Part shown: one piece after another, positions 1-64,000 of the stretch | Position numbering within the stretch: the stretch's first letter is position 1 | Layout: every line of letters starts with the position of its first letter | NCBI GenBank assembly: GCA_029243145.1 | Contig: JAQWSQ010000212.1 | Coordinates: 1 to 64,000 of the forward strand | Direction: 5' to 3' | From: Planctomycetaceae bacterium | Lineage (GTDB): Bacteria; Planctomycetota; Planctomycetia; Planctomycetales; Planctomycetaceae | Length of the DNA stretch: 64,000 bases | The notes under the pieces: model-generated | The model's database searches: none | Told to the model about the DNA's origin: nothing | Seen by the model: the letters and a program-made list of their open reading frames with translations, nothing else | Made by a program: the position numbers and the translations under genes

Positions 1-50
1 GCTCGTGACTTTTTAGGAGACAAAAGGGAAATCAAATCGATTTTCCCTGG

Positions 51-2996
51 TTAGTCAATAAAGAGAAACTCATTCAGACAAAACATCAGTTGACAGAAAT
101 CGGTGACTGCGACATGACTGGCTTGTGGAGTCGCTCCATAACTGGCCGCTTGCTGTTTAATAAATTGTGTCATTGTCGCCAATTCAGATTCGCTCGGTGC
201 TCGGGCGAGAGCAATTTGATAGCCCAGTGAGACAACCTTCTCAATAGCATTGTCCTCTGCGAGATTTGTGCCGGTCGAAATCCTTTGTGCAAATTTTTCC
301 GCGAGGCTGCGAACGAACAGAGAGTTCATCATAGCCAATGCTTGTGGAGGAACGGTGGTCGCGTTTCGTTGTCCAATCCCCTGCATAGCATCAGGGGCAT
401 CAAATAATTGCAGGAAGGGAATCAACGATCCCCTCTTCATCGTAAGGTAGACGCTACGACGTCGATCTTCCTGTTTTAATGATCCCGGCCCGTACATTTT
501 CTCGTCCAGTTCGCCACTAACCGACAGCAAGGTATCACGTACGATCTCTGCTTCGATCCGCCGTGGTTCATGTCGCCAGAATAACTGATTCTCTGGATCC
601 CGTTCTAACCCCGCTGAACTCACATCGTTTCCTTGACGATACGCGCTACTATTGAGGATCAGTCGGTGAATTGGTTTCAGTCGCCATCCTTCGGCAATGA
701 GTCGACTGGCCAGAAAATCCAATAACTCAGGATGCGACGGACGTTCTCCTTGAGTACCGAAGTCACTCGGAGAGCTGACAATCCCCCGACCGGTGTAATG
801 TTGCCACAGGCGATTCACAATCACGCGAGCCAGTAATTTTCCGGCCCCCTGTTCGTGATCAACGAGCCAGTCGGCAAAGGCGATGCGTGCCGCTTGCGGA
901 GTTTCCTTGTCACCTTCCTGTTTGATCAACCACTCCTTCTCCGCTTCGGGGGTCGTCGTTAACACTTGGAGAAAACCGGGAGTCGCCAATCCTTGCTTGG
1001 CGTTGGAATTCCCACGCGAGAGGAAATAGACCTTGCGGGTATCGGCACCAAAATTATAAGTGGTCCCACCTTTGCTGGCGGCAAAGATCGGCATCAGATC
1101 CTGCTTGGGATGAAGCTCCAGGTGTGTTTGCTCGGGCTGATTGAGCATTTGCCATCCTTCGTCATACGGAGCATACCATTTCAGCAATTCCGCGTTTTGT
1201 TGATCATTGCGTTTGTCATCCTCCAGTTTGAGAATGTCTGCGATATTTTTAGGGGGGCCTGTGGGCAGAGCTTTGAAGTAGAAGCCTGACGGACCAGCTC
1301 CATTGATGATCTTAAGCAACAGCTCATTGCGACCGGATTTGAGCGTCAGCTTCACTTTATCCTGATCGGGAGCCGCTCCTCCCATCACTTTTTGATTCAA
1401 CACAGATTTCCCGTTCAGCCAGACACGAATGCCATCATCGCGACCAAGTGAAATTTCCAGTGGCCCTTCTGTGGCGGCGGTAATAGTCCGAAACAGATAG
1501 TTGGCCGAATTTTCACCCGTCAACGTGTTATGGACTGTTTCGTCTTTCCATTCTCGACGAGAGACCCATTTCACCTGACCTTCCAGATAGGTCTCAACCA
1601 GTTTAATTTTTTTCTCCGGTGGAAATTTCTGGTCGTACGCTTTGTCAAAACTCTCAGCTGGAAACGGACCAGCATGATGCCAGTCGCTTAATTTTGGTTG
1701 GACCGCCTCCGTGGGACGCGATTCCATCCAAACAGATAACTTTGCGGGGAGAGTCTCTTTCTCGTAATTCAGACGCGCATCGATGTACGGTTTGTGCTCG
1801 GCATCAAACGCCGTTTTTTCGGTTCGATATTTTTCGGGTTGGCGATCGAACTGGAAGTCCTGAAAACCGACTTCGGCAAACGAAGAGACTAAGCGATAGT
1901 AGTCGCGACTCGGAATCGGATCGAATTTATGATCGTGGCATCTCGCACAACCTAATGTTAATCCCAACGTAGTTGTGCCGACCGTCGCAATCAGATCGTC
2001 TAATTGCTCGTAACGACTTCGTTCGCGTTCTTTTTGTGTCTGTTGAGAAGTGAACGGCCCCGAAGCCAGCAATCCGGTCGCCGCCTGAGCCATTTCATCA
2101 TTCCCGCCCAGCAAGTCTCCGGCAATCTGAAGACGAATGAATTCGTCGTACGGCATGTCCTGATTGAAGGCCTTAATGACGAAGTCTCGATAGTGATAGG
2201 CGGCGGGACGATCTTTATCAAACGCATACCCGTTACTCTCTGCAAACCGTGCCAGATCGAGCCAGTGTCGCGCCCAACGCTCTCCGAAATGTTCAGAACT
2301 CAGTAATTGTTCTGTCAGTTTTTCATAAGCCTGCGGATCGGGATCATTCACAAACAATTCGACGTCAGCCGGCTCGGGAGGCAATCCACACACGTCAAAA
2401 TATAATCTGCGAATCAGTACGCGACGATCGGCAGAAGGGTTGGGAGGAATCTGTTGCGCCTCAAGTGAAGACAATATAAAACGATCAATCTCGTTTCGAC
2501 ACCACGTTTGTTGAGCAACATCGGGCAGTGGGGAAACTGTTAACGGTTGGAAAGCCCAATGTTTCCGCCCCGCCTCGATATCGATTTGTGCCGCTTCGAG
2601 TTCGACTTTCCCTTCACGTGGATCGGCGGCACCGCTCTTGACCCATTTTTCGAAGTCAGCGATGACGTTGTCAGCGAGCTTCGATTTGGGAGGCATTTCG
2701 AACGAAGTATGACGAATCGCTTGAATCAACAGACTCTTCTCCAAGTCGCCCGGCACAACCGCCGGTCCACTTTCGCCACCCAGACGCGTTCCCTCTCGTG
2801 TATCGAGTAACAATTCCGCTTCCAGTTTGCCGTTTGCCTTCGCTTTCGCCGAGTGACACTTATAACAGGAGTTCACGAGCACGGGGCGAATTTTCGTTTC
2901 GAAAAACTGGAGTTCTTCGGGCGTTGGTTCCGCAGAATATGCTGCCGAACACAAACCAAAGATCAGACACACGAAGGTAAGTCGATGAGCATTCAT
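51..2996 (-). CDS. PSD1 family protein (PSCyt1-DUF1549-DUF1553), secreted
   Basis: A 981-residue exported protein. Residues 1-22 form a signal peptide (MNAHRLTFVCLIFGLC...). A planctomycete cytochrome C domain follows with a CYKCHS motif (C44, C47, H48), which should attach heme c. DUF1549 comes next (GERWARHWLDLARFAES) and DUF1553 closes the protein, ending in the usual NEFLFID-like tail. Between them sits a PA14/carbohydrate-binding-like insert (around DDGIRVWLNGKS). The family is abundant in planctomycetes and is usually tied to sulfated-polysaccharide or other glycan use; its reaction is unknown. The frame stays open to 3455, but that stretch is low-complexity Arg/Ser and overlaps the upstream gene; the signal peptide makes the ATG at 2996 the better start. 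It is the last gene of a three-gene minus-strand operon. Confidence 0.93.
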   Translation of the reverse strand: MNAHRLTFVCLIFGLCSAAYSAEPTPEELQFFETKIRPVLVNSCYKCHSAKAKANGKLEAELLLDTREGTRLGGESGPAVVPGDLEKSLLIQAIRHTSFEMPPKSKLADNVIADFEKWVKSGAADPREGKVELEAAQIDIEAGRKHWAFQPLTVSPLPDVAQQTWCRNEIDRFILSSLEAQQIPPNPSADRRVLIRRLYFDVCGLPPEPADVELFVNDPDPQAYEKLTEQLLSSEHFGERWARHWLDLARFAESNGYAFDKDRPAAYHYRDFVIKAFNQDMPYDEFIRLQIAGDLLGGNDEMAQAATGLLASGPFTSQQTQKERERSRYEQLDDLIATVGTTTLGLTLGCARCHDHKFDPIPSRDYYRLVSSFAEVGFQDFQFDRQPEKYRTEKTAFDAEHKPYIDARLNYEKETLPAKLSVWMESRPTEAVQPKLSDWHHAGPFPAESFDKAYDQKFPPEKKIKLVETYLEGQVKWVSRREWKDETVHNTLTGENSANYLFRTITAATEGPLEISLGRDDGIRVWLNGKSVLNQKVMGGAAPDQDKVKLTLKSGRNELLLKIINGAGPSGFYFKALPTGPPKNIADILKLEDDKRNDQQNAELLKWYAPYDEGWQMLNQPEQTHLELHPKQDLMPIFAASKGGTTYNFGADTRKVYFLSRGNSNAKQGLATPGFLQVLTTTPEAEKEWLIKQEGDKETPQAARIAFADWLVDHEQGAGKLLARVIVNRLWQHYTGRGIVSSPSDFGTQGERPSHPELLDFLASRLIAEGWRLKPIHRLILNSSAYRQGNDVSSAGLERDPENQLFWRHEPRRIEAEIVRDTLLSVSGELDEKMYGPGSLKQEDRRRSVYLTMKRGSLIPFLQLFDAPDAMQGIGQRNATTVPPQALAMMNSLFVRSLAEKFAQRISTGTNLAEDNAIEKVVSLGYQIALARAPSESELATMTQFIKQQAASYGATPQASHVAVTDFCQLMFCLNEFLFID

Positions 2997-3157
2997 GGTG
3001 GAAGAGTATTTTGGGAAAAGGTCGGTGGGAAACTTCGGGAATTCCCTCGGAGGAACTGCCGCAGAGTATCTTTCATCATACCACTCGGAACACCATCGAT
3101 CAATTTTTTTGACCTCACGAGACGATGGTTTGAGAATAAAACGCTCTGTAACTCCAC

Positions 3158-4552
3158 CTATGCCAGAATCTCTTCCACAACTCGACCATGGACGTCGGTC
3201 AGCCGGAAATCGCGACCGCTGTAACGATAGGTGAGTTGCTCGTGGTCGAGCCCCATCAGATGGAGGATCGTGGCGTGCAGATCGTGTACGTGGACTTTGT
3301 TCACCTGGGCTGAGAAACCGAATTCGTCGGTGGCTCCATACGCCATTCCTCCTTTGATTCCTCCGCCCGCCAACCAGACACTGAAACCGTGATTGTTGTG
3401 ATCCCGACCATTGGAACCTTCCGAAGCGGGAGTACGACCAAACTCTCCTCCCCACAGTATCAGTGTTTCATCCAGAAGACCGCGCGACTTGAGATCGCGG
3501 AGTAAGGCGGCTATCGACTTGTCGCTGGCCAGACCTTTACTGCGATGTCCGTTTTCAATATTACCGTGGTCGTCCCAAGGCTGACCGCCACCATAAAAAA
3601 GTTGAACCATGCGCACTCCACGTTCCACAAGGCGACGTGCCACCAGACATCCGTTCCCAAATTCGCTGGTGCCGTAGGCGTCGCGTGTTTCTTTGGTTTC
3701 GCGATTCAGATCAAACGCTTCCTGTGCTTCTGTTTGCATCCGAAACGCCATTTCGAGTGATTCAATGCGTGATTCGAGTTTGTTGTCGCTGCTTCGTTCT
3801 TCCAGATGTTTTCGATTGAGACGAGTCAACAAGTCGAGTTGTGCTCGCTGAGAGTCGCGTGTGAGATAATTATTGTTGATGTAATCGATCACCTGCTTCG
3901 GATCGATTTTTCCGTTGTGGATATGACAACCTTGAAAAACTCCAGGTAGAAAACTGTTACTCCACAATTGAGGTCCAACGACCGGTTTACCCGGACATAA
4001 CACCACGAACCCGGGCAGGTTCTGATTTTCACTGCCAAGTCCGTAACTGAGCCAAGACCCCATACTGGGACGCGTCGGCTGTATGATTCCCGAGTTCATC
4101 ATAAACAATGACGGTTCGTGATTGGGAACATCCGTGTGCATGGATCGAATCACACAAATATCATCGATACACTTCCCCACCTCAGGAAAGATTTCGCTGA
4201 CCGGCAAACCCGACTCCCCCTGCCGGATAAATTTGAACGGGGACTGCATCAAACCGCCCGTTCTACGTTCGGTTTTCAAACCTGATGCTTCTGGTCGTTG
4301 ACCGTGATATTTGGCGAGCAGTGGCTTCGGGTCAAACGTGTCGACTTGCGAGGGGCCACCATTCATGAATAGATGAATGATTCGTTTCGCTTTGGGAGCA
4401 AAGTGTGAGGCCTTGGGGGCAAGTGGATTTTGACTTTGAGAAGCGGCCAGATTTCCCTCTTCCGAAAGCAGAGCAGAGAGACCCAATGTTCCCATACCGG
4501 TCCCGACTTGCGAGAGCAGTTCTCGACGGCTGATGTTACCAGGATGATCCAT
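3158..4552 (-). CDS. DUF1501 family protein (alkaline-phosphatase-like fold), Tat-exported
   Basis: A 464-residue protein whose N-terminus has a twin-arginine element (SRRELL, residues 8-13) and a hydrophobic stretch, so Tat export is likely. The DUF1501 signature segments are present: the MNGGPSQVDTFDPK block near residue 60, [29 protein letters not shown], and a [14 protein letters not shown] block near the C-terminus. DUF1501 proteins share the alkaline phosphatase/sulfatase superfamily fold and almost always pair with PSD1 proteins; their substrate is not established. The ATG at 4552 is chosen because residues upstream of it lack signal character and overlap the preceding gene. It follows the upstream PSD1 gene by 26 bp, which fits co-transcription. 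Confidence 0.92.
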   Translation of the reverse strand: MDHPGNISRRELLSQVGTGMGTLGLSALLSEEGNLAASQSQNPLAPKASHFAPKAKRIIHLFMNGGPSQVDTFDPKPLLAKYHGQRPEASGLKTERRTGGLMQSPFKFIRQGESGLPVSEIFPEVGKCIDDICVIRSMHTDVPNHEPSLFMMNSGIIQPTRPSMGSWLSYGLGSENQNLPGFVVLCPGKPVVGPQLWSNSFLPGVFQGCHIHNGKIDPKQVIDYINNNYLTRDSQRAQLDLLTRLNRKHLEERSSDNKLESRIESLEMAFRMQTEAQEAFDLNRETKETRDAYGTSEFGNGCLVARRLVERGVRMVQLFYGGGQPWDDHGNIENGHRSKGLASDKSIAALLRDLKSRGLLDETLILWGGEFGRTPASEGSNGRDHNNHGFSVWLAGGGIKGGMAYGATDEFGFSAQVNKVHVHDLHATILHLMGLDHEQLTYRYSGRDFRLTDVHGRVVEEILA

Positions 4553-4578
4553 ACTTAAATTCCAATCCTTGGCAGGAT

Positions 4579-7500
4579 TTAATCGATGTACATGAATTCG
4601 TTTGAGCCGAGTAGAGCCTGTGCATATTGCTCCCACACAGAGAGCTTGTCGTCCGGGTTGTGTTTCCTCGAAACAAACTCCAGTCCCAAGGCGAGTTCGA
4701 CGTCGTCGGGGTTACGTCCAAAGAGAATTTGGTGGGCAAGTGTAATTTGTGTTTGTCCGTTTCCGCCCGCTTCTTTGCGAATTCGGTCAACCAGTGCCTT
4801 GGCTTGTTTCACCACAAAGTCGCTGTTCAAAACGAAGAGTTGTTGCTGAGGAACGGTCGTTTCTGTTCGTGCAGCGCTGGTAACATTGGCATCAGGGAAA
4901 TCAAACAATCGCAGCAGACCATTGAGCTCATGTCGGCTGATCGCGCCATATACAGTACGACGATAATTGTTGCTGTCGGCTAATTTGACGGTTGGTCCTC
5001 CCATCGTGCTGTCCAGATTTCCGGAAACTGCCAGCAAGGCATCTCGCCACGCTTCGACTTCCAATCGTCGTCTCGCCATTCGCCAGAGTAATCGATTCTC
5101 AGGATCGATCACCATTGCGGCTTCGTCAATATCGCTCGCTCTTTGCCACGTCGCGGACGCCAGAATCTCTCGATGCAACCACTTGAGAGACCAACCCGAT
5201 TCGACGAACCGAACGGTCAACCAGTCGAGTAATTCCGGGTGCGTGGGTCGATCCCCCAACTCACCAAAGTTACTCGCTGTGCCAACGAGTCCCGAACCGA
5301 AATGATGTTGCCAAACGCGATTGACGATCACACGGGCCGTCAATGGATTGTCGGGCGAAGCAATTGCCTCCGCAAGTTCCAATCGGCCGCTTCCTTCAGT
5401 AAATGGGGTGCGATCTTCTCCCGTCAGAATGCGGAGGAATTGTCGCGGCGCTTCTTCTCCTGGCTGGGTAGGGTTGCCACGAATATAAATTTTATGATTC
5501 TTTGTTCCATTGTCCTGAACAACATGTGCCATCGGAGGAGCGGGGGGCAATACTTTTTGTGCTTCCTCGACATGCGTTTGCAGGTGTGCAAGTTCGATCG
5601 CTTGCTGCTCATCGAGATAGCTTGTCAGTTCTTTATCATCCAGTCCGAACAAACCTTTCTCAGCGAACACGACTTTCAGCACATTCTCGCGTGCTTTCTC
5701 CTCTGCGGAGTTTGGTTTCAACTCGATATCTGCCGGCAGGACATTGTAAACGCGAAACTCAACAGATCCGACTCCCGATCCGTCCAGACCACCTTGGGCA
5801 ACGAAGTGAGTCACACCCGCTGGCAACTCATATTCGATCACCGACAGGGAATGCGTACCGATGCCCACTTCATAGAGCTTGCCGTTTACCTTTAGGGGTT
5901 TGCCGGCACAATTCAGATTCTTGCGAACCGAGTGATGTGTGGCAGTTGCTGATTTCCAATTCAGATCCACTAACGATTGCTGGCTCTCGGAACTGATCAA
6001 TTTGGGATCAAGCCAGTCACCCCAATCGGAATTGTCGCCATCCCCGGCATTGGTCATCACCAGGAACAATTGTCGAGAGCCTTGTAAATCGACGCGGATA
6101 TCGACAAGCGGTCGTTTTTGATTAACTTTCCCGCTGGTATAGAGAGCTTGGCCTTTTTGAACAGAGGATTTGCCGTCGCGCAAGTCGAGAAATTCATTCA
6201 CGGCGTCCTGAAATTCGGACGTTGCGGCAATCACATTTGCAGAAGGTTCAGTCGTGTTTTTATCTGTGTTGGGCAGATTTCTCCAAGCATCGAGAGCCGC
6301 GATTTTTTTCTGGTCGTTGTTATTCTTATCAAGAAATTTGTCCCAGCGCTTGAGCCAGTTTTTTTCAAGCTGAAACTCAGCCGCGAACTGGTCCAGGTTT
6401 TGCTTGTTGCCAGAGTTTTTTCGCTGGTTGTGTTTCCAGACTGCCAGCATGTATTTGCTGATCTGATCGCGTTGTTGTTCGGCCACTTTACGTTTTCGCT
6501 GTTCACGAAACGTTTTGACTTCCGCCTCTCGTTCCTTGACGACCGTTTCGGCGTCTTTATAAACAGTCACTATTTTTTGACTCGCCAGCGGTAAGTCGAC
6601 CATCCGTGTGTTCTGGAAAATCCCCGCAAGTGAGTAATAGTCGGCTGTCGGAATCGGATCGTATTTGTGGTCATGACACCGGGCACAACTGACCGTCAAG
6701 CCGAGAAAGCCTCGAGTGACCGTGTCGATGCGGTCATCCAGTTCGTCGGCGATCGCTTTGGCCTTGTCGGAGTTTTTATAATAAATGGCTCCCAAGCCAA
6801 GTAGCCCCAATCCGGCCAAACGTTTTCGCTGGGGATCGTTTTCATCCATGATCAAGTCACCCGCCAGTTGTAGCTTGACGAACTGGTCGTATGGCATGTC
6901 TTCGTTCATGGATTCGATGACCCAATCACGATACTCATGAGCATGTGCGCGGCGGGTCACGGAAAACGTGTGAGCCTGATCCTCGGCGTATCTGGCAACG
7001 TCGAGCCAATGGCGGCCCCAGCGTTCACCGTAATGAGGTGAAGCCAGTAATCTCTCCACAACTTTTTGGAAAGCGTCGGGCGACTCATCCGCGAGAAAGT
7101 CTTGCATCTCCTGGTGGGCCGGCGGCAATCCAATCAGATCGAATGTCACTCGCCTCAACAAAACTCGCTTGCTCGCCCGGCTGACCGGTTGGAGACCTTC
7201 TTGTTCTAAACGAGCGACAATAAATCGGTCGATATCAGAGTTTGCCGCAGCCGTATTTTTGATGGCTGGTGGATCAACTTTGTGCGGTGGTTGAAATGAC
7301 CAGAATTTGCTCGCCTTGGCAAAATCAATTTCGTGACGCACATCAATCACCGGAGCGTCACGAGGGTCGGGAGCGCCTAGCTTGACCCACCGAATAAAGT
7401 CGTCGATCACATCTTGAGATAATTTGCCCGAGGGAGGCATTTCAAAGGAGTCGTGCGTCAGTGCGCTAACCAACAAACTTTCGCCGACATTACCGGGAAC

Positions 7501-7746
7501 GACCGCAGCACCACTGTCTCCTCCCTTCAATGTTCCTTGTCGAGAATCGAGCAACAGCCCCCCTTTGAGTTTCTTCAGGGATTGTGCCTTGGCAGAATGG
7601 CACTCATAGCAACTTTGCACCAAGACGGGCCGAATTTTCGACTCGAACAATTGCAGCCCCTCTGCATCATCCGCACAACAGAGTTGTGACAGATTCAGGA
7701 AGACGAGGAGAGTCAATGTGAGTAACAAATTGCGGTAAAGTTCCAC
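4579..7746 (-). CDS. PSD1 family protein with NPCBM-like insert
   Basis: A 1055-residue exported protein starting at GTG 7746, with signal peptide residues 1-25 (ending near LCCADD). The cytochrome C domain carries CYECHS (C46, C49, H50). DUF1549 has the [17 protein letters not shown] block, and [13 protein letters not shown] follows. A long charged coiled-coil-like stretch (residues about 400-490, rich in Lys/Glu/Gln) leads into an NPCBM/NEW2-like module at about residues 545-675 (YEVGIGTHSLSVIEYELP, VEFRVYNVLP), a putative carbohydrate-binding domain. DUF1553 completes the chain (NEFMYID end). This is the first gene of the operon that runs down to position 51. The binding module suggests contact with a glycan; the substrate cannot be read from the sequence. 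Confidence 0.93.
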   Translation of the reverse strand: MELYRNLLLTLTLLVFLNLSQLCCADDAEGLQLFESKIRPVLVQSCYECHSAKAQSLKKLKGGLLLDSRQGTLKGGDSGAAVVPGNVGESLLVSALTHDSFEMPPSGKLSQDVIDDFIRWVKLGAPDPRDAPVIDVRHEIDFAKASKFWSFQPPHKVDPPAIKNTAAANSDIDRFIVARLEQEGLQPVSRASKRVLLRRVTFDLIGLPPAHQEMQDFLADESPDAFQKVVERLLASPHYGERWGRHWLDVARYAEDQAHTFSVTRRAHAHEYRDWVIESMNEDMPYDQFVKLQLAGDLIMDENDPQRKRLAGLGLLGLGAIYYKNSDKAKAIADELDDRIDTVTRGFLGLTVSCARCHDHKYDPIPTADYYSLAGIFQNTRMVDLPLASQKIVTVYKDAETVVKEREAEVKTFREQRKRKVAEQQRDQISKYMLAVWKHNQRKNSGNKQNLDQFAAEFQLEKNWLKRWDKFLDKNNNDQKKIAALDAWRNLPNTDKNTTEPSANVIAATSEFQDAVNEFLDLRDGKSSVQKGQALYTSGKVNQKRPLVDIRVDLQGSRQLFLVMTNAGDGDNSDWGDWLDPKLISSESQQSLVDLNWKSATATHHSVRKNLNCAGKPLKVNGKLYEVGIGTHSLSVIEYELPAGVTHFVAQGGLDGSGVGSVEFRVYNVLPADIELKPNSAEEKARENVLKVVFAEKGLFGLDDKELTSYLDEQQAIELAHLQTHVEEAQKVLPPAPPMAHVVQDNGTKNHKIYIRGNPTQPGEEAPRQFLRILTGEDRTPFTEGSGRLELAEAIASPDNPLTARVIVNRVWQHHFGSGLVGTASNFGELGDRPTHPELLDWLTVRFVESGWSLKWLHREILASATWQRASDIDEAAMVIDPENRLLWRMARRRLEVEAWRDALLAVSGNLDSTMGGPTVKLADSNNYRRTVYGAISRHELNGLLRLFDFPDANVTSAARTETTVPQQQLFVLNSDFVVKQAKALVDRIRKEAGGNGQTQITLAHQILFGRNPDDVELALGLEFVSRKHNPDDKLSVWEQYAQALLGSNEFMYID

Positions 7747-8640
7747 AAACTCAATCTCTCTGACATGAGGGTTTACCGAGGCGGGACAAATTAAGGCAAG
7801 ACGTCAAATTGAGGATAGAGTATTATAATAGCACCACACAGCCGTGATCAATAGCGTTTTTTTCTCTCCTGCTGCTGAAATTCCATCCTGATTGACCGAC
7901 TATATCGACAAATCATAGGTGCAGGACAGAATGCCCTGCTCGAACGGTGATGGATCTCGATCCAGAATGGCGAACAGCCTCCGGCTCAACAGTTGCTTTT
8001 GATACCGAACTCAACATTCAATAGGGCTTACCTGAAGCAAATTGACTGCGAGACTGTCCCATTGAATTGACCGAATGCTGAAATGCAAATATTGGTGTAA
8101 TGTGAAGGCGTAAGATCTTTGCAGGTGACTCGGAATCAGTGCTGTCATCAGCGATGAGGTAGCCAACCTTCGCCACCTTCCGACCAAACGCTTTCATCAG
8201 CCCGCCGATATTCGACATCACGACTATCTCCTCGATGCACAGTTTCGCCACTTCATCCGGCTCTTCTCTTACGAGTGGAGTTTCCTCACCATTTCGACAG
8301 ATTGCCATTCTGTAATTTGGTGGAGTGTTTCATATTCGTGGTACAAGGCGATGCCCTTGTGTGACCGAAGTTCGCTCAGAGATGACCAAACGAGACTATC
8401 AGAAGCAACCGGAATCATATTCATTACTGACAAAGGCTGCTTAAAAACGCTCGATTTTGTCTGGTTTGGTCAAGTTATTCTCAATCTAAGATTTCCATAA
8501 GTCGAATAATTACAAATAGTTGCGGCCGCGAGTGGTGATCCTGTAGACCGTCTACGAAAGTGAAGGCGAGATCCCATCAAAAGATCTGTTAAACTTGACC
8601 TGTTTCCTACCGATAATTTCCCTCCGATATTGCGCCCGTT
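7747..8640. other. 894-bp intergenic region between divergent PSD1 operons
   Basis: Apart from the promoter at 7822-7851 I see no convincing gene here. A 96-codon open frame on the minus strand (8018-8308) has no recognisable domain, no export signal and no clear ribosome binding site, so it is not called. Two short hairpins are present: 7921-7939 (stem GCAGG/CCTGC) and 8343-8360 (stem ACAAGG/CCTTGT). They share the core ATGCCCT and may be copies of a small interspersed repeat. The length is large for this compact window and may reflect decayed sequence. Confidence 0.4.
7822..7851 (-). promoter_or_regulatory. Sigma-70-like promoter for the PSD1-DUF1501-PSD1 operon
   Basis: On the minus strand a TTGATC box (7846-7851) and a TATAAT box (7822-7827) are separated by 18 bp. 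The -10 hexamer is a perfect consensus match. The box lies about 75 bp upstream of the GTG start at 7746. Transcription start has not been tested. Confidence 0.55.
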
Positions 8641-10965
8641 GTGAAAAATCTCACCCTGACGCTCATTACACTTCTGCTATACATTGTTTCCGGGAATGGG
8701 AATGATGGGTGGGCAGAGTCTCCCGCTACCGATGTGACGTTTTTTGAAAACCGCATACGGCCGGTCTTGGTCAAACATTGTTATGAATGCCACTCGGCGG
8801 ATTCCAAAGAACTTGGAGGTAAACTTCGGTTAGATACAAAGGAGGGGATCCAGAAAGGTGGCGAATCTGGACCGGCATTAGTCGCTGGCAAACCCGAAAT
8901 GAGTTTGATGATCGAGGCGATGCGATACAACGGCCTTGACATGCCACCCGACAAGCCACTCCCGGAAACAGTGATCCAGGATTTTGTCAAATGGATTGAA
9001 CGTGGTGCGATCGATCCACGTTCGATGGAGGCAGTCACCCAAAAAGAGAACGCTGGAGAAAAAAACATTCTCTGGTCACTTATCCCACCCAACAAACCAA
9101 AAACACCCACAGTACAGGACAAAAACTGGCCTCGCGATCCGCTGGATCAATTTGTCTTGGCTCGCCTGGAAATGGACGGTTTGAGACCGACTCACGATGC
9201 GAATCCACGGACTTTGATACGCCGGATTTATTTCGACTTAATAGGCTTGCCACCTTCGTTTGATCAAGTTGAATCTTTCCTGATCGCACATCAACAAGAT
9301 CCAATTCAAGCAGTCGAACATTTGGTTGACCAGTTAATGGCCCAGCCGCAATTCGGCGAACGATGGGGGCGGCATTGGTTGGATGTGGCCCGTTATGGTG
9401 AGTCTAATGGCAATGATGGTTTAAGTCGCAACCCCACGTTCCCGCATGCTTGGCGTTATCGAGATTATGTCATCGATTCTTTCAATCAAGATACTCCGTA
9501 CAATCGTTTCCTAACGGAACAAATCGCGGGAGATCTCCTCCCGAGTGATTCACCCGAAGAACAGGATCGGCATCTTATCGCAACCGGATTCTTGGCCTTG
9601 GCTTCCAAGCCGGCCAAAGCGATGAACACCAATTTCGAGATGGATGTGGTGGCCGACCAAATTGATGTGATAGGTCGAGGCCTCATGGGGTTCAGTGTGG
9701 CTTGTGCCCGCTGTCATGATCATAAATTCGATCCCATACCCACCAGCGATTACTATGCCCTCGCAGGAATCTTCACCAGTACTGAAACCATGTGGGGCGT
9801 GTCGGCTCATGAGAAATTGACAGCCCCTTCTACTGATTTACACGTGCTCAAGGTAGCAGCGAAAGTTCCACCTCCCGAGGATTTTGTCGAAACCGTCTTG
9901 GTACTCGAATCGAACACTGGCAAACCGAAACCTGTTCCGAAATCAAAATGGGCTCCCGGCACACCATTGGCAATGGGTGTGCGCGATATGAAAAAACCTG
10001 CCGACTGCAAAATTAACATCAAAGGGGAATCCAAGAAACTGGGCCCAATTGTGCCACGCGGTTTTCTGAGTGCGTGTGACGAACATTCGTCCCACTCCAT
10101 TGAAATGGATCCCCTGCAAAGTGGTCGGCTGGAACTCGCCGAGTGGATCACTCGAGAGAATCACCCTTTAACATCTCGGGTGATGGTCAACCGCATCTGG
10201 TTACATTTGTATGGGGATGGGATCGTTCGCACTCCGGATGATTTTGGCGTCTATGGAGATCGGCCTACGAATCCAGAATTGCTTGATCATTTGGCGATCC
10301 GATTCACAGAGAACAACTGGTCGGTCAAAAAGTTGATTCGCTCAATTGTCCTCAGTCGAACGTATCAACTCAGTAGTGCCGCCGACGAATCGCTATTGGA
10401 GGCCGACGGCGAAAACCGATTGCTCGCTCGTCACAATTTCCGCCGTCTGGATGTGGAATCTCTTCGCGACAGTATGCTTCAAGCCAGCGGACAATTAATT
10501 CTGCAGCCGGGAGAGGGTTCTATCATTCGACATCGTGACATACTGGTGAACCTCGCGGGGAACCTGCATCAATCGAGTAACCATCGCAGCGTCTATTTGT
10601 GTTATCTGCGCGGTTCGCCACCGCCTGAGCTGGCGACTTTCGATCTGCCGGACTTCACCTCAGTCGTCGGACAACGGGATGTGAGTACCATTCCGGGGCA
10701 GGCCTTGCATCTTTTTAACAGTCCATTTGTGATCCAGCAGGCAACGGAATTTGCTCGGTCCCTGATCAACCATTCCCCTGAGAAACAAGCGCGTGTCTAT
10801 CAGGCTTATCGCCGCACGCTCGCGCGTGACCCAAGCCCCCAAGAAATTGCCCGAGCGCTCGAGCTTTTGCGTCTCACGAATATCGAATTGAACTCCGAAG
10901 AAAAATCTTGGGCCAGTTTATGTCAGTCGCTTATGGCGACAAATGAATTTCGTTACGTGGATTGA
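8641..10965 (+). CDS. PSD1 family protein, short form
   Basis: A 774-residue exported protein that starts at GTG 8641. Signal peptide residues 1-25 are followed by the cytochrome C domain with CYECHS (C47, C50, H51), then DUF1549 ([30 protein letters not shown]) and DUF1553 ([16 protein letters not shown], ending TNEFRYVD). It is about 200-280 residues shorter than the two PSD1 proteins at 51-7746 because it has no inserted binding module between DUF1549 and DUF1553. The next gene, DUF1501, begins 49 bp downstream, giving the standard PSD1-DUF1501 pair. Confidence 0.93.
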
Positions 10966-11014
10966 ATCCAGACCGCAACTTAATTAGCAACAGTATTGAG
11001 AGAAGAAACATCCC

Positions 11015-12358
11015 ATGAATGTATCGAGACGCCAGCTCCTTCAATCGACTGCCTGCGGATTTGGCTATTTGGCATTGAACGCGATCTGTAACGAACAGGC
11101 CATCGCGTCTGGCGATCTTGCAATGCGTGCTCCTGCTCACCCTGCCCGGGCCAAGCGTGTGATCTTCCTCTGCATGAGTGGTGGTCCAGCTCAGTTGGAC
11201 ACCTTCGATTTCAAGCCGCAGACCGGCAAGAAACCCCATCCCGGTTCTGTGACCCCTTTTCGTCAACATGGCGAAAGCGGGCTTTGGATTTCCGATTTGC
11301 TGCCGGAAACTGCCCGTCAGGCAGATCGGCTTTGTGTCCTCAACGGGATGCATGCCGACACGGGCATTCACGCCCAATCATTTTTGCAGCTCCATACGGG
11401 TGATCGCTTGCGGGCCCGACCAAGCTTGGGCTCTTGGATCACATACGGGTTGGGGACTGAAAATCAGAATCTGCCCGGCTTCATCAGTTTGAATACCTCC
11501 AAGACGTCCGTTTACTCGAGCGCATTTCTACCATCGATTCATAACGGTACACCCATCGGAATCAACGGTGAAGAGATGTCGAAAGCGGCGATTCAAAACA
11601 TCGTCAGCGATCATTTGCCGCTCTCAGCCAAACGTCGTCAACTTGATTTTATTCGAGCGATGAATCGCGAGCATCTTGCCAAACACCCCGTAGACAATAA
11701 GCTCGAAAGTGTGATCCAATCCCTCGAACTCGGTTTTCGGATGCAGACTTCAGCACCGGAGTTGTTGGATATTTCTTCTGAAACTCAAGCGACTCTCAAA
11801 CGGTATCGCGTCGGGGAAACCAGCAAGCAAACCGGAACCTGCCGACCTACCGATTTCGGTCGCCAATGTCTGTTGGCTCGCCGATTTGCGGAAGCCGGTG
11901 TGCGGTTTATTGAAGTCAATCACGGTAGTTGGGACCAACACAAGAACCACCGTCGGGATCTGAAAGCGAACTGCGATGCAACCGATGCTCCGATTGCTGC
12001 TTTACTGCAGGATCTGCACCTACGTGGACTCCTCGACGAGACGCTCGTCGTTTGGGGGGGCGAATTTGGTCGACCGGGTTTGACACCCGGTGACAATAAA
12101 AATGAAACCGGCCATAATGCTCAAGGATTTACTTTCTGGATGGCAGGGGGAGGTGTGAAAGCCGGACACGTTCACGGCAAAACGAACCCCACTGGCGCCC
12201 GTGCGGTGGAGGGCAAAATGCACTTCCGCGACCTTCACGCCACAATTCTGCATCTTATGGGATTGCCGGCTAACGATTTGACATTCTGGCACGCTGGTCG
12301 TGATCACCGTATCACTGGCCCCGAAGGCGGGCGGGTTGTTACAGAGATATTTGCTTAA
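11015..12358 (+). CDS. DUF1501 family protein, Tat-exported
   Basis: A 447-residue protein with an N-terminal twin-arginine element (SRRQLLQ, residues 4-10) and a short hydrophobic region, so export in a folded state is likely. Typical DUF1501 blocks are visible: [43 protein letters not shown] and [14 protein letters not shown], with a C-terminal [13 protein letters not shown] region. It is co-oriented with the PSD1 gene 49 bp upstream and presumably works with it. Downstream homology to a decayed PSD1 gene on the other strand begins only 2 bp after the stop codon, which suggests a deletion joint at this point. Confidence 0.92.
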
Positions 12359-12360
12359 TC

Positions 12361-13627
12361 AATGGTCTTCATCTGCTTCCAACGATAGCGCCAGGCAAAA
12401 CGTCGGGGAACGTCGTGCTGAAAACCCTGACTTTCTCCCCAACGCGCGAGATCGAGCCAGAAACGCCCCTCCGTTCTCCGTCATGAGGGGATTCCAGAAC
12501 CCGCTCCACGAGCTTGTGATACGCATCAGGATCTGGATTGTTAATGACTTCTTCGGATTCCGCCAAAGTGGGAGGTAATCCCAGAAGATCGAGCGAAAGC
12601 CTGCGAATCAGAATTCGACGCGAGGCGATTTTTGTTGCCTGCAAATTTTTTTTCTGCATGACGACTTGCAATTAAAGCATCAATCGGATGCGTGTATGGA
12701 TTGTTCGCAGACTGCCCCGGCACATCGGGACTCGCAATTATTTGAAATGCCCAATGATCGGATTCGACTTTCGGTGTGGGAAGTAATTCATCGTCCCAGA
12801 CCAACCCCTGATCGATCCAGGCGCGCAGCTTCGCAATTTGTAAGTCGGAGAGTGGTTCACTTTCGGGTAGCATTCGCCCGACTTCCGCAGACGAGGTCAA
12901 CACTTCCAGCAGAAGACTACGTCGGCTGTCTCCCGGAACAACAACCGGTTCGCCAGTACTGTAGCCGAGATACTCATTTCGCACATCAAGCCGATAGCCG
13001 GAATTTGGGAATTCACCAGAGTGACATTCGAAGCGTCATTTTTCAAGATGGAGTAGATGTCTTTACGAAAAATGATTGGCTCGCTCCACACGACTTTGGG
13101 AAGCAATTTTCCGATTGAGTGGTCGGCTGGCTTACGGATGCCGCTTTTCAAAAACTGGTAAGCATCTCTCCAGGAACGGGAAAGGACCAATCCGCCCACA
13201 CGAATACGATCTTTCGTTTCCGTTTTGACTCCCGTGGCGAAACCAGCCCAACCAATTTGATTAATTCCCTGTTGAATGGTGAGTGTCATTAGAGGTTGAT
13301 TCATTTCTTCCAGAGTCGGATCCACCCATAACTGGAGTTGGCTGTAATTGTTTCGTTAAGTTGACGCCTTAGAGGGTTATTTCGATCTCCCGTCCCCATG
13401 ATCAGCACATCGTGCTGCGGTTGTTCCACAGAACTGTTGGAGGATTCGACAATTTGTGGCGGCAATATCTGAGAGGTCTTCCAGCCTCCCAGCCATCCGG
13501 GTGCTGACTCGTTTCTGGCAGCGTGTGTGAATAAGTTCGAATGGTGAAAACTTTCTGCCGCGATCCTGTCTGCTTTCTCTTCTGCCGTCACTGGAATTGC
13601 TGGGAAGAGTTCTCCCGCAAGACACAA
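12361..13627 (-). pseudogene. Decayed PSD1 gene (LamG-like + PSCyt1 + partial DUF1549)
   Basis: Read on the minus strand with frame changes, this region gives in order a LamG-like N-terminal module (GWLGGWKTSQ, GTGDRNNPLRRQL, then NQIGWAGFATGV), a cytochrome C domain ([12 protein letters not shown], then [34 protein letters not shown]) and the start of DUF1549 ([18 protein letters not shown], then [16 protein letters not shown]). Frames switch near 13310-13340, near 13035, in an A8 run near 12650, and near 12475. Homology stops at about 12361, so the rest of DUF1549 and all of DUF1553 are missing. The several frameshifts and the deletion make sequencing error alone unlikely. Confidence 0.85.
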
Positions 13628-13799
13628 ATTCAGTATCTAGGGAATTATGGCGAACAGGTTGCCGACATCCGCAATTTTCATTTCAAAACCTTCAAGGTGT
13701 TGATGGAGTTTGTGTTATTGCGTTATCCATTTTGGCGAAAACGTCACTCCTGTTTAATAGGATTTCCCGACATTAAAGTCAGCAGTGCTAACAGCTTAG

Positions 13800-14162
13800 T
13801 TTCAGCGAATCGTTGTCAGAACGGTTACCGCAATTTCGAATCGAGTGGATTGTATTCTTAAGCAAGGCTCCACCCCGCAAGAATTTCCGAATGATAACGG
13901 TTCTCCACTGACCAGACTTACGCATCAATATGCCGAACAGGCCGGTATCACGAGTTACGACTTGTTTGTACCAATCAAAAAAGCCCACGCACGCTCCTGC
14001 TTCTTTCACAACGATATGCACTGAAATGCCAAGCGACAGGCTGTGGCCGCGAGCTTCATGGCGCAGCAGATTCTTGAATATCTGCAACACTCTCAAGGCA
14101 ATCCTTCGATTCCCCGCCAAAATGGTCCAATCACGCCGGAGAAACAGTCTCGCTTCAAGTGA
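13800..14162 (+). pseudogene. SGNH-hydrolase-like (AlgX/DHHW type) C-terminal remnant
   Basis: The frame that ends at 14162 encodes a segment with HQYAEQAGITSYDLFVP, then CFFHNDMH, a TGA stop at 14022-14024, and NAKRQAVAASFMAQQILEYL. The block HNDMH-stop-NAK-x-QAVAA matches the C-terminal D-x-H-W-N-x-x-G-H/Q element of SGNH/AlgX-type acetylesterase-like proteins, with TGG (Trp) changed to TGA. The frame is open only back to a TAG at 13797, with no start or N-terminal domain found upstream. Position 13628-13799 holds nothing I recognise. Family assignment rests on this one conserved element and is moderate. Confidence 0.55.
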
Positions 14163-14270
14163 GAAGCTTCTCACAACTCAGACAATCAAGCGACACTTTG
14201 GCGCTTCCCCTCATGAGATAACGACAACAAGGTGCAATGTCTTTCAGACGCTCAGTTCAGGAAATACTTC

Positions 14271-15240
14271 ATGAGAATTCATTCAACCAAAAATATTAAG
14301 GCTGGCAGGTCACTCTGGAAAAAAATACGACGATCTCGCACTTGGGAAGCATTGGCCGTGAATCTGGCTTCAACACTTCCATACGAATCGGGAAAGACTT
14401 TACTCAGTCATCTGTTTTCTTCGGAGATACTTCAGTCGCTTCTGTTTCATGAAACTTTGGAAAGACTACGCACAATTGAAACCTGGGTTGGACGCCCCAT
14501 TGACATGAAGCAGGCTGTCGCTCGAAACATCTTTGCAAACGCATGCTGGAATTGGAGATTATTGGCGATCGGGAATATGAGTTGGGAGCGAGCGACACAA
14601 TCAATTAAGGTCAACGGATTCGATATTTTGGAACAACATCGAGAGCAACAGCCAGGAAAGATTATCATTTATAGTCATTTCGGAGCAGCTCGCGTCACCA
14701 GCAAGCTGCTTAGTCAAAATGGCTTCCCTTTGACGATTGTTGCCAGACGCAACATTACATCAAAGTTTGCCAACTTTGAATGTCCATTGGTGTTAACAGA
14801 GAGTTTGCTACCTATCCAAATCATTCGAGAATCTGCAGAGGCCATCGAAGCAGGGCCGACTACTCTGCATTTCCGCAGATGGCCAGAAAGGCCAATCTGG
14901 AATCGAAATGGAGTTTTTAGGGAAAACAAGAGTCTTTCGTACCGGGTTTGCGCAACTGGCTGTCAAGACGGGAGCTCCCGTCATACCGGTGTTTGCACCG
15001 GTGGATGAACATGGCGTTGTTCATATACAATTTCACGAACCACTTGATGCAGAACTTCCCACTCAACCCAAACGAGAACGAATTGCTTCTCTCGTCCAAC
15101 AATACGTAAAACTACTGGAAAGTTACTGGATCACCGACCCAGGAAACATTCGTATAAGTCAAATGCAAGGCTTCGCAAATAGTTACCGCAATCAGATCAA
15201 TCGACAAGCTGCTCGTGAGATACTTTCACGTGCGGCATGA
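14271..15240 (+). pseudogene. LpxL/HtrB-like acyltransferase broken by one frameshift
   Basis: The first frame from ATG 14271 encodes the N-terminal part of a lysophospholipid/lipid A acyltransferase-like protein with the YSHFGAARVTSKLL block, where the family has its H-F/HxxxxD catalytic region. Near 14849-14858 the homology moves to the +1-shifted frame (GRLLCISADGQKGQ, then MEFLGKTRVFRTGFAQLAVKTGAPVIP) and continues to the stop at 15240. Restoring one G in the GGG run near 14851 would give a continuous protein of about 320 residues, the usual family length. Both halves look otherwise intact, so this could be a recent inactivation or a sequencing error. It lies next to the SGNH-like remnant, which fits a lost envelope acyl-modification locus. 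Confidence 0.75.
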
Positions 15241-15268
15241 CACACCCAGAAGGACTGCTTGACCTTTC

Positions 15269-15303
15269 TGACGAACGCTGCTTGATAGAAACAGCGTTCA
15301 TCA
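15269..15303. terminator. Hairpin between convergent genes, likely bidirectional terminator
   Basis: An 8-bp perfect stem (GAACGCTG at 15273-15280 with CAGCGTTC at 15292-15299) is extended by TGA/TCA outside one mismatch, with an 11-nt loop. It sits between the stop of the acyltransferase pseudogene (15240) and the stop of the minus-strand gene at 15332. A short TTTT tract follows on the plus strand. Confidence 0.55.
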
Positions 15304-15331
15304 GTGGTTTTCAATCATCAACGGTATTCAA

Positions 15332-18300
15332 TCAACGATCATGTTTGAAAGCGGCATCACCTTCTTTTCCAAGTGCCAGCACGTACGCCAGCAGGTCGAG
15401 AATTTGCTCTTTATCTAACGAATTGAGCAGTCCAACAGGCATGATCGAAACAGGAGAAGACCGTCGAGCTTCGATAGCACTCTTATCCACCTTCTTCTCT
15501 TTGATTTCTGGTGGTCCGGTGAGAATCGTCAACTCGGTCTTATTCTCAGAGACGATATTCCCGTTGAGAGTTGTACCATCTTCCAACACAAGCAGTACCG
15601 TTCGATACTTATCCTCGATCTTCCGTGACGGATCCAAAATCTCTGACAAGACCGCTTTGGGATCGCTCTTGTGCTTCTTCTTCACAACCTCGTCGAGGTT
15701 CGGCCCAATGGTGAGATTGCGGCCTAGCGTGATGCTATTCTCGTCAAGTTTATGACATTGTGCACAGGCGAGCTTCTTGAAGAGTTGCTGTCCTCGAACA
15801 AAATTTCGCTGATGTCCGACATGCTCTAACTCTTTTTCCAGGTCGGCGATTTTCCATTCCGTATTTTGGATGGCTTGTTGAGGATTTTTAATGAGAAACT
15901 CTTTGAGATTATCGGTCACATACAGAGTTCCACGCATCAGCAAATGATGCCCCGGGAATGAGCAGATATAAGGGTAAGCACCTTCCTTGCTCGGAGCGGT
16001 GAACTCAATCGTTTCTTCTTGCCCATGATCGACCAACTTGCTGGCCCAAAGGATTTCTTTGCTTTCGGGCACGAAGCCAACTGAAAATCCACTGGCTCCC
16101 AATCCGATGGCCTGTAACCCGACTTCGTCGGCCTTCCCCGGATTGACCAGCATGATGTTGTGAGGCATGTAGTCCGGGTTGGCAAACGTCAGTTTGATTT
16201 TTTTGCCAGGCTTCACCGTGAGTTCGGTAATATCGTAACGCATTCGTTCACGTACCGTCCCGATACGAACGGTTGTCAATTCGGGCGTGTCGCTGAGGAT
16301 CCCCGATTTTTGGGTTGCAGCTTCCTCGGCTTCGGCAATGACACCACCACGCATGGTACTTTCGACATTGAACCACAAATGCTTCACAGTGTTCGCGGCA
16401 ATTCGAGCATGAGGCTCGGGGGACATCAACAACTGCCCAAGAAGATCCAGGTTTCTGTCATCGTGTTGTTGATGTAGCCAGAGAGCTTCCAGCAAATGGT
16501 GTGCATCTTTTTTGTTGCTCGGATCAAACTGTTTGATCCATTCTTTGGTCGCGGCGATCACTGCACCCGAATCACGCTCACTCAACTCAATCCGTGTGCG
16601 GTGCCGAATACCGTCAATAGGTGATTTCAGATTTTCAAGAAGTGTGTTGATCGGTTCACCATCAATGGTAACCGGTTCTTGCAAAGGACGACCGACGGCT
16701 GTCATTCGGTAAATGCGTCCGTGAGCATGGTCGCGATTTGGGTCGCGTACATTATGTTGCATGTGGCCAATGATGACGTTGTGCCAGTCGCAAAAATACA
16801 AAGAACCGTCTGGTGCGAAAATCGCATCAGCGGGGCGAAAGTTCTTATCTCCACTCATCATCAGACCACGGGATTTCTCGGTGGTTGTGCTGCCATCTGC
16901 ATTAACAGTTGAGACGATGAGTTCATCACCGGCTGGTTCGCCCCATACCGTTCCTTTTTCACCATCACGAACGAGATCGTAGTGCTTGATTCCCAAGAAG
17001 CCGATGACGTTGCAGATCAGAAAATCACCCTGCATCGACTCCGGAAAATGAGAACTGCTGACAACCTCACTGGCCGTCACAGGCCGAACTTCCTTCTTCA
17101 ACAATTCGTGCATCTTGAAGCCCTTGGCCTCTGGACGAACTTGATAAGCTCGACCACCAGTGCCATCCGTTGCATACTGGTAACCCCAGTAGTCAAAGGA
17201 GATGCCATGCGGATTCGGTGAGTTGTCTGCATGACGCGAAATGGTGAATCGTCGTGGATCGAATCGGTACATGGCCGACGCACCAGTTTGCAGTGATGGT
17301 CCCCATGGATGTTCGTGGTTGTGCACCATGAATACACCGCTTTGCCAGTAAATCGCACCATCAGGTCCATAAACAAAATTGTTCGCACCGTGATGAGTGT
17401 CGGAGGAATCAAGTCCCTGGAGTAGTGTGATGCGAACATCGGCAACATCGTCACCGTCGGTATCTTTCAGGAACAGGATTTCTGGTGCTCGATTCACGAT
17501 GACACCACCATTCCAAAACTCGAAGCCGAGTGGGTTTTGGACGCGAGCAAACTCGGTGACACGATCTGCTTTGCCATCATTGTTGTCGTCGTGCAAAATG
17601 ATCAATGCATCAGTCATCTCTTTCAGGGGTTCCCATTTGGGATAGGTGGGCCAAACAGCAGCCCAAAGTCGGCCTTTGGTATCGAATTGCATCTGCACCG
17701 GATTGACCAATTCCGGGAATTGTTCGTCATCTGCAAACAGGCTAACTTCAAAGCCTTTCGCGACGGCCATGTGCTTAATGCCTTCTTCGCCACCAATGTA
17801 TTTCAGGCGGCCTTCTTTCATGGCACTGGAACTTTTACTCCCACCCCCGACGTTCGAGATGACCTCGATTGGCTTGGGAACATTACTGTCATCGACTTTG
17901 GCATCTTCACCTTTGGCGACGGACCAGACTCGCACATCGCGATTTTTGGTCATCACATCCAGCATCGTCTGCTCGTGCTGCAAGACAACCGCATTCGTCT
18001 GATCGTTGGTAAATTTCAATGTTGAACGTCCACCCCAGACATCGTTTCCATCGCGAGCACGATAGCGATTGTTCCAGTGATAATTTTTATCGAGAACCAC
18101 CGACCGAAGTGGTTCCAGTGATGGCGAAGCGGTCACTTTCTGACCAAAGAGCGATGAGGCAATCACTCCCGCCAGCAACCGGTTACCTTCCTCAGTCAAA
18201 TGTACGCCGTTGACCGTTAAGGGAGTGCTTGACTCCTTAAACATCTGCAGGGACGGATGGAACAAATCTACATATCCGACACCTGCTTCGCGTGCGGCGG

Positions 18301-20386
18301 CTTCAGTCGCCTTGGCATAGGCGGCAAGTTGAATGTTGTGCTTCTTGCCATCGGGGACGTTTTTATTGCCGGTGTCTTCATGGGCAATCGGACTGAACAG
18401 AATAATGCGAGGAAACGACTTCCCATTGGATTTAGAGCCACGAGTTCTTTTGACGAAGTCGACGAGCTTTCTTTGGTATTCGCCCGCCTTCTTTACACCC
18501 TCAAATGACTCGTTGTAACCGAAGAATGCAAACACAACATCTGCCTGCACATACTGCAGGTATTCGGTCATTGATGCCGCACCTGCACTGCGAGGAAACG
18601 AGTCAGGGCGATCACCGCTGGCACTCATGTTGCGGAAACGAACTTTCTTACCTTGCAATTCATTCTGCAAGAGAGTCTCTAACCAACCATCATGTTGCAT
18701 CCGATCCGGCAATCCGTTACCCAGGATGGCAACAACATCACCTTCCTGAAATTCAAACGGCAGCGGATCGCGATAGTCGGCAGGGACGTCCACTAATAAG
18801 GGAATAGTGGAAGCCGAGTTTGTGGACGAGTTCGCCACGTAAGGCTTACCTGGTTTTCCGTTGTAGCTGAGATAAGTTGTTTTTCCTGATTTTTTGACAT
18901 CAACCTGCATGATCTCTGGTGCGGCGACATTCGAAACGCGAAATACTGGTCTACGCTCTGCATCTAACAGTGTAAGCGTGAAACTTTGGAGACGACTTTC
19001 AAATCCTTTACGATTCCAAATTCCGATCTGCTCAACATCGACGGCCTTTCCGAGATCGACTTCCCACCAAGGGTTTGTGGTTCCCGAGTTTGCGGTGTGT
19101 GTCTGGCCGCCTTTGTTCCAGTCAGAGTCTTTGTTTCCATCCAAGGCTCTTGCCGGCACCCCTCCAGCGTTTGTGCTTGATTGAGTAGCCTTACCACCCT
19201 TTGCGACGTTTTTTCCTCCGCTGATCACTTCGACTTCTGCCAGCGTCAAAATTCGTTTGTTGCCGGGAAGTTCGATACGAACAAAGCGTGCTGGCTTACC
19301 CGTCGCTAGCGCCGCAGCGGATGGTTCCTTTGTCTTGGAATCATTGGCCTTCTTTTTTGTGTCTGTCTTCTTTGTGTTGTTGTTGGCAGGGATGGGACTT
19401 TCGTATCCCGCATACATTTCGGGTTTGATACCCCGAGCGTTTGTGCCATTTCCAAAAGTATTGGGTTTGAACGGTCCCAGGAATGCGATGTTGGCATTCG
19501 CCTTAATCGAATCTTCCATGCCCAGCGCCCAGAAGCAGCCATTCACCATCATTCGTCGGTAACCATCATTCAACAAATCTTCGGGAGTCCCATAAAGGGA
19601 GGTAAAGACTCGTCCTTGTGCTCCTGACTTGGAGGTATAGCTTCGAGTCCATTCCGAAGGCATCGGTGGTTTTGTTTCATCGGCGGGGGAAGCCGGAGTC
19701 ATACCATTCAGAGGCTGAGCCATCGTCAACGTTTCACCATCGATAGGCTTACCCACATAACCGCCCGCCTGTACCCAGATGTCTTTCACACCTCGTAAGA
19801 TCGGGTGATTTCCCTTGCCCTCGACGACCGTGATGCGTGTACTCTGTGCGTGATTTCGACCGTAGTGGCCGACCCAAGTTTGTCCCAAGACCTGATGTCC
19901 AAAGCCGAGTTGATAATCTTTGTTTTTGCTGTCGTAGGAATACTTTGAAAACGGGTCGGCAGCGTCCATCTTGAAGCCGTGCGTTGCAGTCCGCATTCCC
20001 ACCACGGGACCACCTCGATTGAGATAGTCGTCGAAGTGCTTCATTTGTTCGGGAGGGAAGTTTTGAAATCGTAGGAACACGACCGCAAGGTCGGCTGTGT
20101 CCAATGCTTCAATGCCGGGCATGTTGGAGTTCCCGGCAACAATCTCTCCCGTCTCTTCGTCGATATTGAATAAAACCGTGCATTTGAAGCCATGATGCTT
20201 TGCCAAGATGCGTGCCATCGCCGGTAGTGACTCTTCGGAACGATATTCATGGTCTCCCGCGAGAAAGACAATGTGCTTGCCTTTGCCGACTCCTTCGATC
20301 CCTTCATAGACGAGCGGAGCTGCGTCAGCAAAACTTGTGACGAAGAGTGATAAACAAACGGAGACGGCACAGAAAAAAGAGTTCAT
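15332..20386 (-). CDS. Multidomain ThuA / discoidin / SGNH-like / dehydrogenase / cupredoxin / cytochrome c protein
   Basis: A 1684-residue exported protein; the ATG at 20386 gives a clean signal peptide (MNSFFCAVSVCLSLFV...FADA). Domains in order: ThuA-like (about 25-320); F5/8 type C discoidin-like (about 365-500, WWEVDLGKAVDVEQIGIWN); SGNH-like (about 550-770); PVC-type membrane-bound dehydrogenase propeller (about 880-1250, LIILHDDNNDGKADRVTEF); a helical segment; an azurin-like cupredoxin (about 1390-1520) with the type 1 copper ligand pattern His in MPHNIML and Cys/His/Met in YICSFPGHHLLM; and a C-terminal cytochrome c (CAQCH) with the family's DGTTLNGNIVSEN module. Cupredoxin and heme on one chain suggest periplasmic electron transfer from sugar oxidation, by inference. 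The SGNH-like domain reads LGNGL where Gly-Asp-Ser is usual and NGVH where DxxH is usual, so hydrolase activity is doubtful. Confidence 0.9.
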   Translation of the reverse strand: MNSFFCAVSVCLSLFVTSFADAAPLVYEGIEGVGKGKHIVFLAGDHEYRSEESLPAMARILAKHHGFKCTVLFNIDEETGEIVAGNSNMPGIEALDTADLAVVFLRFQNFPPEQMKHFDDYLNRGGPVVGMRTATHGFKMDAADPFSKYSYDSKNKDYQLGFGHQVLGQTWVGHYGRNHAQSTRITVVEGKGNHPILRGVKDIWVQAGGYVGKPIDGETLTMAQPLNGMTPASPADETKPPMPSEWTRSYTSKSGAQGRVFTSLYGTPEDLLNDGYRRMMVNGCFWALGMEDSIKANANIAFLGPFKPNTFGNGTNARGIKPEMYAGYESPIPANNNTKKTDTKKKANDSKTKEPSAAALATGKPARFVRIELPGNKRILTLAEVEVISGGKNVAKGGKATQSSTNAGGVPARALDGNKDSDWNKGGQTHTANSGTTNPWWEVDLGKAVDVEQIGIWNRKGFESRLQSFTLTLLDAERRPVFRVSNVAAPEIMQVDVKKSGKTTYLSYNGKPGKPYVANSSTNSASTIPLLVDVPADYRDPLPFEFQEGDVVAILGNGLPDRMQHDGWLETLLQNELQGKKVRFRNMSASGDRPDSFPRSAGAASMTEYLQYVQADVVFAFFGYNESFEGVKKAGEYQRKLVDFVKRTRGSKSNGKSFPRIILFSPIAHEDTGNKNVPDGKKHNIQLAAYAKATEAAAREAGVGYVDLFHPSLQMFKESSTPLTVNGVHLTEEGNRLLAGVIASSLFGQKVTASPSLEPLRSVVLDKNYHWNNRYRARDGNDVWGGRSTLKFTNDQTNAVVLQHEQTMLDVMTKNRDVRVWSVAKGEDAKVDDSNVPKPIEVISNVGGGSKSSSAMKEGRLKYIGGEEGIKHMAVAKGFEVSLFADDEQFPELVNPVQMQFDTKGRLWAAVWPTYPKWEPLKEMTDALIILHDDNNDGKADRVTEFARVQNPLGFEFWNGGVIVNRAPEILFLKDTDGDDVADVRITLLQGLDSSDTHHGANNFVYGPDGAIYWQSGVFMVHNHEHPWGPSLQTGASAMYRFDPRRFTISRHADNSPNPHGISFDYWGYQYATDGTGGRAYQVRPEAKGFKMHELLKKEVRPVTASEVVSSSHFPESMQGDFLICNVIGFLGIKHYDLVRDGEKGTVWGEPAGDELIVSTVNADGSTTTEKSRGLMMSGDKNFRPADAIFAPDGSLYFCDWHNVIIGHMQHNVRDPNRDHAHGRIYRMTAVGRPLQEPVTIDGEPINTLLENLKSPIDGIRHRTRIELSERDSGAVIAATKEWIKQFDPSNKKDAHHLLEALWLHQQHDDRNLDLLGQLLMSPEPHARIAANTVKHLWFNVESTMRGGVIAEAEEAATQKSGILSDTPELTTVRIGTVRERMRYDITELTVKPGKKIKLTFANPDYMPHNIMLVNPGKADEVGLQAIGLGASGFSVGFVPESKEILWASKLVDHGQEETIEFTAPSKEGAYPYICSFPGHHLLMRGTLYVTDNLKEFLIKNPQQAIQNTEWKIADLEKELEHVGHQRNFVRGQQLFKKLACAQCHKLDENSITLGRNLTIGPNLDEVVKKKHKSDPKAVLSEILDPSRKIEDKYRTVLLVLEDGTTLNGNIVSENKTELTILTGPPEIKEKKVDKSAIEARRSSPVSIMPVGLLNSLDKEQILDLLAYVLALGKEGDAAFKHDR

Positions 20387-20705
20387 AGGTGAGCCTGCAA
20401 CGATGTATAAAATATTTTTCACGATCTACACGCAATCTGCCATAGAGAGCGTCTTGAATTAGGACGCTCCAGTCTAATTGCTCGCATGGGTGGAAGATAG
20501 TGTTTCACTTCCCAATCGATAGAAAAAACGGAAGGTTATGAATGATCGGCTGAAAAGCACATTCGAGACATCTTGAAAACACTGACAGTCAGGCCTTCGC
20601 CCTCTATTCAGCACGAATGAGAGACTTTCTCTCGGGATGAGAAGGGACCGCCTGAAACAACGTTGTAAGCCAGAAATACTCCTCAATTCTGAGAGATTCG
20701 TAAAA
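20387..20705. other. Intergenic leader with hairpin
   Basis: The 319 bp between the two minus-strand genes contain no convincing reading frame. A perfect 7-bp stem (GAGCGTC 20447-20453, GACGCTC 20463-20469, 9-nt loop) lies about 60 bp upstream of the large gene's start. No T-run follows in the minus direction, so it may be part of the leader rather than a terminator. Confidence 0.35.
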
Positions 20706-21755
20706 CTATCGTCTGACACGACCGGAAGCGTTGCCAGTCATCAATCTTTCAATTTCCGCTCGCGAAGAATAGTGGTAATCACCTTCGTTGGAATGAGCGA
20801 GACAGCCTGCCGCTGTTGCAAACTGGATTGCGATCTCGGGATCCGCTAACTCAGTCGTCGTCATTGCAAATAACAAGCCCGCCGTAAATGCATCACCCGC
20901 ACCGAGTCGATCAATGATGGGGTTGATTTCATAGAGCGAATCTTCCGACGGTGCAGAATGGACCTGATCCGACTCCACGTCATAAAGCAAGCCACCATAC
21001 TTCTGGAAGCTGGCTGACGTACTGACTCTGCGAGACATCGCAACAGAGCCAATCTTGGGGAACTCGGCAATCAACGGCTGGATCAGCAACATAGGATCGG
21101 TCTGAGAGTCATACCCGAACGTATCTACTAGATCTTCCTGGCCTGTCATGAAGAGATCAACGAACGGCAATAATTGGCGCATGGTGTTCCCAGCGAGTTC
21201 TCGGGAAGAAAACGAGGGATCCCATTTCCAGAGTTTGCTGCGATAGTTCATGTCGCAACAAATGCGTACATTTCGTCGGGCCGCTTCTTCCACAGCGATG
21301 CGTGAAACAGTTGCCGCGTTACGAGAGATCGCCGGCGTGATGCCGGAAATCACAAACCACTCTGCCTCGTCGAAGATTTGATCCCAGTTGTATGCGTCGG
21401 CCGGTGTCAGGGAGACTGACGAGCCGTCTCGGTCATAAATCACATTCGCCGGGCGTTGATTCACACCACGCTCAAAATAATAAAGTCCCAAACGTCCCTC
21501 GTGAGTTCGCACGATGTGTCGCGTATCCACACCCAGAGATCGAAGATCTGCCAGACATGCCTCGGCAATTTCGTGGTGGGGAAGGGCAGTGACAAACGTG
21601 GCCTCACCTCCCAAATAAGCATAGGAGGCGGCAATCGAAGCTTCGGATCCGGCAAACGTTACTTTCAAACTGCCCGGCATGACTTGTTGAAACCGTTGAA
21701 AACCAGGAGGCTCAAGCCGAGCCATGATTTCTCCAAAAGTCACGATTCGAGGCAT
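20706..21755 (-). CDS. PfkB family sugar kinase, 2-keto-3-deoxygluconate kinase-like
   Basis: A 349-residue cytosolic protein. The N-terminal FGEIMARLEPPG and FAGSEASIAASYAYLGG blocks and the C-terminal DRLGAGDAFTAGLL motif (PfkB signature 2, catalytic Asp in GAGD) identify the ribokinase/PfkB fold. N-terminal similarity to KdgK-type kinases (EIMARL, NxxYRSKLW at about residue 180) suggests phosphorylation of 2-keto-3-deoxygluconate or a related ketoacid sugar, which would feed an Entner-Doudoroff-type or uronate catabolic route. The sugar is inferred. Its neighbours on the same strand are secreted carbohydrate-associated proteins. Confidence 0.88.
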   Translation of the reverse strand: MPRIVTFGEIMARLEPPGFQRFQQVMPGSLKVTFAGSEASIAASYAYLGGEATFVTALPHHEIAEACLADLRSLGVDTRHIVRTHEGRLGLYYFERGVNQRPANVIYDRDGSSVSLTPADAYNWDQIFDEAEWFVISGITPAISRNAATVSRIAVEEAARRNVRICCDMNYRSKLWKWDPSFSSRELAGNTMRQLLPFVDLFMTGQEDLVDTFGYDSQTDPMLLIQPLIAEFPKIGSVAMSRRVSTSASFQKYGGLLYDVESDQVHSAPSEDSLYEINPIIDRLGAGDAFTAGLLFAMTTTELADPEIAIQFATAAGCLAHSNEGDYHYSSRAEIERLMTGNASGRVRR

Positions 21756-21897
21756 TGCAGGTCAATTCGAAAGAGTACAGAGAGATTAAGAATCCAAAAT
21801 CTCACTGTACCTCTTCAGCAACAAGAGTGGAAACCAGTTTTCGTGGAGGAGACAGATCAAAATCATTCGCAGCAAAATCAAGTGATTCAACGGGCTG

Positions 21898-23487
21898 TTA
21901 GGGAACGAGAGGTTTTTTCTGTGATTCACGCTTCAAGTCCTGCTCGACTTCAACTTTCATCATTTTGAATTCTTCATCGTCGGGCCTTTGTTCCAAAGCC
22001 TTCTGCAAGAAGAATAAGGCTTTTTGTGGACGGCCATTGTTCAACGAGGCTTCCGAGGCTTTCCTCAGCATCCAGACTTTTCCTGAATTTGACTCGATGT
22101 CGAATTCCATGAGCCGAATGCCATCGTCAATGCGCCCGTCTTTGATCAGTTGAGTGGCCAATGCGAAATTGCTGCCACCCCAAGCCGCCTTTTTCCCGTT
22201 GGCCTTAAACCATTCGATAGCCGCTTCAACTCCTTCAGATTTCACGAGCTGATACATTCGTTGTTCCTGTGTGAGACGAGATTTTGCCGGCATTCGATAG
22301 GGTTGCTCGGTAACAATGTGCATCAGTTCTGTGCTCAAATTCACAACGGCATTCCACACCTGCGACGATCCAAAAGAGTCTCCTTGATTGCATAGCACGA
22401 TCACAAAGGCGTCCTCATCAATCAGTCGGTTTTCCATCGCTCGGAATCCATTGATGGCTCCGCCGTGGTTGATCACTTTGAATCGTTTCTTCGTCATCGG
22501 ATGAGTGCGCGAATAAATTTGCCATCCATATCCATAAACGCTGTGTGCCCTGCCTCCAGCCGCTTTCACTTCAGGAACATCTCGATTCGGAGTGAACATC
22601 AGGTCTCGATGTTTTTGATCCAGAAGTTGATCAGTAGCGAGAGACCGATCCCATAAGAACATATCCTCGACCGTCGAATAAATTCCTCCGGCAGCACCCG
22701 GTGATGAATCCAGCTCCATGAACTCTGCGTTTTCGAGTCCGAACGGGCCGTAAGTGTATCCGCTGGCTCGTTTTTCAATCACACGTTCATTGCGATCATA
22801 CCCTGAATGATTCATCCCCGCGGGCTCGAAAATTCGCTCGTGCAGATTCTGTTCAAAAGTCTTACGCGTCACTTTTTCAATGATCCTACCCAGGATAATG
22901 TAGCCCGCGTTGCAATAGCTGTAGATCACACCGGGTTCATTCAATAAATCTCCACTGCAATATTCTTTGATGAATTCGTCTTTCCCGAAAGACAAGCGGG
23001 AAATTGTTCCGCGGTAATCAAAGTTCGCTGTGAAATCTTTAATGCCCGATTGATGAGCCATGAGGTGATGGACCGTGATTTTGTCTCCCGTATCTTTGCG
23101 GTAGTACGGCAGAAATTCGGATATTTTGTCCTCCAGTTTGATTTGTCCTTCCTGGACCAACTGCATGACGAGCATGGAACAGAACTGTTTACTGACCGAC
23201 GCCAGACGAAATTTAGTGTCCGTAGTATTGGAGATTTCCCATTCGTGATTTGCGAAACCAAACGCTTCTTTGTAAATCACCTTTCCCTCATCGGCGACTA
23301 GCACCGCACCCGTAAACAACTTTGTTTCGGCGGTCGCTTGGCATAATCGGCGCAACGCCTCCACTTTGTCGGGACCGACTTCCTCATACCCTTTGGGGAG
23401 AGTGATCTTCTTCTCTTGCGCGAATGAAATTTGGTTGAGCAACATGCCGACGAATAGTATTTTTATGATGACGAGAGTTGGGTGCAT
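21898..23487 (-). CDS. Serine hydrolase, beta-lactamase (class C / PBP) family
   Basis: A 529-residue exported protein. The ATG at 23487 is preferred over the in-frame ATG at 23505 because an AGAAAGAG ribosome-binding-like sequence precedes it. Signal peptide residues 1-24 end at SFAQ. The beta-lactamase/AmpC-like domain has the SxxK catalytic motif (LASVSKQF), the YxN motif (YSYCNAGY) and a late HGG motif (NHGGAING). Such proteins in planctomycetes are mostly esterases or DD-peptidase-like enzymes of unknown substrate. A C-terminal TPR-like helical stretch (about residues 420-520, ALFFLQKALEQRPDD) follows, which is common in this subgroup and may mediate protein contacts. Confidence 0.9.
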   Translation of the reverse strand: MHPTLVIIKILFVGMLLNQISFAQEKKITLPKGYEEVGPDKVEALRRLCQATAETKLFTGAVLVADEGKVIYKEAFGFANHEWEISNTTDTKFRLASVSKQFCSMLVMQLVQEGQIKLEDKISEFLPYYRKDTGDKITVHHLMAHQSGIKDFTANFDYRGTISRLSFGKDEFIKEYCSGDLLNEPGVIYSYCNAGYIILGRIIEKVTRKTFEQNLHERIFEPAGMNHSGYDRNERVIEKRASGYTYGPFGLENAEFMELDSSPGAAGGIYSTVEDMFLWDRSLATDQLLDQKHRDLMFTPNRDVPEVKAAGGRAHSVYGYGWQIYSRTHPMTKKRFKVINHGGAINGFRAMENRLIDEDAFVIVLCNQGDSFGSSQVWNAVVNLSTELMHIVTEQPYRMPAKSRLTQEQRMYQLVKSEGVEAAIEWFKANGKKAAWGGSNFALATQLIKDGRIDDGIRLMEFDIESNSGKVWMLRKASEASLNNGRPQKALFFLQKALEQRPDDEEFKMMKVEVEQDLKRESQKKPLVP

Positions 23488-23911
23488 GGTCTCTTTCTGA
23501 AACATGAAACTTCGAAATTTGAAATAACGGTGTTCTATGCATTGCTAGATCAAGAGTGTGAGCAAAAGAACTGCGATCTTTACAGATCTCGCTAAAACCG
23601 TTGAAAGAAAATGTGACATCAACTTTTTGTTTATTCATTCAAGTGTTCAACTGCGGTAGACCAACAATATCGCAAGAGTATCGGCGTGTGTTTCCCCATA
23701 CGGTTGATACTCTTCGTTTTTTTATGGTCGTGGAATGTTTGGAAAACAAACCTAGCTCAAAACTCCTGCACCAGATCGAAGACAAATTCTTGGACTCAAT
23801 TTCAAACCAATCCCGGAACATACGGTATGTTCTCTGTGAGGGCCATTCTTCACTCATAGCGCACCATGATTATTATTACTTTAATATCAAGAAAATACAC
23901 AGGTTATATTT
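23488..23911. other. Intergenic region, no gene recognised
   Basis: These 424 bp between the divergent serine-hydrolase gene and the small cysteine-rich gene are AT-richer than the surroundings. Short open frames exist on both strands but none has a recognisable domain or a good start. A T7 run is present at about 23719. Promoters for both flanking genes should lie here, yet I see no strong hexamer pair. Confidence 0.35.
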
Positions 23912-24160
23912 ATGTTCAAAAATACTTGCGTGCGTCTTGGAGTCATTTGTTGCTTGCTTTCATGCGTTTTGTCGATTCGATCATCTGAGGGATTTGATGC
24001 AGATATTGCGAGGCTATGTATGAATAGATTGTTTCGCTGTTTTGATCAAATTGATCGAGAGATACGCTTCGGAGGTGATGGCAGTATTACTGTCAAAAAC
24101 TGTATGATTGACTATCGACTGTGCATGTGGGTCGCGCAAACATCTGTTGGGCCAAAATGA
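23912..24160 (+). CDS. Small exported cysteine-rich protein, twin CX6C (paralogue 1)
   Basis: An 82-residue protein with an N-terminal hydrophobic segment (VICCLLSCVLSI, residues 11-22) that should act as a signal peptide. The mature part has exactly four cysteines in two CX6C pairs: C36/C43 (CMNRLFRC) and C64/C71 (CMIDYRLC). They are separated by 20 residues, as would suit a disulfide-locked helical hairpin. No known family is recognised. A second gene 131 bp downstream encodes a protein of the same length with its CX6C pairs at nearly the same positions, and this shared pattern is the main argument that both are real. Function unknown; a secreted or periplasmic role is inferred. Confidence 0.6.
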   Translation: MFKNTCVRLGVICCLLSCVLSIRSSEGFDADIARLCMNRLFRCFDQIDREIRFGGDGSITVKNCMIDYRLCMWVAQTSVGPK

Positions 24161-24291
24161 GTAATCACCTGTTTCTGAATCGTTGAATAATCCAGAATGG
24201 GAATGACATGTCCGCTTTTCGTCAAGTCTTAATGTGAATACGCATTAGTCGGATGAACCATTTTTACCAACTCAATACTGAGGCGGATTCC

Positions 24292-24534
24292 ATGTCATTG
24301 ATGAGAACGTTTTTCATTTTTACAGCATGCCTTTCCATCATCGCTTGCAGAGAGACTCTGTTAAACAAAGCCAATGCATCCTGGAGTATTAGCTGGTGCG
24401 AATCAGAGCTTCAGAATTGTATCGCTCAATCATGCACGGGCTTTCGCAGAACCAGTCGATGCCGACGTCAATGCTTCATGGACTACTACACCTGTCTGGA
24501 GATTGGAACAACGGCTCCACCGAGAGCTAAGTAA
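24292..24534 (+). CDS. Small exported cysteine-rich protein, twin CX6C (paralogue 2)
   Basis: An 80-residue protein. The ATG at 24292 is chosen over 24253 because a GAGG box precedes it and the product then begins with a signal peptide. The sequence SIIAC at residues 15-19 resembles a lipobox, so it may be a lipoprotein. The mature part has six cysteines, C36-x6-C43-x4-C48-x8-C57-x3-C61-x6-C68, including CESELQNC and CFMDYYTC. The latter resembles CMIDYRLC of the upstream paralogue. No known family is recognised. Its stop at 24534 abuts the point where the opposing histone-deacetylase-like fragment loses homology, so this pair may have been inserted into or beside that gene. Confidence 0.6.
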   Translation: MSLMRTFFIFTACLSIIACRETLLNKANASWSISWCESELQNCIAQSCTGFRRTSRCRRQCFMDYYTCLEIGTTAPPRAK

Positions 24535-24858
24535 CAATTTTCTCAACATCATGCTGAATATTTCGACAGCACATTCAGCATTCATCCCGATATCGAACGA
24601 CGCTTTGGAAACGACTGTATCGGCAGCAATTCTGCCGTCACCTCGCATGGAGAGTTGTTCAATCGCAGCGATGTGTTTCTCGGGATGAATATGTGACAGG
24701 ATTTTGCGGTCTGCCTTGACGGGTTCCCGGATCTGCCAATTCTGTTTGATGTCGGGTCGGTCAATCAGTTCTCGTAAGACCCGAATTCGGTCGGAGCATT
24801 CGGGGTGTTTTCCGGTTTTGTGGTGCTCAAATCGCTCGGAAGTATAGAGTGTGTGCAT
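24535..24858 (-). pseudogene. Truncated histone deacetylase-like gene (N-terminal fragment)
   Basis: From the ATG at 24858 about 107 residues match the N-terminus of the histone deacetylase/acetoin-utilisation deacetylase family: HHKTGKHPECSDRIRVL near the start, a SHIHPEKHIAAIEQL block, and AADTVVSKASFDIGMNAE, which corresponds to the family's D-T-x-x-S-x-x-S-x-x-A region. The catalytic GHH and Asp/His zinc-binding blocks that should follow are absent. Sequence after about 24535 is antisense to the small cysteine-rich gene. The fragment is about one third of the normal length of about 310 residues, so it is almost certainly inactive. Confidence 0.75.
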
Positions 24859-25138
24859 GTCGTAACCTGCTATGCTGTCTATGCTTTAGGTCTCAAGACG
24901 ATTGGAGTGTCCGTGTGGCCAGAGTGACTTTCTCACTGGAAATTCGTACTCCCTGCGATCGCTGTAATATGAATTTCTGTCAGGACTCCTCCGGTCAGAG
25001 CCGTGATTCGTTGAATGCAGAGTGAAAAGCATTGCTTCTGAGGCAGAATTCGGGGTATTCTACAGGAAACCGCAAGTGGTGTCTTCATTTCCCTTTGCGG
25101 CAAATTCACAGATCCTGTCCCAGCCACTCTTCAAATCC

Positions 25139-26506
25139 ATGATCACACACACTTATCTACTGCGTGCAGCGAAATACCATCGTTATTTCAAGGGTATCTT
25201 GCTCGTTGTGTTCTGCATGTCGGTGACCAGTTCTGCCGTCATTGCACAGGATACGTCTCAGGAACAAGCGAAAAAAGAAGCACTTCCTTCCGGCATCAGC
25301 CTTTCCGGCGCGCGAGATCCTTTGAAGGATCTGGAAAAGCCGCTCATTACGGTTGATGAATTGACAAGCTTCAAGCCGAAGCAAACCGACTATGTGCAAG
25401 CGTTGCGAGCCGGAGAGACGACCGGTCGCAGTCGTGAGATTATCACGGAGGGAATCGAAGTTCGTTTGTACGCACTGACGATTCCCGAGCAAATTGAAAA
25501 TATCAATAGCTTACGCCGAACCTTTTATCGTGATCTTGTGAACTATGCGGGCGCCAATCAAATCAATCCTCGCCAGAAACGTAAGTTTCGCGAGATGGTC
25601 TTGACGGAAACTCTCAGAGTCTTGAAAGAGATGCTGGACAATCAACTTGATGTTCGCGTGACTGCCGCCACGATGGCGGGGGAATTGAATATTGTGGAAG
25701 AAGATCGTCGGACGCAAACTCCGGCGGAGCCATTCAAGCCGAGTCTTCAGTTCCTCAATGATATTTTGAGTGATCAGAGCCAACACCAGGCTGTCAAAAT
25801 TGCCGCCGTTCATGGCATTATGAGAATGATGGGCCGCGATGATATTTTGAAGTTTCCACGGAACGAAAAACTACAAACCGCAGAACTTCTCGAAAAGGAA
25901 CTGCAAAAAGAGAAGACGTTCTTTTGGTACCAGCAGAAACTGATTCAAGGTTTGCGATCGGCTCAGATTGATGTTGATCGTTCCGGGGCTCCGTTTATCG
26001 TACAAATTCTGGCGAAGGTGATGGTCGATCCGAACCGCGATCCACGCGTTCGTGCGGAAGCGGCTTACGCAATTTCTCGCGTTCCCATCCCTGCAAATGT
26101 GAATGTGGGAATGTTGGCTTGGCAAGTTGCCAAGGCGGCAGAAGGGTTGGCGATGGAATACAATAAAGCCCCAGAGAAAGCTCACTGGATCAATTCTTTT
26201 CTCAAAATTTATGGAGCCTTTCAACCTTTGAAAAGAGGGAATGAAGAAGGGTTGATCTTCATGACTTCTCAAGCGGCCTATTCCGCTCATCAGGCGAAAG
26301 TCAAAGAGGCATACGATCAGACAGTCGCAGTTGTGAAAGCGATCTGGGATAATAACGGGGGCGTGAAGCTCGCTCCGAACAAACTTGTTCCACTCTCAGA
26401 CTGGTTAAAAGCCAACGATCCGGGGCAAGTCAAGTTATATCCCGGAGGCCCCACAGCAGCACAACTGAACGCCAATATACCGACCGCGGCCGCGGGCGGT
26501 CCTTAA
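25139..26506 (+). CDS. Secreted helical-repeat (HEAT-like) protein, unknown function
   Basis: A 455-residue protein. The ATG at 25139 is preferred over the in-frame GTG at 25022 because it puts a hydrophobic signal segment (GILLVVFCMSV...SAVIAQ) within the first 37 residues. The mature chain is almost wholly alpha-helical, with HEAT-like units such as HQAVKIAAVHGIMRMM and DPRVRAEAAYAISRVP at about residues 225-350, and an Ala/Gly/Pro-rich tail. No catalytic motif is visible. It is followed 68 bp later by the STAS gene on the same strand. It resembles conserved planctomycete exported proteins of unknown role, perhaps a scaffold. Confidence 0.8.
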   Translation: MITHTYLLRAAKYHRYFKGILLVVFCMSVTSSAVIAQDTSQEQAKKEALPSGISLSGARDPLKDLEKPLITVDELTSFKPKQTDYVQALRAGETTGRSREIITEGIEVRLYALTIPEQIENINSLRRTFYRDLVNYAGANQINPRQKRKFREMVLTETLRVLKEMLDNQLDVRVTAATMAGELNIVEEDRRTQTPAEPFKPSLQFLNDILSDQSQHQAVKIAAVHGIMRMMGRDDILKFPRNEKLQTAELLEKELQKEKTFFWYQQKLIQGLRSAQIDVDRSGAPFIVQILAKVMVDPNRDPRVRAEAAYAISRVPIPANVNVGMLAWQVAKAAEGLAMEYNKAPEKAHWINSFLKIYGAFQPLKRGNEEGLIFMTSQAAYSAHQAKVKEAYDQTVAVVKAIWDNNGGVKLAPNKLVPLSDWLKANDPGQVKLYPGGPTAAQLNANIPTAAAGGP

Positions 26507-26574
26507 TTTGCATTTCGCATTTATTTTAAGTTTGAAACCAATTTTTCTTCAGACGACATCAGGGATGATCAACC

Positions 26575-26949
26575 ATGAGTGATCCACATGACCAAGAAGA
26601 CTTTCAGTTTGAGTGGCATGGCAACACGTTGGTGATTACACCGGCTGCCAATGTCGAGCAAATGCGATGGGATTTGATCGAGCAAGCTGCCGACATTGTG
26701 ATGACACCGCTTGCCAAACAGCAGGCACCGATCGTGATTTTCGATCTGGCTGAAGTGAACTACTTCGGTTCCGTCTTTCTTGCCCTCTTGCTACGTTGTC
26801 ACAAGTACGTTCGTAGCCGTGGTGGAGAAATGGTTCTTTGCGGAACTAGCCCAGGGGAGCTTCCTCACGAAACTTTGCGAATCACTGCTCTCGACACGCT
26901 CTGGGCACTCTACGATACTCGTGATGATGCTTTAGCCGCTGTCGATTGA
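26575..26949 (+). CDS. STAS domain protein (anti-sigma factor antagonist-like)
   Basis: A 124-residue single-domain cytosolic protein. It has the STAS beta-alpha pattern, with [23 protein letters not shown] (split here as [12 protein letters not shown] and [11 protein letters not shown]) at the position of the phosphorylatable D-S-S-G loop of SpoIIAA-type proteins; here the loop reads FGSVF, which keeps one Ser. The role would be partner-switching regulation of a sigma factor or other target by Ser phosphorylation, inferred from the fold. No kinase or sigma factor is adjacent. Its stop codon is 2 bp from the stop of the opposing MoxR gene. Confidence 0.82.
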
Positions 26950-26951
26950 GA

Positions 26952-28019
26952 TTATTCGATGGCTTGCTTGGCACGTTTTTGCAGATCGACAGGAACTTTC
27001 TTGATCAACAGATCGATAACATCATCGGTGGTGATGTTTTCGCTGTTGGCCTGAAAGTTTGTGACCAATCGATGACGTAACACAGGTTGTGCGACAGATT
27101 TAATATCGTCCGTGGTGACGTGGAATCGTCCATCGAGAACGGCTTTGGCTTTGGCTCCCAGAATCAGATATTGCCCGGCACGCGGGCCTGCTCCCCAAGA
27201 CAGATATTGTTTGATGGCTGAAATTGCGTCGCCATCATCGGGCCGAGTCGCGCGCACCAAATCACGAGCATAGACGAAGACGTGTTCGGGGACTGGGACT
27301 TTTCTGACCACTTCCTGCAAGGCAAGAATCTGCTCACCGTTCAGGATCGGTCGAAGATTGGGTTCGATTCCACCGGTGGTCTGTTTGAGGATCAATAACT
27401 CTTCGGCGGCTGAAGGATATTTCACAGTGACGTTAAACATAAAACGGTCGAGTTGAGCCTCGGGAAGAAGGTAAGTCCCTTCCTGTTCGATTGGGTTTTG
27501 AGTGGCCAGTACGAAGAACGGTTTCGGTAATCGATACGTGTTTGTACCGACGCTGACATGTCGCTCTTGCATGGCTTCCAAAAGTGCCGCTTGAGTTTTG
27601 GGAGGCGTTCGGTTGATCTCATCGGCTAATAGAATGTTGGTGAAAATTGGTCCCTGCATGAACTCAAATTTTCGATGCCCCGTCTCGGGGTCGTCCTGCA
27701 AGACATCGGTCCCGGTAATGTCGGAGGGCATTAGGTCGGGGGTAAATTGAATGCGACGAAAAGAGAGTTGCAGAATTCGAGAGATCGTGCTGACTAACAA
27801 TGTTTTCGCCAAGCCGGGAACTCCGACGAGCAAACAATGGCCACTGGTAAACATGGCAATCAACAATTCGTCAACAACTTCACTTTGCCCGACGATGACC
27901 TTGCCGATTTCCTCGCGCATTTGTTCGTAGGCGGTGGATAATCCTTTCAGGGCCTGCTCTTCTTTTTCGCGAATTTGTTCGGGAGTGAGTGATGATTCGA
28001 CGGCGCCTTGTTCGTTCAT
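26952..28019 (-). CDS. MoxR family AAA+ ATPase
   Basis: A 355-residue cytosolic ATPase. Walker A is GVPGLAKT (residues 66-73), Walker B LADEINR (131-137), and the sensor 1 region is [15 protein letters not shown]. The length and the C-terminal lid ([18 protein letters not shown]) are typical of MoxR proteins. They usually act as chaperones that fold or insert cofactors in partners, often with DUF58 and VWA-domain proteins. No such partner is adjacent here: the next gene upstream is a divergent exonuclease. The partner genes may lie elsewhere in the genome. Confidence 0.93.
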
Positions 28020-28202
28020 ATCAGCTTAGTTTCAAAAGGTTTCTCAAAGTTATCTTGTGGGATCGGTGTTCTCTCATGGTGACTGTTCATGGGGATCATT
28101 ATGATAAACTGATCATTCCACGCATAGTATCGTAACGAGATCGGGAATGCTCAGGCAAAGGTGGAATCCCACGACTGGCAGGAAATCTCAGAAAGCATTT
28201 TT

Positions 28203-29033
28203 ATGGCAGGCTCGCAAGACAACGTGGCTTATCTAGTGTTTGACGTGGAAACGGTCGCCGATGGGGATTTGATCTCTCGTGTCCGCTATTCCGGCGAAGA
28301 ACTCGACGCGAAAGCGGCTCTGCAAAAATATCGCGAAGAACTCCTGGAAGCAACGGGAAAGGATGTCATTCCGCCCACATTCATGTTGCCGATTTCTGTC
28401 GCGGTGGCCAAAGTTGACGACCACTTCCGACTTCTTGATCTCACCACTCTCGATGAACCGGATTACGATCCGTTCCAGATTACCAAAAAATTCTGGCAAG
28501 GCTACATGCACTATCGCTGCCCGACGTTTGTCACGTTCAATGGACGCGGCTACGACATGCCCGTGATGGAACTGGCGGCTTACCGATTTGGTCTCTCCTT
28601 ACCGAGATGGTTCAATGTGGATGCCCGCACTTACGATCAATCACGTAACCGCTACAATCATAAATCGCATCTCGATTTGATGGATCTCATCTCGAACTTC
28701 GGCGCATCTCGGGTGACCGGCGGACTCAATTTATTGGCCAATTTGATTGGGAAACCGGGCAAGACCGGAGTCGATGGCTCAATGGTGCAGGGGATGTATG
28801 ATGAAGGCAAAGTGGACGAGATCAACGACTACTGCCGCGGTGACGTGCTCGATACTTATTTTGTCTTTCTGAGGACGCGAGTCTTGCTCGGCTTACTCAC
28901 GCTCGAACAGGAACACGAACATGTTGAAGCCGTCAAATTACTGCTTGAGCAACAGGCCGATCAATCCCCCGCGTATCAAAATTATCTCGATCATTGGGGT
29001 GATTGGAACAACCCGGGAGAGTCGGCATCATAA
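28203..29033 (+). CDS. Predicted 3'-5' exonuclease, PolB-exonuclease-like (DEDDy)
   Basis: A 276-residue protein from the ATG at 28203; an in-frame GTG at 28161 would add 14 residues and cannot be excluded. The DEDD exonuclease motifs are visible: Exo [12 protein letters not shown] (D14, E16), Exo [13 protein letters not shown] (D118), and Exo [13 protein letters not shown] (D214, D217, Y219). This matches the stand-alone family related to the proofreading domain of DNA polymerase B. It should remove nucleotides from 3' ends with two metal ions; its cellular substrate is unknown. It is transcribed divergently from the MoxR gene. Confidence 0.88.
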
Positions 29034-29083
29034 TTGACCGAGCAATCAACAATAATTAAAAGTGCATAACGGAATTCGCTGCG

Positions 29084-31672
29084 ATGATGACACGATTGAC
29101 GATTTGGCTGAACCTGGTTTTGTTTTCTGCGACTGTATGGGGGGAGGTTCCCAATCCGTATCCTCCACAAGCGGGCGAAAAATCCCTGGTTGTGCGTTGG
29201 GACTTTGAGACGGGAGTCGAAGGTTGGACGGCGCATCAGGATGTCGTCATGTCGCACGATGACGGTGTGATGACTCTCATTACTTCTGCGCCCGATCCGA
29301 TTATCAACTCTCCAAAATTTGATGTCGCTCCGAATTCGCTAGTGACTATTACTCTCCGCGTCCGTTCGCAAGTTTCGACCGAGGCACAATTTTTCTGGAA
29401 TAGCAATCAAATTTCGGCCTCGACTGAGACCCGAAAAACTGCGTTTCTGATTGCAAAATCCGACGATTGGAAAACCTACCAATGTTCGATGAGCTATGAA
29501 GGACGATTACAACGAATACGATTTGATCCCGCTACGGTTGACGGAAAAGTCGAAATCGACTGGATTCAAATTGAAGCGTCTCCCCGTCCTGCATTATTGA
29601 TTGCAGCGGTTGAGCAAACAGATAACGGATTACAGGCAGTCGTTCAAAATCGCACTGCCAAAATGGTGGGATTTGATCTGAATGGATCGACTGTCTCTCT
29701 GCCTGCCGACGTTCAAAAAACTTTTCCGCTACAGGATTCTCTGATCGGCTCGCAATTCGTCAAACCGGTCAAAGTGACCGTTCAGAAATTAGGCGATCCG
29801 ACTCAAAGCCGTATCGCGGTGTTGATCAATCCCGCAGGGAAAGACGACTGGTTTCGTTTGACCTCGGGCGACTTGACTCTCGAAGTGGCCTCTAACGGTC
29901 ACGGTGCAAGAATCCTCAAACGAAAACAACCAGTCGCCGTGATTGCTCCACTTGCCTGGAAACCGGGGAATTTGATCGATCTGAATGTCAGACGGGAAGG
30001 AGAAAGTATTGTTTGTTCGGGTGGCCCCGTGACAAATCTGGTTCTCAGTTTCAGAGATGGAGAACTTAATTACGAACTTCAGGCCAAGGAAGAGATCGAA
30101 GGCCCCGCCGTTCGCGCGCTGGGTCAGCTCGAACAAGGATTGTTGCCGGGAGTCGAGCATCTCGGACGCGGAGAGTCTTCTTCTTCGACCCTCGATATTC
30201 ATGGCCCGGAGCATGTCCGCTATCAGCCTCCTTATTGGCACGTCACGATGCCTTTAATGACCTATGTGACTGATCGTGCCTCGATCTCGTTGGCATGGGA
30301 GAAGACAAGTTTACAGCCGACATTTGCGACACCAAATTTTTTTGATGGCACTGATGATCACCGGATGTCTTTGAAGGGATCTCAAATCTCGGCAACACTC
30401 AGAATCGGCGATTCGTTTGCTGAAGGCGAACGGCTCTCCGATTCGATTCTCTGGGCCGTCCGCAGAGCGGGGGGGTTCCCCACCTTGCCGGAAACTGGCA
30501 TGACGACCGAGCAGGAATGGGATCTGTCCCGAACAGGATTGATGAAAAGTGATCTTTTCGAGGAGGGGGCTTGGTATCATGCGATTGTTCCCGGACATCG
30601 AAAGATGCCCGACAAACCCAAGTATTTCTCAGACATGGCGTCCGCACTCTTTCGGCTTGACGGAACATTACCGAACACAGAAAACCTCCATCGTGGCGGG
30701 GGACATATCCGCAATGACACAGCCTTTTTCGTAACGGGTCAGGTCGAACAATGGTTGCGCCAAATCGATCAGCAGGCGGCCAATTCTCGACGGATTCAAA
30801 AGGAGGATGGTTCATACCGCTATGACGGTGAATTCAAAGTAGGTCACTTCGAGAATACGTCGAGTGGTCAATGTGCGCAGCATGCCGTGATTCTTTTAGA
30901 ACATGCGAAAGCCACCGGGAATACGTCGTCTCTTGCTGCTGGTTTGAAGTCGCTCGAATTTATGAAGCGGTTTCGGACACTCCGAGGTGCGCAAGTCTGG
31001 GAATGTCCGCTGCATGCACCCGATTTGATGGCCAGTGCGAAGATGGTGAGTGCCTATGTCATCGCCTACGAATTAACTCAGAGTCGCGAATACCTGGATC
31101 TAGCAGTCCAGTGGGCGTTAACCGGCGTGCCCTACATCTATCTTTGGAATGAATGGCCAATCCAGCGATATGCGAGCATCGCCACGTTGTGCGCGACTCA
31201 TTATCAGGCACCCGTCTGGATTGGACGACCGGTCCAGTGGGTCGGTTTGGTTTACGCCGACGCACTTCTCGATCTCTCTCAACACGATCAAACACTCGAT
31301 TGGAACCACCTTGCGAACGGGATTCTCATCAGTGGTATTCAGCAGCAATATCTGGAGGGGCCAACGATTGGCTCATTGGCAGATTCGCTCAATATGCCGT
31401 CTCAAAAGCTGTTGCCTGCGGATATCAATCCCTGTTCTTTGATGACATTGCGAATGCGTCTGGAGGGGACTCAGGATCGTCCGAGAACTGTGATGAACGG
31501 ATCACATCGGATCGTTTCGCCATTTCCCACCAAATTTATATCTGACACAGAAGTCGAAATTTCAGCAACACGGGGGCTCACCTATCAGATATTAATTGAT
31601 GGGAAGCAGGTTCGATCCATCGATTCCATCGGTCGTGATCGTATCAGTCTCTTACCAGAGAAGAGAAACTAA
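29084..31672 (+). CDS. Secreted putative glycan-active enzyme (binding module + alpha-toroid)
   Basis: An 862-residue exported protein with signal peptide residues 1-20 (ATVWGE). The N-terminal part (about 30-160) is beta-rich and resembles a carbohydrate-binding jelly roll (VVRWDFETGVEGW, then VEIDWIQIEA). A second beta-rich region follows. From about residue 500 the chain is helical with repeated aromatic/His segments (AQHAVILLEHAKATGN, KMVSAYVIAYELTQSREYLDLAVQWAL, the latter quoted in pieces as KMVSAYVIAYELT and YLDLAVQWAL), which suggests an (alpha/alpha)6 toroid as in polysaccharide lyases and unsaturated glucuronyl hydrolases. I cannot place it in a named family. The sulfatase and sialidase-like genes nearby fit a role in complex glycan breakdown, by inference. 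Confidence 0.8.
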   Translation: MMTRLTIWLNLVLFSATVWGEVPNPYPPQAGEKSLVVRWDFETGVEGWTAHQDVVMSHDDGVMTLITSAPDPIINSPKFDVAPNSLVTITLRVRSQVSTEAQFFWNSNQISASTETRKTAFLIAKSDDWKTYQCSMSYEGRLQRIRFDPATVDGKVEIDWIQIEASPRPALLIAAVEQTDNGLQAVVQNRTAKMVGFDLNGSTVSLPADVQKTFPLQDSLIGSQFVKPVKVTVQKLGDPTQSRIAVLINPAGKDDWFRLTSGDLTLEVASNGHGARILKRKQPVAVIAPLAWKPGNLIDLNVRREGESIVCSGGPVTNLVLSFRDGELNYELQAKEEIEGPAVRALGQLEQGLLPGVEHLGRGESSSSTLDIHGPEHVRYQPPYWHVTMPLMTYVTDRASISLAWEKTSLQPTFATPNFFDGTDDHRMSLKGSQISATLRIGDSFAEGERLSDSILWAVRRAGGFPTLPETGMTTEQEWDLSRTGLMKSDLFEEGAWYHAIVPGHRKMPDKPKYFSDMASALFRLDGTLPNTENLHRGGGHIRNDTAFFVTGQVEQWLRQIDQQAANSRRIQKEDGSYRYDGEFKVGHFENTSSGQCAQHAVILLEHAKATGNTSSLAAGLKSLEFMKRFRTLRGAQVWECPLHAPDLMASAKMVSAYVIAYELTQSREYLDLAVQWALTGVPYIYLWNEWPIQRYASIATLCATHYQAPVWIGRPVQWVGLVYADALLDLSQHDQTLDWNHLANGILISGIQQQYLEGPTIGSLADSLNMPSQKLLPADINPCSLMTLRMRLEGTQDRPRTVMNGSHRIVSPFPTKFISDTEVEISATRGLTYQILIDGKQVRSIDSIGRDRISLLPEKRN

Positions 31673-31717
31673 AGAGTGTCCTCTTCTCGCATTTATGGCA
31701 ATGGGGAGAAACGTTGA

Positions 31718-32749
31718 TTAGAGAACTTGTTGCCAGGCAGGTTTGTAACGCATGCCGAGGTTGACGATCTTTTGCAGGAGTTTTTCGTAATCGAGATCAA
31801 TGGTCGATGCTGATTCTGCAAAGTCTTCGCCGTAAGACAGATTGGGATTCGGGTTGGCTTCTAAAGCGTACACGGTTCCGTCTGCCGCCATGCGAAAATC
31901 CATCCGGGCATACCCGGACAAGTCGAGAGATTTATAGATTCTCTTGGTCTGATGTTCGATGGATTTTTTCTGCTCGGGAGTCAGATCGACGGCCGGTTCG
32001 GTTTTGATGCCGATCTGCTTTTGATATTCGGGATCCCATTTCACCTTCGCCGTGGCGATGGGGGCAGTATTTTTGGGAAGGTTATCGAACTTCAATTCCC
32101 AAATGGGTAGTACCTGAATGCGTTGATTGCCGACCGCGCCGACATAAAACTCTCGACCGGCGATATATTCTTCGACAAGAACATCAGCCTTGTGTGTTGA
32201 CCAAACGTATTCAATACGGTCTTTGAGTTTGGTTTCGTTGGCGACAATGGACTCTTGAGAAATTCCAAGCGAAGCGTCATCAACAGAGGATTTGACCATC
32301 AACGGATATTTGAGCCGTTTCGGGACGCGGATTTTTTTGTCTTTGGGGAAATACGAAAATTGCGGCGTCGGGATGCGATGATAAGTGAGAATTTTTTTAC
32401 ACAGAATTTTATCATGCGACAAAGTCAGCCCACGAGGATTGCAGCCGGTGTAGGGCTGCTGCATCAATTCCAGATAGCTGACGATGTGCTGATCGTAATG
32501 GGGAACGCTATGAAACTCTTCCAAGAGATTGAAGACGATGTCGGGTTGCTTCTCGACGAGCGCGTTTCTCAGGACTGAAAGATCGTCGCTGACTCCGAGA
32601 GACTCCGCGCGATGTCCCATGTTTTGCAGCGTGGCGAGAACATCGTATTCGGTTTTCCATTCCAGCATTTCCCGTTCGGAAACCCCCTCGATCGAATCAG
32701 GGGGGACCAACGATTCATGCATTAAAACCTGAATGTCGAGGGGTTTCAT
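31718..32749 (-). CDS. ATP-grasp ligase, D-Ala-D-Ala ligase-like
   Basis: A 343-residue cytosolic protein. The N-terminal half has a Rossmann-like D-Ala-D-Ala ligase N domain (PDIVFNLLEEFHSVPHY, QPYTGCNPRGLTLSHDK). The C-terminal ATP-grasp domain has the EEYIAGREFYVGAVG segment and the metal-binding YALEANPNPNLSYGEDF end. It forms amide bonds through an acyl-phosphate, but the substrate is probably not D-Ala-D-Ala, because true Ddl lies with cell wall genes. Its start overlaps the stop of the metallopeptidase gene by 4 bp (ATGA), so the two are translationally coupled. Confidence 0.86.
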   Translation of the reverse strand: MKPLDIQVLMHESLVPPDSIEGVSEREMLEWKTEYDVLATLQNMGHRAESLGVSDDLSVLRNALVEKQPDIVFNLLEEFHSVPHYDQHIVSYLELMQQPYTGCNPRGLTLSHDKILCKKILTYHRIPTPQFSYFPKDKKIRVPKRLKYPLMVKSSVDDASLGISQESIVANETKLKDRIEYVWSTHKADVLVEEYIAGREFYVGAVGNQRIQVLPIWELKFDNLPKNTAPIATAKVKWDPEYQKQIGIKTEPAVDLTPEQKKSIEHQTKRIYKSLDLSGYARMDFRMAADGTVYALEANPNPNLSYGEDFAESASTIDLDYEKLLQKIVNLGMRYKPAWQQVL

Positions 32750-33813
32750 AACTGGTACCGGTTAAATCCACGGTGCAGGTAGTTCATCGTTTGAACTGCC
32801 AGCAAAACCAAGGCGTCTCGTTTTGTGTCTCGTTCAGAGAATTTCAGTCGTAGATCGAGTTCTCGGCAGCGGAAGATCAAATCTTTCAAAACTTGATCGA
32901 TGGTGTATTTATATTGCCCCGACCATTCCGACACGACTTGCCGAATCTCGGCTTTGTGTTTGATGAAGAAGGCGGCTGCTGTCATTGTTCGACGTTTCGG
33001 GTCGTCGGTAAAGAGTTGCAGCAGGGCATCATCATCGATGGGAGATTCTCCCAGATATTTTGCTTGCCGCTCTTCGTAATGGTCTCGAAGTGTCTTTTTC
33101 AAACGAGGAAGAGAGTCAATTCGCATTTTGGTACGCGAGACCGTTTCCATGTAGGGAACCTCGGCCATTAATTCTTCCACATATTCGAGCTTCTTCAATG
33201 CGGCCCAGCCTGCGTAATGTTTTCTCCACGCCGAGCGAGGTTTTAGCCAAACCGCGAATGTTTCGGCGAAGTCTTCCGCAGGATGGCTTTGAGCGTAGAA
33301 GGGATCGAGATGCAGCACGTAACTTTTGCTGTACGGTTTCGGCTGGTAGTTTTCCGGGTAGGGTTGTGAATACTTACCGAACGTGTTTGTCCACGATCGT
33401 TTGCGATGAAGGCCATAAGCGTTATCGATAGCGTGACCACATTCGTGCCGAAGAATTTTCATGCACCAGTCTTCGGTTCCTCCTTCAACTTCCATCATCA
33501 TACGACGTTCGAGTCGCATCAATCGAGGATGTGCGAGATAGAACGGGATGGCAATTCCGGGAATTCCATCCGGTGAGAACCATTCTTCGGAGAGCCAGCA
33601 GTGCGGACGAAAATCGAGTTCGCGTAGTTCGAGTTCGTTGTAGAGGCGTTCGATACGCGGTTCGAGCGAAGTGCCTTCAATCTTCAGTCCCAAGTCGCAA
33701 ATTTTTACATCGAGTAATTCTTCAGGGGAGAGATCTTCCCAGTCGTGGCGCTTCGTCTTTTGACGGCGTTTGATCGGTTGCATTTTACGTGAAGAATAAT
33801 TCTTTCGGGACAT
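32746..33813 (-). CDS. Putative zinc-binding metallopeptidase
   Basis: A 355-residue protein without a signal peptide, and with a basic N-terminus (SRKMQPIKRRQKTKR). The zincin motif HECGH lies at residues 123-127 and is followed by a HPAEDFAETFAVW segment (178-190) that carries the likely third zinc ligand. This fits the putative zinc-binding metallo-peptidase family. The substrate is unknown. It is the first gene of a two-gene unit with the ATP-grasp ligase, overlapping by 4 bp, so one may make and the other cut or trim the same amide-linked product. A 19-bp perfect palindrome lies about 160 bp upstream. Confidence 0.8.
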   Translation of the reverse strand: MSRKNYSSRKMQPIKRRQKTKRHDWEDLSPEELLDVKICDLGLKIEGTSLEPRIERLYNELELRELDFRPHCWLSEEWFSPDGIPGIAIPFYLAHPRLMRLERRMMMEVEGGTEDWCMKILRHECGHAIDNAYGLHRKRSWTNTFGKYSQPYPENYQPKPYSKSYVLHLDPFYAQSHPAEDFAETFAVWLKPRSAWRKHYAGWAALKKLEYVEELMAEVPYMETVSRTKMRIDSLPRLKKTLRDHYEERQAKYLGESPIDDDALLQLFTDDPKRRTMTAAAFFIKHKAEIRQVVSEWSGQYKYTIDQVLKDLIFRCRELDLRLKFSERDTKRDALVLLAVQTMNYLHRGFNRYQL

Positions 33814-34119
33814 GGCATCTCTGACTGTTCTCGTCCGGGGAACGCCGGCGCCGTGGCATGATATTTAAGCTATTCGCGGTCTCCTGCCCGCTGCAAGGAG
33901 AGAACCCAAAATTCCCACAGTTCGTGAGTAATAAAAGTTCTGTTCCTCTAGATCAGTTCGTCGGTACGGACGGTTCAACTTGAACCGTTCGGAGTGAGAT
34001 CGACCGACTTTCCGGAATCGCAACATCTTTTGCCGTCAGGGTTTCACATTTTTCCACTCAGAATCAGCTTCCTCCGCATTCTACGGGTTGGAAGACTATG
34101 ATCTAAAGATTATCGGGGA
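33814..34119. other. 306-bp intergenic region between two minus-strand genes
   Basis: No open frame of note. The region holds the perfect palindrome at 33972-33990 and otherwise no hexamers or repeats that I could recognise. It separates the ZIP transporter gene from the metallopeptidase gene, so it should contain the promoter of the latter and the terminator of the former. Confidence 0.4.
33972..33990. promoter_or_regulatory. Perfect 9-1-9 palindrome, operator candidate
   Basis: ACGGTTCAA-C-TTGAACCGT is a perfect inverted repeat. It lacks a T-run on either side, so a regulator site is more likely than a terminator. It lies about 160 bp upstream of the metallopeptidase start at 33813 and about 130 bp past the ZIP stop. 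Confidence 0.4.
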
Positions 34120-35277
34120 TTAGTGAGAATGCCCGTGATGGTCGTCAGAAACTTCCTGATCTACCGAACTAGGCATCTCGTGAGAGTGACTCGGTTCTAA
34201 AAAACCGATTCCCCAGGCAAGGAGAATTCCTATGACGAGTGCCGTCGAAAGGCGAATGCGATTGTGGGAATGAAATTCCATTTCGGGTAACAAATCACTG
34301 AGCGAGATACAGATGAAAACTCCCGCTGCTGCGGCCAAAGCTCCTCCGATAATCCAGGCTTGATTCCCCTCAAATTGGCTGACTCCCAAGACGAACGCCA
34401 AGGCACCCAACGGGCACATCATCGAAAAACCAAGGTTCACGAGATTCCGCGATAATTGCGACCAGCCACCTGCCTTCATTAAACTGGTGATCGACATGGC
34501 ATCGAGCGGTTTGTGTAACACAATGGCCAGAAACGTCCCCAGTCCAAATAGGGACCACATGACTTCGTGATGAGCGTCGGCTTCGACGGCGGCACCCAGC
34601 GCAAGTCCGTCAATCAACGTGTGCAGGCACAATCCCACAGAAATCCCCAGCCAACTCAATTCGTGAGCGTGCTGATGACCGTGACTGTGACCGTGACTGT
34701 GAGCATGACTGTGAGCATGAGAGTGACCATTGTCGTGATCATGATCGTGGGTGGGGTTTAATGCCCGTTCGTCGTCCAGTAATTGAGCTGGCAGTGCATC
34801 GTTTTCATCGACGACAATATCATGTTGGTGGAAATGGAATGTCCTGAGCAGAAAGAACATGAACAACAGCCCAAACATCATCCAGCGAGCGACAAAATTG
34901 ATGTCTCCCACTTCGTGCAGTGCATGAGGCAGCATGTGAAACACACCAATCCCCAACATCAAGCCCCCCACCAAACTGATGATGGTTTGTGTGCGATTGT
35001 GATCAAGATGGATTAAAGAAGGCAGATGACCGCCTGCGAACGAACCCAAAATAATGAGAACACAATAAGCGAACAGCACTGTCAGCTTATTGCTGCCGGG
35101 CTCGGAAGTTTTGGCATCTTCATCATGCGTCTCATGATCTGAATGATCGTGGCTCTCATGATTGTGTGCATCAGGGGCGTGGTCATTTGCGGCGAAAGAC
35201 AAAGTGTCAATATTTCCTGATAGACAGAGAGCGGTCATTGTCAGGATTGTCAGCATCGGTAAGCGAAACACGCGCAT
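34120..35277 (-). CDS. ZIP family metal transporter, His-rich
   Basis: A 385-residue membrane protein with an N-terminal hydrophobic stretch, a His-rich extracytoplasmic segment (about residues 30-55, DHAPDAHNHESHDHSDHETH), then about eight membrane segments. The long loop between them contains a second His-rich tract (HSHAHSHAHSHGHSHGHQH, about residues 185-205), the usual metal-sensing or delivery loop of ZIP proteins. The conserved helix with HTLIDGLALGAAV and the following LHKPLDAMSI are the family's metal-site helices. It should import Zn2+ or a related divalent ion. An inverted repeat 25 bp upstream of the start suggests metal-dependent control. Confidence 0.9.
   Translation of the reverse strand: MRVFRLPMLTILTMTALCLSGNIDTLSFAANDHAPDAHNHESHDHSDHETHDEDAKTSEPGSNKLTVLFAYCVLIILGSFAGGHLPSLIHLDHNRTQTIISLVGGLMLGIGVFHMLPHALHEVGDINFVARWMMFGLLFMFFLLRTFHFHQHDIVVDENDALPAQLLDDERALNPTHDHDHDNGHSHAHSHAHSHGHSHGHQHAHELSWLGISVGLCLHTLIDGLALGAAVEADAHHEVMWSLFGLGTFLAIVLHKPLDAMSITSLMKAGGWSQLSRNLVNLGFSMMCPLGALAFVLGVSQFEGNQAWIIGGALAAAAGVFICISLSDLLPEMEFHSHNRIRLSTALVIGILLAWGIGFLEPSHSHEMPSSVDQEVSDDHHGHSH
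34674..34752 (-). repeat. Tandem short repeats coding the His-rich loop of the ZIP transporter
   Basis: About six units of the kind GTGACYGTGAGC/GTGACTGTGACC occur in tandem, each coding alternating His-Ser/His-Ala/His-Gly on the minus strand. Such repeats are prone to length change, so the loop length may differ between strains. Confidence 0.7.
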
Positions 35278-35301
35278 TCCTCGGGTTTGGATTCAGATTC
35301 T

Positions 35302-35324
35302 TTATTACAATTCGATTGCAATAA
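35302..35324. promoter_or_regulatory. Putative Fur/Zur-type operator upstream of the ZIP gene
   Basis: TTATTACAAT-TCG-ATTGCAATAA is a 10-3-10 inverted repeat with one mismatched position. Its AT-rich half-sites resemble Fur-superfamily boxes. It lies 25 bp upstream of the ZIP start codon at 35277, where binding would block transcription or initiation. No regulator gene is in the window. Confidence 0.5.
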
Positions 35325-35485
35325 CTATTGTGACGACCTTTGTGTCGGGCAACAAGTCTGGCGCGCTGGAAAAACAGCCCCAATCTGCTTTCGTCATCAC
35401 GTTGATTTCTGATTCCGAGAACCACATGATAATTTCCTCTCCCTCCCCCCCGATCAGGACTCCATCCAAGAAAGAGCCTCGCAAC

Positions 35486-36583
35486 ATGACCATCGACACT
35501 GCAAAGCTGACCAAACTGGCCCAAGTATTGGTGAATCAGGAAGAGGCCCGCATCATCGTCGAGCCCCAAGATCGGGCGTCGGGGTTCTGGTTTGGCGGAG
35601 GAAATATGGTGGAATTGTCTGATGGTTCACTGTGTGTCGTGGGGCGTTACCGCAATGCCGGTGATTCTCGCACCGGAGTGGCAGCGGGTGAGCGGGGTCT
35701 TGAATTGGCCATCTTCCAATCAATCGATAAAGGGCAATCGTGGGAGAAAGCGGTCAGTTGGACCAAGACAGAACTCAATGTGGGTGACTGGGAAGTTCTT
35801 TCCATTGAAGGTGCCGCACTGAATGTCACTGAGAGTGGCATTGAACTGTTTATCTCAACCGAGAAAGATCATCTCGGGTATCCCGCAGGGTTCGAGCAGT
35901 ATCTCAAGCCGGGAACAGGAGTCTGGACGATCGAACGAGTCGCTGCCGACTCTCTCGAAGGTCTCAAATCAGCCAAGCCGGAAACGGTGGTTCAGTCGGA
36001 CGACCCGGAGTATCTTCATATCAAAGACCCATTCGTTCATACGACTCCCAATGGCGATCTGATTCTTTACTTCTGCACACATTCGTTTAACTGGTCGAGT
36101 TCCAATACCGGCTATGTGATTCGGAAAGCGGGAGAATCGACATACAGTAAGCCCGTCTACGATTTCTTCCCGAGAGGGACAACTTGGGATGTCGCCATGA
36201 CCCGCGGGACGGCGGTCGTCGATGTTCCCCAACTTGGTGAATTCGCACAGGAGACTGTGTCGTTGTTCTTTTACGATGGCGGGGAGTGTGTCCGTGATCT
36301 GGAAGAGCACAATTCGGCGGTCAAACGTCCCCGTGGTTATTCTTGTGAAGAATTGGGCGGTTTGGCCTATGTGACGACAGAACCTGTCGAGCAAGTGACC
36401 CGATTGTCACGCTATCAGCCGATGTTTGTCAGTCCACAGGGAACTGGTTGCAGTCGATATGTGGATGTGCTCACAACGACAGACGGCATGTATGCGACTT
36501 GGCAGCAATCACAAAACGATCAGTCACAACCGCTGGTGATGAATTTTGTCTCCACTGCGGCGATCGAATCAATTTTAGGTTGA
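35486..36583 (+). CDS. Sialidase/BNR-like beta-propeller protein
   Basis: A 365-residue protein from the ATG at 35486, which has an AAAGAG box upstream; the frame stays open much further upstream but that part lacks export or domain features and overlaps the ZIP promoter region. Segments such as MVELSDGSLCVVGRYRN, IFQSIDKGQSWEKAVSW and IKDPFVHTTPNGDLIL have the Asp-box-like S-x-D-x-G-x-S-W pattern of sialidase-type propellers, or the five-bladed fold of GH43-like proteins. No signal peptide is evident, so it may act in the cytosol. Substrate unknown. The dihydroorotate-dehydrogenase-like gene starts 23 bp later and is probably co-transcribed. Confidence 0.75.
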   Translation: MTIDTAKLTKLAQVLVNQEEARIIVEPQDRASGFWFGGGNMVELSDGSLCVVGRYRNAGDSRTGVAAGERGLELAIFQSIDKGQSWEKAVSWTKTELNVGDWEVLSIEGAALNVTESGIELFISTEKDHLGYPAGFEQYLKPGTGVWTIERVAADSLEGLKSAKPETVVQSDDPEYLHIKDPFVHTTPNGDLILYFCTHSFNWSSSNTGYVIRKAGESTYSKPVYDFFPRGTTWDVAMTRGTAVVDVPQLGEFAQETVSLFFYDGGECVRDLEEHNSAVKRPRGYSCEELGGLAYVTTEPVEQVTRLSRYQPMFVSPQGTGCSRYVDVLTTTDGMYATWQQSQNDQSQPLVMNFVSTAAIESILG

Positions 36584-36606
36584 GGATTGGAGAAAGTATT
36601 TCAGCG

Positions 36607-37656
36607 ATGAGCCATCTTCCCCGCTACAACATTCATGAATCGTATCGCTGGAATTACGAGCACGCACCCGAACCGGTGGAAGTTGATGTTCCCAGTATTT
36701 CAGGGGAGTGGTTCTATTGTGGATTGCCGATTGCGTCTCCGCTTGGAGTTCCTGCTGGCCCTTTGTTAAATGGTCAATGGGTCAGGTATTATGCTTCGTT
36801 GGGTTTCGATGTTCTCACCTACAAAACAGTCCGCTCGCAATCCCGCGAATGCTATCCACTCCCCAACTTACAACCGGTTGCCTGTGATCAGTTGACGGGA
36901 ACAGAACAGGAAGTCGCCACCACGAACGAGATGCTGGGGAGTTGGGCCGTGTCATTTGGCATGCCTTCCGCTGACCCTGAATTCTGGCGTCAAGACATCG
37001 AAGAGACCCGCAGCCAGTTGTCCCCAGAAAAAGTGCTTTCAGTCTCTGTGGTCGGAACGGAACAATCTGGGGGAACGCTCGATGACCTGGCTGACGATTA
37101 CGCCCTGTGTGCCAAGTGGGCGGTCGAAAGTGGAGCCGATGCGATTGAAACGAATTTTTCTTGCCCCAACGTCTGCACCAGCGATGGTCAACTCTATCAA
37201 TCTGCTCATGAGGCCGCCGTCGTGGCGGAGCGAGTCCGAGATGCCATTGGAGAAGAGATTCCGTACGTCGTAAAAATTGGTCATGTTTCTGAAGAGATAC
37301 CGGCTGCGTTTTTACTGGAAGCGTTGTCTCCCTATATTAGCGGAATCGCGATGACCAACAGTGTGGCGGCGACTGTGAAACAGGATGATCGTGTGCTCTT
37401 TGACGGTCAGGCGAGGGGTATTTGTGGAGACGCGACTCGCACCGCCTCAATCCAACAAACAGAACTGTTTTCCCGGCTTATTGCACATCGTGGTCTGACA
37501 ATTGCCATTGTTGGGGTGGGTGGAGTCTCTCAGACCGCTCACGTTCATGATTATTTGAAGGCGGGAGCCGATCATGTGCAGATCGCCTCGGCGGCCATGG
37601 TTGACCCGGAAGTGGCGATCAAAATTCGTCAAAGCTGGAATGATCGCTCGATCTGA
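36607..37656 (+). CDS. Dihydroorotate dehydrogenase-like FMN protein
   Basis: A 349-residue TIM-barrel protein. The motifs PLGVPAGPLLNG near the N-terminus, ETNFSCPNVC in the middle (the NxSCPN block that binds substrate and FMN in DHOD/dihydropyrimidine dehydrogenase-type enzymes) and VGVGGVSQTAHVHDYLKAGA near the end (the phosphate-binding GGV loop) support an FMN-dependent dehydrogenase. Cys in the NFSCPN block can serve as the class 1 catalytic base, but the actual substrate cannot be fixed. A sialidase-like gene lies immediately upstream rather than pyrimidine genes, so the role may not be in pyrimidine synthesis. Confidence 0.8.
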   Translation: MSHLPRYNIHESYRWNYEHAPEPVEVDVPSISGEWFYCGLPIASPLGVPAGPLLNGQWVRYYASLGFDVLTYKTVRSQSRECYPLPNLQPVACDQLTGTEQEVATTNEMLGSWAVSFGMPSADPEFWRQDIEETRSQLSPEKVLSVSVVGTEQSGGTLDDLADDYALCAKWAVESGADAIETNFSCPNVCTSDGQLYQSAHEAAVVAERVRDAIGEEIPYVVKIGHVSEEIPAAFLLEALSPYISGIAMTNSVAATVKQDDRVLFDGQARGICGDATRTASIQQTELFSRLIAHRGLTIAIVGVGGVSQTAHVHDYLKAGADHVQIASAAMVDPEVAIKIRQSWNDRSI

Positions 37657-37747
37657 AAAGATTTTCTCTCCACAGGCTTTCCGCGGGCTGTTGGCTTCCT
37701 AGAATAAGATGGCATTCACACAATACATTTTCGCGACCGGAGAAAGC

Positions 37748-38173
37748 ATGTCGGATCATCCCTCATATTTTAAGGACATCTTGGAAACTTTCCCGAATCC
37801 ACACCCCGAGAAAGATTACATCAGCGAGACCATTTGTCCTGAGTTCACCAGCATGTGTCCCAAAACGGGTCAGCCTGATTTTGGTGAAATCATCATTACC
37901 TATGTCGCCGATCAAGTTTGCTATGAGTTAAAGTCGCTCAAACTCTACTTGCAGCAATATCGCAATCATGGTGCCTTTTACGAGCATGTCACGAATTGCA
38001 TTCTTGATGATCTTGTCGCCGCCACGCAACCTCGGTGGATGCAAATTGAAGCCAGTTTCACACCACGCGGCGGAATTCGCACCAACATCACGACTGAATA
38101 CTATCAGTCCGACAATGCGAGTGATCGTGACGATGATGATAGCGACGAAATCGAACAAGCCATTGAAGCCTGA
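37748..38173 (+). CDS. queF: NADPH-dependent preQ0 reductase QueF
   Basis: A 141-residue protein from the ATG at 37748, which has a GGAGAAAG box 5 bp upstream. It reduces the nitrile of preQ0 (7-cyano-7-deazaguanine) to the amine preQ1 in queuosine synthesis. The family motif [12 protein letters not shown] is present, with the thioimide-forming Cys at residue 37 and the Asp proton donor at 44, seven residues apart as in the short unimodular (YkvM-type) enzymes. An E-T-x-CPEFT segment and a [11 protein letters not shown] block are also typical. The C-terminus is an acidic tail (Asp/Glu-rich, residues 125-140). No other queuosine gene and no preQ1 riboswitch was seen nearby. Confidence 0.93.
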
Positions 38174-38186
38174 TCAAACGGCAGGT

Positions 38187-39743
38187 TTACTTTGCCGGTA
38201 ATGCTCTTGGTTTCGGTAAGTGATCGACCAGTTTTGCGTCGGTCCGCTTCAGTTCGGCAACCATCGCCTTGCGCATTTTTTTGACTCGGCCAGCGTATTT
38301 AGGATCAATGGCCAGGTTGCGCAACTCTTCGGGATCTTTTTTGAGGTCGTATAACTCTTCCAGCTCATCGTCGAGCAACGCGCGGATGTATTTGTATCGG
38401 CCATCCATGAGTAAAATCCACCAAGGGACACCATTCAGATAAAGATCATCGGGGTCTGTGGGAAGTTGATGTGTGTCACTGCCATATTTTCTTCCGGTAA
38501 ATGCCAGCATCGCAGAACGATCCTGTTTCTTTTCCGGCTCCATCAACAGGGGTTTCAAATCGTGACCGTGCATTTTCCACGGCAAATCGATCCCTGCAAA
38601 ACTGAAGAAGGTTGGCGGCAAATCAACACCGGCCACCGGCTCGCGGCAAAGTTTTCCTTGGGGGATGGTGCCGGGCATGCTGACAATCATCGGTGAGCGG
38701 ATATTGGCATCGTAAGGGGCAAGTTTCGTACAAAAGCCATGTTGTCCCCACGCAAAGCCTTGGTCGGAGGTGAAGACGACCAAGGTATTCTCAAGCTGTC
38801 CTGATTCTTTCAATGTTTTGACGAGACGACCCACACTGTCATCGAGGGCTAAAACTCCTTGATGATACTGCCTTGCCCAATCTGTGAGCGTGTTGCCGTG
38901 AATACCACGTGCGCCTTCGACAGTACGACCTCCGAACGCGCCGCCCTTCATCGCGGGGCGTCCTTGATCGTCTTTGACCCAATATGCAATTTTCTGCTGC
39001 CAGTCTGGTTTACCGGCACGAGGAGGAAAGATATCTGCCGGAGTCGGGATGCTGATATTCGGATAAGCGTCGAGATGTCGGTCTGCCGGTGTGAATGGTC
39101 CGTGAACAGCACCGAAGCAAAGCCATAAGTACCACGGTTTTTCAGCCGTGCGGTGATCGCCTTTGATAAAGTTCTCTGCGAGGTCGGTGTATCGGTCGGT
39201 GGTGTAACCTTTGGTCATCACCGGTTTTCCACCGTCAGTTTCGATCAATTGATTATCGAAATAGTTACCCGAATTTTCAGGGTAACGAGGCCGGTTCCAG
39301 ACCACCTGATAATCCCAGTCACGACCGGGACCAGTATCGACACCGGTGTGCCACTTTCCGATCTGGGCGGTCGTGTAACCTTCTTCACGAAAGACTTTTG
39401 GCCAGAACGGACACTTTTCGGGATCGTAGGCACTGCCGGGATAATCGCCCTCCATCCGCATCGATTCGATGCCGTACTGTTGATGTCCGGTGAGCATTGT
39501 TGCCCGTGAAGGCATACACCATGTTCCGATATAGGCGTGAGAAAATCGAACGCCGTGGGATGCCAGTTCGTCGATATGGGGAGTTTTCGTGAATTCATAC
39601 GCACCGGGATAACAACTGGTGGTGCGATACGAGTGATCGTCGGTGTAAATGAAGAGAATATTGGGTCTCTCAGCGGCGGTCAGCAGACGACCTGAGATCA
39701 TTAAAACCAAAGCCGAAAAGCAAATCAGTAACGAGCGCGACAT
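38187..39743 (-). CDS. Secreted sulfatase (formylglycine type)
   Basis: A 518-residue exported sulfatase. The ATG at 39743 gives a signal peptide (MSRSLLICFSALVLMISG). Metal-binding Asp residues are in FIYTDDHSYR (D35, D36). The formylglycine signature is CMPSRATMLTG, with C76 as the residue that is converted, matching the C-x-P-S-R rule of type I sulfatases. A HFPRQ-like C-terminal half and DDELEELYDLKKDPEE near the end are typical. It should release sulfate from sulfated polysaccharides or sulfate esters in the periplasm. A formylglycine-generating enzyme is not in the window. Confidence 0.93.
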   Translation of the reverse strand: MSRSLLICFSALVLMISGRLLTAAERPNILFIYTDDHSYRTTSCYPGAYEFTKTPHIDELASHGVRFSHAYIGTWCMPSRATMLTGHQQYGIESMRMEGDYPGSAYDPEKCPFWPKVFREEGYTTAQIGKWHTGVDTGPGRDWDYQVVWNRPRYPENSGNYFDNQLIETDGGKPVMTKGYTTDRYTDLAENFIKGDHRTAEKPWYLWLCFGAVHGPFTPADRHLDAYPNISIPTPADIFPPRAGKPDWQQKIAYWVKDDQGRPAMKGGAFGGRTVEGARGIHGNTLTDWARQYHQGVLALDDSVGRLVKTLKESGQLENTLVVFTSDQGFAWGQHGFCTKLAPYDANIRSPMIVSMPGTIPQGKLCREPVAGVDLPPTFFSFAGIDLPWKMHGHDLKPLLMEPEKKQDRSAMLAFTGRKYGSDTHQLPTDPDDLYLNGVPWWILLMDGRYKYIRALLDDELEELYDLKKDPEELRNLAIDPKYAGRVKKMRKAMVAELKRTDAKLVDHLPKPRALPAK

Positions 39744-40068
39744 GATCAAATTCCCAAACGTTGAAAAATATCCAGTCATTCAGTTGCCCCACGTTAACGA
39801 ACTCTAACCTTCAATTCACCAATTATCTGATGATTCAAGTTCGATCAGAGGACCAAATGTACGCTCATTACCGTGTCGTCAGAACTGGTTTCGACGGCGA
39901 ATTTGAGGCATGAAATCGACAAAAAGTCACAGATTCTTTATCAGAATCGGGATTGACGAAATTTCGCTGCTGTTCGACAATAGACAAGATTCAAAACCTG
40001 ACACGCCAACCGCTTGCGAAGAATCACAGGGATTGTGAATTCCACCCGGCAAAGGATTGCACCCGTTT
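39744..40068. other. Intergenic region holding the hldE promoter
   Basis: The 325 bp between the divergent sulfatase and hldE genes have no convincing gene. A hairpin (GATTCT/AGAATC, 39932-39948) precedes the sigma-70-like promoter at 39953-39981. Confidence 0.4.
39953..39981 (+). promoter_or_regulatory. Sigma-70-like promoter of hldE-waaF
   Basis: TTGACG (39953-39958) and GACAAT (39976-39981) are separated by 17 bp. The -35 box matches five of six consensus bases and the -10 box four of six. The hldE start follows 87 bp downstream. Confidence 0.5.
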
Positions 40069-41598
40069 ATGTCATATCATCTTATTGATCTCGTCGAAAA
40101 TCTGGGTCGACCGAAGATTCTCGTCCTCGGCGATATCATTCTCGACCGTTATATCTGGGGAAACGCTGATCGTATCAGTCAGGAAGCCCCCGTAATCCTT
40201 CTGCGCGAAGATCGTGAAGAGATCCGGCTGGGCGGCGCCTCCAATGTGGCCAATATGCTCGCCGGTCTGGATACCGACGTCGTCATGGCGGGAGTCGTGG
40301 GCAACGATTCCGATGGAGATGTCGTTCGCAAAGAACTGGAAGCGGCCGGCGTCGATGTGAGCGGTGTGATTAGCGACCCGACTCGGCCAACAACCGTCAA
40401 AGAACGATACATCGGTCGCGCTCATCATCGTCATCCGCATCAAATGTTGCGAGTTGATCGTGAAGTAAAAACGGCCATCAGTTCAGAAATCGAAGTCAAA
40501 ATTCTGAAAGCCGTCACCGACGCCTTGCCCGAATGTTCGGCTCTATTGATCTCGGATTACGCTAAGGGAGTCTGTACGCCGGGTATGCTCGACCTTGTGA
40601 TTAAGCGGGCACGTGCGGCAGGACTGCCCGTGATTGCCGACCCGGCATCCTCGGGGGACTACAAAATATATAGCGGTGCGACCGCCATCACTCCCAACCG
40701 ATTAGAGACCAGTCTCGCTACGGAAATCGAAGTGGAGTCGATTGAAGACGCTCACAGAGCCGGTGAGGTTTTGTGTGAGAAGCTCAATCTCGATTACGCC
40801 TTTGTGACGATTGATTCGGACGGAATTGTGGCCGTCCGAAATGATGGAAGTTGGGCTCATCATCCCACACGCAAACGTGAAGTTTATGATATCACCGGCG
40901 CAGGAGACATGGTGCTCGCGATGATCGGTGTGGGAGCCGCTGCCGGTTACTCTCCCGACGATCTCGCCAAACTGGCCAATGTAGCCGGCGGACTCGAAGT
41001 CGAACAAATTGGTGTGGTCACCATCAAACGGGATGAAATTATTGGCGACCTCCTCTCAGGGAATCGTGGCACGGGAGGCAAAGTCTTCGAGCTACCGCAA
41101 CTGGGGCGTCAAGTCGATGCACGCCGCAGACTCGGTCAGAAAGTGGTTCTCACCAATGGTTGTTTCGACGTGTTGCATGTCGGCCATGTCACCTACTTAC
41201 AGCAAGCGCGAGAGCAGGGAGATTGCCTGGTCGTCGCGTTGAACAGCGATTCCAGTATCCGTGGACTTGAGAAGGGTGATGATCGCCCGATCTTTGCCCA
41301 AGAACAAAGAGCCATGATGCTCGCGTCACTCGAAGCCGTTGATTATGTCGTCGTCTTTGATGAGCAGACACCTCATCAGGTGATCGAAACGGTCAAACCG
41401 GATTTACTCGTCAAAGGAGGAACCTACCTCCCTGAAGAGATTGTCGGCAAGGAAGTCGTGGAAGCTTACGGCGGAGAAGTCCGCGCGTTGGGAGAAGTTC
41501 CCGGCATCTCGACCACCGAAATCTTGAGATTGATTCGCGGCGAGCCGGCTCCACCGCTGCAACCATTTATTCCATCCGAGGAAAGGAAAGCGGGATGA
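40069..41598 (+). CDS. hldE: Bifunctional heptose-7-phosphate kinase / heptose-1-phosphate adenylyltransferase
   Basis: A 509-residue cytosolic enzyme. The ATG at 40069 is preceded by AAAGGA. The N-terminal ribokinase-type domain (about 1-330) phosphorylates D-glycero-beta-D-manno-heptose 7-phosphate at O1 and carries the ITGAGD motif (277-280 GAGD). The C-terminal nucleotidyltransferase domain (about 350-500) has the LTNGCFDVLHVGH motif, with HxGH at 370-373, and makes ADP-heptose. Both halves are full length. The ATGA overlap with the next gene, a heptosyltransferase, fits co-production of ADP-heptose and its transfer to the lipopolysaccharide core. Confidence 0.95.
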   Translation: MSYHLIDLVENLGRPKILVLGDIILDRYIWGNADRISQEAPVILLREDREEIRLGGASNVANMLAGLDTDVVMAGVVGNDSDGDVVRKELEAAGVDVSGVISDPTRPTTVKERYIGRAHHRHPHQMLRVDREVKTAISSEIEVKILKAVTDALPECSALLISDYAKGVCTPGMLDLVIKRARAAGLPVIADPASSGDYKIYSGATAITPNRLETSLATEIEVESIEDAHRAGEVLCEKLNLDYAFVTIDSDGIVAVRNDGSWAHHPTRKREVYDITGAGDMVLAMIGVGAAAGYSPDDLAKLANVAGGLEVEQIGVVTIKRDEIIGDLLSGNRGTGGKVFELPQLGRQVDARRRLGQKVVLTNGCFDVLHVGHVTYLQQAREQGDCLVVALNSDSSIRGLEKGDDRPIFAQEQRAMMLASLEAVDYVVVFDEQTPHQVIETVKPDLLVKGGTYLPEEIVGKEVVEAYGGEVRALGEVPGISTTEILRLIRGEPAPPLQPFIPSEERKAG

Positions 41599-42641
41599 AC
41601 CGCATTGGAGTGTTTTTACCGAATTGGATTGGCGATGTCGTCATGTCGACACCCGCCCTCCGCGCGCTCCACAAGCAACATCCCGAGGCTGAAATTGTCG
41701 GCATTCATCGACCGTACATTTCCGATGTCCTTGACGGCACCGATCTGATCCATCGTTCGATTCTGCATGATCGCAAAAGCGATCTTCCCGAACGTCGGGG
41801 ACTAGGATTTACCAGATTGCTCAAGCGGGAGCAGTTCGACGAAATCTACCTCTTCACAAACTCGCTGCGAACGGGCTGGGTCGCTTGGTTATCCGGTGCC
41901 AAACGTCGAGTCGGTTTTGCCAATGAAGGTCGTGGTTGGATGCTGACCGATGCACTTCCCGGTTTTGATCGCGAGGTCGTCAAGTCGGCACTCGATTATT
42001 ACATTGAGATCGTTGAATTCGCAGGCTGTGAGGTGGAATCCCAACAGACCGAGCTTGCCACCACCGACGAAGACGAACATCGCTGGCAACAGTTCCAGAA
42101 TTCATTACCAGCCGAGTTGCAACAAAAACCGATTGTTACATTTAATGCGGGAGGCGCGTTCGGAGAAGCCAAGCATTGGTCGACGCCGAAGTTCGCCGAG
42201 TTGGGGCAATCGATTGTCGATAACTTCGACCGTACGGTCGTCGTATTGTGCGGACCTACGGAACGAGATATGGCGCAAGCCATTGTCCAAAAAGCGGATC
42301 GCGAACATGTTGTCAGCATGGCCGATCAGGAATTGACGATTGGGCTCTCGAAGGCAGCCGTGAAACATTCGGAATTGCTGGTCACGACTGATTCAGGACC
42401 GCGTCATTTTGCTCAACCTTTCGATGTGCCGGTGATCACGATCTTCGGACCGACCCACATCGGCTACAGCGAAACGTACTACAAAAAGGGCACGCATATT
42501 CAATTGCCAGTTGATTGTGGACCGTGCCAACAACGCACTTGCCCGCTCGTACATCATAAGTGCATGCAGGATTTAACGGTTGAACGGGTCTTTCAGGCGG
42601 TGCGTGACAATCTTGATCGCTATCGTCGTCAAGTTGCCTAG
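41595..42641 (+). CDS. waaF: ADP-heptose:LPS heptosyltransferase (GT9)
   Basis: A 348-residue GT-B glycosyltransferase of family 9. N-terminal PNWIGDVVMSTPALRAL is the hallmark start. The C-terminal domain has TTDSGPRHFAQPFDVPVITIFGPTH (shown here as TTDSGPRHFAQPFDVP and ITIFGPTH), which binds the ADP-sugar, and a Cys-rich DCGPCQQRTCPLVHHKCM block typical of WaaF. It should transfer heptose from ADP-heptose to the inner core of lipopolysaccharide on the cytosolic face of the inner membrane. It overlaps hldE by 4 bp, so the two are translationally coupled. Confidence 0.92.
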   Translation: MNRIGVFLPNWIGDVVMSTPALRALHKQHPEAEIVGIHRPYISDVLDGTDLIHRSILHDRKSDLPERRGLGFTRLLKREQFDEIYLFTNSLRTGWVAWLSGAKRRVGFANEGRGWMLTDALPGFDREVVKSALDYYIEIVEFAGCEVESQQTELATTDEDEHRWQQFQNSLPAELQQKPIVTFNAGGAFGEAKHWSTPKFAELGQSIVDNFDRTVVVLCGPTERDMAQAIVQKADREHVVSMADQELTIGLSKAAVKHSELLVTTDSGPRHFAQPFDVPVITIFGPTHIGYSETYYKKGTHIQLPVDCGPCQQRTCPLVHHKCMQDLTVERVFQAVRDNLDRYRRQVA

Positions 42642-42765
42642 CGATTTCCCTATAACGCAACTTTCCACGCGACGACTGATCGCATTCCCCAATTGCTACC
42701 GATGACAATGACTGAGGAACCTCACGTCGAGGTTTTTGATTTCGATCACTCAGGGATTGTCGAGT

Positions 42766-43731
42766 ATGCCTCCCCGCAAACGACCCACAGGACGACATCT
42801 TGGTGCCCTGCTTGAAGCCAAGCAGGTTGATCGCGGTCCATCTGCTCGCATGCACTTCGAACCGTTTCTGCACTATCTCGATGCAGAATGCGGCATGTCT
42901 TCCAATACGATCAAATCGTATCAATCCGATCTACAACAGTTTCTCGATTGGGATCAATTACGGGGAACGACGCCTCTCAAAAACATTGATCTCAAATATC
43001 TGTCGAGCTACATGCAGCATCTTTATGATCGTGGGCTGAAGGCCACTTCGATTGCTCGGCAACTGGTTTCCATCAAGATGTTCTTTCGATATCTGGTTCT
43101 CGAAGGAGTTCTGCTCGAAAGCATCGCGGAATTGGTCAGTTCTCCCAAACTTTGGCAATACTTGCCGAAGGTACTCTCTCCCGATGCCGTCAATCGCTTG
43201 TTATCAGCTCCCGGTAGTGACGACCAATACCCGTTGCGCGACCAGGCTTTGTTGTGCATGTTGTATGCGACTGGGTGCCGAGCGTCAGAGATTTCCGACT
43301 TGAAACTTCGCGATGTTTATTTGTCGGAAAGTTACTGTCGCTGTACGGGAAAAGGACACAAGGAACGCATGGTTTCTTTGAATCCCGTTGCCATTAGCGC
43401 ATTAGAAGCTTATTTGTCACACGAACGCCCGACGCTGTCCGGATCGGATGATTCCAATTGGTTGTTCGTCACTCGTTCAGGCGGTCGATTGTCCCGCATT
43501 ATGGTCTGGAACCTCGTCAAGAAGTATGCCGGCCGAATCGGCTGTTCTAAAGAAGTCAGTCCACACACGCTGAGGCACAGTTTTGCCACGCATATGCTGG
43601 CGGGGGGAGCCGAGATTCGCGCCCTCCAGGAAATGCTGGGGCATGCCAGCATTGCCACCACGCAGATTTATACTCATGTGGAACACAGCCGATTGAAAGC
43701 GATTCACAAAAAATTTCACCCTCGTGGTTGA
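42766..43731 (+). CDS. xerD: Tyrosine recombinase XerC/XerD
   Basis: A 321-residue site-specific recombinase. The ATG at 42766 is preferred; a CAGGGA box lies upstream. The N-terminal SAM-like core-binding domain (about 30-130) is followed by the catalytic domain with the full set of active-site residues: R172 in TGCRASE, K196 in GKGHKE, H267 and R270 in HTLRHSF, H293 in LGHASI, and nucleophile Y302 in IYTHV. Its normal job is to resolve chromosome dimers at dif with its partner. Nothing nearby suggests a mobile element, so a housekeeping recombinase is the best reading. XerD versus XerC is not certain. Confidence 0.9.
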   Translation: MPPRKRPTGRHLGALLEAKQVDRGPSARMHFEPFLHYLDAECGMSSNTIKSYQSDLQQFLDWDQLRGTTPLKNIDLKYLSSYMQHLYDRGLKATSIARQLVSIKMFFRYLVLEGVLLESIAELVSSPKLWQYLPKVLSPDAVNRLLSAPGSDDQYPLRDQALLCMLYATGCRASEISDLKLRDVYLSESYCRCTGKGHKERMVSLNPVAISALEAYLSHERPTLSGSDDSNWLFVTRSGGRLSRIMVWNLVKKYAGRIGCSKEVSPHTLRHSFATHMLAGGAEIRALQEMLGHASIATTQIYTHVEHSRLKAIHKKFHPRG

Positions 43732-43867
43732 GTGAAATGTCTTGAATTTACGTGTTCGCATTTGATCGCTTCCCGCGTCCTTTCTTCTCTCTTCTGCTTT
43801 CCGTTAGAATCATGAGTTCAATTCAAACTCAGAATCCAATGGGAGGGGAACCATAATTCATCGAAAC

Positions 43868-44644
43868 TTGCTGCTGTCTACATTAATGCTCTGTCTGTCA
43901 AGCTCGCTCACATGGGGGGCGGAGCCTCCACAGAATTTATTCGAGAGTTATCGTTTTGTGGATCTGGCGTATCCGCTGAACGAGACTAATCAATATTGGC
44001 CCGGCGATGATTACACGGGTTTTGAATTGAAAACGATTGCCACGATCGAAAAAGATGGCGTTCTCTCGAAAGCTCTCTCGCTCCCCGAACATTTGGGAAC
44101 ACACATTGATGCTCCCAATCATTTCGAACCCAATCGACCCGATGTCTCACAACTGACCCCCGAGCAACTCTTTGGTCCGGGCATCGTGATCGATATCAGT
44201 CTTCGTGCCGAAATGGATGTCGATACGATGCTGACCACAGAAGACATCAAAAAATGGGAGAAAAAACACGGCCACATTCCCGAGGGAGCGATTGTCGTAT
44301 TAAAGACCGGCTGGGGTCGCTTCTGGAAGAACACTGTCCGGTATCAAAATCGAGATGCCCGTGGGCAATTGCATTTTCCCTCATTCTCCGCTGAAGCCGC
44401 CACTTTCCTTGTTGAAAAACGAAAAGTTCGCGGCGTGGGAGTCGATAATTTGAGTATAGATCGCGGAATCTCGACAGATTTTGCCGTCCACCACATCATC
44501 AACAAAGCCGAGAAATTCGGGTTGGAGAATGTCGCCGATCTGGACAAATTACCTGCACGTGGATTTCAGGTCTTGGTTGCACCGATGAAGATTGAAAACG
44601 GAACTGGTGGTCCGACGCGAATTTGGGCCATGCTGCCCAAATGA
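43868..44644 (+). CDS. Cyclase family protein (kynurenine formamidase-like), exported
   Basis: A protein of about 258 residues with a signal peptide (LMLCLSSSLTWGAE). The metal-binding motif HLGTHIDAPNH (residues 75-85) is the H-x-G-T-H-x-D-x-P-x-H signature of the cyclase/KynB family, which hydrolyses amide or ester bonds with a divalent metal. The start is uncertain: the first usual start is TTG 43868, but the strong GGAGGGG box at 43842-43848 is 20 bp upstream of it and better placed for an ATT codon at 43856, which would add four residues. Its export argues against tryptophan catabolism. It converges on the DUF455 gene. Confidence 0.85.
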   Translation: MLLSTLMLCLSSSLTWGAEPPQNLFESYRFVDLAYPLNETNQYWPGDDYTGFELKTIATIEKDGVLSKALSLPEHLGTHIDAPNHFEPNRPDVSQLTPEQLFGPGIVIDISLRAEMDVDTMLTTEDIKKWEKKHGHIPEGAIVVLKTGWGRFWKNTVRYQNRDARGQLHFPSFSAEAATFLVEKRKVRGVGVDNLSIDRGISTDFAVHHIINKAEKFGLENVADLDKLPARGFQVLVAPMKIENGTGGPTRIWAMLPK

Positions 44645-44677
44645 ACTCGAGCATCCCGTACGACTGAGGATCGCAAG

Positions 44678-45466
44678 TTACTCTGGATCAACGGATCGCA
44701 AGCGTTCTATAAAATCGGGAGAAAGACCGGCAGCAAGGCGAGCGTCATGCTGGAAGTCATTACCAATTGACTTTTCGGGGCGCATCGGCCAGTGAAGATG
44801 ATCGGTCCATGCCGTCCAGTCGTCGTCCGCGTCGGGTTTGAGCTTTCTCAGCCATTCGATGCCGAATCGTACATGTCCAATTTCGTCTTCATGAATCCGT
44901 CGCATCAGTGCGGCACTTCGCTTGTCGCCCGCTTCCAGAAACGCCTGCTCGAACTCGATGGTGTGATCGAGATTTCGAGCTTCAAATGTGAGAGGTAGGC
45001 CGGAGAGATAATCGAGTACCGAGTGATAGTCCTGAGCCTTCTTCCAGATATAACAATTGACGGGCAGGTCGCCGAATTCAAGTCCTAGCATTGAGGCCCG
45101 TTCCGCGTGCATGCGAGTGTGTCGTTGTTCGTCCTGGATGATCTCGACCAAGCCAAAACGGAATTCTTGGGGAGCCTCGGGAAACGCCAACAACACAAAC
45201 GCCATCACCTCAACCGCCTGCAATTCGTGATTCGCCATGATATGATGCGCGACGGCTCGTTTCGCGGGATCGGTCATCGCGAGAGCGGCTGGCATCGCGG
45301 GTGCTGTGCGACGTGGCGCGAATTGTAGTTCAGCATGACGGCTTGGCTCGACAGGGCGAAATAATTCGCCGGGAGCTTCGTCGGTGAGCGGTTCGCTAGG
45401 AGGGCGCAGCTTCGCATCGAGACTGCCCTCTAGCAAGAGTTGTTCGGCAAAAGTACGCAGTTCCAT
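44678..45466 (-). CDS. DUF455 family ferritin-like protein
   Basis: A 262-residue cytosolic protein. A four-helix ferritin-like bundle is indicated by carboxylate and His motifs in order: HELQAVEVM, DEQRHTRMH, EFEQAFLEAGD, and HEDEIGHVRFG. These would bind a diiron centre as in the MiaE-like/DUF455 group. The N-terminal 60 residues are Pro/Arg-rich and less conserved. The reaction is not established for the family; an oxygenase or oxidase role is possible. It converges on the cyclase-family gene with 33 bp between the stops. Confidence 0.85.
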   Translation of the reverse strand: MELRTFAEQLLLEGSLDAKLRPPSEPLTDEAPGELFRPVEPSRHAELQFAPRRTAPAMPAALAMTDPAKRAVAHHIMANHELQAVEVMAFVLLAFPEAPQEFRFGLVEIIQDEQRHTRMHAERASMLGLEFGDLPVNCYIWKKAQDYHSVLDYLSGLPLTFEARNLDHTIEFEQAFLEAGDKRSAALMRRIHEDEIGHVRFGIEWLRKLKPDADDDWTAWTDHLHWPMRPEKSIGNDFQHDARLAAGLSPDFIERLRSVDPE

Positions 45467-45589
45467 AATTGGTTTCTCAACAGAATTCTATAGCAGTTTA
45501 CGAAAACTCATGGTCCGTACAGGCTCGTGGGAGTCTTGTTTTCAAGGGCCAAAACGCGTCGTCGCGGCCACAAAAAAGAGTGATTTGCT

Positions 45590-45760
45590 CTAACCCCGGC
45601 CACCTTCACAGCACGTCTCACAAATGGTGCGACAGCGGGTGCATTGGAGTTTGTGTTTGATTTCCATGAGCGGTGCACCGCAGACCGGGCAGGCGGGAGC
45701 TGCGCCATTGGTATCGCAATGTTCGGAAGATTGATGACTTTTTGTCGCGGGATCGGACAT
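45590..45760 (-). CDS. Small zinc-ribbon protein
   Basis: A 56-residue protein. The ATG at 45760 is chosen because GGAGGCG sits just upstream; the frame continues further upstream without domain features. The C-terminal half has CPVCGAPL and CTRCRTICETCCEGG, together giving two pairs of zinc-binding cysteines plus extra ones. It looks like a single zinc ribbon with a flexible Ser/Thr/His-rich N-terminus. Its function is unknown. It lies 123 bp upstream of the DUF455 gene on the same strand and may be co-transcribed with it. Confidence 0.7.
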   Translation of the reverse strand: MSDPATKSHQSSEHCDTNGAAPACPVCGAPLMEIKHKLQCTRCRTICETCCEGGRG

Positions 45761-45970
45761 TCGCGCCTCCTGGCTATGAACGAAATATTTAATGGAAAAG
45801 CGGGACAACCTACGCTTCAACGAATACCGAGCATTATAATCAATTCTTGATCAAAAACAGGCCCTAACAGCCTCTCTGTGAGAATTGCAGGGAAAATGCG
45901 TCTGTTCAGAGTCACCTGCTGCTCCTAAACTGGAGTGGAACATTTTTTGAAGCGAGCTGGATCACAACTT

Positions 45971-46993
45971 ATGAAATGCCTGCCTTTCATTGTCACAATG
46001 AGTTTGCTGTTTGGAGTCATGAACTCCCCCGTTGAAGCAGCCAAGAAAAATGAGAAGGTCTCGAAAGCCACAACTCGAGCGCTCGATTGGCTCGCGCGAC
46101 AGCAAAAGCACGGGTATTGGGAAGCCAATGGCAGTCAGTATCGAGTTGCGATGACCGCGCTGTCCGGAATGGCGATGCTGTCCGAAGGTTCGACGACGAC
46201 TCGTGGTAAGTATGCCGACAATATTGAACGGGCGGTGGACTATCTGATTGAGATGTCTCAGCCCAATGGACTCATCGGCTATTCGCAAGATTATCATTAC
46301 ACCTATGGTCACGGGTTTTCGATGCTCTTTCTTTCTCAGGTTTATGGAGAAGAGGAGGATATCGGTCGCCGTAAGGAACTTCGTCGTGTGTTGACCGAAT
46401 CGGTCAAATTTGCAGCCGGTGCGCAAACTTCGGCAGGAGGTTGGGGGTATGTCTCGGCGAAAGATGGCAACGATTTTGATGAAGGCTCCACATGTATCAC
46501 TCAGGTTCAGGGATTGCGGGCCTGTCGCAACGCGGGTATCCCTGTTCCCAAAGAAATTATTGAGCGTGCCAAAGAGTACATCGAGAAGTGTATGACTCCC
46601 GATGGCGGGATTCAGTACAGTTTGAAAAGTGGTGGAGGTTCTCGTCCACCAATCACGGCGGCCGCATTAGCCGCCATGAATAACGCCGGTGAATATGAAA
46701 GTGACATGACCAAAAAGATGATGAAATATTGCAAGGACAATGTCTGGCCCGCAGCCGGACATTCTCTGCATGGTCATTGGCATTACACACATCTGTACTA
46801 CTCCCAGGTGATGTATCGCCAGGGTGAGGATGACTACAAGAAATATTATGCGGATGTCAGCGAAGACATTCTTCGTAAACAGTCGGCCGATGGTAGCTGG
46901 AAGGAAGGGCATGTTGGTCCCGTTTATACCACGGCTTTGAATGTGACCATCCTGTTGATGGACAATGGCTATCTTCCCATTTATCAGCGGTAA
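45971..46993 (+). CDS. Exported prenyltransferase/squalene-cyclase-like toroid protein
   Basis: A 340-residue protein from the ATG at 45971; a GTG at 45935 in the same frame would add 12 residues. The chain starts with a signal peptide (CLPFIVTMSLLFGVM, ending near VEAAKK) and continues as (alpha/alpha)6 repeats: ALDWLARQQKHGYWEANG, AVDYLIEMSQPNGLIGY, AQTSAGGWGYVSAKDG, ILRKQSADGSWKEGHVG. The QxxxGxW (QW-like) motifs are the prenyltransferase/squalene oxidase repeat. No DxDD cyclase or catalytic motif is visible, and the protein is exported, so a true terpene cyclase is unlikely. Such proteins are common in planctomycetes with unknown function. Confidence 0.85.
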   Translation: MKCLPFIVTMSLLFGVMNSPVEAAKKNEKVSKATTRALDWLARQQKHGYWEANGSQYRVAMTALSGMAMLSEGSTTTRGKYADNIERAVDYLIEMSQPNGLIGYSQDYHYTYGHGFSMLFLSQVYGEEEDIGRRKELRRVLTESVKFAAGAQTSAGGWGYVSAKDGNDFDEGSTCITQVQGLRACRNAGIPVPKEIIERAKEYIEKCMTPDGGIQYSLKSGGGSRPPITAAALAAMNNAGEYESDMTKKMMKYCKDNVWPAAGHSLHGHWHYTHLYYSQVMYRQGEDDYKKYYADVSEDILRKQSADGSWKEGHVGPVYTTALNVTILLMDNGYLPIYQR

Positions 46994-47038
46994 CTCTGAG
47001 AGAGATTCTGCAAAAATCCTCACAACTCTCGTTTCTGA

Positions 47039-47542
47039 ATGGGACTCATGGCACGTGACGAATCAGATCGGGAAGAGTTGCTCCGTGAAGCGGTTGCGTT
47101 AAATCGGCGGGCAGAGTTTACGTTTGACGAACGGGAAGAATCGGTGTTCCTGGGGTTCAAGCGGGATGGAGGACTCGCGATTTATCGGGGTGCTGATCCC
47201 GTCTACCAATTTAACGTGTTGGGCCAACTCCGCCGGGCCTATCGAGACGGACTGCTCTACCGGACACAGGGAACAACGCTGGCTGAATTAAGACGTGATC
47301 GGTCGGATGACAATCAAGTGATTCTTCATCGACGTGATCTCGACGAAATCGAATTGACCCTGTTTTTGGATGAGATGCGGGAGACTCTTCACGATTTGCA
47401 ACAACGTCTTTCCGCCCAGTCGTTTCAGAAAATATCGACCGTCCCCGCGGATGCCGATCTATTACCCGAATTTCTTGCGGCATTAGAAGTTGCCTTCTCG
47501 GCGAGACCGATTCTGGCCCCGGCGATCAAAGGCCGAAAGTGA
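47039..47542 (+). CDS. Conserved hypothetical protein, acidic/basic mixed
   Basis: A 167-residue protein without a signal peptide or membrane segment. It starts with ATG 47039, and an ATG at 47048 in the same frame is possible. It contains FLGFKRDGGLAIYRGADPVYQFN and GQLRRAYRDGLLYRTQG near residues 40-80 (given as FLGFKRDGGLAIYRG and QLRRAYRDGLLYR), then Asp/Arg-rich helical sequence. I recognise no domain. It is co-oriented between the toroid gene and pabA/trpG, with 45 bp to the upstream stop and about 100 bp to the downstream start, so it may be read with either. Confidence 0.7.
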   Translation: MGLMARDESDREELLREAVALNRRAEFTFDEREESVFLGFKRDGGLAIYRGADPVYQFNVLGQLRRAYRDGLLYRTQGTTLAELRRDRSDDNQVILHRRDLDEIELTLFLDEMRETLHDLQQRLSAQSFQKISTVPADADLLPEFLAALEVAFSARPILAPAIKGRK

Positions 47543-47645
47543 ACCTTTTCGTCCCTACGGAATCTGTGGGATCAGAGTTGTCAGAGACTCACCTTCTCGG
47601 GCATAATGGACCGAGAGAATATTCCTCCAATCTTCTGAGCCTAAA

Positions 47646-48254
47646 ATGATCTTTGTTCTCGATAATTACGATTCATTCACTTACAACCTTGTGCAAAGGT
47701 TCGGCGAGATTGATGATTCGCTCGATATTCGTGTCGCGCGGAACGATCAGATCACGATCGAAGAGATCGAAGAGTTAAATCCTGAACGGATTGTGATTTC
47801 TCCCGGTCCATGTACGCCGTCCGAAGCAGGATTGTCGAAAGAAGTCATCGCTCATTTCGGCTCCAAGCTGCCTGTGTTGGGTGTTTGTCTGGGGCATCAA
47901 TCCATCGCAGAAGTTTACAACGCTAAAGTGGTTCGTCACGAGCGCCTCATGCACGGCAAGGTCTCTCCCGTATATCACGATAACGAGGGAGTTTTTGCCG
48001 GTCTGGAAAATCCCTTCATTGCAACACGATATCATTCGTTGATTGTCCTCGAGGATTCGGTCCCCGACGATTTGGTCATTACCGCTTGGTGTGAAGATGA
48101 AGAGTACGGCCACAAAGAGATCATGGGACTTCGGCACAAAGCCCATCCCGTGCACGGTGTCCAATTTCATCCAGAGAGTTTTTTGACTGACGCTGGCACT
48201 CAATTACTCGACAATTTTCTGAAGCTTCAGCTGTTGGAAACGCAGTCCCGCTGA
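47646..48254 (+). CDS. pabA: Glutamine amidotransferase component of anthranilate / aminodeoxychorismate synthase
   Basis: A 202-residue class I glutamine amidotransferase. It releases ammonia from glutamine for a chorismate-converting partner. The catalytic triad is visible: C81 in GVCLGHQ and H175/E177 in GVQFHPESF. The N-terminal DNYDSFTYNLVQ and ISPGPCTPSEAG blocks are typical of TrpG and PabA, which cannot be told apart here; many bacteria use one protein for both folate and tryptophan synthesis. No component I gene is adjacent. The downstream FAD oxidoreductase gene begins 166 bp later and is not obviously part of its unit. Confidence 0.9.
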   Translation: MIFVLDNYDSFTYNLVQRFGEIDDSLDIRVARNDQITIEEIEELNPERIVISPGPCTPSEAGLSKEVIAHFGSKLPVLGVCLGHQSIAEVYNAKVVRHERLMHGKVSPVYHDNEGVFAGLENPFIATRYHSLIVLEDSVPDDLVITAWCEDEEYGHKEIMGLRHKAHPVHGVQFHPESFLTDAGTQLLDNFLKLQLLETQSR

Positions 48255-48420
48255 TGATTGGGAGCATTGTTATGAATGCAGTAACCCACTTCTGGCTAAC
48301 ATCTTGCAGTAATCTGATGCATAATCTGCTTGGATAATTGGACAACAGCACTAAGATCTCGCATCTTATCTCATTTCACCGTCGGAACGCTCATTCACAA
48401 AATGAGGACGGAAAGAGTTT

Positions 48421-49719
48421 ATGCGAATCGCCATTATTGGTTCAGGAATCTCGGGCATTGTCTCTGCGCTCAAACTCCATGAACTGCATGAGATTACCGT
48501 TTTTGAGGCCAATGACTACCTCGGAGGTCACACGCATACCGTCGATGTCTCGTTTGCTGATCGAGATTACGCCATTGATACCGGCTTTATTGTTTTCAAT
48601 GACCGAACTTATCCCAATTTTCAGAAACTGCTCGACGAGCATGAGGTCGCCTACCAACCTTCGCCGATGAGCTTCAGCGTCAAGAATGACCGTAACGGTT
48701 GGGAATACTGCGGCTCGAATCTCAACGGGTTGTTTGCTCAACGCCGGAATATATTCAATACGAAATTCCTGGGAATGATTCGCGATATCCTGCGTTTCAA
48801 TAAACAGGCCACCGGGGCATTGAGAGAGAGTGAACAAACTGTTGGTGATTATCTGAAAAATAATCGATTCGGCCATTCATTTGGTGAGAGTTACTTATTG
48901 GCCATGGGAGCCGCTATCTGGTCTTGCCCACAGGATCAGTTCGCGGAGTTCCCGATTCGGTTTATTGCGAAATTCTTTGAAAATCACGGGTTACTCTCGA
49001 TTACCAACCGGCCGCAGTGGTATGTAATTAGTGGTGGCTCGCGTGAATATGTCAAGAAATTCACAGCCCCGTTCAGTGACCGGATTCATCTCAATTCGCC
49101 TGTCGAACGGGTTCGTAGAGTGGTTGAAGGGATTGAAGTCGTTATTTGTGGAGACGACGTTCGAACTTTCGATCATGTCATTTTCGCCTGCCATAGCGAT
49201 CAAGCTTTGCGAATGCTCGAGGAGCCGTCTGTCGTTGAGTCCGAAGTTCTGAGTTGTTTCCCCTATGAAAAAAACTCAGCCGTTCTACATATTGATGAAT
49301 CATTGCTACCAAAAAAACGATCCGCTTGGGCAGCATGGAATTATCATATTCGCAACGATCAGCCACGCGCGTCGACCGTAACTTACAACATGAATATTCT
49401 ACAGAATATCAATTCTCGCAGAACATTTTGCGTGACTCTCAATGAAGATGATTTGATCGATCCCGACAAAGTCCTCGGACAGTACAACTACGCACATCCG
49501 CTGTTTACTTTGGAGCGAGAGTCGGCACAAAATCGACATCGTGAATTGATCAATCACGATGGTATTTCGTACTGTGGAGCATATTGGGGGAATGGATTTC
49601 ATGAAGATGGCGTCAATAGTGCCTTGGCCGTGACCCAGGTTTTAAACTCTTCCGAACATGAATCAGGAGCAACATGCACAGCGGCCTCTATGAAGGCCGG
49701 GTCCGCCATCGTCGAATGA
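48421..49719 (+). CDS. FAD/NAD(P)-dependent oxidoreductase, amine-oxidase-like (lipid operon gene 1)
   Basis: A 432-residue flavoprotein. The N-terminal dinucleotide-binding motif is IIGSGISGIVSALKLHE with the following EANDYLGGHTHTVDV segment, which together mark the FAD-binding start of amine-oxidase/protoporphyrinogen-oxidase-like flavoproteins. The sequence GISYCGAYWGNGFHEDGVNSA near the C-terminus is the second FAD-binding block (quoted as CGAYWGNGFHEDG). It heads a five-gene set that is also found together in other bacteria with CFA-like genes; a role as oxidase or desaturase on a methylated fatty acyl chain is inferred. Its stop overlaps the DUF1365 start by 46 bp. Confidence 0.88.
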   Translation: MRIAIIGSGISGIVSALKLHELHEITVFEANDYLGGHTHTVDVSFADRDYAIDTGFIVFNDRTYPNFQKLLDEHEVAYQPSPMSFSVKNDRNGWEYCGSNLNGLFAQRRNIFNTKFLGMIRDILRFNKQATGALRESEQTVGDYLKNNRFGHSFGESYLLAMGAAIWSCPQDQFAEFPIRFIAKFFENHGLLSITNRPQWYVISGGSREYVKKFTAPFSDRIHLNSPVERVRRVVEGIEVVICGDDVRTFDHVIFACHSDQALRMLEEPSVVESEVLSCFPYEKNSAVLHIDESLLPKKRSAWAAWNYHIRNDQPRASTVTYNMNILQNINSRRTFCVTLNEDDLIDPDKVLGQYNYAHPLFTLERESAQNRHRELINHDGISYCGAYWGNGFHEDGVNSALAVTQVLNSSEHESGATCTAASMKAGSAIVE

Positions 49720-50552
49720 CGCCCGTGAATCACGAGTTTACATATCGCTTGTGGTTGGCTTGGCTGGATCTGGATGAACTTGAGGAGGTGTTTCGTGGTC
49801 GACTTTTATGGTCGACATCGCGACCCGCCTTGCTGCGCTATATCAGGAAAGATCATTTGGGAAATCCCGAAATTCCACTTGATGAAGCGGTCCGTGATCT
49901 CGTTGATCAGAAACTTGGACGGCGGCCTGATGGTCCCGTGCGGTTGCTCACTCAACTTCGTTATGCCGGTTTCTGGATGAATCCCGTCTGTTTTTACTAC
50001 TGTTACAAGATGGATGGGGTGACTATTGACGCGATTGTCGCCGAAGTAAACAACACGCCTTGGAACGAGCAGCATTGTTATGTGCTTGACCCAAATGCCC
50101 CAAGTTCCGGCTCTTTGGGCGAGCAAAACGGTGCGCACTTGACGGGGGTGAAAGAATTTCATGTTTCCCCGTTTATGGGCATGGATCAGAAGTATCACTG
50201 GACTCTCCATAATCCGAACGAAACATTGTCTCTGACGTTAGCCAATCACGAACATGGCAAACAAATATTTGATGCCGACCTGAACTTAAAACGCCGGGAA
50301 CTGACAACTTTACGAATGGCCTGGATGGCCGTTCGATATCCGTTTCAATCGTTGCGGGTGTTCGCAGCGATTTACTGGCAAGCACTGAAGTTGTGGTGGA
50401 AAAAATGTCCTCCGTATCCGCATCCCAAAGATCAACAACAACCTACCCTGCCAGACTCTCCAAAACGGAGCTCGCCCCCATTGCGGTCTTCGATGGCTGG
50501 TGCCGAGACCGATTCGCCAGCTACCTCCGAGACGCCGACCGTCGTACGCTGA
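49674..50552 (+). CDS. DUF1365 family protein (lipid operon gene 2)
   Basis: A 292-residue cytosolic protein whose DUF1365 part spans about residues 1-245: MHSGLYEGRVRHRRMTPV at the start, LRYAGFWMNPVCFYYCY and VAEVNNTPWNEQHCYVL in the middle. The function is unknown, though the gene is almost always beside an FAD oxidoreductase and a CFA synthase. The C-terminal 45 residues (Pro/Ser-rich) extend over the start of the CFA gene by 148 bp. The two frames differ, so this is a real dual-coding overlap or an extension caused by a lost upstream stop. Confidence 0.86.
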   Translation: MHSGLYEGRVRHRRMTPVNHEFTYRLWLAWLDLDELEEVFRGRLLWSTSRPALLRYIRKDHLGNPEIPLDEAVRDLVDQKLGRRPDGPVRLLTQLRYAGFWMNPVCFYYCYKMDGVTIDAIVAEVNNTPWNEQHCYVLDPNAPSSGSLGEQNGAHLTGVKEFHVSPFMGMDQKYHWTLHNPNETLSLTLANHEHGKQIFDADLNLKRRELTTLRMAWMAVRYPFQSLRVFAAIYWQALKLWWKKCPPYPHPKDQQQPTLPDSPKRSSPPLRSSMAGAETDSPATSETPTVVR

Positions 50553-51694
50553 CGATCAATGACTCGCGTGGTACGCTAGACTTAGGTAATACCTCGGGGG
50601 ATGGTGTCGAAATGACCGTTCACAATCCACGATTCTATCGCCGAACTGTCCTCGGTGGTGCTCTTGGATTTGCCGAATCATATCTCCAGGGTGAGTGGTC
50701 GACCGATGATCTGACCGCTGTTCTGCAATTTTTCGCAGGTAACATGAATCAATCGAAACGCGTTGATGGAACACTCAGTCGATTCGGTCGCTGGGCTGCC
50801 CGTGTGGGACATCAGTTCGCCAAAAACACAAAACTTGGAAGCCGTAAGAATATTTCTGCTCATTACGATTTGGGGAACGATTTTTTCCAGACGTTCCTCG
50901 ATGAAACGATGATGTATTCCAGTGGGATATTTGCTGATGAAAATGCGACATTGCACGACGCGTCGGTCGAGAAACTGGATCGCATTTGCCGCAAGATTGA
51001 TCTTCAATCGACTGACCATGTGATCGAAATTGGAACCGGGTGGGGAGGATTTGCACTGCACGCGGCAAGTCAATATGGCTGTCGAGTGACCACAACCACT
51101 ATCTCTCGCGAACAATATGAAATGGCGACCAACCGTGTCCGAGAAGCGGGTCTTGAAGATCGGATCACTATTTTGATGGAAGATTACCGCGATCTCACCG
51201 GCCAATATGACAAATTGGTTTCTATTGAAATGATCGAAGCGGTCGGCCATGAATATCTGGCGACTTACTTTGAAAAGTGTAGTCAACTACTGAAACCGGA
51301 TGGCATGCTGGCGATTCAGGCGATCACAATTCCTCATCAACGGTATGACAGCTACATCAAGTCGGTCGATTTCATTCAGAAGTATATTTTTCCCGGCGGA
51401 TGCTTACCCAGCGTAACGCGAATAAATGACGCTCTTGGACGACAGACCGACCTTCAGGTCGCCGAGATTGCCGATTTCGCTGAACACTACGCGGAGACCT
51501 TGGCGGTTTGGAAATCAAGATTCTTCGAGCGTCTCGACGATGTTTTCGCCTTGGGCTACGACGAACGCTTTGTGCGACTGTGGGATTATTATTTAAGTTA
51601 TTGCGAAGCCGGTTTTCGTGATCGATTGACGGGTGTCGTGCAGTTATTTGCCGTCAAGCCCGACTGCCGTATCGAACCTTCCACCATCCGTTGA
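50405..51694 (+). CDS. cfa: Cyclopropane-fatty-acyl-phospholipid synthase family (lipid operon gene 3)
   Basis: A 429-residue SAM-dependent enzyme. The ATG at 50405 is chosen; a GTG at 50393 adds four residues. The SAM-binding motif is VIEIGTGWGGFALHAA, preceded by the CFA-type ISAHYDLGNDFF and MMYSSGIF blocks, and the FIQKYIFPGGCLPS block is the usual late signature. It should add a methylene or methyl group to the double bond of membrane phospholipid acyl chains. It is the larger of two CFA-like methyltransferases in the operon, overlapping DUF1365 by 148 bp upstream and DUF1295 by 4 bp downstream. Confidence 0.92.
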   Translation: MSSVSASQRSTTTYPARLSKTELAPIAVFDGWCRDRFASYLRDADRRTLTINDSRGTLDLGNTSGDGVEMTVHNPRFYRRTVLGGALGFAESYLQGEWSTDDLTAVLQFFAGNMNQSKRVDGTLSRFGRWAARVGHQFAKNTKLGSRKNISAHYDLGNDFFQTFLDETMMYSSGIFADENATLHDASVEKLDRICRKIDLQSTDHVIEIGTGWGGFALHAASQYGCRVTTTTISREQYEMATNRVREAGLEDRITILMEDYRDLTGQYDKLVSIEMIEAVGHEYLATYFEKCSQLLKPDGMLAIQAITIPHQRYDSYIKSVDFIQKYIFPGGCLPSVTRINDALGRQTDLQVAEIADFAEHYAETLAVWKSRFFERLDDVFALGYDERFVRLWDYYLSYCEAGFRDRLTGVVQLFAVKPDCRIEPSTIR

Positions 51695-52491
51695 GTTTCT
51701 CAATGAACGTCTGGTTTCTCATCTTGCTCTGCTGGTTCGGTGTTGCTGTGGTAATGGCGATGCTGTGGGTATTGCAGCGCGTTCAGGGAGACTCGGGCGT
51801 TGTTGATGTTGCTTGGGGATTGGGTGTCGGCTTGATTAGCCTTGTGTTCGCGGTCTTCAGTGATGGTGATGCGACTCGTCGAGCCATTGTTGCCTCGTTA
51901 GCGATTGCCTGGTCCATCAGGCTCTCTGGACATATCTTAATCCGACTCTTTCAGCTTCCTGAAGACGGACGCTATATCACGATCAAGGAAAACTGGGGTG
52001 AGAAGGCTCAAACCAACCTCTTCTGGTTCTTCCAAGTGCAGGCTTTCTGGGCCGTTTTGTTTGCCTTGCCAATGTTGATGGCCAGTCGTAATGCGTTGCC
52101 ATTTCCAACAGTTTGGGATTTCATCGGATTCGCCATCTGGATTTTGGCGATTGCTGGTGAATCGGTTGCCGACCGACAATTGGCACGTTATCGAAATGAC
52201 CCTACAACCAAAGGCGAAGTGTGCCGAGAGGGCTTGTGGAGATATAGTCGCCACCCAAATTACTTTTTTGAGTGGATTCACTGGTGGGGTTATGTTTGCT
52301 TCTCCATAGGTGCCACCTTCTGGTGGACCACGTTACTTGCGCCCCTTTGTATGTTATACTTTTTGTTCAAAGTAACCGGTATTCCGCCGACCGAAGCACA
52401 ATGTCTCAAAAGTCGCGGCGAAAAATATCGCGAGTATCAACGGACAACGAGTCCGTTCGTACCTTGGCCCCCAAAAACGGAGCAGCAGTGA
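51691..52491 (+). CDS. DUF1295 / steroid 5-alpha-reductase-like membrane protein (lipid operon gene 4)
   Basis: A 266-residue integral membrane protein with about six hydrophobic segments (the first at residues 5-25). The C-terminal GLWRYSRHPNYFFEWIHWWGY block is the DUF1295 signature, shared with steroid 5-alpha-reductase and isoprenylcysteine methyltransferase folds (quoted in part as GLWRYSRHPNYFFEW). It may reduce a double bond on a lipid chain with NADPH, by inference. Its start overlaps the CFA stop by 4 bp (ATGA) and its TGA stop overlaps the next ATG as TGATG, so translation is coupled on both sides. Confidence 0.88.
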   Translation: MSFSMNVWFLILLCWFGVAVVMAMLWVLQRVQGDSGVVDVAWGLGVGLISLVFAVFSDGDATRRAIVASLAIAWSIRLSGHILIRLFQLPEDGRYITIKENWGEKAQTNLFWFFQVQAFWAVLFALPMLMASRNALPFPTVWDFIGFAIWILAIAGESVADRQLARYRNDPTTKGEVCREGLWRYSRHPNYFFEWIHWWGYVCFSIGATFWWTTLLAPLCMLYFLFKVTGIPPTEAQCLKSRGEKYREYQRTTSPFVPWPPKTEQQ

Positions 52492-53573
52492 TGAGTTTCA
52501 TTTCCCTGGGCATCAATTGGATGGAGCGTGGTCTCATTCCCGATTGGATTTTACGTCCTGCGATTCGTCGTTTGCTCACCCAGCGTCTCAACGGTGTCAC
52601 TGCCGACAACTGTGAATTACAGCAACAGCAGTTTGAACACTTTCTGGAGATGACTCGCAGCGGTCCCGTTGCGGAAGTCCCAGAAGTCGCCAACGAACAG
52701 CACTACGAAGTTCCTACAGAATTCTTTCTCTTGTCTTTGGGCCATCGCCTGAAATATTCTTGCTGCCATTACGGCGACGATGTCAAATCTCTTGAGCAAG
52801 CGGAGATTTCAGCGCTCGCGGAAACGTGCGAGCATGCAGAACTCGAAGATGGCATGGACGTTTTGGAACTCGGTTGTGGCTGGGGATCATTGTCCTTGTG
52901 GATGGCTGAGTCTTATCCTCGTAGTCAGATTACGGCGGTTTCCAACTCAAGGACACAACGAGAATTCATTCTCAATAGTGCCGAGGAACGAGGACTTCAC
53001 AACTTGACGGTTCTCACCGCCGACATGAATGAGTTCCAGATTGATCGCCAGTTTGATCGTGTCCTTTCGGTTGAGATGTTTGAACACATGCGCAACCATG
53101 AAGAATTGATGCGACGAATCGATGGTTGGTTAAAACCGGATGGTAAGTTGTTTGTTCACATTTTTTGTCATCGCGAGATTCCCTACCTGTTTGAGACAGA
53201 CGGAGAAGCCGACTGGATGGCCAAATATTTCTTCACCGGCGGGATGATGCCCAGCGATGATCTGCTCTCTCATTACAGCCGCAACTTGCGATTGACCGAT
53301 CAATGGCGCTGGGATGGTCGACATTACGAGCAGACATCGAATCACTGGCTCGAAAATATGGATGCCAATCGCGACCGTATTATGACTCTCTTTGCAGAAA
53401 CTTACGGCGAAAAGAATGCCGTTCGTTGGTGGAACCGCTGGCGCGTCTTTTATATGTCGTGTGCAGAACTGTTTGGTTATAATGACGGGCAGGAATGGTG
53501 GGTGTCGCATTACCTGTTCGAAAAGCAGACTGCGATGAGTCCAAAAGAACAGCCCTCGCCCAAGCTCCCCTGA
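52491..53573 (+). CDS. Second CFA-like SAM methyltransferase (lipid operon gene 5)
   Basis: A 360-residue methyltransferase. The ATG at 52491 is chosen because a GGAG box lies 8 bp upstream and the start overlaps the DUF1295 stop (TGATG); the frame runs back to 52272 only as antisense-like sequence. The SAM motif is VLELGCGWGSLSLWMA, preceded by EQHYEVPTEFF and KYSCCHYGDD, which are CFA-like but shifted from the classical sequences. EMFEHMRNHEEL and FFTGGMMPSDD follow. It lacks the N-terminal domain of the larger CFA protein. It may act on the same acyl chain at another step, or on another lipid. Confidence 0.88.
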   Translation: MSFISLGINWMERGLIPDWILRPAIRRLLTQRLNGVTADNCELQQQQFEHFLEMTRSGPVAEVPEVANEQHYEVPTEFFLLSLGHRLKYSCCHYGDDVKSLEQAEISALAETCEHAELEDGMDVLELGCGWGSLSLWMAESYPRSQITAVSNSRTQREFILNSAEERGLHNLTVLTADMNEFQIDRQFDRVLSVEMFEHMRNHEELMRRIDGWLKPDGKLFVHIFCHREIPYLFETDGEADWMAKYFFTGGMMPSDDLLSHYSRNLRLTDQWRWDGRHYEQTSNHWLENMDANRDRIMTLFAETYGEKNAVRWWNRWRVFYMSCAELFGYNDGQEWWVSHYLFEKQTAMSPKEQPSPKLP

Positions 53574-53684
53574 GATTGAGTCCCGTTAGGAGCTTCTAGG
53601 GTAGGGTAAGTTTTTTTGCGTTCTGCGATGGCTGTCGTTACTCTGTAGAGATTGAGATTTATCCAACTCCTGAGAGACGACATC

Positions 53685-54593
53685 ATGATTCAACGTTTCG
53701 CGTTTCTTGCTTTGATCACACTTACGTTTGCTCTCTCTATAGAGGCGGGTGAAACCAAAGTGGTCAAAGTATGGTCGGCTACTCCTCCCGGACCTGCTGC
53801 CAAAGTGAACGGTCCAGAAGTTGATCTTCAGAAGCCCAATGATCGACTCGTCGGTGGCAAAACGGTGATGAAAATCGCCAACATTGCTAATGCCGAGTTG
53901 CACATTTATCCGGCACCCAAAGAGAAAGCGACGGGCGCGGCGTGCGTGATCTGCCCCGGTGGTGGATATAACATTCTGGCTTGGGATTTGGAAGGAACCG
54001 AAGTGGCCGAGTGGTTCAACACCATCGGCGTGACGGGCATTGTTTTGAAGTATCGAACACCGACCGGACCGTATGGCGATCCAGGCAGGTGGCAAGGACC
54101 AGTGATGGACTCGCAACGAGCGATCAGTCTCGTGCGAAATCACAGCAAGGAATGGAATCTCGATCCTGACCGTATCGGTGTGCTGGGGTTTTCCGCGGGA
54201 GGAAATCTTGCCGCTCATACGGCTGTAGAGAATGGTCATCGGCTTTACGAGGCCATTGATGACATCGATAAAGCGTCATGTGCTCCCAACTTTACCATGC
54301 TGATTTATCCGGCTTACATCGCGGATAAAGATGGCACTCTTCGCGCGGGATTTGACAAAGTGAATGAGAAGACACCACCCACGTTCTTTGTTCATGCCGC
54401 CAATGATGGCGTGACGCCTCTGAGCAGTGCCATTCTGTTTGCAGAATTGGAAAAAGCGGGTGTGCCTGCTGAACTACACATCTACCCGACTGGTGGACAC
54501 GGCTACGGATTACGTCCCACCGACCATGCAGTGACCCATTGGCCCAAACGAGCGGCAGATTGGCTGAAAGAAACGGGCATGCTGGGCGATTAG
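53685..54593 (+). CDS. Exported alpha/beta hydrolase (carbohydrate-esterase-like)
   Basis: A 302-residue secreted hydrolase from the ATG at 53685. Signal peptide residues 1-21 (ALITLTFALSIEAG). The nucleophile is S170 in GFSAGGNLA, an oxyanion-loop-like CPGGGY lies at residues 90-95, the acid is probably the Asp in AANDGVTP and the base the His in GGHGYG near residue 280. This pattern matches the BD-FAE/acetylxylan-esterase-like alpha/beta hydrolases common in planctomycete glycan loci. It should cleave an ester on a sugar or peptide in the periplasm; the substrate is unknown. Confidence 0.88.
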   Translation: MIQRFAFLALITLTFALSIEAGETKVVKVWSATPPGPAAKVNGPEVDLQKPNDRLVGGKTVMKIANIANAELHIYPAPKEKATGAACVICPGGGYNILAWDLEGTEVAEWFNTIGVTGIVLKYRTPTGPYGDPGRWQGPVMDSQRAISLVRNHSKEWNLDPDRIGVLGFSAGGNLAAHTAVENGHRLYEAIDDIDKASCAPNFTMLIYPAYIADKDGTLRAGFDKVNEKTPPTFFVHAANDGVTPLSSAILFAELEKAGVPAELHIYPTGGHGYGLRPTDHAVTHWPKRAADWLKETGMLGD

Positions 54594-54607
54594 TGCGCCG
54601 TTTTTCC

Positions 54608-54741
54608 TGAACACTCAACAGCCGTTTTAAGATGTCAAGATTCGGAGAATGGGGGACACACCTCGACCGAATCTTGACCCGAATGTTGCCAAATCTTGAT
54701 TCCGAATCTTCCATACTCTTGAAACCGCAGTTGAGTGTTTA
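54608..54741. repeat. 134-bp nested inverted-repeat element (MITE-like or structured RNA)
   Basis: The outer arms are AACACTCAAC (54610-54619) and GTTGAGTGTT (54730-54739), a perfect 10-bp pair that continues inward as GCCGTTTTAAG/CTTGAAACCGC with two mismatched positions, giving about 22 paired bases. Inside, GTCAAGATTCGG (54634-54645) pairs perfectly with CCGAATCTTGAC (54667-54678), and a second CCGAATCTT copy (54702-54710) offers an alternative partner. The element lies between convergent genes, so it could be a terminator, a small RNA or a mobile MITE remnant. Confidence 0.7.
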
Positions 54742-54768
54742 AATAAGCGGCAGAATAGACAAAAAAGA

Positions 54769-55644
54769 TCAAGAGGCTTTTTTGCTCACGGACGGTGAGT
54801 CGTTTCCACGAGCCGTCAAGCCCTCACTCGAAATCAGTTCGACAACTCGTTGGGCATATCGATCCATATCCATGACGACCGAATCGACCTTGCCAGCCAA
54901 GTACATGTAGAGAATCAATGAAGGAATCGCGATGATCAAACCGGCGGCAGTCGTCAGCAGGGCGAGTGCGATACCGGAGGCCAGTTGTGAGGCTTTGCCC
55001 ATCGCGTCAGCACCAGCGATTTCATTGAACGCACGGATCATCCCGATCACAGTCCCTAAAAGACCAATCAGTGGTGTGACGGTCGCCACGCCATTCAAAA
55101 CGCGAAGGTGTTTCCTTAAGAGGCTGACTTGCCGTTCGCCTCCATCAAGGATCGCCTGTTCGACTTCGACGCTCGGTCGTCCCCATTTGCGAACGCCGTG
55201 TGCAAAGACGACCGCAGTGGGGCTACCGTTATCTTCACACAAGTCGAGTGCCTTCTGCGGTTCGATTTTACCTTGTTCGAGATGTTTGATGAATCGATCG
55301 ACAAACGCTCTGGGAATCACACGACCACGACGCAAGACGACGAGACGTTCCAAACCGAACCAGAGCGAGATAAAGGAGGCGGCTAGAAAGGGAGCCACAA
55401 AGGGCCAGCCGAGTGCTTCTAGAATTTCTTGCGGATTTTGGGGGATCGATGGTTTAGTTTCGTTGGTTTCAGGAGTCTCCGATTCTGCCGGAGTCGGACC
55501 TGCTTCATCGAGCAGTTCCGCTTCCGCGTCCGTGAGGGGAACGGGTTCCTGGGCAGAGATAGAGGGTGCCAACGAGACCGTAATCCCGCACACCAGCATG
55601 AGTGCAACAAATGGAACGACGAGTCGTGTGGAGTTTGTCTTCAT
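54769..55644 (-). CDS. MotA/TolQ/ExbB proton channel family protein
   Basis: A 291-residue membrane protein from the ATG at 55644. It has an N-terminal hydrophobic signal or anchor ([18 protein letters not shown]), then a Glu/Pro/Thr-rich periplasmic linker and the ExbB core: a membrane segment near residue 85 ([17 protein letters not shown]), a long cytosolic loop, and two C-terminal helices with [19 protein letters not shown] and [19 protein letters not shown]. It would harvest the proton gradient with an ExbD/TolR-type partner for outer-membrane transport or division. No ExbD gene is found next to it in the window, which is unusual. Confidence 0.9.
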
Positions 55645-55791
55645 ATCGGGAAAACCGCTTCGCGGGGAACGTCTCAGGAAAAGGCATCTTGTGATGCGTC
55701 CACCGATTCTAACAGGACAGCGTCTCTTGAAAAGACAGATCGAAAGATTCCCGACCCCTCTTGCCCCTAGAACACCTATTTTCTCCACTCG

Positions 55792-55819
55792 TTGACCCGA
55801 ACGGGTCGCCCCCTATAAT
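55792..55819 (+). promoter_or_regulatory. Near-consensus sigma-70 promoter
   Basis: TTGACC (55792-55797) and TATAAT (55814-55819) are 16 bp apart; the -10 box is a perfect consensus and the -35 box matches five of six. The AAA+ ATPase start codon follows at 55867, 47 bp downstream. Confidence 0.7.
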
Positions 55820-55866
55820 CGCTTAACTGACCCCGATAACTCGCATTCACAAAGGTTTTCCTGTTT

Positions 55867-57294
55867 ATGTCCGTCAATCAACCTCAGACGCTCCGCGAAC
55901 TCAAAGAGTCCGGTTATCAATCCCGCCCCGTGAAACAGGAAATGCGAACCAATCTGCTACGATTCCTCCGAGAGGGTAAAACTCCTTTTGACGGCATTCT
56001 TGGCTACGAAGAGACGGTATTGCCACAAATCTATAACGGTATCCTCTCTCAACACGACATGCTGTTCCTTGGCTTACGCGGGCAGGGAAAAACGCGAATG
56101 TTGCGACAACTGGTCAATTTATTGGATGACTGGATGCCGATTGTCGCCGGTTCAGAAATCCATGACGACCCGCTCAAACCTCTCTCCAAATACAGCCGTG
56201 ATCTGATTGCCGAAAAAGGCGACGACACACCGATTGAATGGATCGGCAGAGATGACCGGTATCAGGAAAAGCTGGCAACTCCCGATGTCACCATCGCCGA
56301 CCTGATTGGTGAAGTGGATCTGATCAAACATGCCGAAGGACGACATTTGGCGAGTGAAGATGTCATGCACTTCGGCTTGATCCCTCGGAGCCATCGCGGG
56401 ATTTTCTGCATGAACGAGTTACCGGATTTGAGTCCGAAAATTCAGGTTGGTTTGTTTAATGTTTTGGAAGAACGCGATATTCAGATTCGCGGTTTTCCGA
56501 TACGTCTCGAACTCGATCTCTGCCTTGTGTTCAGTGCGAACCCGGAAGATTACACGAACCGTGGTCGCATTGTGACGCCGCTGAAAGACCGGATCGGTTC
56601 GGTGGTCCGCACGCATTACCCACTCACTCGCGAATTGGGAATTAAAATCACCAACGAAAATGCCTGGACGGACCGAGATGCCGATATCGACGTGCAAGTT
56701 CCCAAGTATCTCCAAGAAGTCATCGAAGAAATTGCCCGACTTGCACGAACATCGCCACACGTCAATCAAGCGTCTGGCGTCAGCGTAAGGATGTCTATCG
56801 CGAACTACGAAAACATGATTTCCAATGGCGAACGACGCGCTGCCTTATTGGGACAATCGGCCACCATCGCGCGTCCCGCCGATCTTTCGTTTCTTACGGC
56901 CAGCGCACGAGGGAAGATGGAACTGACGATGAGCGAGGAGCCGGGAGAAGAAGACGAACTCCTCCGTCGCATTATGGACGAAGCGATCAGTGTCATTTTT
57001 GGTGCCAGTTTGAGTCCCAAGCAGTTCCGCAATGTGGTCGAGTATCTGGACATGGGAAAGACGGTGGACTTGAGCGACAACAATCCCACCGAAACCACCT
57101 TGGCGGCCTTCGACATGATTCCCCAGTTTCGGCAACAAATCGAAACCGTTGCCGAGGATCTGGAACCCGAGATTTTCAACAGTCCATTGAAAGAGGAATT
57201 ATTGATCTCGGTGGGAGAGTTTGTGTTGCACGGTTTATATTCGGCCAACCGCATCAACCGACAAATTTCTTCAGGTGGCACGCAGTTCGGTTAA
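55867..57294 (+). CDS. AAA+ ATPase, magnesium-chelatase / sigma-54-activator-like
   Basis: A 475-residue cytosolic ATPase. Walker A is GLRGQGKT (residues 69-76). A Walker-B-like FCMNELPDLS, the sensor LVFSANPEDYTNRGR and an arginine-finger-like PLKDRIGS follow in the order found in BchI/MoxR-like AAA+ proteins, with FNVLEERDIQIRGFPI between them. The C-terminal third is helical and acidic. In related loci this gene is followed by a VWA-domain partner, which would form a chelatase-like or remodelling complex; here it is followed by fmt, so the partner is not adjacent. A strong promoter is seen just upstream. Confidence 0.88.
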   Translation: MSVNQPQTLRELKESGYQSRPVKQEMRTNLLRFLREGKTPFDGILGYEETVLPQIYNGILSQHDMLFLGLRGQGKTRMLRQLVNLLDDWMPIVAGSEIHDDPLKPLSKYSRDLIAEKGDDTPIEWIGRDDRYQEKLATPDVTIADLIGEVDLIKHAEGRHLASEDVMHFGLIPRSHRGIFCMNELPDLSPKIQVGLFNVLEERDIQIRGFPIRLELDLCLVFSANPEDYTNRGRIVTPLKDRIGSVVRTHYPLTRELGIKITNENAWTDRDADIDVQVPKYLQEVIEEIARLARTSPHVNQASGVSVRMSIANYENMISNGERRAALLGQSATIARPADLSFLTASARGKMELTMSEEPGEEDELLRRIMDEAISVIFGASLSPKQFRNVVEYLDMGKTVDLSDNNPTETTLAAFDMIPQFRQQIETVAEDLEPEIFNSPLKEELLISVGEFVLHGLYSANRINRQISSGGTQFG

Positions 57295-57344
57295 ATTCAG
57301 GCCTCAAGACCTCGAATGTTGTTGATCGTGACAATACCGATTTA

Positions 57345-57374
57345 TTGCCGGCATCGAGTTTGTTACAGTAGATT
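57345..57374 (+). promoter_or_regulatory. Weak sigma-70-like promoter candidate for fmt
   Basis: TTGCCG (57345-57350) and TAGATT (57369-57374) are 18 bp apart, each matching four or five consensus bases. The fmt start is 62 bp downstream. Confidence 0.3.
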
Positions 57375-57436
57375 GTTCTCAGAGTTATGGGTGAGTTTGA
57401 AAGACTCTTCATGTCCCTCAATCAAGGAAGAATGAG

Positions 57437-58396
57437 TTGACCTTAAAAATTGTCATGATGGGAACGGGTGAATTCGCTCTCCCTGCGTTTTTGGCGTTGT
57501 GTGATTCTACTCATGACGTTGTCGGACTTTACACACAGCCAGACCGAACAGGTCGTGGCCACCACTCGAATCAGCCGCATCCGATGAAGGAAGCCGCTCT
57601 CGAGCACGGCGTTCCCGTGTTTCAACCCGAGAATATTAACACGCCCGAGTCACTTGCAGAATTGTGTGGCTTGAATGCGGACGTATTCATCGTGGCGGCC
57701 TACGGTCAGATTCTGAAAAAAGAACTACTCGAGATGCCTCCTCTCGGTGCGTTCAATATTCATGGGTCATTGTTGCCGAAGTATCGCGGGGCATCGCCGA
57801 TTCAATTCGCTCTGCTGCATGGTGAAACCGAAACCGGGATCACAATTTTCAAGATCGAACCGAAACTCGATGCGGGTCCGATCATTCGTAAAGATGCAAT
57901 TGCCATCGGTCCCAACGAAACCGCCGGTGAATTGCACGATCGGCTTGCACTACTTGGCTCCGAAGTTATTGTTGCGACCGTTGACACTATCGAAGCCGGT
58001 CAGCTCGAACCGTTGACACAGGCGGAATCAGACACGGTTTACGCACCTCGATTGAAAAAAGAGGACGGCATCATCGACTGGACAAAGTCGGCACAACAGA
58101 TTCACGATCACATCCGCGCGTTTAATCCCTGGCCTAAAACTTTCTCATGGTTCCAACACGCAGACCGAAAACCGCAGCGAATCCTGATTCACCAAACGAC
58201 GGTCCTCTCAGAGCAGACCGCCGAACCTGCGGGGTCAATTTTGAACGTGTCGGAATCTGGAGTTTTGGTAGCGACGGGCGAAGGTGTGTTGAATATCGTG
58301 GAACTTCAACCTGAAGGGAAACGACGTATGCTCGCCAAAGATTTGATGAATGGCTATTCATTGCAGCCGGGTGATCGATTTGGAACTCCTCAGTGA
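57437..58396 (+). CDS. fmt: Methionyl-tRNA formyltransferase
   Basis: A 319-residue cytosolic enzyme that formylates Met on initiator tRNA with 10-formyl-tetrahydrofolate. It begins at TTG 57437 with an AAGGAAG box upstream. Family motifs are clear: MGTGEFALPAF at the N-terminus, the NIHGSLLPKYRGASP active-site loop (N107, H109, SLLP 111-114) with the catalytic Asp (D145 in KLDAGPI), and the C-terminal domain of about 110 residues that binds tRNA (DGIIDWTKSAQQIHDHIRAFNPWP, quoted in part as IIDWTKSAQQIHDHIRAF). Peptide deformylase, often adjacent, is not in this window. Confidence 0.94.
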   Translation: MTLKIVMMGTGEFALPAFLALCDSTHDVVGLYTQPDRTGRGHHSNQPHPMKEAALEHGVPVFQPENINTPESLAELCGLNADVFIVAAYGQILKKELLEMPPLGAFNIHGSLLPKYRGASPIQFALLHGETETGITIFKIEPKLDAGPIIRKDAIAIGPNETAGELHDRLALLGSEVIVATVDTIEAGQLEPLTQAESDTVYAPRLKKEDGIIDWTKSAQQIHDHIRAFNPWPKTFSWFQHADRKPQRILIHQTTVLSEQTAEPAGSILNVSESGVLVATGEGVLNIVELQPEGKRRMLAKDLMNGYSLQPGDRFGTPQ

Positions 58397-58557
58397 ACGA
58401 CGAGTTTTCCTGCTTTTATCGATGAAGTGCCGGGCAAATTCGTCCAGAGTCGTAGGAGCTGTGCGGATTATTCCGTACACAAGCGAGATTCTGCACGTTG
58501 CTTTGCTTTACGACCGATGAACAGAAGACGGGGAATTCCTTCGATCTGGAGTCAGTC

Positions 58558-59145
58558 ATGCGCGTTTCACAATCTGCCGTTGCTTTGGGAATATTGATCG
58601 CATTGTTTGCGACATGCCTCTCTCCCTTGTCAGCTCAACCACCCTCACCGACTACCGATTACGTGGACTATACGGTCGGCAATGGAAGTGGCTGGGTTGA
58701 TAGCCCTGCGAAAGTGGTGTCGCCTCGTTGGCACGGAATGCCATGGATGTCAAACGGACCTCAAGCAGGATCGCAGACACCCTATTTTCGCGACACAGAA
58801 CTCGGCGAACATCCCCATTACGGCAGCAACGGCTCTCCCGCCGCCGGATACCCTCATTACGATAACCGGTCCTCCATGCACGGAATCTGGTATCGCCCCA
58901 ATGGTTACGCGGGGACAGATCATTGGAATCAGCCGTTACGTTTCAGCCCGATGGGAAATGGCACGCCTCAACATCGCAGTGCTTATCGCCTGGATTACGC
59001 TCCCTACACCATCGTGCCAAGCGATACACAATACGGTCCGCAATATTACCCCCGTTATCGTGACATGCACGATCCCACCAGCGACGATTGCGATGACCCC
59101 GACTATTGCCGTAAGAAATCGTTCTGGTTGTTCGGTCGGAAGTAA
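58558..59145 (+). CDS. Exported Tyr/Pro/Gly-rich protein, unknown function
   Basis: A 195-residue protein from the ATG at 58558 with a clear signal peptide (ALGILIALFATCLSPLSAQ). The mature part is low in hydrophobic residues and rich in Tyr, Pro, Gly, His and Asn (for example GEHPHYGSNGSPAAGYPHYD and QYGPQYYPRYRDMHDP), which suggests a disordered or wall-associated protein. The C-terminus is CDDPDYCRKKSFWLFGRK, with two Cys. It resembles planctomycete-specific secreted proteins of unknown role. It converges on the mechanosensitive channel gene, with 10 bp between the stops. Confidence 0.7.
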   Translation: MRVSQSAVALGILIALFATCLSPLSAQPPSPTTDYVDYTVGNGSGWVDSPAKVVSPRWHGMPWMSNGPQAGSQTPYFRDTELGEHPHYGSNGSPAAGYPHYDNRSSMHGIWYRPNGYAGTDHWNQPLRFSPMGNGTPQHRSAYRLDYAPYTIVPSDTQYGPQYYPRYRDMHDPTSDDCDDPDYCRKKSFWLFGRK

Positions 59146-59155
59146 ACTCTCGGGC

Positions 59156-62100
59156 TTATTCGAGTTCTTCGTGGCCTGCGACCTTTTCTTGAGTCAAAGG
59201 CAGAGCGTTGTTGATCTGATCGATACTGCGAAGATGCAGATCCCGTTGTGGGAAGGCAATTTCGATATCAGCTTTGCGGAACTCTTGATCAATGGCGGTA
59301 TGTAACTCGTGAATGGTCTGTAATCGATTCTCGAGTTTTGGCAAAAAGCAGCGAACCGTAAAGTTCAACGTCGAATCACCAAAACCGTCGAATACCGCCG
59401 ATGAGATGGGTTCGTCCAGAATTTCAGGATGGTCGGCACAGATTTTCAATAAAATATGGCGTGCTTTTTCGGTATCAGAGCCATAAGCAACCCCCACCAG
59501 AATGACGATTCGGTTGATCGTATCGCTGAGTGTCCAGTTATTGAACTGTCCCACAATGAACTCCTTATTCGGGACGATAAACTCTTTGCGGTCCCAGTCT
59601 GTGATGGTGGTTGCCCGAATGCGGATTCGGGTCACCGTGCCTGTGACATTTCCTAAAGTCACAATATCACCCACACGTAATGGTTGTTCGAACAGCAGAA
59701 TTATTCCCGACACAAAGTTGGCAAACATTTCCTGCAAACCGAAACCGAGACCCACCGCCAAGCCGCCGAGCAAAATTGAAACCTGAGTCATCCCGATCCC
59801 CAGCATCCCACAGCCAATGGTGATACCAATGGCCATCACAACATAACGGGCGATAGACCCGATGGCATACCGGATTCCCGTATCGAGAGGTAAATTCTGG
59901 AGCACAGTGATTTCAAGAAGCCCGGGTAAATTCTTGGAGGCAATGATGGTCACGGCAATCGTCAAAACAAGTAGGATCAAATCACCCACGGTGACGGCAG
60001 CCTTGGATGCTTGATAGATCTGTTCGGCAGGTTCCCCTTCTCCACCCAATCCTGTGACCAGTTCAGTTTGGCCGATGATGGTCCAATTGAGAAAATCAAT
60101 TTGAGGTGTCACATCACCCCAGATCATCCACATCGAGACGAATACTGCCAGTCGAAATGTTGTGCTCAGAAGTTGTCGTGTTTGCGCATTGATCGAAGCC
60201 AGGTCTACGCCTGCCGACTTGGGATCGAAAACAGAAGGACTCTCAGAGCTTCCTCCTTCTGATTTACTCGCTTCTGCTTTGGCACGCGCTTCCTGCCTTT
60301 GCTTGGCTTGTTCGAGCGCTAGTTTCCCACGTGCAATATAGACCCAGCGATATCCAAGCTCGTTGAGCATCACAAGCACAAGTAAGACGCCGGAAGTGAG
60401 AATCAGTTGACCCATCAGTACGTTCGCGGTGAAGGTGTAACCGGAAACCGATAAGAGTGCAAAGAAGAGTGGAACGCAGCAGGGCCCGTATGTGAAAGTC
60501 TTCTTCCACAAGCTCAATTCAACTTTCACCGACCGTTCGTCGGTCGACTTCGCTGGCATCAAGACGCGATAGAGAAACCAGGAAGTCGCCAGCATCAGCA
60601 CCAGCATCAAAAGTCGCCCCAGCGACCGACGATCTTCATTCGTTCCGACTTGATAGATCATGGTGATCACGAAAACCAACGGCACTACAGAAAGAGTGAA
60701 CCAGTGAAGATTTCGGCGAACTCTGAACAGTTGTTGTTTAGGCCACCGAAAATGAACTTCCCCAAGACCGTTGGGACGGACGAGATAACGAGTCAGCCGC
60801 AGTACACACAAGACAAATGCCACCGAGATCAAGGCACTCCCAAAACCTGGAACGAAGGCTGGATTAACATGGGGAAGATCGGTGGGAGGTATCACTCGTA
60901 ACAAGCGATTACCGATCAACCAGATGAGGCTGGGGATCCAGATCGGTAAAATCAATGTGATTAGAAAGGCTTCTCGAGTCAGCTCAAAGGGAGCTATAAA
61001 ATTCTCAGAGAATTGTTTGGACGAATGCATTAACCGTCTCTTGAGACGTGTTTGCAGCAGAATAAATAAAATCAATGCGATCACTATTGTGGCTGTCCAG
61101 GTGGGATTTGATAAGATTTCTTCTCCCAGTTCTTTGCCCAACATTCTCCAATTCGCCACATTCACCAGCGGTGCCAGACCATTGTGGGCATTTTTCAAAT
61201 CTCGGATTTGAATGACGGGCGCCACAGGCACCCACAACGACTGTTTGTCGAGATACTTCTGATAGCTAAGGATCAGAACGACTAACTCGCCTTCTGTCTT
61301 ACTTAACTCCGTCAAGACCGTCAGGAGATTGTCATAATCGGTTTTGAGAGTGGCAAGCGCTTCCTTTTTTTTGCTTAACAAACTCCGAGCTTCAGTCTCC
61401 AGACCGGCCCGCTTTTCCTCATTCAGAGTTAAGTGCCCGAGCAGTTCAAATATTTCATCTTCGGGGGCAACGAGATCTTCTTCCTCTAACTCGTATTCAA
61501 GTTTCTTACTTCGTTTCTCAATCGCCATGCGATGATGAGTAATTTCTGCTTCTTCATATTGATAGATCGAAGGGATAATTGATCGCTGGTAATTGAGAAT
61601 CGGCGCCAAGGTTTCGACGCGTGAATCTTCGTCCAAACGATCTTGCGTATCTCTTTGCTCTTTCTGGAGGAACTGGAGAATTTCCCGCGATTTTTCCAGT
61701 TTCTCACGTAACTCGGAGGTAATCTCCAATGGTCCAGCCATTTGATCAAATCCACTCTCCTGATTCCGAGCGCGAATGGTCTCCGCAATTTCTTTGGCGA
61801 GAGGCTTCAGTGGCTCAGAGGTATGATCAATCAGCACTTGCAGCTCATCAACTTGAACAGCCGCTTTCTTCTTCTCCAGAGACACAACTTGTTTTTGAAG
61901 CATCTCTACTTGACGTTGCAACTGGCTGACTTCTTTTTGCAGCACCTGTTTCTCCAGAGTGCGCCACTCTTTGGTCGCCGTATAATACGGCATCTCTTGG
62001 CTGAGATATTTGCGTTGCTCCAGAAGTTTTTGCTGCTCGGCTCGGAGAAGAGTTTTTTGAGCATTGACGACTGTAATTGGCGTTTCGGCGGGTGCTGGTT

Positions 62101-62779
62101 CCTGGAGAAGTTTTTTAATCGCTTCCAGACGTTGATCGACCGTCGCCAATTCCATGAGAATTTTGGGAATGCGATCTTCACGAAACGCAATCCGCGTATC
62201 TTTGGCCTTCAGCTCATTTTCTTTTTCGATCAACTTTTGTTGAAGCTCAGCCAGTTGCTGTTTTGCAGCCGTCAGCTTGGAATCGATGGCATCGAGAGTT
62301 GGGTTGGAAGTTGTTTGAAAGGGTTTCAGAAACTCCTCCTGCTTTGATGCCTCTTCCGCCATGATTTTTTTAAGAGCGGAGACTTCTTGCTCAATCTTTT
62401 GAGGATCGAACGTCTGCGTCGGTGCTCTGGCTTGATAGCTTTGCACTTCTTGCAAAAGCGAAACAGCGTTGTTGTAAAGGTCTGTCAGCTTCTTCTTTTG
62501 ATCTTCCGGGAGATCGAGCTTTTGCACAGCCTCGAGCTGATCCTGGACAGCTTTCAGGTTGAGACCATTGCCTTCAGGCTCGACAGGTTCTTGAGGAGCG
62601 GTAGAATTTTCGGGCTTTGAGTCTGCTGACGGCTTAGTTGCTACCTGGATAATCAGATTTCCCGGACCAGCATCCGACTGTGCCAACAGAGAAGGAGATA
62701 CAGAAGGCGAAAGAAGAATCGCCACACTGATTAAAATGAAGCAGGGAAAGATCCAATACGAAAATCGATGACGACTCAT
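59156..62779 (-). CDS. Large mechanosensitive channel, MscK/MscM-like
   Basis: A 1207-residue inner-membrane protein with a GGAGG box upstream of ATG 62779. Signal peptide residues 1-34 are followed by a periplasmic coiled-coil domain of about 500 residues, rich in Lys, Glu, Gln and Leu (repeated ELQ/KLIE patterns). Then come about ten membrane segments (about 560-1000), and the MscS-like pore and beta domain at about 1000-1180 (IGMTQVSILLGGLAVGLGFGLQEMFANFVSG, in part LAVGLGFGLQEMFANF, then PLRVGDIVTLGNVTGTV and WDRKEFIVPNKEFI). It should open under hypo-osmotic membrane tension. The size and layout match MscK/MscM rather than the small MscS. Confidence 0.92.
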   Translation of the reverse strand: MSRHRFSYWIFPCFILISVAILLSPSVSPSLLAQSDAGPGNLIIQVATKPSADSKPENSTAPQEPVEPEGNGLNLKAVQDQLEAVQKLDLPEDQKKKLTDLYNNAVSLLQEVQSYQARAPTQTFDPQKIEQEVSALKKIMAEEASKQEEFLKPFQTTSNPTLDAIDSKLTAAKQQLAELQQKLIEKENELKAKDTRIAFREDRIPKILMELATVDQRLEAIKKLLQEPAPAETPITVVNAQKTLLRAEQQKLLEQRKYLSQEMPYYTATKEWRTLEKQVLQKEVSQLQRQVEMLQKQVVSLEKKKAAVQVDELQVLIDHTSEPLKPLAKEIAETIRARNQESGFDQMAGPLEITSELREKLEKSREILQFLQKEQRDTQDRLDEDSRVETLAPILNYQRSIIPSIYQYEEAEITHHRMAIEKRSKKLEYELEEEDLVAPEDEIFELLGHLTLNEEKRAGLETEARSLLSKKKEALATLKTDYDNLLTVLTELSKTEGELVVLILSYQKYLDKQSLWVPVAPVIQIRDLKNAHNGLAPLVNVANWRMLGKELGEEILSNPTWTATIVIALILFILLQTRLKRRLMHSSKQFSENFIAPFELTREAFLITLILPIWIPSLIWLIGNRLLRVIPPTDLPHVNPAFVPGFGSALISVAFVLCVLRLTRYLVRPNGLGEVHFRWPKQQLFRVRRNLHWFTLSVVPLVFVITMIYQVGTNEDRRSLGRLLMLVLMLATSWFLYRVLMPAKSTDERSVKVELSLWKKTFTYGPCCVPLFFALLSVSGYTFTANVLMGQLILTSGVLLVLVMLNELGYRWVYIARGKLALEQAKQRQEARAKAEASKSEGGSSESPSVFDPKSAGVDLASINAQTRQLLSTTFRLAVFVSMWMIWGDVTPQIDFLNWTIIGQTELVTGLGGEGEPAEQIYQASKAAVTVGDLILLVLTIAVTIIASKNLPGLLEITVLQNLPLDTGIRYAIGSIARYVVMAIGITIGCGMLGIGMTQVSILLGGLAVGLGFGLQEMFANFVSGIILLFEQPLRVGDIVTLGNVTGTVTRIRIRATTITDWDRKEFIVPNKEFIVGQFNNWTLSDTINRIVILVGVAYGSDTEKARHILLKICADHPEILDEPISSAVFDGFGDSTLNFTVRCFLPKLENRLQTIHELHTAIDQEFRKADIEIAFPQRDLHLRSIDQINNALPLTQEKVAGHEELE

Positions 62780-62967
62780 ATGCGGTATTCCTCCTTGTGA
62801 CCGAATGCCGAATTCCCTCCGGCGAAGCGCTGCAATATCTTTACTATAGTGATTTCTACTGCCGTGAACAGGGGCAACAGAACACCAAACTTCGGCCCCA
62901 CTGGCATTGATGCCCGCCCTTCGGATAACATGGCATTCATCGTAACTTTTGCGCGAACGGAATCTTT

Positions 62968-64000
62968 ATGAAATTGACTTTTCTTGGCGCTGCTGGAGAG
63001 GTGACCGGCAGCCAACATCTTCTCGAAACTGATCGCCTGCGGTTACTGCTCGATTGTGGATTCTTCCAAGGCCGACGCGCCGAGTCTCGAAAGAAAAACG
63101 AGGAGTTTCACTGTGAGCCTCGCAAGCTGGATGGTGTCGTTCTTTCGCATGCTCATATCGATCATTGTGGTAATTTGCCGGGACTGTATCGCGCCGGTTA
63201 CAAAGGCCCCATTTTTTGCACAGAAGCCACTGCCGACATTGCAGAAATCATGCTGGAGGACTCGGCAAAAATTCAAGAAGAAGATGCACGCTATCTCACC
63301 AAGCGTCTTAAAGGCGATCATCCTCCCGTCGAACCGCTTTATACAGTCGATGATGTCAAAAAAATGCGCAAGCAATTCGAGCCTCTCAGCTATGACGAAT
63401 GGCACGAACTTTCTCCCGATTTTTCGCTTCGCTTTCGTCGTGCGGGACATATTCTTGGTTCTGCGATTACCGAAATGAATATTACCGAGAAAGGCGAAAT
63501 TCGTCGCGTGGTATTTACCGGAGATCTGGGACGCCGCGGGTTACCTCTTCTACACGACCCCCAACCGATTGATCGTGCTGACGTTGTCATCTGTGAATCG
63601 ACTTACGGCAACCGAGTCCATGTCCCCCCGGGAGATTTGAAAGAAGCACTTCGCAAAATCATCCAAGAAACCGCAGCAAAAAACGGTAAGGTGATTATTC
63701 CCGCGTTTAGCCTCGGTCGAACTCAGCAAATCGTCTATTTTCTGAACGATCTCTACAATTCCGGAGATTTGCCCAATATCCCCGTCTATGTCGATTCACC
63801 ACTTTCCACCAAACTCACCAACGTGTTTCGATATTATCAAGCAGAGATGGATGAAGATGTCGCTCAAACGTTACGCGATGATGAGGATGGTGACATCTTC
63901 GGTTTTGAAAAACTGCACTACACGCGATCCCAAGAAGAAAGCATTGCTCTGAATCGACGCAAAGGATCTTTTGTGGTGATCGCCTCATCGGGTATGTGTG
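62968..64000 (+). CDS. Beta-CASP metallo-beta-lactamase hydrolase (RNA exonuclease-like), partial
   Basis: The gene starts at ATG 62968 and runs off the window end after about 344 residues. The metallo-beta-lactamase motif is SHAHIDHCG (HxHxDH 61-66), with the later metal ligands H161 (GHILGS) and D186 (FTGDLGRRG). The segments CESTYGNRVH, IPAFSLGRTQQI and YVDSPLSTKLT, and the motif SSGMC at the end, mark the beta-CASP RNA-processing family (CPSF/KH-less Ysh1-like bacterial proteins), which cut RNA with zinc. It is transcribed divergently from the channel gene. The C-terminal part and stop codon are beyond the window. Confidence 0.9.
   Translation, partial: MKLTFLGAAGEVTGSQHLLETDRLRLLLDCGFFQGRRAESRKKNEEFHCEPRKLDGVVLSHAHIDHCGNLPGLYRAGYKGPIFCTEATADIAEIMLEDSAKIQEEDARYLTKRLKGDHPPVEPLYTVDDVKKMRKQFEPLSYDEWHELSPDFSLRFRRAGHILGSAITEMNITEKGEIRRVVFTGDLGRRGLPLLHDPQPIDRADVVICESTYGNRVHVPPGDLKEALRKIIQETAAKNGKVIIPAFSLGRTQQIVYFLNDLYNSGDLPNIPVYVDSPLSTKLTNVFRYYQAEMDEDVAQTLRDDEDGDIFGFEKLHYTRSQEESIALNRRKGSFVVIASSGMC

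Follow-up and report, generated by a model that had tools for sequence, protein, structure and literature searches.

A window of 64,000 nucleotides of Planctomycetaceae DNA, the whole stretch analysed here, contains two adjacent open reading frames (ORF) that encode small exported proteins with regularly spaced cysteines. The locus raises the question of whether such short ORF are genuine genes and, if they are, how their products fold, how widely they occur and how they came to lie beside a truncated gene. Our explanation is that ORF1 and ORF2 encode lineage-restricted, Sec-exported and disulfide-locked hairpin miniproteins, arranged in tandem diverged pairs. This explanation as a whole is held with reasonable confidence. 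That the ORF are real genes of one family is highly probable, and the disulfide-locked hairpin is likely. On the other hand, any role in extracellular binding or antagonism is doubtful.

The two ORF and their export signals

ORF1 (P0001) is placed at positions 23912 to 24160 and ORF2 (P0002) at 24292 to 24534, both on the forward strand, and they encode exported miniproteins of 82 and 80 aa. ORF1 consists of a signal peptide, MFKNTCVRLGVICCLLSCVLSIRSSEG, and a mature part with four cysteines, FDADIARLCMNRLFRCFDQIDREIRFGGDGSITVKNCMIDYRLCMWVAQTSVGPK, on either side of the estimated cut site. The signal peptide (residues 1–26; 23912 to 23989), with an approximate cut at SEG/F, is recognized in the sequence by K3 and R8, a hydrophobic segment at 9–22 and polar residues at 23–26, and it aligns with the AEA/F of the homologs. 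The first CX6C of ORF1 is formed by Cys36 and Cys43 (24017 to 24040) and the second, within the octet CMIDYRLC, by Cys64 and Cys71 (24101 to 24124). ORF2 reads MSLMRTFFIFTACLSIIACRETLLNKANA before and SWSISWCESELQNCIAQSCTGFRRTSRCRRQCFMDYYTCLEIGTTAPPRAK after its estimated cut site, and its six mature cysteines follow the layout CX6CX4C-X8-CX3CX6C. Its two CX6C are Cys36-Cys43 (24397 to 24420) and Cys61-Cys68 (24472 to 24495; CFMDYYTC), and the extra Cys48 and Cys57 between them (24433 to 24462) are proposed to form an inner, third rung. The tandem ORF, the four CX6C positions, both octets and the two additional cysteines of ORF2 had all been pointed out in the initial annotation, and the sequence bears them out.

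The same annotation ascribed a lipobox-like signal to ORF2. The motif is present (IIAC at residues 16–19, against the consensus [LVI][ASTVI][GAS]C after the signal h-region), but its reading as a lipobox is doubtful, and ORF2 is only a candidate lipoprotein, because the homologs carry signal peptidase I-type sites (AEA/F, AHA/S) and ORF2 has ANA/S at the aligned place.

Chance occurrence of the cysteine pattern

Both ORF might be spurious, lying in intergenic DNA of low G+C content (41%) and showing a cysteine pattern by coincidence. This explanation draws on weak start signals (no reliable Shine-Dalgarno or promoter signals were seen), on single-sequence searches that yielded noise-level matches only and on the lack of a sequence-level ortholog of either window ORF in the genomes searched, so that the constraint measured below concerns the relatives A and B.

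Twin CX6C arises in 0.2% of the shuffles of the mature residues of ORF1 and in 3% of those of ORF2. A scanner for a signal peptide followed by twin CXnC retrieved six ORF in 0.8 Mb, a sample partly made of loci picked by homology, and every one of them falls within three tandem pairs. Applied to 2.4 Mb of Markov-shuffled DNA, the same scanner gave two matches and no pair, a specificity that argues against spurious ORF. A scan for exported hairpins in a further 0.72 Mb of the window's own genome (G000) and of a congeneric metagenome-assembled sister genome (G002) gave no convincing additional member, the chance rate of the relaxed scanner being 2 per 1.5 Mb. At the DNA level, the pattern of twin CX6C with DY in the second arm, where DY was chosen post hoc, occurred 15 times in any frame of 99 genomes, which is not above the reversed control; two neighboring matches were found only at the window locus.

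A second tandem pair and signs of constraint

The window's genome contains a second tandem pair, here called A and B, at G000:C231:82540-83047. Its orthologs are found in the sister genome at G002:C12:32789-33302, and both loci are flanked by the same M3 peptidase and VOC genes. A (MLLTRCLMIVAVCSTILYSSQKAEAFSIWCEAQYEIDKISCTYRYDFDTQSWIGCRQQAMQDIHSCYASVSTWEFGI) has CX10C/CX10C arms and B (MQKSILRLTAILFFITAFVVVNSPKQQAHASLGFCNSWPNECIAGSRGFENTYECGASWDACVFFFVD) has CX6C/CX6C arms. Between the two genomes the protein identity is 81% for A and 87% for B, and every cysteine is kept. The substitutions by codon position are 10, 8 and 26 in A and 6, 3 and 8 in B. The corresponding dN/dS values (NG86) are 0.13/0.72, about 0.19, for A, and 0.07/0.16, about 0.3–0.4, for B. 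Judged from these values, gene A appears clearly constrained, and for gene B, which is short, the constraint is only suggestive. The conservation of this pair, with its third-position bias and its intact cysteines, speaks against coincidence.

The C12 locus was first picked up as the best match of ORF2 (E=0.0035). On reading, it turned out to be one of two adjoining small exported genes, and the relative was recognized through its tandem partner and position. The similarity of the proteins was then compared with shuffles in which the cysteines were held fixed. ORF1 and ORF2 align across the cysteine region (P=0.018), in agreement with the earlier view that they are a pair of related genes. ORF2 resembles A through SIxWCE...SC...CRxxxxxDxx[ST]C (P=0.003) and B through CxSxxxxCIAxSxxGFxxTxxC (P=0.0015). 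A and B show no detectable similarity to each other past their architecture in the shuffle test. ORF2 thus appears to bridge the window pair and the C231/C12 pair, and its similarity to both A and B is a further argument against spurious ORF, an explanation we regard as very improbable.

The end of gene B is itself unusual. Its last ~60 bases are identical at G000:C231 and G002:C12, in genomes with about 14% divergence at the histone-deacetylase (HDAC) locus, and the sequence directly downstream is also unusually conserved between them. An RNA or DNA element may be conserved there, overlapping the end of the gene. About 200 bases 3' of gene B both loci carry a conserved imperfect palindrome, CCCACATGCTCGCGCATGTGGG, of which the window holds no copy allowing up to 3 mismatches.

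Distribution of the family

Neither ORF1 nor ORF2 matched any family in Pfam, NCBIfam, PHROG, PADLOC (including its anti-phage defence models) or the PDB sequences, as was expected from the claim that no bacterial family of this design is known. Against Pfam, A and B gave unrelated sub-threshold matches only. Searches with single proteins in 149 relatives returned noise, except for G002:C12; a two-sequence profile returned noise in 298 relatives and nothing in the contigs of the genome, and the viral, phage and plasmid collections returned nothing. A six-row profile found the family only in G000 and G002 among 170 genomes of the taxonomic family. Among 392 genomes of the phylum it found G000, plus one chance-level match elsewhere, and G002 was unreported in that draw. 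Homologues of the kind sought at the outset thus exist in a related genome, and the family is apparently restricted to the genus. This absence elsewhere is one of recognizable sequence and not of architecture, because the profiles also missed the CX7C candidate described below. How small secreted proteins that change rapidly elude sequence searches is illustrated by the E=0.0035 of the key relative.

Several matches were set aside. Those within ORF of 557–575 aa belong to isochorismatase-like proteins, a match in G216 (E=3e-6) lacks an exported ORF, and those at G001:C148 and G002:C15 are not family members.

The narrow distribution bears on a structural role in the envelope. Planctomycete walls are proteinaceous and contain cysteines, so the miniproteins could cross-link to one another or to cysteine-rich wall proteins through intermolecular disulfides, and a lipoprotein signal such as the possible one of ORF2 would suit this location. 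On the other hand, a structural component unrecognizable in nearly all relatives would be odd, and the cysteine pairs are even in number and self-satisfying. We consider such a role improbable.

Predicted fold and matched cysteine arms

Paired helices were the structural expectation set beforehand, and AlphaFold2 returned them for both proteins, less confidently for ORF2. For mature ORF1, modelled with no alignment, helix 1 (residues 29–52; 23996 to 24067) bears Cys36 and Cys43 and helix 2 (residues 58–77; 24083 to 24142) bears Cys64 and Cys71. The helices are joined by a five-residue turn at 53–57. The pLDDT averages 87.8 and is at least 86 in four of the five models. The single-sequence model of ORF2 is moderate (pLDDT 71), with helices at 33–47 and 51–74 and a turn at 48–50. 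Foldseek gave no match in the PDB at E<=0.001, which is expected since the fold is so simple.

The cysteine arms are matched in each protein: 6/6 in ORF1, ORF2 and B, 10/10 in A and 7/7 in the seventh candidate. The arm length thus varies among paralogs (6, 7, 10) and the two arms of each protein remain equal, which occurs in about 3–4% of the shuffles per four-cysteine protein tested. Matched arms are what nested C1-C4/C2-C3 disulfides over a helical hairpin would need. In such a pairing the residue numbers of the partners give a constant sum: 36+71=43+64=107 in ORF1, 30+66=41+55=96 in A, 35+62=42+55=97 in B and 36+68=43+61=104 in ORF2. In the four-cysteine proteins the equal sums follow from the equal arms. 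The third pair of ORF2 is an independent check, and its sum (48+57=105) places the extra cysteines on the same hairpin axis. The predicted turn of ORF1 adjoins its nested-pairing center at 53.5, and that of ORF2 lies a few residues off its center at 52. The disulfide-locked helical hairpin first suggested for these proteins is hence upheld as regards its two predicted helices, but CX6C does not hold as the defining spacing; the equal arms (6/6, 7/7, 10/10) appear to be the defining feature.

Metal binding would be another use for these cysteines, the proteins being exported helical metallo-miniproteins that scavenge copper, e.g., as Cu(I), or zinc. Helical metal-binding proteins lined with thiols have their cysteines on one side of the helix, copper is carried by some twin-CX9C proteins, Cox17 among them, and the i/i+7 and i/i+11 cysteines of the family share one helix face. 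However, the mature cysteines are even in number, the arms are equal and mirrored, neither CXC nor CXXC occurs, no metal-handling neighbors were seen and export favors oxidation. We consider metal binding improbable.

The HDAC locus and a seventh candidate

The initial annotation described a histone-deacetylase-like gene cut short at the locus. This proved correct: the ORF of this family on the reverse strand (24430 to 24858) covers only positions 1–80 of PF00850 and its homology stops at 24569, whereas the gene is whole in G001 (308 aa) and intact in G002 (311 aa; PF00850 positions 1–297). Next to it, positions 23524 to 24568 have no DNA similarity to G001 or G002, show 41% G+C against 50% in the window and contain both ORF.

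Just 3' of the intact HDAC gene of G002 lies a seventh candidate (G002:C100:<1-170), an exported-looking CX7C/CX7C protein, IMVILACIFSLASVETAQSGNRRCMEIADFWCSGNGGGWEDYAECMDDLYIDCAY, read up to its stop. Its start is cut by the end of the contig and its strand corresponds to that of the window ORF. The gene order of G002 (hairpin gene forward, HDAC reverse, HEAT-like gene forward) is the same as in the window. In G001, the HDAC gene is followed instead by a gene that we take, from reading its sequence, to be NrdR-like. The membership of the seventh candidate rests on architecture and position, because its sequence similarity to the other family proteins is not significant.

The suggestion that the window genes arrived recently in a broken HDAC gene is probably wrong. 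The family appears to predate the HDAC lesion of the window lineage, since the G002 candidate adjoins an intact HDAC gene in the same place and orientation and since both genomes have another pair, orthologous between them, at a conserved locus. The lesion more plausibly reflects a separate loss that came later. The insert gave no match to Rfam and convincing terminal repeats were lacking, which argues against its origin as an integron, RNA element or transposon. At the DNA level, ORF1 and ORF2 are no more similar than by chance, and the same holds for the insert compared with the C231 locus. A 21-base inverted repeat (86%; 24072-24092 and 24624-24644) ties ORF1 to the HDAC remnant and could be due to chance.

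Comparison with known helical hairpins

The best-known helical hairpins with twin CXnC come from mitochondria, plants and venoms. The CHCH (twin CX9C) proteins of the mitochondrial intermembrane space have equal CXnC arms, as does the present family, and two helices, which in the family are predicted; their nested disulfides, here proposed, are known, as in CHCHD1 (Cys45-Cys76 and Cys55-Cys66; PMC12114033). The family differs in its arms of 6, 7 or 10 instead of 9, in its bacterial origin and in its N-terminal Sec-type signal, and ORF1 and ORF2 match neither the CHCH/CX9C Pfam models nor any PDB sequence. NDUFB10-type proteins (CX6C/CX11C) are likewise helical and disulfide-linked and include a CX6C element (PMC12114033), but their arms are unequal, they are mitochondrial complex I subunits and no similarity was found.

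The plant alpha-hairpinins occur in 4C (CX3CX4-20CX3C) and 6C (CX3CX3CX4-20CX3CX3C) forms (PMC7191063, PMC11591084). They are small secreted helix-loop-helix peptides comparable to the predicted helix pair in the 4C layout, and the 6C layout (CX3CX3C...CX3CX3C) parallels the CX6CX4C...CX3CX6C of ORF2. They are, however, plant peptides defined by CX3C arms, of which the family has a single instance, in ORF2, among arms of 6, 7 or 10, and no sequence similarity was found. The kappa-KTx scorpion toxins are also short disulfide helical hairpins, but they belong to animal venom, have another spacing and show no significant similarity (the phmmer match to 2ndd is at chance level, E 1.2).

Since the CX9C and CX3C spacings are not those of the family and no family model matches, these proteins appear to be a new bacterial form of the disulfide-locked helical hairpin, analogous to CHCH proteins and alpha-hairpinins and not members of either. 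The likeness is probably due to convergence. A bacterial reinvention with other arm lengths would show, by natural example, which cysteine spacings can lock a hairpin, and the family would offer a compact, expressible scaffold.

Proposed mechanism and possible function

The recognized members look exported and small (about 36–55 aa when mature), with two equal CXnC arms and a tandem arrangement, the partner of the seventh candidate falling beyond the contig edge. In the proposed mechanism, the signal peptide, recognized by its pattern, would direct export. Outside the cytoplasm, the equal arms of two antiparallel helices would be joined by nested disulfides, C1-C4 and C2-C3. From the arm spacings and the structure prediction, the pairs would be 36-71 and 43-64 in ORF1, and 36-68, 43-61 and the third rung 48-57 in ORF2. 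The stapled hairpin would then be a stable scaffold whose other residues seem to vary almost freely between paralogs. Such a scaffold might act as a small periplasmic or extracellular binding module, directed to competitors, the envelope or an enzyme, and the two proteins of a pair might cooperate. Our best guess is a binding scaffold, secreted or periplasmic, that may work in pairs. The broader proposal is put forward tentatively: bacterial disulfide-ladder hairpins that arose independently, whose arms change length in step on both helices (6, 7, 10, or three rungs) and whose co-acting pairs serve as variable secreted binding scaffolds.

A more specific function would be that of secreted two-component antimicrobial or toxin-like peptides, the pair jointly attacking competitors like alpha-hairpinins or two-peptide bacteriocins. 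The products are small, exported, tandem and diverged, with a conserved scaffold and a hypervariable surface, and their 4C and 6C layouts parallel those of the alpha-hairpinins (PMC11591084). However, the net charges across the family proteins (+1, +3, -2, -4, -6) are not consistently positive, as would be expected of a simple cationic antimicrobial, neither an immunity nor a transport gene was identified alongside, and the orthologs are under purifying, not diversifying, selection. We regard this function as unlikely.

The window neighbors comprise a beta-lactamase-family hydrolase with TPR, a HEAT-like protein, STAS and a MoxR ATPase, none of which points to a pathway. An ORF of 862 aa without a Pfam match is located at 29084-31672. 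The beta-lactamase-family/TPR gene (21898-23505) encodes 535 aa, and its counterpart at G002:C104 is cut to 209 aa, about 1 kb being lost inside the gene.
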